From Mediterranea sp. (in: CFB group bacteria) (GTDB taxonomy: Bacteria; Bacteroidota; Bacteroidia; Bacteroidales; Bacteroidaceae), in NCBI GenBank assembly GCA_031262385.1, contig JAISHU010000080.1, positions 1-32,723 of the forward strand: a stretch of DNA of 32,723 nt, read 5' to 3'. The notes below the pieces were generated by a model. It was not told where the DNA came from, did no database searches, and saw nothing but the letters and a program-made list of their open reading frames with translations. Positions 1 to 32,723 of this stretch are shown piece after piece. Position numbers and translations under genes: made by a program. Position 1 is the stretch's first letter; every line of letters begins with the position of its first letter.

Positions 1-1071
1 ACCGAAGCCAAACTTACCGATGGCGAGCAGGAGGAACTGGAACAAGAGGAAGACACGTTGAGCCACGCCGAAGAGATCAAGGCAGGTCTTTACCGTGCCG
101 GCGAACTGTTGGCGGGCGACGAAGGTGGTCTGCTTACCGTTTTGAAAGAGGTGCTGAACACACTGACCGGCTTACAGAAGGTCTATGCACCCTCGGCAGA
201 ACTCACCGAGCGGTTGCAAAGCACGTATATCGAGTTGAAAGATATTACACAAGAGCTTTCGACCAAGGAAGAAGGCGTGGAGTTCAATCCCGCCCGCCTG
301 CAAGAAATCAATGACCGCCTGAACCTGATTTACTCGCTTGAGCAAAAACATCGTGTGGACAGCGTGAGCGAATTGTTGGCGTTACAAGCTGAGTTTGCCG
401 ACAAACTGAGAACCATTACTTCGGGCGACGAACAGATAGCCGAACTGACGGCACGTCGCGACGCCCTATATAATAAGGTGGAACAGCAAGCTGCCTTGCT
501 GACTGCCGCGCGTACCACCGCCGCCACCGAAGTGGAACACCAAATGGCTACACGCCTGATGCCGCTGGGAATGCCCAACGTACGCTTTCAAGTAGAGACG
601 GGAACCCGCCGCGAACCCGGCGAACGCGGTATGGACACGGTAAACTTCCTCTTCTCGGCAAACAAAAACGGTTTGCTGCAAAACATCTCTTCGGTGGCCT
701 CGGGAGGCGAAATAGCCCGTGTAATGCTTGCCATTAAAGCCATGGTAGCGGGTGCCGTGAAGTTGCCCACCATTATCTTCGACGAAATCGATACCGGCGT
801 ATCGGGCGAAATAGCCGACCGCATGGCTATCATCATGCAAGAGATGGGCGAGCAAGACCGACAGGTTATCAGCATTACCCACCTGCCGCAGATAGCTGCA
901 CGCGGACGGGTACACTACAAAGTCTACAAACAAGACAACGACCGCGAAACCAATAGCCACATCCGACGTCTCACCGACGACGAACGTGTAGAAGAAATAG
1001 CCCACATGCTGAGCGGAGCCACGCTTACCGAAGCCGCTATAAGCAATGCCAAAGCACTGTTGGGTATGTAA
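1..1071 (+). CDS. recN: DNA repair protein RecN, C-terminal part (5' end outside the window)
   Basis: Frame is open from base 1 (TEAKLTDGEQEELEQEEDTLSHAEEIKAG...). C-terminal SMC/ABC ATPase motifs: SVASGGEIARVMLAIKAM signature, TIIFDEIDTGVSGEIADRM Walker B, QVISITHLPQIAA. Confidence 0.95.
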   Translation, partial: TEAKLTDGEQEELEQEEDTLSHAEEIKAGLYRAGELLAGDEGGLLTVLKEVLNTLTGLQKVYAPSAELTERLQSTYIELKDITQELSTKEEGVEFNPARLQEINDRLNLIYSLEQKHRVDSVSELLALQAEFADKLRTITSGDEQIAELTARRDALYNKVEQQAALLTAARTTAATEVEHQMATRLMPLGMPNVRFQVETGTRREPGERGMDTVNFLFSANKNGLLQNISSVASGGEIARVMLAIKAMVAGAVKLPTIIFDEIDTGVSGEIADRMAIIMQEMGEQDRQVISITHLPQIAARGRVHYKVYKQDNDRETNSHIRRLTDDERVEEIAHMLSGATLTEAAISNAKALLGM

Positions 1072-1079
1072 CTTATAGA

Positions 1080-1835
1080 ATGAACAGAATGATTAAAAAC
1101 GAAAAAAGTGAAATGATATTTGGCGTGCGCGCCGTCATTGAAGCCATCGAGGCAGGTAAAGAGATCGATAAGATATTGGTGAAGCGCGACATACAGAGTG
1201 ACTTGTCGAAAGAACTCTTTGCCGCACTCAAAGGGTTGTTCGTGCCCGTACAACGTGTGCCGGTGGAACGTATCAACCGCATCACACGCAAAAATCATCA
1301 AGGGGTGGTAGCCTTTATCTCGTCTGTCACCTATCAAAAAGCCGAGGACCTTGTGCCCTTCTTGTACGAACAAGGCAAAACTCCGCTCTTTGTGGCATTA
1401 GACGGCGTAACGGATGTGCGCAACTTTGGCGCCATTGCCCGCACGTGCGAATGTGCCAGAGTAGATGCCGTGATTATCCCCGCCACAGGCAGCGTAACGG
1501 TGAATGCCGATGCGGTGAAGACATCGGCAGGTGCACTGCACACTCTGCCCGTATGCCGCGAACAGAGTTTGACGCGCACGCTTCAGTTCCTTAAAGAGAG
1601 TGGCTTTCATCTGGTGGGAGCTACCGAAAAGGGTGACTACGACTATACAGCCGCCGATTATACCAAACCGACCTGCATCATTATGGGTGCCGAAGACCGC
1701 GGCATTGCTTACGAACACTTGGCTTTGTGCGACGAATGGGTCAAGATTCCCGTATTGGGCAGCATTGAGTCGCTCAACGTATCGGTTGCCGCCGGCATCA
1801 TCATGTACGAAGCAGTACGGCAAAGGAAGGAATAA
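1080..1835 (+). CDS. rlmB: 23S rRNA (guanosine-2'-O-)-methyltransferase, TrmH/SpoU family (RlmB-like)
   Basis: 251 aa. FGVRAVIEAIEAGKEIDKILV N-term; SPOUT motifs VTDVRNFGAIARTCE, IIMGAEDRGI, IPVLGSIESLNVSVAAGIIMYE. Confidence 0.9.
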   Translation: MNRMIKNEKSEMIFGVRAVIEAIEAGKEIDKILVKRDIQSDLSKELFAALKGLFVPVQRVPVERINRITRKNHQGVVAFISSVTYQKAEDLVPFLYEQGKTPLFVALDGVTDVRNFGAIARTCECARVDAVIIPATGSVTVNADAVKTSAGALHTLPVCREQSLTRTLQFLKESGFHLVGATEKGDYDYTAADYTKPTCIIMGAEDRGIAYEHLALCDEWVKIPVLGSIESLNVSVAAGIIMYEAVRQRKE

Positions 1836-1859
1836 CGAATAATAATTGCCTATATACCA

Positions 1860-3569
1860 ATGAAGAAGAAACTACTACTTTTATTGCTCTTGTGCGGATT
1901 GACTGCACAGAAAAGCATAGCTCAAGCCCCTAAGTGGGTGGAGAAGGCCAAACGCGCCGTCTTCTCGGTTATCACATACGATGCCGACGACAAAATGATG
2001 AATACCGGCAACGGATTCTTTGTCGCCGAAGACGGCACCGCACTGTCGGACTATGGTCTGTTTAAAGGAGCCAAACGCGCCGTCGCCATTAATTCGGAAG
2101 GAACGCAAATGCCGGTGGAATATATACTGGGTGCCAACGAACTCTATGATGTAGTGAAGTTCCGCGTCGCCATTACCGGCAAGAAGGTTGCTGCGCTGAC
2201 AGTGGCACCGACACCTGTCGAAACAGGGACACAAGTCTATCTGCTACCCTACTCCACGCAGAAAGACCGCACTTACACTGCCGGTACGGTGAAGGAGACC
2301 GATAAAATAGAGAGCACCTACACCTATTATACATTGTCGCTTCCGCTGAAAGACAAAATGGTGAGTTGTCCGGTGATGAATGCCGACGGACAAGTGTTGG
2401 GTTTGGCACAAAAAGCTTCGGGCAAAGACACCACCAGCATCTGCTATGCCGTTGCCGCCGACTATGCCGTAGCGCAACAGATTACCGCTCTCTCGTTCAG
2501 CGACCGCACACTGCTCGACATCGGCATCAAGAAAGCCCTCCCCGATACCGAAGAGCAAGCTTTGGTATATCTCTACATGACATCATCCAAGCTGACGTCC
2601 GAGGAGTACATGGCTTTACTCGACCAAATGTTGACTCAATACCCTCATAGCTCTGACAGCTACATGCGTAGGGCTACCACCCAACTCTACATTTCTCAGG
2701 AACCGGCATCCATGGAAAAGGTAGAAGCCGATATGAATAAGGCACTTGACGAGGCTGCTAAGAAAGACGATGTGTACTACAATCGGGCGAAGATGATTTA
2801 CGGTTATTGTCTGGAACACAAAGATGCCGAACCCTACAAAGACTGGAATTACGACCGCGCGCTGGAAGAGGTTCGCAAAGCCCTTGCTATCGAAGAGTTG
2901 CCTCTCTATACACAATTGGAAGGCGATATTCTTTTTGCCAAACAGGACTATGCAGGTGCGCTGGCGTGCTACGAAAAGCTAAACACCACCAATCTGGCTT
3001 CGGCAGCCACTTTCTTTAGTGCAGCCAAGACCAAAGAACTGATGAAAGCCCCTTCCGAAGAAGTGCTTGCCTTGATGGACAGTTGCGTCAACTTCTTTGT
3101 AAAGCCTTACGGTGCACAAGCCGCACCCTATCTGCTGGAGCGTGCACAAGTGCGGATGAATGCCGATCAAGCACGCGGAGCCATGCAGGATTACGACGAT
3201 TACTTCGCAGCAGTGGGCGGTCAGGTGAACGACCTGTTCTACTACTACCGCGAACAGGCCGGTCTGAAATCAAGGCAATATCAACGTGCACTCGATGACA
3301 TTGCCAAAGCAATCGAACTCAATCCGAATGAGCTTACTTACCGTGCCGAACAAGCGGTTGTCAATATCCGTGTGGGACGCTACGAAGAAGCCGTCAAACA
3401 ACTGCACGACGCGCTCGCCATAGATGCCTCGTACAGCGAAGCCTATCGTTTAATGGGCATTGCACAGGTACAACTGAAACAGAGCAAAGAAGCGTGCGAG
3501 AGCTTTGCCAAAGCCAAAGAGTTGGGCGACCCCAATGTAGACGCATTAATAGAGAAGCATTGTAAATAA
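1860..3569 (+). CDS. Exported trypsin-fold (probably catalytically degenerate) domain plus tetratricopeptide repeats
   Basis: 569 aa; signal peptide MKKKLLLLLLLCGLTAQKSIAQ. N-term resembles S1/DegP fold (GNGFFVAEDGTALSDYG..., YDVVKFRV, CPVMNADGQVLGLA). TPR-like helices in the C-terminal half (ALDDIAKAIELNPNELTYRAEQAVVNIRVGRYEEAVKQLHDALAIDASYSEAYRLMGIAQ). Confidence 0.8.
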   Translation: MKKKLLLLLLLCGLTAQKSIAQAPKWVEKAKRAVFSVITYDADDKMMNTGNGFFVAEDGTALSDYGLFKGAKRAVAINSEGTQMPVEYILGANELYDVVKFRVAITGKKVAALTVAPTPVETGTQVYLLPYSTQKDRTYTAGTVKETDKIESTYTYYTLSLPLKDKMVSCPVMNADGQVLGLAQKASGKDTTSICYAVAADYAVAQQITALSFSDRTLLDIGIKKALPDTEEQALVYLYMTSSKLTSEEYMALLDQMLTQYPHSSDSYMRRATTQLYISQEPASMEKVEADMNKALDEAAKKDDVYYNRAKMIYGYCLEHKDAEPYKDWNYDRALEEVRKALAIEELPLYTQLEGDILFAKQDYAGALACYEKLNTTNLASAATFFSAAKTKELMKAPSEEVLALMDSCVNFFVKPYGAQAAPYLLERAQVRMNADQARGAMQDYDDYFAAVGGQVNDLFYYYREQAGLKSRQYQRALDDIAKAIELNPNELTYRAEQAVVNIRVGRYEEAVKQLHDALAIDASYSEAYRLMGIAQVQLKQSKEACESFAKAKELGDPNVDALIEKHCK

Positions 3570-3588
3570 TTCAATAACTTAAAAGATT

Positions 3589-3963
3589 ATGAAGAAAGTA
3601 ATAAACAGCCAAGCTGCGCCGGGCGCTATCGGTCCTTACAGCCAAGGCATCGAAGCCGGAGGAATGGTTTTTGTATCGGGACAACTCCCTATCGACGCCG
3701 CTACAGGCATCATGGCCGAAGGTGCCGAAGCACAGGCGCGCCAGTCGTTAGAGAACATTAAGCACATCCTTGCCGCTGCCGGTCTGACCATGGCAAACGT
3801 AGTGAAGACCACGGTCTTTTTGGCCGACATGAGCTATTTCGGTGATATGAACCAAGTGTATGCCACCTATTTCGAAGGCGATTTCCCTGCCCGTTCGGCA
3901 GTGGCGGTAAAAGCCCTCCCAAAAGATGCGTTAGTGGAGATTGAGTGCATCGCGGTGCGCTAA
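3589..3963 (+). CDS. ridA: RidA/YjgF/YER057c/UK114 family protein (2-iminobutanoate/2-iminopropanoate deaminase)
   Basis: 124 aa. APGAIGPYSQGIEAGGMVFVSGQLPID, QARQSLENIKHILAAAGLTMANVVKTTVFLADM, FPARSAVAVKALPKDALVEIECIA are hallmark RidA motifs. Confidence 0.93.
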   Translation: MKKVINSQAAPGAIGPYSQGIEAGGMVFVSGQLPIDAATGIMAEGAEAQARQSLENIKHILAAAGLTMANVVKTTVFLADMSYFGDMNQVYATYFEGDFPARSAVAVKALPKDALVEIECIAVR

Positions 3964-5196
3964 CAAATCGGCAACCACAAAACTACTGCCTCCTACGAAG
4001 ATAAAGTCTTCGGGGAGGCTTTTTTGTAGGGCGGCACGTACGGCGGCAGGTACGGCGGGGTAACAATTACCTTGCAAGCCCGCTTCGGCAGCCAACCCTG
4101 CCAGTTCGGTTTCGGACATGGCACGCTTCACCGATGCACGGGTAAAGTAGTAATCGGCTTCGTGCGGCAGCAAGGCAAGCACCCCGCGAATATCCTTGTC
4201 GTTCACCATACCTATTACAACATGTAGACGGCGATAGGTCTGACGGCGAAGTTGTTCGACAATGTAAGTGATGCCGCCTATATTGTGACCGGTATCACAA
4301 ACCAGCGTGGGATGTTCTTGCAACCGCTGCCAACGCCCCATTAGTCCGGTGAGTTCGCACACATGGGCAAAGCCATCGCGTACGGCAACTTCGGGGATGA
4401 TGAGTTTTGTCTCTATAACCGGGCTTTTCAACACGGACAAAGCAGCAAGCAAGGTGCGGGTGTTTTTTTCTTGATAAAGTCCTTGCAGTTCTACCTCCAA
4501 CTCGGGATAAGGGTTATCGTTGTACGCTTCAGCATAAACAATCGGTGCTTGTTTGGCTTCCGCAGTCAGCCGGAACACTTCCTTTGTTTCGGGTGTAGTC
4601 TCACCAATTACCACCGGTACCCGCTCTTTGATAATACCGGCTTTTTCGACAGCTATCTTTGCAAGCGTATCACCCAAGTATTGCGTATGGTCTAAGCTGA
4701 TGTTGGTGATGATGCTCAATAGAGGATGTATGAGATTGGTACAGTCCAATCGTCCTCCCATACCCACTTCTATTACGGCGATGTCCACCTTTTGGTAAGC
4801 AAAGTAACGGAAAGCCATGTCGGTGGTAAGTTCGAAAAACGACGGTCGGAGCGGTTCGAAAAACGAACGTTCGCGCGCTACATACTCCACTACGTATTCC
4901 TCCGAAACGGGCACACCGTTCACACGGATGCGTTCACGAAAGTCCACCAAATGAGGCGAAGTGTACAAGCCCACTTTATAACCTGCCGCCTGAAGAATGG
5001 CTGCCAGCGTATGGCTGCACGACCCTTTGCCGTTGGTTCCTGCTATATGTATGGTGTGATAATGTTGATTAGGATGCCCCGAATGGGCGTTTAGTATCAG
5101 CGAATTTTCCAACCCTTCTTTGTAAGCTGCGCCACCAATCTGCTGAAACATAGGCACGCTCTCATATAAATAAGTTAAAGTTTCTTGATAATTCAT
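3931..5196 (-). CDS. folC: Bifunctional folylpolyglutamate synthase/dihydrofolate synthase
   Basis: Mur ligase-type motif HIAGTNGKGSCSHTLAAILQAAGYKVGLYTSPHL; VGMGGRLDCTN; SIITNISLDHTQYLG; C-term FIFVGGSSFVVADLL. Likely start is MNYQETLTYLYE at 5196. Confidence 0.93.
   Translation of the reverse strand: MNYQETLTYLYESVPMFQQIGGAAYKEGLENSLILNAHSGHPNQHYHTIHIAGTNGKGSCSHTLAAILQAAGYKVGLYTSPHLVDFRERIRVNGVPVSEEYVVEYVARERSFFEPLRPSFFELTTDMAFRYFAYQKVDIAVIEVGMGGRLDCTNLIHPLLSIITNISLDHTQYLGDTLAKIAVEKAGIIKERVPVVIGETTPETKEVFRLTAEAKQAPIVYAEAYNDNPYPELEVELQGLYQEKNTRTLLAALSVLKSPVIETKLIIPEVAVRDGFAHVCELTGLMGRWQRLQEHPTLVCDTGHNIGGITYIVEQLRRQTYRRLHVVIGMVNDKDIRGVLALLPHEADYYFTRASVKRAMSETELAGLAAEAGLQGNCYPAVPAAVRAALQKSLPEDFIFVGGSSFVVADLLAHRDALNLH
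3988..4025 (+). terminator. Candidate intrinsic terminator of ridA lying inside the convergent folC coding sequence
   Basis: GCCTCC-tac-GAAGA-taaag-TCTTC-gg-GGAGGC-TTTTTT: two-segment hairpin (6 bp + 5 bp) directly followed by six T. Confidence 0.65.
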
Positions 5197-5220
5197 TTGC
5201 TTTGCATATCTTAGCCGCTG

Positions 5221-5228
5221 CAAATATA
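5221..5228 (-). promoter_or_regulatory. Candidate Bacteroides-type -7 element for folC
   Basis: Minus strand reads TATATTTG (TAnnTTTG), 24 nt upstream of the predicted folC ATG. Confidence 0.4.
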
Positions 5229-5250
5229 TTAACTAATTTAGCTACTTATT

Positions 5251-6576
5251 ATGGGAGCCAAGAAAAACTTTGTGATTGATACAAATGTTATCCTTCACGA
5301 CTATAGCTGTTTAAAGAACTTTCAAGAGAATGACATCTATCTTCCTATCGTAGTACTGGAAGAATTGGACAAGTTCAAAAAGGGAAACGAACAGATTAAC
5401 TTCAATGCCCGCGAGTTTCTACGCGAACTTGACCTCATCACCGATGACAATCTTTTCACCAAAGGTTCTTCGCTGGGCGAAGGATTGGGACGCCTGTTTG
5501 TTGTGGGCGGTGTGATTGAAGCGCCCAATGTGTGGCAGTCGTTCCCCGAACACATCCCCGACCATCAAATCTTAGCCGTGGTAGACCTTTTGAAGCAAAA
5601 GAAGCCGAAAATGAAAACCATTCTTGTTACCAAAGATGTAAACCTGCGCATGAAAGCCCGCTCCATAGGTCTGCTGTGCGAAGATTATATCAACGACAAA
5701 GTGGTGAATACAGACGTCTTTGAGCAGAGCAACGAAATCTTCGAGAATATCAATCCCGCACTTATCGACCGTATCTACTCCACCAAAGAAGGATTGGACA
5801 TCAGCGAGTTTGACTTCCGCGACATTATTCATCCCAACGAATGTTTTGTGCTGAAAAGCGACCGCAACACGGTATTGGCACGCTACAATCCGTTTACACG
5901 CACCGTGTGCAGAGTGAACAAAACCAAGCATTACGGCATCGAGCCTCGCAATGCCGAACAGGGATTTGCCTTCGAAGTGTTGTGCGACCCTCAAATAAAG
6001 TTAGTTGCTCTCACCGGTAAGGCGGGTACCGGCAAAACATTGCTGGCACTGGCTGCTGCACTAAGCCAACTGAGCGACTACAAACAGATATTGCTGGCAC
6101 GCCCCATCGTGGCGTTGTCCAATAAAGACATCGGTTTTTTGCCCGGCGATGCACAAGAAAAAGTAGCTCCCTACATGCAACCGCTCTTCGACAACCTCAA
6201 TGTCATCAAACATCAGTTTGCTTCCAATTCCAGCGAAACAAAGCGGCTTGAAGATATGCAAAAGAGTAACCAATTGGTGATTGAGGCTTTGGCTTTCATT
6301 CGCGGACGAAGCCTCAGCGAAACCTATTGTATCGTAGACGAAGCACAAAATCTCACGCCACACGAAATCAAAACCATTATTACCCGTGCCGGCGAAGGCA
6401 CCAAGATGGTTTTCACCGGCGATATTCAGCAGATAGACCAACCTTATCTGGACAGTCAGTCCAACGGCTTGGTGTATATGATCGACCGCATGCGCGACCA
6501 GAATCTCTTTGCACACATCAACCTCATAAAAGGTGAACGTAGTGAATTGAGCGAATTGGCAAGTAATCTGATGTAG
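5251..6576 (+). CDS. PIN domain + PhoH-like ATPase
   Basis: 441 aa. N-terminal PIN domain (NFVIDTNVILHDYSCLKNF, ILVTKDVNLRMKA); C-terminal PhoH ATPase (LTGKAGTGKTLLALAAAL Walker A, CIVDEAQNLTPHEIKTIITRAGEGTKMVFTGDIQQID). Confidence 0.92.
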   Translation: MGAKKNFVIDTNVILHDYSCLKNFQENDIYLPIVVLEELDKFKKGNEQINFNAREFLRELDLITDDNLFTKGSSLGEGLGRLFVVGGVIEAPNVWQSFPEHIPDHQILAVVDLLKQKKPKMKTILVTKDVNLRMKARSIGLLCEDYINDKVVNTDVFEQSNEIFENINPALIDRIYSTKEGLDISEFDFRDIIHPNECFVLKSDRNTVLARYNPFTRTVCRVNKTKHYGIEPRNAEQGFAFEVLCDPQIKLVALTGKAGTGKTLLALAAALSQLSDYKQILLARPIVALSNKDIGFLPGDAQEKVAPYMQPLFDNLNVIKHQFASNSSETKRLEDMQKSNQLVIEALAFIRGRSLSETYCIVDEAQNLTPHEIKTIITRAGEGTKMVFTGDIQQIDQPYLDSQSNGLVYMIDRMRDQNLFAHINLIKGERSELSELASNLM

Positions 6577-6626
6577 TTGAAACGGAGCGTTTAGTTGTTT
6601 TTAGCTCATTTAACAGGGTCGCACAC

Positions 6627-6657
6627 TTGCAGTTAACCTTTTTTTTACATACCTTTG
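6627..6657 (+). promoter_or_regulatory. Bacteroides-type primary sigma promoter
   Basis: TTG (6627-6629), 20 bp spacer, TACCTTTG (6650-6657), matching -33 TTG / -7 TAnnTTTG, upstream of the CDS at 6680. Confidence 0.7.
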
Positions 6658-6679
6658 CGGAATAATTGAGAATAGTCCT

Positions 6680-7513
6680 ATGACAAAGGTGAATAAAGTT
6701 TTGTTTATTGAGCAAGAGATTACTCCTTATATCCCTGATACAGAAATGGCTGAGATTGGTAAATCTCTTCCACAAGCCATACAGGAAAGAGGTCGGGAAA
6801 TCCGCACATTTATGCCTAAATGGGGCACCATCAACGAACGCAGAAATCAACTGCACGAAGTGATACGCCTATCGGGAATGAATCTTATCATTGATGACAC
6901 AGACCACCCGCTCATCATTAAAGTAGCCTCTATACAATCAGCCCGTATGCAAGTCTATTTTATAGATAATGACGACTATTTCCAGAATCGACTGGAAACG
7001 GCGGACGAGAACGGAGTGGAATATGAAGACAATGACAATCGCGCCATTTTCTACGCACGCGGTGTATTGGAAACGGTGAAGAAATTGCGATGGACACCCG
7101 ATGTGGTGCACTGCCACGGCTGGATGTCGGTATTAGCACCGCTTTACATCAAAAAAGCTTATAAAGACGAACCCTCGTTCCGCAAATCCAAAGTCATATA
7201 TTCGCTGTATGACGACGAATTTAAACAAACTTTTGAAGCTCCCTTTGTAGGACGCATTCCGGTGAAAGGAGTCGCCAAAAAAGACTTGGCTTCACTAAAA
7301 GCTCCCATTGACTACGTAAAACTAACCAAACTTGCCATCGACTTTTCGGACGGCATCGTAGTACAAAGCCCCAACGTCAATGCCGAAGTGCTGGAATATG
7401 CCCGCGCCTGCGGTAAACCCCTGCTGGAATATCACCCCAAAGAAGAGATGGGCGATGCTTGCAGTGAGTTTTACGACAAGGTGTGGAGCTTAACCGAAGC
7501 GCCGCAAGCATAA
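6680..7513 (+). CDS. Short glycogen/starch synthase-like protein (GT5 N-terminal catalytic domain only)
   Basis: 277 aa. KVLFIEQEITPYIPDTEMAEIGKSLPQAIQERGREIRTFMPKWGTINERRNQ matches the N-terminal Rossmann domain of GlgA-type GT5; PDVVHCHGWMSVLAPLYIKKAY. No C-terminal GT1-like domain. Confidence 0.8.
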   Translation: MTKVNKVLFIEQEITPYIPDTEMAEIGKSLPQAIQERGREIRTFMPKWGTINERRNQLHEVIRLSGMNLIIDDTDHPLIIKVASIQSARMQVYFIDNDDYFQNRLETADENGVEYEDNDNRAIFYARGVLETVKKLRWTPDVVHCHGWMSVLAPLYIKKAYKDEPSFRKSKVIYSLYDDEFKQTFEAPFVGRIPVKGVAKKDLASLKAPIDYVKLTKLAIDFSDGIVVQSPNVNAEVLEYARACGKPLLEYHPKEEMGDACSEFYDKVWSLTEAPQA

Positions 7514-7559
7514 AGTAACAAAGCACTATAGAATCTTCCATAAACAACAGACAGATTAT

Positions 7560-9092
7560 ATGAAAGCAAAGTACACAGGACTCATGCTATTGGCTGCAGG
7601 CCTTACTTTCTTCGGCTGCGACGACAACACCGGAGCATTAGGTATCGGGATGCTTCCCGATACCGACAGCATCAAATCACATACCACCTATTTCGACGTA
7701 CAAACCCGCTCTTTTCTTGCCGACTCTGTGTTTGCCAGAACAAGCACCGGATATGTAGGTCACTTTACCGACCCTAAATCGGGATTTGGACGCTACGAAG
7801 CAAGCTTCCTCACAGAACTCAACTGCACGGACGAATTTAAATTCCCCGAAGTTTACCACTACGACAGCACTACCAAAAAAGGCTACGGCATGATGGCGGG
7901 CGACAGTGTGGTAGCCGCCCAGTTGGTGGTGTTCTACTCGTCGTGGTACGGCGATTCGCTGAATGCCTGCCGGTTGAGCGCTTACACATTAGACAAACGT
8001 GTACAACCCAATCGATATACAAACTTCGACCCTACCCAATATTACAAACCTTCTTATTCGGCAAGCGACCCCGGCTTATTTGTCGTACACCGCGCATTTA
8101 CCGCTTACGACACCAGCGTGCCCGACTCTATTCGTAATGCCACCAACTCTTCGGGTACATCCACCTACTACCCCAATGTTACCTTCCCCTTGAGCAAAGA
8201 GTTCGGTAACTGGATGCTGAAAGAGAATCGCAATAACCCCGAGAAGTTTAAGGATTCCGATACGTTTATCAACGAAATATTTAAAGGTGTATATATCAAG
8301 AATACGTATGGCGACGGCACCGTGCTCTACGTAGACCGTGTAGACTTACAGATGCAATTCCGCTTCCACTACACCGACAGCCTTGGAGTAGCTCTGAAGA
8401 AGAAGACAGACGGCACCGATTCGCTCTATTACAGCACGGCTACCGTATTTGCTTCGACCAAAGAGGTGGTACAAGCCAACCGCTTTATCAATTCCGACGA
8501 GATGAAACAAATGGCAGCCCAAACCGAGCATACCTACCTCAAATCGCCGGCAGGCATCTTTACAGAAGCCGTTGTTCCGTATGACGAGATTGACGAAGCG
8601 CTTAAAGGCGATACACTCAACGCCGTGCGCCTGACTTTCACCGGTTATCGGCAAGAAACGGGCAACAGTAAGTTCACCATGAACCCACCGAGTACCGTAC
8701 TACTGCTGCGCAAAAAAGATTTGGAGAAGTTCTTCGAAGGCAACGAGATTCCCAATAGCAGTACCTCTTTCTACACCGTACGGTCGAACAACCAATACGT
8801 GTTCAACAACATCGCCCGACTGGTTACCGCCACACTCAACGAAAAGCCGGGACTAAAAAAAGCAGCACAACAATCGGCAGGAGCCAACTGGAACGAAGAA
8901 GAATGGGAGAAGAACTGGCAGGACGAGAATAACGTGTTGCTGATACCAGTGAAGCTTTCGATAGATAACAGCAATCAGAATCAAACCGTTATCACCGGTA
9001 TTCAGCACGACCTCACTCCGGGCTACGTCAAGCTCAAAGGCGGCGAAAAAGACTTGCTCACCTTGGAAGTAGTACACACCTCTTTTAAATGA
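7560..9092 (+). CDS. DUF4270 domain-containing lipoprotein
   Basis: 510 aa. Lipoprotein signal MKAKYTGLMLLAAGLTFFGC; layout (GIGMLPDTDSIKSHTTYFDVQTRSFLADSVFARTSTGYVGHFTDPKSGFGRYEASFLTEL) typical of Bacteroidetes DUF4270 proteins. Confidence 0.8.
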   Translation: MKAKYTGLMLLAAGLTFFGCDDNTGALGIGMLPDTDSIKSHTTYFDVQTRSFLADSVFARTSTGYVGHFTDPKSGFGRYEASFLTELNCTDEFKFPEVYHYDSTTKKGYGMMAGDSVVAAQLVVFYSSWYGDSLNACRLSAYTLDKRVQPNRYTNFDPTQYYKPSYSASDPGLFVVHRAFTAYDTSVPDSIRNATNSSGTSTYYPNVTFPLSKEFGNWMLKENRNNPEKFKDSDTFINEIFKGVYIKNTYGDGTVLYVDRVDLQMQFRFHYTDSLGVALKKKTDGTDSLYYSTATVFASTKEVVQANRFINSDEMKQMAAQTEHTYLKSPAGIFTEAVVPYDEIDEALKGDTLNAVRLTFTGYRQETGNSKFTMNPPSTVLLLRKKDLEKFFEGNEIPNSSTSFYTVRSNNQYVFNNIARLVTATLNEKPGLKKAAQQSAGANWNEEEWEKNWQDENNVLLIPVKLSIDNSNQNQTVITGIQHDLTPGYVKLKGGEKDLLTLEVVHTSFK

Positions 9093-9096
9093 TTAA

Positions 9097-9135
9097 TAAA
9101 GTACGAATGTGCCTCATTAGCACATTCGCACTTTA
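9097..9135. terminator. Hairpin/terminator-like inverted repeat after the DUF4270 gene
   Basis: TAAAGTACGAATGTGC-ctcatta-GCACATTCGCACTTTA: 16-bp arms with one mismatch, 7-nt loop. Confidence 0.55.
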
Positions 9136-9239
9136 TCTCCTGTTTCCGCATCATAATGTCACAATCTTGCGCTTTCTGCTAACTCGCACTTCGCGAAAAA
9201 CGTGCCTTTAAACCGCACGTTATGCATTATTCCCCGCTA

Positions 9240-9349
9240 CTCAACGAACCAACTCCGCGAAAACAACGAATCAACTCGGCGGAAACAACAAATCATCCGC
9301 ACGAAAACAACGAACTGTCGACGCGGAAACAACGAATCAACTGCCGGCT
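9240..9349. repeat. Five degenerate tandem units with exact 22-bp period
   Basis: Units start at 9240, 9262, 9284, 9306, 9328: CTCAACGAACCAACTCCGCGAA / AACAACGAATCAACTCGGCGGA / AACAACAAATCATCCGCACGAA / AACAACGAACTGTCGACGCGGA / AACAACGAATCAACTGCCGGCT. Confidence 0.8.
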
Positions 9350-9399
9350 TAAGAAATTATCCCGGCAAGTTAAGCTGTATTTCCCGCCGAATTGTTGTG

Positions 9400-9437
9400 T
9401 TATCCCGGCAAGTTAGCACGCTAACTTGCCGGGATAA
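9400..9437. repeat. 38-bp near-perfect palindrome with an additional half-site upstream at about 9358
   Basis: TTATCCCGGCAAGTTAGC-ac-GCTAACTTGCCGGGATAA: 18-bp perfect arms, 2-nt centre. A third arm copy TTATCCCGGCAAGTTAAGC lies at 9358-9376. Confidence 0.85.
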
Positions 9438-9667
9438 TTTCATAAAGTCCTTTTTAGGGCTGTTTTTTCGTGCTGAAGGTGCTTTTTGTTTTTTGACATA
9501 AATTCTTCACATCTTTCTGTGAGTGTGATAATTAAGTAGCCTATTTTACATAGTTTAACGCGCTATACTCGCACGAAAGTCACCAAGCCGTACTTCAGTC
9601 CGAAATAAGGGCGTTTTTCGAGGGTTCGTTTGACGTTTTGACACTTTGATAAGAATACCCCAAAAAG

Positions 9668-9714
9668 AATGTGCCAATTAGGAACGCGTAAGAGCGCAGC
9701 CTAATTGGCACATT
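9668..9714 (-). terminator. Terminator-like hairpin for the minus-strand RlmI-like gene
   Basis: AATGTGCCAATTAGG (9668-9682) / CCTAATTGGCACATT (9700-9714): 15-bp perfect arms, 17-nt loop; minus-strand read continues into CTTTTTGGGG. Confidence 0.6.
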
Positions 9715-9740
9715 AGCATATTAGTGCATTAGCACCTTAT
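9709..9740. repeat. Octamer tandem repeat (consensus CACATTAG)
   Basis: CACATTAG / CATATTAG / TGCATTAG / CACCTTAT directly abutting and overlapping the stop codon of the minus-strand CDS; related motifs at about 9113-9126 and 13691-13725. Confidence 0.6.
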
Positions 9741-10918
9741 TCCACATACAACACCAATCCTTTCAGATATTCACCTTCGGGATGGTATATGTTTACCGGA
9801 TGATCGGCAGGCTGTGTAAGCTGATGAAGAATACGCACATTGCGTCCGGACATGGCGGCGGCAGTGAAAACAGCCGTACGGAAATTGTCGCGACTTACCG
9901 CCTGCGAACAAGAGAAAGTAAATAAGATACCTCCCGGTCGAATCTTCTCAAAAGCTTTCACGTTCAGCTTACGATAACCTTGCAGTGCATTGCGCAAGGC
10001 ATCCCGATGCTTAGCAAAAGCAGGCGGGTCTAATACAATCAGGTCGTAGCGGTCGTCTATTTTATCCAGATATTTAAAGGCATCTTCGGCAAATGCGGTA
10101 TGGCGTTCATCGCCGGGAAAGTTCAGTTCCACATTCCGGTTGGTTAAGTCAATGGCTTTCGCCGAGCTGTCCACCGAGTGAACCAATCGGGCACCACCGC
10201 GCATGGCATAAACAGAGAAACCACCGGTATAGCAAAACATATTCAGCACCGAACGTCCGCCGGCATAATGTTCCAGCAGTCGACGATTCTCGCGCTGGTC
10301 GACAAAGAAGCCGGTCTTCTGACCTTTCAACCAGTCGATGTGAAACTTCAGTCCGTATTCCACGGCGATATTATCTGTTCCGCCCCCTTTCAGGAATCCG
10401 TTTTCGGGGAAGAGGTCGGCTTTGAAAGGCAGCGTAGTTTCCGACTTGTAATAGATATTGTCGATATCCTCTTTCATAACTTCACTCAAGGCTTCGGCAA
10501 TCTCCATTCTGCACACGTGCATACCTGCCGAATGAGCCTGCATCACCGCAGTACGGGCATAGATATCCACCACCAAGCCGGGCAGGTTATCGCCTTCGCC
10601 GTGCAGCAAGCGGTAGGTGTTGTTAGTGGGGTTTCCCGCCACACCGATGGCTTTGCGCATCAGGTATGCCGCACGCAGTTTGCGCATCCAGAACTCGCGG
10701 TCGATGCGTTCGTCTTGCTTAAAAGAGAGCACCCGCACGGCAATGCTTCCTATCTGATAATGTCCTTTGGCTATAAATTCGCGGCGGGAAGTATAGACAT
10801 CCACCACATCGCCTTCGTCAGGCTTTCCTTCGAGGGTTGCAATGGCTCCCGAAAACACCCACGGATGAAACCGCTTTAACGATTCCTCCTTGCCGGGTTT
10901 CAAATAAACAGTTGGCAT
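9737..10918 (-). CDS. rlmI: Class I SAM-dependent rRNA methyltransferase, RlmI/YccW-like with N-terminal PUA
   Basis: MPTVYLKPGKEESLKRFHPWVFSGAI PUA-type start; YGLKFHIDWLKGQKTGFFVDQRENRRLL, VLNMFCYTGGFSVYAMRGGA, YDLIVLDPPAFAKHRD. Start at 10918 preferred. Confidence 0.85.
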   Translation of the reverse strand: MPTVYLKPGKEESLKRFHPWVFSGAIATLEGKPDEGDVVDVYTSRREFIAKGHYQIGSIAVRVLSFKQDERIDREFWMRKLRAAYLMRKAIGVAGNPTNNTYRLLHGEGDNLPGLVVDIYARTAVMQAHSAGMHVCRMEIAEALSEVMKEDIDNIYYKSETTLPFKADLFPENGFLKGGGTDNIAVEYGLKFHIDWLKGQKTGFFVDQRENRRLLEHYAGGRSVLNMFCYTGGFSVYAMRGGARLVHSVDSSAKAIDLTNRNVELNFPGDERHTAFAEDAFKYLDKIDDRYDLIVLDPPAFAKHRDALRNALQGYRKLNVKAFEKIRPGGILFTFSCSQAVSRDNFRTAVFTAAAMSGRNVRILHQLTQPADHPVNIYHPEGEYLKGLVLYVE

Positions 10919-10926
10919 ATATATTA

Positions 10927-11520
10927 TTAGGTGTGAGATTTTAAATTCAGCAGATGCCGATAAATGTGCAGGCATGCCCACGCATCGGTAGCTGCATAGA
11001 GTTGTTGCGATGCGGTCAGCGTTTCGGCTTCCCAGTTAGAGAGGCGTTGCGACTTCGATATTTTGCAACCGAACAAAATGCCGTAAATTTTTTGCAGACT
11101 CTTCTCCTTAATACCAAATTCGCGCACATAATCCTGCAAATCAAGGCAAGCGTTTTGCCGAAACGGAGCACGTTTGTGTAGCATCAGAAAGTCATCGCGT
11201 AACGAAAGACCTACCTTCAGCACTTTGTCACTTTCCAGTAAGGCAATCAGCGGAGGCGTCAATCCTGTGATATTCAATCGAAACAGATAACACACATCGT
11301 CGGATGCCACCTGCAACAAAGCCACTTTATGCAACTGCCCTTTTACGAACGAAGGGCGGGTTTCGCTGTCTATCCCCACCACGCCGCAGCGCATCAGGTA
11401 ATCAACCGCCCGCTTTACTTCTTCCGCAGTGGAGGCTACATGTACCTCTCCCTTAAAGAGCGCCTTCGGCATGGCTCTCAGTTCTTCTTTATCGATGGTT
11501 TCTCTAATCGTCATTGTCAT
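10927..11520 (-). CDS. 3'-5' exonuclease (RNase D/DnaQ-like DEDDy fold)
   Basis: 197 aa. GVVGIDSETRPSF, KVALLQVASDDVCYLFRL, KVGLSLRDDFLML, CLDLQDYVREFGIKEKSLQKIYGILFG, QLYAATDAWACLHIYRHL. Confidence 0.88.
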   Translation of the reverse strand: MTMTIRETIDKEELRAMPKALFKGEVHVASTAEEVKRAVDYLMRCGVVGIDSETRPSFVKGQLHKVALLQVASDDVCYLFRLNITGLTPPLIALLESDKVLKVGLSLRDDFLMLHKRAPFRQNACLDLQDYVREFGIKEKSLQKIYGILFGCKISKSQRLSNWEAETLTASQQLYAATDAWACLHIYRHLLNLKSHT

Positions 11521-12031
11521 TCATACTGTACTTCACCTCGTGCAAGGCACGCAGGGTATTTACCAAAGTTTGCCCCCAGTATTCTCGGTATTGAGCCTGA
11601 CAGACGGCTATGGCGTCGTGCATAGTCTCGGTCAAACCCAATTTATAGATACTCACAAAATCTTTTACTGATTGATAGATGTCCGACACATCTTCGGACA
11701 CGCTGCGACGAATGGGCTGGTCGCTATATTTCATATCTTGTAGAAAGACGTCCAGATAGTCGTCGCCATCGCCCATAATGTTGTTTAGGGTGATGCGCAA
11801 CACCTCATAAGTTTCTTCGGTTACGAAGGTTTCGGGTTCTTCTTCGCCCAGAACCTCAAATTCGGGCAGCATCTCCGCCTTCAGGTAGAGCAATGGAAGC
11901 AACTTCAGCATCGTGTCGATAAAGGCATCTTTTCGGTGATGTTCGGCTTGCTCCACGAAATTGCAAAACTCAAAAGCCACCGTAACAAACTCTACTACAT
12001 TACGGCTTATGATGGGTGGATTCTTCTTCAT
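11504..12031 (-). CDS. DUF5063 domain-containing protein
   Basis: 175 aa. NVVEFVTVAFEFCNFVEQAEHHRKDAFIDTMLKLLPLLYLKAEMLPE, FLQDMKYSDQPIRRSVSEDVSDIYQSVKDFVSIYKLG; overlaps the exonuclease gene by 17 nt. Confidence 0.7.
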   Translation of the reverse strand: MKKNPPIISRNVVEFVTVAFEFCNFVEQAEHHRKDAFIDTMLKLLPLLYLKAEMLPEFEVLGEEEPETFVTEETYEVLRITLNNIMGDGDDYLDVFLQDMKYSDQPIRRSVSEDVSDIYQSVKDFVSIYKLGLTETMHDAIAVCQAQYREYWGQTLVNTLRALHEVKYSMNDNDD

Positions 12032-12050
12032 TTACTGCTTATTTGACGCG

Positions 12051-12058
12051 CAAAGATA
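12051..12058 (-). promoter_or_regulatory. Candidate -7 element for the DUF5063-exonuclease-methyltransferase operon
   Basis: Minus strand TATCTTTG (TAnnTTTG), 20 nt upstream of the DUF5063 start. Confidence 0.5.
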
Positions 12059-12152
12059 ACTAAAAGGTAAAGAACCGCGCGCAACACTTCAAAAAGATTA
12101 ACTTCGGCACGACAATAACTGAGTCTATTTTTTGTTAAACTTCCTCTATTTC

Positions 12153-12182
12153 TTTGCTGTTTGTTTAAATACACTACTTTTG
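12153..12182 (+). promoter_or_regulatory. Candidate promoter for the SWIM/MoxR/DUF5682/VWA cluster
   Basis: TTTG (12153-12156), 18 bp spacer, TACTTTTG (12175-12182); ATG at 12219. Confidence 0.6.
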
Positions 12183-12218
12183 CCACAGAAACAAACACAA
12201 TAAAAACACATTACACAC

Positions 12219-13661
12219 ATGGAACTCACTCCGTACAACATCAATTCTCTGGCACCCAATGCCGATGCCATGAAAAACGGGCGCGCACTGACAGGCAAGC
12301 TCGACAAGCTTCAGCGTACCGATGACCACACGCTCATCTTTGGTCAGTGTGCCGGAAGCGGCAAACAACCTTATCAATGTTCGGTAGACCAACTAAACAC
12401 CGATAAACCTATCTTCCGTTGCAGTTGCCCCAGTCGGCAAACCCCTTGTAAACATGTACTTGCACTGATGTATGCGTATGCCGAAGGCAGGTCGTTCGAC
12501 GTGATGCCCGTGCCCGAAGAGATTGCACTAAAGCGGGAAAAACTGTTGCAGCAAGCCAAAAACAAAGCAGCGAAAGAGGAGCAAAAAGCACAGGGAGAAA
12601 CATCGGCATCACCTGATAACCGGAACACAACCCGGTCGCACTCCGCCGCCAAAAAGAAGAAGATTCTTACCCAACTCACCGGTGTGGAGCAGGCGGGTAA
12701 ACTGCTGCACACCATTGTGCAAACAGGGCTTTCTGCCATAGATATCCAAGCCGAAAAGGGACTTAAGATTCAGATAAAAGAGCTGGGCAACTACTATATA
12801 AGCGGCATTCAAAATGCTTTTACCGATTTGCTTGAGATGCTGCACAACGTGCACAATGCGCAGTACACCCAACCCATCTTACAACTGGGCTATCTGCATG
12901 CCTTGCTACAAAAAAGCCACTCTTACCTCACCGACAAACTCAATCATCCGGATGTGGCGGAAGTGACTTCGCCCATAGAAGAGCAGATTGGTTATGCGTG
13001 GAAGCTCGACGAGTTGTACCGCTACAATCGCTGGCAGCCCGATGCCGAACTGCTGCAACTGGCATTTTATTCTTACGACAACCCGAACCGTCGTGAATGG
13101 GTGGACGAAGGCTACTGGATAGAACTACACACCGGACGCCTGTTTAAGACACGCAACTATCGCCCTTATCGCGCCGCAGAGCACATCAAAGCCGAAGACA
13201 GCTTCCCCTACATCCTGCAAACCGAGCGCCTCTACATCTATCCGGGCGACATCAACCCGCGCATCCGCTGGGAGAGCGGTAAAGAGCGCGATGTTACCAT
13301 CGCCGACATTAATGCGATTAAGCAGTACGCCCATACCGACTATGCCGAGCTGGTGAAGCAGATAAAGAACACCATCAAAAATCCCTTGAACGACAAACAT
13401 CCCATTGCCTTAGTAACTCTGCACAAAGCTTTTAAAAGCGACTACGCCGTCTTTGTAGAGGATAACGAAGGACACCTGCTCACATTGAGCGACATCTCCT
13501 ACTTTGGCGACGATGTGCTGATTCCGTTGGAAACTTGGTTTCCGTCGCAACTCGACGGCACGGTCATGGCAGTGATGTTCGACTGCGATTTGTACACCGG
13601 CATCCTCACGGCGCGTCCGCTGGCGTGGATTACAAATCGGGTGATTACGTTCCTTTATTAA
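12219..13661 (+). CDS. SWIM zinc finger domain protein (YehQ-like)
   Basis: 480 aa. SWIM motif CxCx6CxH in PIFRCSCPSRQTPCKHVLALMYAYAEG; first gene of the cluster. Confidence 0.82.
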   Translation: MELTPYNINSLAPNADAMKNGRALTGKLDKLQRTDDHTLIFGQCAGSGKQPYQCSVDQLNTDKPIFRCSCPSRQTPCKHVLALMYAYAEGRSFDVMPVPEEIALKREKLLQQAKNKAAKEEQKAQGETSASPDNRNTTRSHSAAKKKKILTQLTGVEQAGKLLHTIVQTGLSAIDIQAEKGLKIQIKELGNYYISGIQNAFTDLLEMLHNVHNAQYTQPILQLGYLHALLQKSHSYLTDKLNHPDVAEVTSPIEEQIGYAWKLDELYRYNRWQPDAELLQLAFYSYDNPNRREWVDEGYWIELHTGRLFKTRNYRPYRAAEHIKAEDSFPYILQTERLYIYPGDINPRIRWESGKERDVTIADINAIKQYAHTDYAELVKQIKNTIKNPLNDKHPIALVTLHKAFKSDYAVFVEDNEGHLLTLSDISYFGDDVLIPLETWFPSQLDGTVMAVMFDCDLYTGILTARPLAWITNRVITFLY

Positions 13662-13727
13662 TGGACAATAAGCCGTACATGACTTTATTCGCATATTAGC
13701 ATATTGACAATTAGCACATTATTAGAT

Positions 13728-14540
13728 ATGAAACCTTTAAATGATTTTCGCCAAGACATAGACCGCCTGCTGGTAGCAGGCAGCAAATTTGCCAAAAACG
13801 ACCCGCGGCTATCCAAACATCTCGCTATACTAAACGCACTGGGCGAAAAAGTACCTGTGTTTAAGCGCATGGCACAACAAACCGAAGTACTGTTGCACGC
13901 TGATGCCGACACATCAGCTTCCATGTTGCTTGAGCTGACTAACTTACTCTATGCCGTGCTTTACACGCAAAGCGACACGGCTCCAATCGACAACCCCGTA
14001 CGGTTGACCCCCGTCTTACCACAGCAAGCACTGATTACTACAGCTACGTATAAGCAGTTACGTCCCGTAATAGAGGCACTTACCAATGCACCTGCCGGTC
14101 GCTACGACACCGTCCTAACAGCTTTTAAAGCGGGAATGTTTGGCGACTTCCGCCTGTTTGCTCCCCTCAACCGCGGACTGGAAGACAGTTATTCGGAACT
14201 TACCGACTTGATAGAGACACAGATTATACCTTCCGTAGGCGAAGCGATGATACCGATGATACTGAAATCGTTCGTCATAGACAACCGCAAGCCCAACCTA
14301 CGCCGCCTGCGTCTGCTGAACAACTTGGGCTACAAAGAACGACACTCACTGGCACTCGAAGTGCTGAAAGAGGCTAAATCCTCCGATTGGCAAGCGCAAG
14401 CCGTGACGATGCTGAGCGACGACATACAATACCTCGACTTCCTCTGCACACTCACCACCGACAGACATAAAGTCGTAAGCGAGGCTGCCAACAGGGCGGT
14501 AAAACTACTGAAAGCAAAGATTGTAGCCAACAATCCCTAA
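13728..14540 (+). CDS. Uncharacterised alpha-helical, HEAT-repeat-like protein
   Basis: About 270 aa from MKPLNDFRQDIDRLL. C-terminal helical pairs NLRRLRLLNNLGYKERHSLALEVLKEAKSSDWQAQAVTMLSDDIQYLDFLCTLTTDRHKVVSEAANRAVKLLKAK resemble HEAT repeats. Confidence 0.6.
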   Translation: MKPLNDFRQDIDRLLVAGSKFAKNDPRLSKHLAILNALGEKVPVFKRMAQQTEVLLHADADTSASMLLELTNLLYAVLYTQSDTAPIDNPVRLTPVLPQQALITTATYKQLRPVIEALTNAPAGRYDTVLTAFKAGMFGDFRLFAPLNRGLEDSYSELTDLIETQIIPSVGEAMIPMILKSFVIDNRKPNLRRLRLLNNLGYKERHSLALEVLKEAKSSDWQAQAVTMLSDDIQYLDFLCTLTTDRHKVVSEAANRAVKLLKAKIVANNP

Positions 14541-14578
14541 ACCATAACTACACCTTATTATATAAGACCTTCATCAAA

Positions 14579-15679
14579 ATGGAAAAGAACAAAACAGAAG
14601 TACTCCGCCTCCCCGCCGAACGGCTTTATCAAGCTGAGTTGGAGGCGTTGATGCTGGAAGACCGCAACGAAGAGAAACCCGTGGGCTGGCAACTGTCGCC
14701 CCGTGCCGTACTGAAATTTGTAGTGGGCGGCAAAAGCGGCAAAACGCCTATTACCCCCAAATATATGGGTTACAACCGCTTGGTGGAGATTGCCATTGCC
14801 ACCCTGCTTACCGACCGTGCTTTGCTACTCATCGGCGAACCGGGCACGGCAAAGTCGTGGCTGTCGGAAAACCTGACGGCTGCCATCTGCGGCGACTCGG
14901 GCAAAGTGATTCAAGGCACGGCAGGCACCGGCGAAGAACACATTCGCTACTCGTGGAACTATGCCCTGCTCTTGGCGAACGGTCCCTGCGAACAGGCGTT
15001 GATTAAAAGTCCCGTCTACCGCGCCATGGAGAGCGGCAGCATCGCCCGCTTCGAAGAGATTTCGCGCTGTACCTCCGAGGTACAGGATGCACTGATTTCC
15101 ATCTTGTCGGAAAAGAACATCGCCATCGCCGAACTCTCGCAAGAGCTTTCGGCACAGCGGGGCTTCTCCATTATCGCCACCGCCAACACACGCGACCGCG
15201 GCGTGAACGACATGTCGGCGGCACTAAAACGACGCTTCAACACCGTGATGTTACCTCCGCCCGCCGGCTTGGAGTTAGAAATGGACATCGTTACCAAGCG
15301 CGTTGCCGAGATTGCCGGAAACTATCGCCTCAAAGCGGCGATGCCTGCCGATGCCGTGATAGAGAAGATTGTGACCGTATTTCGCGAACTGCGCAAAGGC
15401 ATCACGCTCGATGAGAAACAAAAGGTGGCATCTCCCGGAGGCATCATCTCTACGGCGGAAGCCATCTCGCTTATTACCGGCAGCATGGCACTGGCGGCAG
15501 GCTTCGGCAACGGAACCGTTACGGACACCGACCTCGCCGCCAGCTTGCAAGGTGCCATCGTAAAGGACGAGGAGAAAGACCGACGTGTGTGGAAAGAGTA
15601 TCTGGAAAATGTGATGAAGAAGCGGGGTGCCAAATGGCGCGGATTGTATAACGCCTGTACCGAACTCAATGAAGGATAG
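14579..15679 (+). CDS. MoxR-family AAA+ ATPase (YehL-like)
   Basis: 366 aa. Walker A LLIGEPGTAKSWL; Walker B region SIARFEEISRC; sensor 1 IIATANTRDRGVNDMSAALKRRFN. Confidence 0.9.
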   Translation: MEKNKTEVLRLPAERLYQAELEALMLEDRNEEKPVGWQLSPRAVLKFVVGGKSGKTPITPKYMGYNRLVEIAIATLLTDRALLLIGEPGTAKSWLSENLTAAICGDSGKVIQGTAGTGEEHIRYSWNYALLLANGPCEQALIKSPVYRAMESGSIARFEEISRCTSEVQDALISILSEKNIAIAELSQELSAQRGFSIIATANTRDRGVNDMSAALKRRFNTVMLPPPAGLELEMDIVTKRVAEIAGNYRLKAAMPADAVIEKIVTVFRELRKGITLDEKQKVASPGGIISTAEAISLITGSMALAAGFGNGTVTDTDLAASLQGAIVKDEEKDRRVWKEYLENVMKKRGAKWRGLYNACTELNEG

Positions 15680-17954
15680 TATCTTTGGCGTGCGTCATCT
15701 CTCGCCTACGGCTTCGTGGCATTTGCTAAACTTCCTCAACGAACGGAAGCCGCACTGTGTGCTTATCGAAGGACCGTCCGATGCCACCGAACTCCTGCAT
15801 AACCTCGCCGACACACGCATCACGCCGCCCGTGGCGTTGCTGGCTTACACCTGCGAATTGCCGATACGCACCGTACTCTACCCTTTTGCCGACTACTCAC
15901 CGGAGTATCAGGCAATACGATGGGCGGCGGAGCACAACGCCGAAGTACGCTTTATCGATTTGCCCACAGAGGTGTCGCTGGCGTTCCGCGAACAGATGCC
16001 CGACGGTAACGACGAAGCACGCCGCAACTTTTATGCGTACAGCGACTGCCTGTACGAACAACTGGCACACCACTACCGCGAGGCGGACTACGAAAGCTAC
16101 TGGGAACGGAACTTTGAGCACAACCTTGAGCCGCAGGCTTTTCGCAACGCCGTCTTGCTGCAAAGCAGTGAGATGCGGCAACTGTCGGAACACAAGGAAC
16201 AAGATGCCGACACCGCACAGTATGCTTACAATCTGGTGCGCGAGGCTTACATGCGCCGTTGTCTGACACATGCCGTTGCCGACGGATATGCTCCCGCCGA
16301 TATTGCCGTGATAATAGGTGCCTACCACGCCCCGGCACTGACGGAAGAGCTTCCGCCGATGAGCGATGCCGAGCTGCACGGGCTACCGCGTGTGGAGACA
16401 CGCACGACGCTGATGCCCTATTCGTATCTGCGGCTGAGCAGTCGCACCGGCTACGGCGCAGGCAACAAAGCGCCGTACTACTTCGAGTTGATGTGGCACT
16501 GCATGACCCGGCAACAGCAACGGCAACTTCCTGCCCTGTACCTGTCGCAAGTGGCGGCGGCTCTGCGAAAAGAGGGATGGAACGCTTCGTCGGCGTCGGT
16601 GATTGAGGCAGTGCGACTGGCAGAGTCGCTTGCCTCGATACACCAAGGCAACATGCCGGTGCTCGAAGACCTGCACGATGCCGCGATAACTTGTTTGGGC
16701 GGCGGAGACCTCTCGGTGGTGGCGGAAGCCGTGAACCGCTGCGACATCGGCACAGCCATAGGCAACCTGCCCGAAGGAGTGAGCCAGACACCTGTGCAAG
16801 ACGACATGAACCGTCAACTCAAACGACTCAAACTGTTGCCGTACAAATCACCCGTAGCACAGTCCGTCAGCTTGGACTTACGCGAGAACTTCCGTGTAAA
16901 GAGCGAAGAAGCTGCCTTTACCGACCTCCGTCGCTCCACCTTCTTTCATCGCCTCAAGTTGCTCAACATTCATTTTGTCACCCTGATACCCGGCAAGCAG
17001 CAGGGAGCCACGTGGGCAGAAAACTGGTCGCTCCAATGGTCGCCCGAGGTGGAGATTGAGGTGGTCGAAGCTACATTGAAAGGCGAAACCATAGAGATTG
17101 CCGCCGCCTTTCAGCTTAACAAACTGCTGGAAGAGTCTGTCGGCATAGAGCAGACCACCACCTTGTTGCGTACGGCTTGCGAATGTGCGCTTACCGAGAA
17201 TTATGCCCACGCGCTGGCTGCCGTACAAGTGCAGGCGGTTGAGGCATCTTCGTTCGGCGAGGTGGCGGGCGCAGCCTATCAGTTGTCGCAACTTATACAG
17301 TACGGCACTCTCCGCCGCATCGACATCCAACCGCTGGAACCGTTGCTGGAACAACTGTTTCTGCGCGGTGCCTTGTTGCTGACGGACGCAGCCGCGTGCG
17401 ACGCTCGGGCGGCAAAGGTCGTTGCCGGGGGCATCAACCTGATGGAGCTTATCGCACAAGAGCAGGATGAACGGGTGGATGTAAAGACGTGGCAAAGCAA
17501 ACTGCTAAAGCTTGCCTTCGCGGACGACCGCAACGCTTATCTTTCGGGCTTGGCTTTCGCCATTGCCTTGGAACACGGTTGGGTCGACGACGGGGCGTGT
17601 GCCAAAGAGGTGTCGTTACGGCTGTCGGTAGGCGTACCCGCCGATCTCGGCGCAGCATGGTTCGAAGGCTTGGCGGGACGCAACCGCTACGCACTATTGT
17701 CGCGTATCACGCTGTGGAAAGAGCTGGACAACTATGTACAAAGCCTCGACGAAACCGAGTTTTACCGCGCCGCCGTGTTTCTGCGGCGTGCTTTCGGCGA
17801 GTTTGAACCGTCGCAAAAGAACAGCATCTACGAACTGCTTTCGGGCTTGTGGGGTAGCGACGCAGCAGAAACCGCCGAAGCTATTGCCGAGGCTTTGGAC
17901 GAAAACGAAGAGGAGAAGCTGCAAAACCTGAACGATTTTGAATTTGATTTCTAA
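15669..17954 (+). CDS. DUF5682 family protein (YehM-like)
   Basis: 762 aa from MKDSIFGVRHLSPTASWHLLNFL; VLIEGPSDATELL; VIIGAYHAPALTEELP. Overlaps the MoxR gene by 11 nt. Confidence 0.8.
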   Translation: MKDSIFGVRHLSPTASWHLLNFLNERKPHCVLIEGPSDATELLHNLADTRITPPVALLAYTCELPIRTVLYPFADYSPEYQAIRWAAEHNAEVRFIDLPTEVSLAFREQMPDGNDEARRNFYAYSDCLYEQLAHHYREADYESYWERNFEHNLEPQAFRNAVLLQSSEMRQLSEHKEQDADTAQYAYNLVREAYMRRCLTHAVADGYAPADIAVIIGAYHAPALTEELPPMSDAELHGLPRVETRTTLMPYSYLRLSSRTGYGAGNKAPYYFELMWHCMTRQQQRQLPALYLSQVAAALRKEGWNASSASVIEAVRLAESLASIHQGNMPVLEDLHDAAITCLGGGDLSVVAEAVNRCDIGTAIGNLPEGVSQTPVQDDMNRQLKRLKLLPYKSPVAQSVSLDLRENFRVKSEEAAFTDLRRSTFFHRLKLLNIHFVTLIPGKQQGATWAENWSLQWSPEVEIEVVEATLKGETIEIAAAFQLNKLLEESVGIEQTTTLLRTACECALTENYAHALAAVQVQAVEASSFGEVAGAAYQLSQLIQYGTLRRIDIQPLEPLLEQLFLRGALLLTDAAACDARAAKVVAGGINLMELIAQEQDERVDVKTWQSKLLKLAFADDRNAYLSGLAFAIALEHGWVDDGACAKEVSLRLSVGVPADLGAAWFEGLAGRNRYALLSRITLWKELDNYVQSLDETEFYRAAVFLRRAFGEFEPSQKNSIYELLSGLWGSDAAETAEAIAEALDENEEEKLQNLNDFEFDF

Positions 17955-17971
17955 AGAACGAGGAGATCCGG

Positions 17972-19144
17972 ATGAACGAAGATATCAAACAGAAGCTGGT
18001 GCGCTGGCGCCTCATCGTGGGGCAGGCGGGTGTCGACAACCGTGCCGGCGACGTAGAACTTACTTCGCAACAAAGCATTATGGATGCCGCACTGGCGGCT
18101 ATCTACGACGACACCACAAGCACCGACGGAAAGCAAGGTGGAGCAAGCAAACAAGGTGGTTTGGGCAATTCGTCGCCCCGACTTGCCAAGTGGTTGGTAG
18201 ACGTGCGTACGTTCTTCCCGCCCGATGTGGTAAGCGTGATACAAAACGACGCCATAGAACGTAAAGGGTTTACCAAACTGCTGCTTGAACCCGAAACTCT
18301 GAAAAACATTACGCCCGATATTCACATGGTGGGCACACTGCTGGCTCTGAAGGGACAGATTCCCGAAAAGTCCAAATTCTTAGCCCGGCAGATGATACGT
18401 ACGGTGGTCGACGACATCATCAAACGACTGGGACAAGAGTTGCGACGTGCCGTTACCGGAGCCATCAACCGCCGCAACCACTCTCCCCTGAGCAATGTCT
18501 CGGCAATCGACTGGAAACGCACCATTGCCGACAACCTGCGCCACTATAACCCCGACACCCGCTGCATCATCCCGCAGAAGTTTTGGTTTTTCGAGCGCAG
18601 CCGCAAACAAAAACAGTGGAGCGTTATCCTCGACATCGACCAAAGCGGTTCTATGATGGACTCTATCATCTACTCGTCTGTAATGGGTTCTATCTTGGCA
18701 AGCTTGCCTACACTCGACACGCACGTGGTGGCGTTCGACACGCAGGTTGTAGACCTTACCGATCTCTGCCGCCACGACCCCGTCGACATGCTCTTTGGTT
18801 TGCAGTTGGGAGGCGGAACCGACATCAACAAATCGGTGAAATATTGCCGTACGCTCATTACCGACCCACGCAAAACCATATTCATCCTTATCTCCGACCT
18901 CTACGAAGGCGGTGTGGAAGCCGGACTCTTACGCCGTCTCCAAGAGATGCGCGACGCCGGCGTAAAAGTGATTACCCTGCTGGCTCTGTCCGACGAAGGC
19001 AATCCCTCGTACGATACCGATTTGGCAAAGAAAATAGCCAAACTCGGCATCCCCTGCTTTGGCTGCACCCCCGACCGCCTGCCCGAATTGATAGAAGCGG
19101 CACTCAAAGAACGTGACTTAATGCGATTCGGAAAGAGTTTCTAA
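17972..19144 (+). CDS. VWA domain protein with intact MIDAS (YehP/CoxE-like)
   Basis: 390 aa. VILDIDQSGSMMDSIIYSS (DxSxS), LQLGGGTDINKSVKYC (MIDAS Thr), IFILISDLYEGG (MIDAS Asp). Confidence 0.88.
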   Translation: MNEDIKQKLVRWRLIVGQAGVDNRAGDVELTSQQSIMDAALAAIYDDTTSTDGKQGGASKQGGLGNSSPRLAKWLVDVRTFFPPDVVSVIQNDAIERKGFTKLLLEPETLKNITPDIHMVGTLLALKGQIPEKSKFLARQMIRTVVDDIIKRLGQELRRAVTGAINRRNHSPLSNVSAIDWKRTIADNLRHYNPDTRCIIPQKFWFFERSRKQKQWSVILDIDQSGSMMDSIIYSSVMGSILASLPTLDTHVVAFDTQVVDLTDLCRHDPVDMLFGLQLGGGTDINKSVKYCRTLITDPRKTIFILISDLYEGGVEAGLLRRLQEMRDAGVKVITLLALSDEGNPSYDTDLAKKIAKLGIPCFGCTPDRLPELIEAALKERDLMRFGKSF

Positions 19145-19229
19145 TATCCTGTACGGGCTATTTTCTATTTTTTAACACCTTAGAAATAAATTGCTAAATA
19201 TTTTTTATACTCATGTATAATTTATTCAA

Positions 19230-19237
19230 TATCTTTG
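19230..19237 (+). promoter_or_regulatory. Candidate -7 element of the exopolysaccharide export genes
   Basis: TATCTTTG (TAnnTTTG) about 125 nt before the ATG at 19362. Confidence 0.5.
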
Positions 19238-19361
19238 CAAAGTTGTAGAAACTATGATAAAAACGCAGATTCAACTAACACTATCAAGATGCATAGAGAC
19301 TATTTTATTTAGAGACTTTAGGTCTGAATAAGGGTTATGTCTAAACTTAAGACACAATGAA

Positions 19362-21425
19362 ATGAAAAGTGATGAAATGTATTTCCCTCAACAAACAGAG
19401 GAGAAGGGAAATGATGGAATAGAACTGATATATTCATATCTGATACATTGGAAATGGTTTTTAGCTATCACTGTGCTGGCGTTTTTAGGTGCGTATATTT
19501 ATATTCGTATCACAAAACCCGTGTATCAGGCTACTGCGGCTATTGCCATTTTTGATACCGAAGACGACGATCGCGAATCGAACGATTTCTTTTCGGGAAG
19601 TATCCGGAATCTGTCGCTGACAGGTAATCGACTGGAAGACGAGAAAGTTGTATTGACTTCTCGTTATATCTTGCTACGTGTCGTAGAGTCGATGAACATG
19701 TACGACGATTTCGACGGCGACTCCTTGCGGGCACTCGCGCACTGCCGCAGCAATCTGTCGGTAGCCTCCGCCAGTAAAAACGGCTCGGTGCTGAACATTA
19801 CCTTTACCGACACCGAACCCGAACGGGGACGCGAGATTCTGGAAACTCTTATCAAAGAGTACAACCTCGAAGCACTGAGCCACCGGAGGCGCATGGCTCA
19901 AGCCATGATTAGCTTCCTTGACGAACGTCTGCTGATGATTTCCAACAGCTTGGGCTATACCGAACAGAGCGTGCAGTCGTACAAAACGCAAGAGCAACTG
20001 ATTGACCTCCGCACCAACATGTCGATGGACCTGAACGCCAAGCAAAACTACGAAGACAAGCTGATGGATGTGGAGATTCAACTCCACATGAGTAATTACA
20101 TCTACGAATTTCTGAATAATCAATCCAAACAATATCAACTGCTTCCTATCAACAGCGGCGTACTGCGCACCGAAGTCTCGGAAATGATTGGCAACTACAA
20201 CCAGCAGGTGCTGGAACGCGAACGGATGCTCAAGACCATGGAGGAACGGAATCCGGTAGTGGTGAAGCAGACCGAGACAATCAACGCCATCCGTCGCAAT
20301 CTGCTAAGCTCCGTCGAAGGCTTGCGGGAGGGACTTGAAATGAGTCGCAACGAGATTATGGGGAAAAGCGAATATTTCAACCTGCGCGTGAAGAACATGC
20401 CGAAACACGAACAGCAGGTGCAGTCAATGAACCGTCATCAGCAGTTGGAATCCAGTCTGTATATGATTCTACTGGAACAACGCGAACGGGCACGAATTGA
20501 ACTTGCTATCAGTACCGACCGCGTACGCATCATTGAAGAACCCATGTACAGTGTCGCACCGATAGCCCCCCGGTCGACTGTGATTTATGGCGGCAGCTTG
20601 TTGATGGGTTGGATAGCGGTGGCGGGCGTCATCTTCTTGCGCAACATGCTTCGAAAAAAGATTGTCACCCTCAACGAAATCGAAGAAGTAGGACTGCCCA
20701 TCGTGGCGAAACTCCCTTTTATAAAGAGAGGCGATCGTAGCGAGAAGCGACAACTGCAAGTGTTGGACGAAGCTTTCCGCCGGATGCGGAGCAATGTGCG
20801 CGCGCAACTGCCCGTTGATGCGAAAACCATTTTGATAACCAGCGCGGGGTCTAACGAAGGTAAGACGTTCTGTAGCATCCGGCTTGCTAAAAGCTTGTCG
20901 CTGCTCGACTGTCGCGTGTTACTGGTGGGGCTTGACTTGCGCAACCCGCAAATAGGGAAGTTTTTCGGAGAAGAAGATAAGATAGGCATCGCCGACTATC
21001 TGTCGGGCAAGGTGAGCGACCCCGAAGAGCTTATCCATCCGGTAAAAGACAGCTTCAACCTGTTTGTGGTGACGGCGGGAACCCACAACGAACAGTCGGC
21101 GGAACTGTTGGAGCGAAACCATCTGAACGCACTCTTCGAATGTTTCCGCCTGCACTTCGACTACATCGTAATAGACTCGGCACCCATCGGCTTGGTGGTA
21201 GACACCTTCTCGCTGCTGCGAGTGACCGACTATACCCTGTTTGTCAGTCGCATAGGACATACCGACCGGCACATGACCGAAATACTCTCCGAAATGAAAA
21301 ATAACGGTTGGGAAACCGAGAAAATGGCAATGATTGTGAACTGCGTCAACCACACCGAAGGTTACTACTATCATCATCACCGCTATTATTATTATTACTA
21401 CCGCCGCTACTCACACTACGAATAA
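19362..21425 (+). CDS. Wzc-like polysaccharide co-polymerase / tyrosine autokinase (BY-kinase)
   Basis: 687 aa. Wzz-type N-term (IELIYSYLIHWKWFLAITVLAFLGAYIYIRITKPVYQATAAIAIFD), second TM near VIYGGSLLMGWIAVAGVIFL, kinase motifs ILITSAGSNEGKTFCSIRLAKSL, VLLVGLDLRNPQIG, DYIVIDSAPIGLVVD; Tyr-rich C-terminus. Confidence 0.92.
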   Translation: MKSDEMYFPQQTEEKGNDGIELIYSYLIHWKWFLAITVLAFLGAYIYIRITKPVYQATAAIAIFDTEDDDRESNDFFSGSIRNLSLTGNRLEDEKVVLTSRYILLRVVESMNMYDDFDGDSLRALAHCRSNLSVASASKNGSVLNITFTDTEPERGREILETLIKEYNLEALSHRRRMAQAMISFLDERLLMISNSLGYTEQSVQSYKTQEQLIDLRTNMSMDLNAKQNYEDKLMDVEIQLHMSNYIYEFLNNQSKQYQLLPINSGVLRTEVSEMIGNYNQQVLERERMLKTMEERNPVVVKQTETINAIRRNLLSSVEGLREGLEMSRNEIMGKSEYFNLRVKNMPKHEQQVQSMNRHQQLESSLYMILLEQRERARIELAISTDRVRIIEEPMYSVAPIAPRSTVIYGGSLLMGWIAVAGVIFLRNMLRKKIVTLNEIEEVGLPIVAKLPFIKRGDRSEKRQLQVLDEAFRRMRSNVRAQLPVDAKTILITSAGSNEGKTFCSIRLAKSLSLLDCRVLLVGLDLRNPQIGKFFGEEDKIGIADYLSGKVSDPEELIHPVKDSFNLFVVTAGTHNEQSAELLERNHLNALFECFRLHFDYIVIDSAPIGLVVDTFSLLRVTDYTLFVSRIGHTDRHMTEILSEMKNNGWETEKMAMIVNCVNHTEGYYYHHHRYYYYYYRRYSHYE

Positions 21426-21437
21426 CTCTTTTACGCC

Positions 21438-22235
21438 ATGAAACAAATCCGTATATCCCTCTTAACGGCACTCGTTGTCGTATTGGTCTTCACTGCTTGC
21501 GGCTCTACCAAGCAGGTCTCTTATCTGCAAGATTCAATCACTCTTCCCATAGATACGGCGACTACCGTCTACCAAGCGCGCGTATGCCCTCACGACCTAC
21601 TCACCATCAGTGTAAGCAGCTCGGACGAGGATGCAGTACGACCGTTCAACTTGGTGGTTCCCAACAGCCACTCCGACTTTGTATCGACACACAACACGTG
21701 GAGTGCCCCCATCTTGCAGAATTATCTGGTGGATGCAGCAGGTACCATCACCTTCCCCACCCTTGGCAAGCTAAAGGTAAGCGGACTTACCACGCCCGAA
21801 GTGGCGGAACTGATTGTACGCGAGACCAACCATTACCTCAAAGAAGCCCCAATCGTAACGGTACGCATCGTCAACTACAAGATTTCCATATTGGGCGAAG
21901 TGAACCATCCCGGCGTCTATACCATCAACAACAGCTACGTCAACCTGCTCGAAGCATTGGCTATGGCGGGCGACCTCACCATTTACGGCAAGCGCGACAA
22001 TATCCGCATCATTCGCCGGCAAGACGACCGACAGCGTATTATCACACTCAACCTCAACGACCAAAACATCATCCACCATCCCGACTATTACCTGCAACAG
22101 AACGATGTGGTGTATGTAGAACCCCATAAAAACAGGCAACACGAAGTCGGCATGAGCAAACGTACCGACCTCATTTTGCGCATTGCTTCTATCTTGGCTA
22201 CTTTGGTTGCACCTTTCGTTTATTACGTTTTCTAA
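21438..22235 (+). CDS. Wza-like polysaccharide export lipoprotein (SLBB/BexD)
   Basis: 265 aa. Lipobox LVFTACGSTKQVSYLQD; HDLLTISVSSSDEDAVRPFN; VDAAGTITFPTLGKLKVSGLTTPEVAELI; ISILGEVNHPGVYTI. Confidence 0.9.
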   Translation: MKQIRISLLTALVVVLVFTACGSTKQVSYLQDSITLPIDTATTVYQARVCPHDLLTISVSSSDEDAVRPFNLVVPNSHSDFVSTHNTWSAPILQNYLVDAAGTITFPTLGKLKVSGLTTPEVAELIVRETNHYLKEAPIVTVRIVNYKISILGEVNHPGVYTINNSYVNLLEALAMAGDLTIYGKRDNIRIIRRQDDRQRIITLNLNDQNIIHHPDYYLQQNDVVYVEPHKNRQHEVGMSKRTDLILRIASILATLVAPFVYYVF

Positions 22236-22344
22236 GAAGCTGTTTTTGATTTTAGTGAAACAGCTTCTAAAGAGAAGAGACAAGATAGTATATACTTCAT
22301 CCGAACTTTCCTCGCCACAAAACCTGCCCGGATGCAGTATCAAA

Positions 22345-22370
22345 AAAGCCTGCTTGATGAAGCAGGCTTT
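22345..22370 (-). terminator. Intrinsic terminator, strongest on the minus strand (trxB), possibly bidirectional
   Basis: AAAGCCTGCTT-gatg-AAGCAGGCTTT, 11-bp perfect arms; on the minus strand the GC stem is followed by TTTTTTG. Confidence 0.85.
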
Positions 22371-22394
22371 CTTGAGTGGAATATGTTTATCCTT

Positions 22395-23339
22395 TTAGAT
22401 AAGTCCCTTTGCCGACAGATAGCGTTCGGCTTCGAGCGCTGCTTTACAGCCGCTCGCCGCAGCAGTAATGGCTTGGCGAAATTCCGAGTCGGCAACGTCG
22501 CCCGCGGCAAACACACCGGGTATCTTGGTGCGGGGATTACCGGGGATGAGGGTTTGTATATAACCTGTTTCGTCGGTATCCAGATAAGCTTTGAAGATAT
22601 CGGAGTTGGGTTTGTGACCGATTGCCAAGAAGAAACCGTCGATAGGCAAGTCGTAGTGCGATTCGTCCGCTTCGCCCAACCGTTTTACCAAGTGAACGCC
22701 TTCCACACCGTTGTCGCCGAACAGTCCTTCGGCATTGTGTTCGAACAACACCTCTATCTTCTCGTGATTCATTACACGATCTTGCATGATTTGCGACGCG
22801 CGCAGGTAGGGTTTGCGAACAATAAGGTAGACTTTCGAGGCAAGTCCCGCCAGATAGACAGCTTCTTCGCAGGCTGTATCGCCGCCTCCCACAACAGCAA
22901 CCACTTTTTTGCGGTAGAAGAAACCGTCGCACGTGGCACAAGCACTCACACCCATGCCGGCATATTTCTTTTCGTCCTCCAGTCCCAAATATTTGGCAGC
23001 GGCACCGGTGGCAATAATCAATGTTTCGGTCTCTATTACTTGGTTGTTGTCGATAGTTACTTTGTAGGGCGAACTGCTCAGGTCGGCGGCAACGGCAAAG
23101 CCTCCCCGCAGGTCGGCACCAAAACGGGCTGCCTGATTGCGCAAGTCGTCCATGAGCTGCATGCCGTTCACGCCTTCGGGATAGCCGGGGAAGTTCTCTA
23201 CATCCGTAGTGGTAGTGAGTTGACCGCCGGGTTGCAGTCCTTCGTAAAGCACCGGGTTGAGGTTGGCACGTCCGGCATAGATGGCAGCAGTATATCCTGC
23301 AGGACCCGAGCCGATAATTAAGCAATTAACTTTTTCCAT
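22395..23339 (-). CDS. trxB: Thioredoxin-disulfide reductase
   Basis: 314 aa. CLIIGSGPAGYTAAIYAGRANLNPVLYEG; redox motif SACATCDGFFYRKKVVAVVGGGDTACEEAVYLAG; GVFAAGDVADSEFRQAITAAASGCKAALEAERYL. Confidence 0.95.
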   Translation of the reverse strand: MEKVNCLIIGSGPAGYTAAIYAGRANLNPVLYEGLQPGGQLTTTTDVENFPGYPEGVNGMQLMDDLRNQAARFGADLRGGFAVAADLSSSPYKVTIDNNQVIETETLIIATGAAAKYLGLEDEKKYAGMGVSACATCDGFFYRKKVVAVVGGGDTACEEAVYLAGLASKVYLIVRKPYLRASQIMQDRVMNHEKIEVLFEHNAEGLFGDNGVEGVHLVKRLGEADESHYDLPIDGFFLAIGHKPNSDIFKAYLDTDETGYIQTLIPGNPRTKIPGVFAAGDVADSEFRQAITAAASGCKAALEAERYLSAKGLI

Positions 23340-23387
23340 ATGTTTGAGTTATTGATTGAGTTTTAAAGTTCTAAGATTCTTTGTCCG

Positions 23388-23969
23388 CTATTCTCTTAGG
23401 TCTATCACCTCCACATCGGGATAGGCTTTCTTGTCGAAGACGAAGCGTGTGTCGGGCAGTGATTGACGGGTACGGCACTTTTTGACCGTTATCAGAAACG
23501 TTTCACCACTGCCGAGCGTAGTGTGAATGCTTTGCGGCAGGTAACTGCCACGGTCTATGGAAAGACGAATTTGTTTCAAGTCATTGCGCGGGTCGGTGCT
23601 TTGCATCAGCACTTCGTAAGAGCGCGGTAGCGTAGTGAGTGTCAGCTTATAGCCCTGTTTGTAAAGCGAAAGCCACGAGTAGGGATTGATGCCTTGTAGT
23701 TCTTGAGGGGTGGGGGTTATTACGGTCACTTCGTTGTTGGCGGCAACGTAGGTCCACTGTGTGCGACCGTCAAACCAAGTTTGGGTGTCGCCCATGTCAA
23801 GCACGAACTTATCGCCCTTCAGCAGAAAAGAGCCGACGTTCATCTCTACGGCAAGAGGTGCTTCGCGTCGCAAGGTTTCGGCAGTGCGGTCGAGTACCTT
23901 TCGGGGTGTTTGTGCAGATAGAGGCAGCAGGGCAATCAGCCCGATTATCAGAAGGATATTCGTTCTCAT
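23388..23969 (-). CDS. LolA-like outer-membrane lipoprotein carrier family protein
   Basis: 193 aa; signal peptide MRTNILLIIGLIALLPLSAQ; GSFLLKGDKFVLDMGDTQTWFDGRTQWTYVAANNEVTVITPTPQELQGINPYSWLSLYKQGYKL. Confidence 0.82.
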   Translation of the reverse strand: MRTNILLIIGLIALLPLSAQTPRKVLDRTAETLRREAPLAVEMNVGSFLLKGDKFVLDMGDTQTWFDGRTQWTYVAANNEVTVITPTPQELQGINPYSWLSLYKQGYKLTLTTLPRSYEVLMQSTDPRNDLKQIRLSIDRGSYLPQSIHTTLGSGETFLITVKKCRTRQSLPDTRFVFDKKAYPDVEVIDLRE

Positions 23970-23986
23970 GGAGTATAAACAGTGGG

Positions 23987-26425
23987 TTATTTGAAATTGT
24001 TCAGTATCATTTCCAAGCTGTTTTCGTCTTGGATAAGTACATCGCGCGGCTTACTGCCCTGTGTCGGTCCCACAATACCTGCCTTCTCCAATTGGTCCAT
24101 CAGACGCCCGGCGCGGTTGTAGCCAATGGCAAATTTGCGCTGAATGAGCGAGGTAGAACCTTGCTGGTGAATGACGATGAGGCGGGCACCTTCTTCGAAC
24201 AACGGGTCGAGCCGTCCCATATCGATGTCGGTAAGGTCGCTTCCGCTCTCTTCGCCTACATATTCGGGCAGATAGAAAGCGGTGGGGTAGCCGGGTTGCT
24301 TGGCAATGTAATTGGTGATATCCGCCACTTCGGGCGTATCGATAAAGGCACACTGCACACGCACCGGGTCGGCACCTTGCAAGAAGAGCATGTCACCACG
24401 CCCTATCAGTTGGTTGGCACCCGGGCGGTCCAAAATGGTGCGCGAGTCTACCGATGCCGACACACGGAAGGCTATGCGGGCGGGGAAGTTGGCTTTGATG
24501 GTTCCGGTAATGATGTTGGTTGTAGGTCGTTGCGTGGCAATAATCATGTGGATACCCACTGCACGTGCCAACTGCGCAATGCGCGCAATGGGCAGCTCTA
24601 TCTCTTTGCCTGCCGTCATGATAAGGTCGCCAAACTCGTCGATTATCACCACGATGTAGGGCATAAACTTGTGTCCTTTTTCCGGATTGAGGCGACGCTC
24701 CGTAAACTTGGCGTTATACTCTTTCACATTGCGTACATGGGCGGCTTTCAGCAAGTCGTAGCGTGTATCCATTTCCACACATACCGAGTTGAGTGTTTGC
24801 ACCACCTTCTTTACATCGGTAATAATGGGGTCGCCGCCGTCGGGCAGCTTCGCCAGATAGTGATGTTCGATGACCGAGTAGATGCTGAACTCCACCTTCT
24901 TGGGGTCTACCAGCACAAACTTCAGTTCGGAAGGATGTTTCTTGTAGAGCAGCGAGGTGATAATAGCGTTCAAGCCCACAGACTTTCCTTGTCCGGTAGC
25001 ACCTGCCACCAGCACGTGCGGCATCTTGCAGAGGTCTACCATAAACACCTCGTTGGTAATGGTCTTGCCCAGTGCGATGGGTAGGTCGGCGGTCGACTCC
25101 TGAAACTTCTTGCTACCGATGATGCTTTGTCCCGACACAATTTTGGGATTGGAGTTGGGGACTTCTATACCAATGGTACCTTTTCCGGGAATGGGGGCGA
25201 TAATGCGGATGCCCAGTGCCGACAGGCTGAGTGCGATATCGTCTTCGAGGTTACGTATTTTGGCAATACGCACTCCTTGCGAGGGAGTGATTTCGTAGAG
25301 TGTCACCGTAGGACCTACCGTAGCTTTGATGGAACTGATTTCGATGCCGAAGCTGCGCAGGGTGGTGATGATTTTGTCCTTGTTGGCGTTCTGTTCCGCC
25401 ATATCGATAGAGGGTTCGGCGTTGTCGTAATGCTTCATCAGCTCAACGGGAGGAAAGCGGTAACTCGACAAGTCTTTGCGCGGGTCGAACGGCTCGCGTT
25501 CGGGACCTTGATATTGTTCGTCTTCTATCTGCTCCACGTCGAAAGTGGGTTCGGCAGGTTCCTTGGTCTCTTTCGTCACAGGTAGAATAAGGTCGACAGG
25601 AGTTTCCTTGACGGTCTCCTCGTGTATGTCGGTTGGTGCTTCTACCACAAACGCAGGTTCGCCGACGACAATCGGTTGTTCTTCTTCGGGTTGTTCGGTT
25701 TTTGCACCTTTAGCCGGGTAGGTAGCTGTCCACGAATGGGTAAACTCGTGAGGAGTTTCGCCCTCTTCGGCAACAAACACCTCTTTGCGTTTACGTTTCA
25801 GAAAGCTGAGGCTGAACAGTTTGCGCAGCCATACAATAGTGTTTGCACTAAGATATATCAAAAAGCAGACAGCCACTATCAGCAGTATCATCCATACGCC
25901 CGGAGTACCCACTTGAGATTCCAGCCAGCGGCTGATGTTGTAGCCGTGCATGCCTCCCGGTATAAGAAACGAGTCGTAAAACTGTCCCTGAAAAATAAAG
26001 GCGAGAAAGACCGACGCCCATATCATCAGCAGCGAGCAGCCCACAAACCATTTCCACAGTCGGAAGATGCGTGCCCGCATCAGTTTCAAACCGGCAACGG
26101 CAAGAAATACAATGATGAGAAACGATGCCAAACCGAAACAATCGTTTATAAGATAGCGTGCCAACTGTGCCCCGCGCGAACCGGCATAGTTACGTACGCC
26201 GTTGTTCACCGACGAGAGCCGATCGGCATCGCCGTCGAGTATGCTTTGGTCTGCCGCCCCCGTGAAAAAAAACGATAGGAATGCGAGGAGCAGATATACC
26301 GAAAATATCACCAATGCCAAGCCGATGATGAAGTGGAGTGTTTCGCTCTTAAAGAATGCCGCCACCCGCCCAAAGAAACCGGGCGATGTGGAAACAGTGC
26401 GTTTGGTGGTCTGTTTTTTTGCCAT
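23987..26425 (-). CDS. ftsK: FtsK/SpoIIIE family DNA translocase
   Basis: Start MAKKQTTKRTVSTSPG at 26425; N-terminal TM helices; PHVLVAGATGQGKSVGLNAIITSLLYKKHP; YIVVIIDEFGDLIMTAGKEIELPIARIAQLARAVGIHMIIATQRP; C-terminal gamma/winged-helix region. Confidence 0.95.
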   Translation of the reverse strand: MAKKQTTKRTVSTSPGFFGRVAAFFKSETLHFIIGLALVIFSVYLLLAFLSFFFTGAADQSILDGDADRLSSVNNGVRNYAGSRGAQLARYLINDCFGLASFLIIVFLAVAGLKLMRARIFRLWKWFVGCSLLMIWASVFLAFIFQGQFYDSFLIPGGMHGYNISRWLESQVGTPGVWMILLIVAVCFLIYLSANTIVWLRKLFSLSFLKRKRKEVFVAEEGETPHEFTHSWTATYPAKGAKTEQPEEEQPIVVGEPAFVVEAPTDIHEETVKETPVDLILPVTKETKEPAEPTFDVEQIEDEQYQGPEREPFDPRKDLSSYRFPPVELMKHYDNAEPSIDMAEQNANKDKIITTLRSFGIEISSIKATVGPTVTLYEITPSQGVRIAKIRNLEDDIALSLSALGIRIIAPIPGKGTIGIEVPNSNPKIVSGQSIIGSKKFQESTADLPIALGKTITNEVFMVDLCKMPHVLVAGATGQGKSVGLNAIITSLLYKKHPSELKFVLVDPKKVEFSIYSVIEHHYLAKLPDGGDPIITDVKKVVQTLNSVCVEMDTRYDLLKAAHVRNVKEYNAKFTERRLNPEKGHKFMPYIVVIIDEFGDLIMTAGKEIELPIARIAQLARAVGIHMIIATQRPTTNIITGTIKANFPARIAFRVSASVDSRTILDRPGANQLIGRGDMLFLQGADPVRVQCAFIDTPEVADITNYIAKQPGYPTAFYLPEYVGEESGSDLTDIDMGRLDPLFEEGARLIVIHQQGSTSLIQRKFAIGYNRAGRLMDQLEKAGIVGPTQGSKPRDVLIQDENSLEMILNNFK

Positions 26426-26443
26426 TTCAACGAAAGTTTGTGG

Positions 26444-26451
26444 CAAAAGTA
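26444..26451 (-). promoter_or_regulatory. Candidate -7 element for ftsK
   Basis: Minus strand TACTTTTG (TAnnTTTG) immediately upstream of the ftsK start. Confidence 0.5.
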
Positions 26452-26548
26452 GTGTTTTATGAAGGGAAATAACACTAATAAGGATATAAAAAGCATCATT
26501 GCTTGCGCTTTTTAATAAACTGAGGTATTAGCCATACAAAAATAATAA

Positions 26549-26586
26549 GACGAGGGCATGTCGCTATTACGCAGCACGCCCTCGTC
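26549..26586 (-). terminator. Intrinsic terminator of the downstream-reading minus-strand lipoprotein gene
   Basis: GACGAGGGC (26549-26557) / GCCCTCGTC (26578-26586), 9-bp GC-rich arms; minus strand continues TTATTATTTTTG. Confidence 0.7.
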
Positions 26587-26622
26587 GTTACACATCTGAT
26601 ATGAATCTATTTACCTAAGATA

Positions 26623-27222
26623 TTAATTTCTTGTTTTCTTCGCCAAGCTGAAGGTAAAAGTAGTTTCGGGGAAGTCGAAAGCTTCGCCGTTCACTTTTAC
26701 TTCGGTGACCTTCAAGTTGAATGCCAGCGTCTGTCCGTTGTAGGTATAAGTACCTGCTTCGGTAGCGGCTACCGTTACATCAATCTTCGTGGAGGTTTCT
26801 CCTTCGCCATATTGCAGCGTCAGTGTTTGGGGGTCAAGGCTCAGACTGATTATAGTGTTGCTTTTGCCGAACGACGGCAAAAAGCCTACTTTATAGTCAA
26901 CGGTGCCCAACAAGTTTACAATGTCGTCAACATGCTCTTCGCCTGCAATCGAAGCAATCAGGTCGGTAACGGGGAAATTCAAAAATTCTATGGAGTCGTT
27001 TTGTACGGCAGCAGTTACTTCGGTACCGGTGGGTTCGGAAGCATTGGCTTCGCGCGAGGCAGGCTGAGCTACATCGGTCTTCACAGTACCGGCATAGCTA
27101 CCGTTTACATCGGTTAAAGTTACAGTGGAGCTTTCGTTGTCGTTGTCGCATGCAACAAACGCAGCAGTCAAACAGAATGCCATAGCGGCAAGCATCAAAG
27201 ATTTTACGTTATACATTTTCAT
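26623..27222 (-). CDS. Putative lipoprotein, DUF4840-like
   Basis: About 199 aa from MKMYNVKSLMLAAMAFCLTAAFVACDNDNESS (lipobox). The family label is recalled from overall layout and is uncertain. Confidence 0.6.
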   Translation of the reverse strand: MKMYNVKSLMLAAMAFCLTAAFVACDNDNESSTVTLTDVNGSYAGTVKTDVAQPASREANASEPTGTEVTAAVQNDSIEFLNFPVTDLIASIAGEEHVDDIVNLLGTVDYKVGFLPSFGKSNTIISLSLDPQTLTLQYGEGETSTKIDVTVAATEAGTYTYNGQTLAFNLKVTEVKVNGEAFDFPETTFTFSLAKKTRN

Positions 27223-27347
27223 AATCAATACAGTTTTTTTGTTACTAAGTTTTAGTTATTAAGTTTTTCTTTTGTACGTACGCCGCTATAAAGTAGCTAC
27301 AAAGAAAAATACTGCATTGAGTGAGTAAAATATTTATTAAAACCGCA

Positions 27348-28283
27348 TTACTTCTGCCGCACTCCGCGCAACCATTCGGCAGTAGCCATGCGTTTTTTGC
27401 CGGGCAGTTGCAGCGAACGAATCTCTATAAAGCCGTCGGCAGCAGCTACGCGCAGACAGGTTTTGCCGTCGGTTTGCAGGGTGCCGGGAGATAGCGTGTG
27501 TGTTTCGGCTATGGGCATAGTCTCGAATATCTTTGCCGTAATCGTTTCGCCGTCGGGCAACGTCAGTTCACTCCACGCTGCGGGATAGGGCGACAGACCG
27601 CGCACCAAGTCGTAGATGCGTTTCATCGGTTGGTTCCAGTCGATGCGGCAAGTCTCTTTAAAGATTTTAGGAGCCGGATGCAGTTCGCCGTGCACCGTCA
27701 TCACTTCTTGGGCGACGGGATTCACCGCACCTTTTTGCAAATCGTCCACGGTGTGAAGCACCAGTTCGGCACCCAGCAGCATGAGTCGGTCGTGCACCGT
27801 ACCCACATCGTCGGTATCGGCAATGGCTATGCGTGCCTGACGTATCACCTTGCCGGTGTCCATGCCGTGCGTCAGAAAGAAAGTGGTGACACCCGTTTCG
27901 GTTTCGCCGTTGATAACCGCCCAGTTAATGGGGGCTGCTCCCCGGTATTGCGGCAGCAACGAAGCATGCAGGTTAAACGTTCCCATGGGAGGCATGTCCC
28001 ACACCACTTCGGGCAACATGCGAAAAGCCACCACAATCTGCAAGTCGGCTTTCCATGCGCGCAGTGCTTCCAAGAAAGCTTCGTCTTTCAGTTTCTCGGG
28101 TTGCAGCAGCGGAAGACGGTGTTCCAGCGCGTATTGCTTCACTGCCGAATATTGAATCTTATGTCCGCGTCCGGCAGGTTTATCGGGCATGGTAATCACG
28201 CCCACCACGTTGTATCCGCCTTCTACCAAGCGGCGCAAAGGTTCCACCGCAAACTCCGGCGTACCCATGTAAACTATTCTCAT
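27348..28283 (-). CDS. fmt: Methionyl-tRNA formyltransferase
   Basis: 311 aa. MRIVYMGTPEFAVEPLRRLVEGGYNVVGVITMPDKPAGRGHKI; FNLHASLLPQYRGAAPINWAVINGETETGVTTFFLTHGMDTG. Confidence 0.95.
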   Translation of the reverse strand: MRIVYMGTPEFAVEPLRRLVEGGYNVVGVITMPDKPAGRGHKIQYSAVKQYALEHRLPLLQPEKLKDEAFLEALRAWKADLQIVVAFRMLPEVVWDMPPMGTFNLHASLLPQYRGAAPINWAVINGETETGVTTFFLTHGMDTGKVIRQARIAIADTDDVGTVHDRLMLLGAELVLHTVDDLQKGAVNPVAQEVMTVHGELHPAPKIFKETCRIDWNQPMKRIYDLVRGLSPYPAAWSELTLPDGETITAKIFETMPIAETHTLSPGTLQTDGKTCLRVAAADGFIEIRSLQLPGKKRMATAEWLRGVRQK

Positions 28284-28301
28284 ATCTATATAATAAGGTT
28301 G

Positions 28302-30071
28302 TTAATCTTCGGAGAAGCCCACCATTACTTGACGGTAGGAGTTGAATATCTTCGATTTCGATACGAAGCCCAGATAGCGTCCTTCGCTGTCCACCACGGG
28401 CAAGTTCCACGCCTGCGTGGTATCAAACACGCGCATCACCTCTTCCATGCTGTCGGAGTTCTTCAGTTTGTTGGACACTACCGTCATCAGCCTTGCTACC
28501 TTAAAGCGGTGATAGAGTTCGGCGCGGAACATGATGTTGCGTATATCGTCCAACGACACCAAGCCGATAAGCACCCCTTCGGCATCCGCCACCGGGAAGA
28601 TGTTGCGGTTGGAACTTGATATTGCCTTTACCAGTTCGCCCAAATCCATTTCGGGATGCACCACCACGAAATCTTTCTCTATTACATTGTCCACCGACAT
28701 CAGCGTCAGCACCGCTTTATCTTTGTGGTGCGTCAGCAAGTCGCCCTTGCGTGCCAAACGAATGGCGTAGATGCTGTACGGTTCGAATATAATAATGGTG
28801 AGGTACGACGATGCCGACACCATGAGCAGCGGCAAGAAGAGGTCGTAGCCGCCGGTAAGTTCGGCAATCAGAAACACGCCCAGCAACGGTGCGTGCATAA
28901 TGCCGCTCATCATTCCCGCCATTCCCATGAGTGCAAAGTTCTTTTCGGGCAGATAGGTGCTCAGTCCGAACTGATTGGTGAAGTGGGCAAAGACAAAGCC
29001 GAAGATGCAACCCAAGTAGAGTGTGGGAGCAAAGGTACCTCCCACTCCGCCGCCGCCGTTGGTAGCACTGGTGGCAAACACCTTGAGCAGCACAATGAGC
29101 ACGAGGAACACCAGCAACAGACTTCCGTGTCCGTAGAAGAGCGAGTTGTTCATCACCGTATCCCAGTCGGCATTGCTGGTGCCGCTCAGCAACAGGTTGA
29201 TTGTGTCGTAGCCTTCGCCGTAGAGCGGCGGCAGCAGGAATATCAGTACACTCAGCATCACACCTCCCAGCAGCAGGCGTTTATACGGATGATTCAGTTT
29301 GCCGAAGATGGTTTCGGTAAAACTCATGGCGCGAATAAAGTAGAGTGATACCAACCCGCAGAAAATACCCAGCAAGATAACAAACGGGATGCGACCGAGT
29401 TCGAAAGCGTGGTCCATGCTAAACTTAAACATCGCTTCCGGTCCCATCAATATATACGACACCGTGGCTCCGCTGACCGAGGAGATAAGCAACGGCAACA
29501 GCGACGACATGGTAAGGTCGAGCATCAGCACCTCCAGCGTAAACACCAGTCCGGCTATGGGAGCTTTAAAGATTGCGGCAATGGCACCCGCCGAACCGCA
29601 TCCCACGAGCAGCATCAGTTTGTGATGATTGAGTTTGAACACGCTACCCAGATTGGAGCCGATAGCCGAGCCGGCAAGCACAATGGGCGCTTCGGCTCCC
29701 ACCGAACCGCCGAATCCGATAGTAATGGCACTCGATACGATAGACGACCAGATATTGTGTCGTTTGATGCGCCCTTGTCGGCGCGAAATGGCATAGAGTA
29801 TCTTGGTGACGCCGTGACTGATGTCGTCTTTCACCACTCTGCGTACAAAGACACCCGCCAAGAAGATGCCCACTACCGGATAGACCAGATAGAGGTAGTT
29901 GGCACCGGTCACCTCGAAGTTGTCGGTAAGGAATTTCTCTATCCAGTGTATCATCATCTTGAGCAAGTAAGCGGCTACCCCGCAAAACACGCCCACCATC
30001 AGGCTGAGGATAAGAATAAATTGTTTCTCTTTAATGTGCGTCTCGCGCCAAGTTAGGAATCGTTGTATCAT
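28302..30071 (-). CDS. ClC-family chloride channel/transporter with C-terminal CBS domains
   Basis: 589 aa. FGGSVGAEAPIVLAGSAIGS (GxxGxE motif), GGGVGGTFAPTLYLGCIFG, paired CBS-like segments at the C-terminus. Confidence 0.93.
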   Translation of the reverse strand: MIQRFLTWRETHIKEKQFILILSLMVGVFCGVAAYLLKMMIHWIEKFLTDNFEVTGANYLYLVYPVVGIFLAGVFVRRVVKDDISHGVTKILYAISRRQGRIKRHNIWSSIVSSAITIGFGGSVGAEAPIVLAGSAIGSNLGSVFKLNHHKLMLLVGCGSAGAIAAIFKAPIAGLVFTLEVLMLDLTMSSLLPLLISSVSGATVSYILMGPEAMFKFSMDHAFELGRIPFVILLGIFCGLVSLYFIRAMSFTETIFGKLNHPYKRLLLGGVMLSVLIFLLPPLYGEGYDTINLLLSGTSNADWDTVMNNSLFYGHGSLLLVFLVLIVLLKVFATSATNGGGGVGGTFAPTLYLGCIFGFVFAHFTNQFGLSTYLPEKNFALMGMAGMMSGIMHAPLLGVFLIAELTGGYDLFLPLLMVSASSYLTIIIFEPYSIYAIRLARKGDLLTHHKDKAVLTLMSVDNVIEKDFVVVHPEMDLGELVKAISSSNRNIFPVADAEGVLIGLVSLDDIRNIMFRAELYHRFKVARLMTVVSNKLKNSDSMEEVMRVFDTTQAWNLPVVDSEGRYLGFVSKSKIFNSYRQVMVGFSED

Positions 30072-30631
30072 GGGCGGATAATTTTAAAAACACCACCGGC
30101 TTCAAGCCGGATAATGGAGGAGGGTTTAGGGCTGGTTTTTTCTTCTTGTCTGATGTTCACGATGTAGTCTACCGCCTGCTTCACCTCGTCGGAGATAGCG
30201 GCAAAGTTAGCGGGCGACGGTTGTCCGCTGATATTCGCCGAAGTAGATACGATGGCTTTGCGAAACTGTCGGCACAAGCCTTGCGAAAACGCTTCGTGCG
30301 TCACACGAATACCTACGCTTCCGTCTTCGGCAAGTAGTTCGGGTGCCAGATTGCGTGCATCCGAGAAGATGATGGTGAGCGGTTTGTCCGCCATTTCTAT
30401 TAAATCCCATGCCACTTCGGGAACATCCCGGACGTAGAAATCCACTTTTACGGGCGAATCTACCAACACCAGCATGGCTTTACTGTCGGCACGTTGTTTC
30501 AGTTCGTACACTTTCTTCACGGCTTCCGGATTGGTTGCATCACAGCCTATTCCCCAAACAGTGTCGGTGGGATAGAGTATCACGCCGCCTTCTTGCAGCA
30601 CCCGGCATGCCTTTTTAATTTCTTCTATCAT
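30068..30631 (-). CDS. L-threonylcarbamoyladenylate synthase (Sua5/YciO/YrdC/YwlC family)
   Basis: MIEEIKKACRVLQEGGVILYPTDTVWGIGCDATNPEAVKKVYELKQRADSKAMLVLV; PLTIIFSDARNLAPELLAEDGSVGIRV; IVSTSANISGQPSPANF. ATGA overlap with the ClC gene. Confidence 0.92.
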   Translation of the reverse strand: MIEEIKKACRVLQEGGVILYPTDTVWGIGCDATNPEAVKKVYELKQRADSKAMLVLVDSPVKVDFYVRDVPEVAWDLIEMADKPLTIIFSDARNLAPELLAEDGSVGIRVTHEAFSQGLCRQFRKAIVSTSANISGQPSPANFAAISDEVKQAVDYIVNIRQEEKTSPKPSSIIRLEAGGVFKIIRP

Positions 30632-30665
30632 TATTATAATCACATAGTTTATCCTGATGAAACTG

Positions 30666-30673
30666 CAAAATTA
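30666..30673 (-). promoter_or_regulatory. Candidate -7 element for the Sua5-ClC-fmt operon
   Basis: Minus strand TAATTTTG (TAnnTTTG), about 35 nt upstream of the Sua5 start. Confidence 0.4.
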
Positions 30674-30938
30674 CGATTAAAATAAGAAACCGTTTTGAAT
30701 TTATTGGAATATCTTCTTATTACTCATGCTTTGAGTCTCTTTTCGGTCTTATCTTCCTCTTTTACTCGTCAGATAGCTCGCGTGATGCGTGCATATTTTT
30801 ATGGAATGCGCCGCATAAGCAGTCATATAGTTTGCCCAACAAGCAGTTTTCCGTTATAACTTATTGAAAAATAGTTTTATAACACAGTGATACTGTTTTG
30901 ATGCTTTCTTGTTATTGTTTTTATACCGTACAATTTTT

Positions 30939-31028
30939 ACCGTCCGACCAACGTCGTACGACCGTCCGACGTTGGCTGTACGCTCGTACGACGTTGGTCG
31001 GACGGTCGTACGGCGTTGGTCGGACGGT
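30939..31028. repeat. GC-rich array of four 22-bp units in head-to-head arrangement (two inverted, CT, two direct)
   Basis: ACCGTCCGACCAACGTCGTACG / ACCGTCCGACGTTGGCTGTACG / CT / CGTACGACGTTGGTCGGACGGT / CGTACGGCGTTGGTCGGACGGT. 30939-30961 is a perfect 23-bp inverted repeat of 30984-31006. Confidence 0.9.
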
Positions 31029-31214
31029 AAGCGGATTTAAGCGAAAAAACAACAACTCGCTGTTACACAATTACTTCTTACTAAGATACAACATTCATTT
31101 GAAAGAATGGTTGGCGCGGATAAAGGAGTGGGAGAAACAGAAGAGTGAATCAGTTACGGATCTTAGGTATCATTCTAATCGAATGAATGGTAACTAAGTT
31201 TTTTAAATCAAAAC

Positions 31215-31245
31215 TTGGTTATTATGAAACACCTTTTTATCTTTG
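31215..31245 (+). promoter_or_regulatory. Bacteroides-type promoter for the GLPGLI gene pair
   Basis: TTG (31215-31217), 20 bp spacer, TATCTTTG (31238-31245). Confidence 0.65.
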
Positions 31246-31310
31246 CCCACATAACCACTTTAAAACGAGTATTGATTTGCTTTACTCCTACTTAAATATA
31301 ATAATACCTT

Positions 31311-32177
31311 ATGAAACATCTCTTATTTGTAATCTCATTTTTATGCTTTGGCATATCCCTATCAGCTCAAACTCTGGATTGGAGCCGGCTCAAGTCTAAT
31401 GTAAAACAAGACAGCATCCCAAAGAAAATTCTGGAACCAGCCAAATATATTGTCACTTATACTTATCGTTTTGTAAAAGATGCAAAGTTTCCGAATGAAA
31501 AGAAGACAGGCATAACTCTTCTACAAATAGGCGATAATTATAGCCGCTTTTGCGACTATTACAGTTTGCGCTTCGATTCACTATGCGATGAACTATCACG
31601 TGGTAAAATATCAGTAGTTGAGTCAGCTCCTTTAATGCTGGCTACACTCAAAAAAAGTGAATTCACCGAAAGCATATTGATTGATCGACAGAAAAACAAA
31701 GCAACCATTCAACGTACGGCAGGAATGACACAAAAATATCAATACGAGGAAGCGTGCCCGGATTTAAAGTGGGAACTTATGGAGGGCGATACCCTAATTG
31801 CCGGCTACCGTTGCAATAAAGCCAAAACGTCTCTGTTCGGTCGCGACTATGTAGCATGGTATTCCGCAGAAGTTGAGATGCCTTACGGACCTTATAAATT
31901 CAACGGATTGCCGGGACTTGTATTCTACGTCAGTGATACGCAAGAAAATTTTGAATTTGCGTTGAGCGGATTACAAAAGGCAGACAACTATATCCCCATC
32001 TATCTTTGGAGCCGAAAAGACATTGTTAAGACCAGCCGAAAGACAGTACGCGCCATTTACAAAAATTACTGCGCAGACCCTGTAAGTGCATTACCAAACG
32101 ACGGAAGCATACAAATTTCGGACGAGGCGAAAGCAAGGGTTAAATCCAGACCTTATAATCCGATAGAACTTGAATAA
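31311..32177 (+). CDS. GLPGLI family protein
   Basis: 288 aa; signal peptide MKHLLFVISFLCFGISLSAQ; diagnostic GPYKFNGLPGLVFYVSD motif. Confidence 0.88.
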   Translation: MKHLLFVISFLCFGISLSAQTLDWSRLKSNVKQDSIPKKILEPAKYIVTYTYRFVKDAKFPNEKKTGITLLQIGDNYSRFCDYYSLRFDSLCDELSRGKISVVESAPLMLATLKKSEFTESILIDRQKNKATIQRTAGMTQKYQYEEACPDLKWELMEGDTLIAGYRCNKAKTSLFGRDYVAWYSAEVEMPYGPYKFNGLPGLVFYVSDTQENFEFALSGLQKADNYIPIYLWSRKDIVKTSRKTVRAIYKNYCADPVSALPNDGSIQISDEAKARVKSRPYNPIELE

Positions 32178-32703
32178 AAAATTACTCTTTTATTGGATTT
32201 TCCTCTTCTATGTATGTAGCATAGAAACTTCCCTGTCGCAGACACTCGAAAAGGTTGTAAAGCTATCCTTCGAAATAAAGGATGTGCACAATAGCGAACC
32301 ATTGAGCAACGTAACTTGCAGAGTGTTTACGACCGAAGGGAAGATTTATGCTTATGCCATTTCTGACCACAATGGAAAGTTGAGTGTTTCCGTGCATCGC
32401 AACGACTCTTTGGAGTTTTCTTTCATCGGCTACGGCAAACTAAAAAGGAGAGCGGACGCATACACGCCCGGAAAAATAAATCGTGTGGAATTGGCGGAAC
32501 AAGAGACATTGCTTCGCGAAGTAACCATTACGGTCCCTCCCATTCGTGCCCAAAACGATACGTTGGTTTATAATATGGCGTCGTTTGTTAAGCCGGGCGA
32601 CTCTCATCTGGAAGATGTCTTGAAAAAACTGCCGGGCATTAAAGTGGCAGATAACGGAACCATCTCTTATCAAGGAAAATCCATAAACAGATTCTATAAA
32701 TAG
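32170..32703 (+). CDS. TonB-dependent-receptor-like outer membrane protein, N-terminal carboxypeptidase-like domain plus start of plug (truncated)
   Basis: TTG start overlapping the GLPGLI gene by 8 nt; LSFEIKDVHNSEPLSNVTCRVFTTEGKIYAYAISDHNGKLSV beta-sandwich; plug start HLEDVLKKLPGIKVADNGTISYQGKSINRFYK then TAG. Confidence 0.7.
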   Translation: MNKKLLFYWIFLFYVCSIETSLSQTLEKVVKLSFEIKDVHNSEPLSNVTCRVFTTEGKIYAYAISDHNGKLSVSVHRNDSLEFSFIGYGKLKRRADAYTPGKINRVELAEQETLLREVTITVPPIRAQNDTLVYNMASFVKPGDSHLEDVLKKLPGIKVADNGTISYQGKSINRFYK

Positions 32704-32723
32704 GGCAGAGAATTGTAGTGTAG

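Follow-up and report, generated by a model that had tools for sequence, protein, structure and literature searches.

The five-gene cluster described here is a Bacteroidales copy of the E. coli yehL-yehM-yehP-yehQ operon type, which is present in many bacterial phyla yet is unstudied. Its parts look like a protein-remodelling motor powered by ATP, a probable Tiki/ChaN-family hydrolase and a zinc-finger protein that probably binds nucleic acids. The membership in the YehL-type module is firm; we infer the mechanism and the substrate. New here are the proposed kinship of the DUF5682 N-domain with the Tiki/ChaN/TraB superfamily, the probable OB-like barrels of the SWIM protein, and the placement of the helical protein in the DUF5691 slot.

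The window, i.e., the whole stretch of DNA that was analysed (32,723 nucleotides), encodes all five ORFs in one direction, on the + strand, between positions 12219 and 19144. The first-pass annotation had described these five co-directional, tightly packed genes, and we found each of them in its place. The first gene encodes a SWIM zinc-finger protein of 480 aa (12219..13661, +), and is followed by the genes for a HEAT-like helical protein of about 270 aa (13728..14540, +), a MoxR-type AAA+ ATPase of the YehL subfamily with 366 aa (14579..15679, +; Pfam AAA_5 3.7e-35), a DUF5682 protein of the YehM family with 761 aa (15669..17954, +; Pfam DUF5682 7.5e-149), and a CoxE-like VWA protein of 390 aa (17972..19144, +; Pfam VWA_CoxE 9.2e-52). 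According to the alignment with homologues, the HEAT gene starts more likely at ATG 13728 than at TTG 13704, where its ORF opens. The DUF5682 gene starts at ATG 15669, the ORF listing opening further upstream at GTG 15627. Hence, the gene overlaps MoxR (stop at 15679) by 11 nt and is separated from VWA (17954/17972) by 17 nt, in agreement with the initial description. A Bacteroidetes-type promoter match, TTTG-N18-TACTTTTG (12153..12182, +), precedes the start codon of the SWIM gene by 36 nt. This promoter, already proposed as the only one of the cluster, was the single match of the pattern in the window in the DNA motif search, for 0.08 expected by chance; shuffled sequence gave at least one match in 7 of 100 shuffles. 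From 12000 to 19500, the + strand has no terminator-like site.

The recurrence of the gene set among the 63 relatives with enough flanking sequence is more than chance. The exact order SWIM-HEAT-MoxR-DUF5682-VWA was found in 49 of them, which makes it the commonest order, and MoxR, DUF5682 and VWA were contiguous in 62. Conserved synteny, which had been suggested as a test of the cluster, therefore strongly favours the set, and shows a real, widely conserved module in which these three genes are kept together. The genes are closely packed in the relatives (median intergenic gaps of 16, 11, -4 and 3 nt), and the five proteins have correlated pairwise distance matrices (r = 0.84-0.95; 59 loci; without background control). 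In Capnocytophaga periodontitidis and in a Prevotellaceae MAG the three genes lie on separate contigs, and all three are retained (55-79% identity). This retention despite dispersal argues for a functional unit.

The E. coli yehI-yehL-yehM-yehP-yehQ set has homologous MoxR (42% identity), DUF5682 (28%) and VWA (35%) genes, contiguous and in identical order. This bears out the earlier view of a conserved, uncharacterised MoxR-VWA multi-protein system related to yehL-M-P-Q. The E. coli set also has a SWIM protein, but encodes it last (667 aa), has DUF4132 in front, and lacks the DUF5691/HEAT gene; the match between the two SWIM proteins is confined to the finger region. The window holds the combination typical of the YehL-type module, i.e., a YehL-like MoxR, a DUF5682 protein and a CoxE-like VWA protein together, with a SWIM gene in the cluster.

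Both the order with SWIM first and the “extra helical protein” had been thought peculiar to Bacteroidales. Instead, the SWIM-DUF5691-AAA-DUF5682-VWA clusters in the more distant Deinococcus, Rhizobium and Hymenobacter have a gene order equal to that of the window, and the helical protein occupies their DUF5691 place. We rejected a Bacteroidales-specific architecture because the relatives sampled most often show this same order. At least one relative from the taxonomic order of the host (L098) has the E. coli-like arrangement, with SWIM last. The first gene of the Rhizobium cluster (325 aa) is annotated as hypothetical and matches the SWIM profile. The second gene matches Pfam DUF5691 in Deinococcus and Hymenobacter, the two clusters tested, whereas that of the window is shorter and a remote match. 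The Hymenobacter cluster differs by a fusion of SWIM with DUF5691 and by an inserted gene of 203 aa. Another fusion, of DUF5682 with VWA, was found in Paenibacillus (L040).

The HEAT-like protein has no confident Pfam match, DUF5691 included. Its homologues stand in the equivalent slot, and its comparison with DUF5691 proteins gave an hhalign score of 29.2 (shuffle maximum 17.9) for a remote match over 77 columns. It is less than half as long as the proteins of about 560-690 aa encoded by relatives, the C-terminal half missing here. It fills the DUF5691 slot in shortened form. We also considered that it might be part of DUF4132, which was ruled out by the lack of signal in the profile comparison.

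The sequence motifs listed in the first-pass annotation, an intact AAA+ Walker A, a complete MIDAS and a CxCx6CxH SWIM finger, are all present. YehL is a named MoxR subfamily, and E. coli K-12 has two MoxR ATPases, of which YehL is one (PMC3893208). The MoxR protein of the window, 79% identical to a protein of a Tannerella MAG, has the Walker A GEPGTAKS and a variant Walker B with EE (E159 E160) in place of DE. These two residues are invariant in 17 aligned homologues, E. coli YehL among them. The VWA protein has the MIDAS DQSGS...GGTD...SDLYEGG, where D223, S225, S227 and D309, with T283/D284, are conserved. The common denominator of the studied systems is that the MoxR-VWA pair acts on a captured peptide (PMC7159879).

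The DUF5682 protein has an N-terminal alpha/beta domain (about 1-260) followed by a mainly helical C-terminal part (structure model with pLDDT 89.7). The N-domain scored 30.9 over 177 columns against ChaN in hhalign (150 shuffles: mean 14.1, maximum 21.8) and 32.9 against TraB (mean 13.1, maximum 18.9), whereas four unrelated families scored 13-16. The motifs GxxH, E, R and GxxH are in register with those of the superfamily, and the alpha/beta topology of the model is alike. The ChaN HMM ranked DUF5682 proteins over 1108 other proteins (AUC 0.945), whereas the TraB HMM did not separate them (AUC 0.61). Pfam TraB_PrgY_gumN matched seven of 29 DUF5682 members (best 0.003) and ChaN two (best 0.02), all sub-threshold, and the Tiki match stayed under the curated cut-offs with single-sequence HMMs. 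A whole-chain Foldseek search of the model against the PDB gave no significant match, the helical repeats of the C-terminal part being dominant, and a PDB sequence search with the N-domain profile gave no meaningful one. The positions G7-x-R9-H10, E34, R191-E192-x-x-M195 and G217-x-x-H220 are 97-100% conserved. Among them, His10, Glu34, Arg191 and His220, the putative active site, do not vary between Bacteroidales and E. coli, and they fit the pattern known from active Tiki enzymes, His/Glu/His with a basic residue (PMC6254334). RRSP has a Glu two positions ahead of its first His (E-x-H); DUF5682, like TraB, lacks it. These profiles and motifs point to remote membership of the N-domain in the Tiki/ChaN/TraB superfamily, and its predicted role is most likely that of a hydrolase, either peptidase or esterase. 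The domain differs from the rest of the superfamily in that it belongs to a longer chain of 761 aa, which has a helical arm at its C-terminal end, and is tied to MoxR-VWA. Our literature search found no paper on DUF5682.

The SWIM protein is built of an N-terminal SWIM finger, CxCx6CxH = CSCPSRQTPCKH (residues 68-79; Pfam SWIM 2.1e-5, above the cut-off), a helical middle, and a C-terminal part (about 272-480). The best Foldseek PDB matches of its AlphaFold2 model (mean pLDDT 89) were HIN-200 (E = 3e-4, prob 1.00) and the tandem OB domains of RPA, with target-normalised TM-scores of only 0.3-0.4. By this model, the C-terminus probably consists of two OB-like beta-barrels, which would give the protein a probable nucleic-acid-binding half.

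We propose that the five gene products assemble into a single complex, which belongs to the YehL-type class of MoxR-VWA systems. A MoxR hexamer with its VWA adaptor would use ATP to remodel a target protein or complex, the adaptor holding a substrate peptide via its MIDAS. DUF5682 would be the catalytic third component, with the Tiki-type N-domain and the helical arm docked on the motor. The SWIM protein, by its zinc finger and OB-like barrels, and the HEAT protein would bring in the target, for which a protein bound to nucleic acid is the most plausible candidate. Motor, hydrolase and recruiters would together make an ATP-regulated machine for targeted remodelling and cleavage, in nucleoprotein or protein quality control. 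We give slightly less than an even chance to this reading, in which a MoxR ring with VWA acts on targets as a remodeller and also powers a Tiki-type hydrolase, with the SWIM-OB and HEAT proteins to aim it. The broader claim that YehL-type operons encode ATP-driven, nucleic-acid-guided hydrolases, in which DUF5682 is a Tiki-fold peptidase under the control of a MoxR-VWA motor and a SWIM-tandem-OB protein does the aiming, is possible but doubtful. The literature that we found describes no MoxR system with such a combination, and our search revealed neither an experiment on any YehL-type system nor a function for the YehL operon. With a probable catalytic domain and named residues in DUF5682, and a probable nucleic-acid-binding half in SWIM, the anonymous cluster becomes directly testable, and E. 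coli K-12 is a ready model for the YehL-type machine.

The set might instead serve in maturation, as a chaperone like CoxD-CoxE, CobS-CobT or NorQ-NorD, where MoxR-VWA inserts a metal or cofactor and the Tiki-like domain binds metal or haem without cutting, like ChaN. Metal or cofactor insertion is the best studied of the MoxR-VWA roles (PMC3893208, PMC7159879). The VWA protein is of the CoxE type, and the family that covers DUF5682 best in hhalign is the haem-binding ChaN. Yet, no client metalloenzyme gene recurs in the flanks of the module, in contrast to the CoxD-CoxE linkage, and a SWIM-OB protein is unexpected in such systems. The DUF4132/WGR proteins beside the E. coli set are annotated as MolR-like, which suggested a general molybdenum-cofactor function, but 10 of the 16 hosts examined lack DUF4132. 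MoeA is required for molybdenum cofactor. It is missing from eight of the 16 hosts, among them Myroides, Longibaculum and the genome analysed here, which is 84% complete. We therefore rejected a general molybdenum-cofactor role, which disfavours this form of the cofactor insertion suggested at first, and we consider a maturation chaperone somewhat unlikely. That DUF5682 is a catalytically dead scaffold, within a pure assembly chaperone for some complex, seems very unlikely. Its 2His/2Glu set is incomplete, the first Glu being absent, and some Tiki-superfamily members have neither catalytic residues nor activity (PMC6254334), but the invariance of the four putative active-site residues would be unusual in a dead enzyme.

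An anti-phage or other biological-conflict system, with a logic like that of MoxR-vWA ternary systems or MADS, a DUF5682 effector and a SWIM-OB nucleic-acid sensor, is clearly unlikely as well. In its favour is the patchy distribution of the module, which is rare in Bacteroidota (seven of 297 genomes), and was found in nine of 295 genomes of the order and in 19 of 299 of the family of one relative (L064). Some copies are on plasmids, one copy adjoins restriction genes, and MoxR weakly matches mad8 and MadB. The ternary conflict systems also combine MoxR and VWA with a third component (VMAP, beta-propeller, iSTAND; Kaur et al. 2020), but the Pfam scan of all five proteins of the window found no VMAP, beta-propeller or STAND component, and the bpMoxR match scored 22.4 bits, under its 27-bit cut-off. 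The third component of the module lacks the variation shown by the effectors of such systems. In PADLOC-DB (2023), which includes MADS, the only match was a weak one of mad8 (19 bits) on the AAA+ protein. We found no relative of the module in 2.9 million viral contigs, and its flanks in relatives hold ordinary genes, with no recurrent defence gene. On these two grounds we rejected a phage-borne or defence-island element, and the conflict role raised by the first-pass annotation draws no support from neighbourhoods or PADLOC.

Directly downstream of the module we observed clpS-clpA-aat in four Lachnospiraceae and Hsp33 in three gut strains. A link to protein quality control by these neighbours was not upheld in the family of L064, where, among the 19 matching genomes, Hsp33 was in none and ClpS was within 1.5 kb downstream only in the starting genome (L136). 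Given this absence from the other matching genomes, we take the linkage to be clade-local.

All five genes proposed by the first-pass annotation at 12219-19144 (+ strand) were found as described by ORF and Pfam analysis. Four proteins were assigned to SWIM, AAA_5, DUF5682 and VWA_CoxE; Pfam gave no confident match for the second, HEAT-like protein. By comparison with homologues, its gene most probably begins at ATG 13728 rather than at TTG 13704. The 11-nt MoxR/DUF5682 overlap and the 17-nt DUF5682-VWA gap hold provided that ATG 15669 is the DUF5682 start codon. The claimed promoter, TTTG-N18-TACTTTTG, is present at 12153-12182 and is the sole match to this pattern in the window (0.08 expected; one match in 7 of 100 shuffles). 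No terminator-like site was found inside the cluster on the + strand. The Walker A of the MoxR protein and the MIDAS of the VWA protein are complete, as had been claimed. The MoxR protein also has a conserved arginine pair (R218 R219), and its Walker B is EE, not DE, which is invariant across 17 aligned homologues including YehL of E. coli.

At least 568 stretches of genome contigs encode a DUF5682 relative. We kept the best 80 and ran the profiles of the five window proteins against every ORF of these loci. Among the matches listed, the closest relatives were from Capnocytophaga, Tannerella, Dysgonamonadaceae and Prevotellaceae (55-59%), followed by Paenibacillus and Myroides; Planctomycetes, Verrucomicrobia, Chloroflexi, cyanobacteria and Polyangium were also among the relatives. 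The conserved synteny expected under the first-pass annotation was recovered: among the 63 of these 80 loci with enough flank, 49 had the exact order SWIM-HEAT-MoxR-DUF5682-VWA on a single strand and 62 had contiguous MoxR-DUF5682-VWA. The first-pass inference that SWIM-first order marks a Bacteroidales version is thus not borne out. Median intergenic gaps along the five genes were 16, 11, -4 and 3 nt. The distance matrices of the five proteins correlated at 0.84-0.95, values computed without background control and to which shared species history contributes. Fusions were found in Hymenobacter (SWIM-DUF5691) and Paenibacillus sp. 32O-W (DUF5682-VWA).

The sole exception among the 63 loci was Capnocytophaga periodontitidis, where DUF5682, MoxR (79%) and VWA (69%) lie on three contigs, each amid other genes, with no SWIM or HEAT gene beside them. 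In a Prevotellaceae MAG the same three genes are on separate short contigs. Since they are kept without linkage, this suggests that MoxR, DUF5682 and VWA act together. Insertions between DUF5682 and VWA were seen in a Clostridia MAG (an RtcB RNA-ligase gene and two more genes, L073:3499-6839) and in another relative locus (a RelB-like/PIN-like pair, by eye a toxin-antitoxin pair, L041:3737-4486).

The first-pass annotation regarded the helical protein as an extra, Bacteroidales component. This did not hold, as the protein occupies the slot that DUF5691 takes, after SWIM and before AAA, in annotated clusters of Rhizobium, Hymenobacter and Deinococcus. Its similarity to DUF5691 proteins is remote (hhalign score 29.2, against a mean of 13.2 and a maximum of 17.9 in 60 shuffles). 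It has ~270 aa against ~560-690 aa in relatives, where the C-terminal half that it lacks is poorly conserved. Three loci carry two to three tandem copies of the HEAT gene per operon (L064, L068, L085). The E. coli set has a different order, DUF4132-MoxR-DUF5682-VWA-SWIM. A locus from the window's own order (L098) also has SWIM after VWA; gene order is therefore not set by lineage. On a conjugative E. coli plasmid (NZ_CP103756.1) the yehI-yehR region is located between IS26 copies and near blaCTX-M-15, and the genome of L064 encodes five tandem DUF4132 genes on a contig other than the module's (G589:C5:51102-66364).

The AlphaFold2 model of DUF5682 (mean pLDDT 89.7) has an alpha/beta N-terminal domain (~1-260), the rest being mostly helical; a Foldseek search of the PDB with the whole chain returned no informative match. 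In profile comparisons the N-terminal domain scored 30.9 with ChaN across 177 columns (mean 14.1 and maximum 21.8 in 150 shuffles) and 32.9 with TraB (mean 13.1, maximum 18.9), was borderline with EreA (22.0 against a shuffle maximum of 21.1), and scored 13-16 with four unrelated families. Its GxRH and GAxH motifs align to counterparts in ChaN, and GAxH to one in TraB. Weak Pfam matches among 29 members (TraB_PrgY_gumN in seven, ChaN in two), independent of this comparison, agree with its direction. The ChaN HMM set DUF5682 apart from 1108 other proteins (AUC 0.945); the TraB HMM, mostly GumN-type, gave no separation from them (AUC 0.61). Invariant H10, E34, R191 and H220 match in order the His/Glu/His set of Tiki enzymes and their basic residue (PMC6254334). 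The domain is probably a member of the Tiki/ChaN/TraB superfamily, with hydrolase activity only predicted.

The SWIM protein model (pLDDT 89.2) shows the finger, a middle region of helices and a C-terminal half rich in beta strands. Its best PDB matches were HIN-200 domains of cytosolic DNA sensors (E = 3e-4 to 2e-3); RPA and further ssDNA-binding proteins with OB folds came next. As TM-scores were modest, the presence of two OB-like barrels is probable rather than certain; judging by secondary structure, the matching region would span residues 272-480.

In studied MoxR-VWA pairs, the VWA protein uses its MIDAS to capture a substrate peptide, and an ATP-driven change is passed on by the MoxR ring (PMC7159879). 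Going beyond what gene content, conservation and similarity of fold show, we infer that DUF5682, a predicted hydrolase, would be the third component of such a pair, a natural place for a protein encoded between MoxR and VWA and once fused to VWA, and that the SWIM-OB and HEAT proteins would choose the target. The main rival is that the module is a cofactor-insertion chaperone; its molybdenum form is weakened by the absence of MoeA from 8 of 16 hosts. Both the gene set and the YehL subfamily were known before, and no function for a YehL-type set was found in the literature searched. As far as our analysis shows, reading DUF5682 as Tiki-type and the SWIM protein as OB-type is new. The cluster belongs to a known kind of system that is uncharacterised, and the hypothesis for it is now improved and can be tested.

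DUF5682 was found in 7 of 297 Bacteroidota sampled and, within the window's order, in 9 of 295 genomes; two other genomes of the window's genus both lacked it. None of 2.9 million viral contigs encoded a relative. PADLOC gave one weak match only, on the AAA+ protein. Genes flanking the module did not recur beyond small clades. Four Lachnospiraceae-type loci (L055, L059, L064, L080) have clpS-clpA-aat (N-degron pathway) 4-60 nt after VWA, an arrangement not seen in other genomes of the family sample of L064, and three loci (L039, L047, L058) have an Hsp33 chaperone gene directly after VWA (gaps 12, -14 and 39 nt). Upstream in the window lies a divergent trio (9737-12031, - strand) encoding an RlmI-like rRNA methyltransferase, a 3'-5' exonuclease domain protein and a DUF5063 protein. 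The Wzz/AAA chain-length and polysaccharide export proteins encoded at 19362-22235, 217 nt past the cluster, are the start of an exopolysaccharide locus outside the module.
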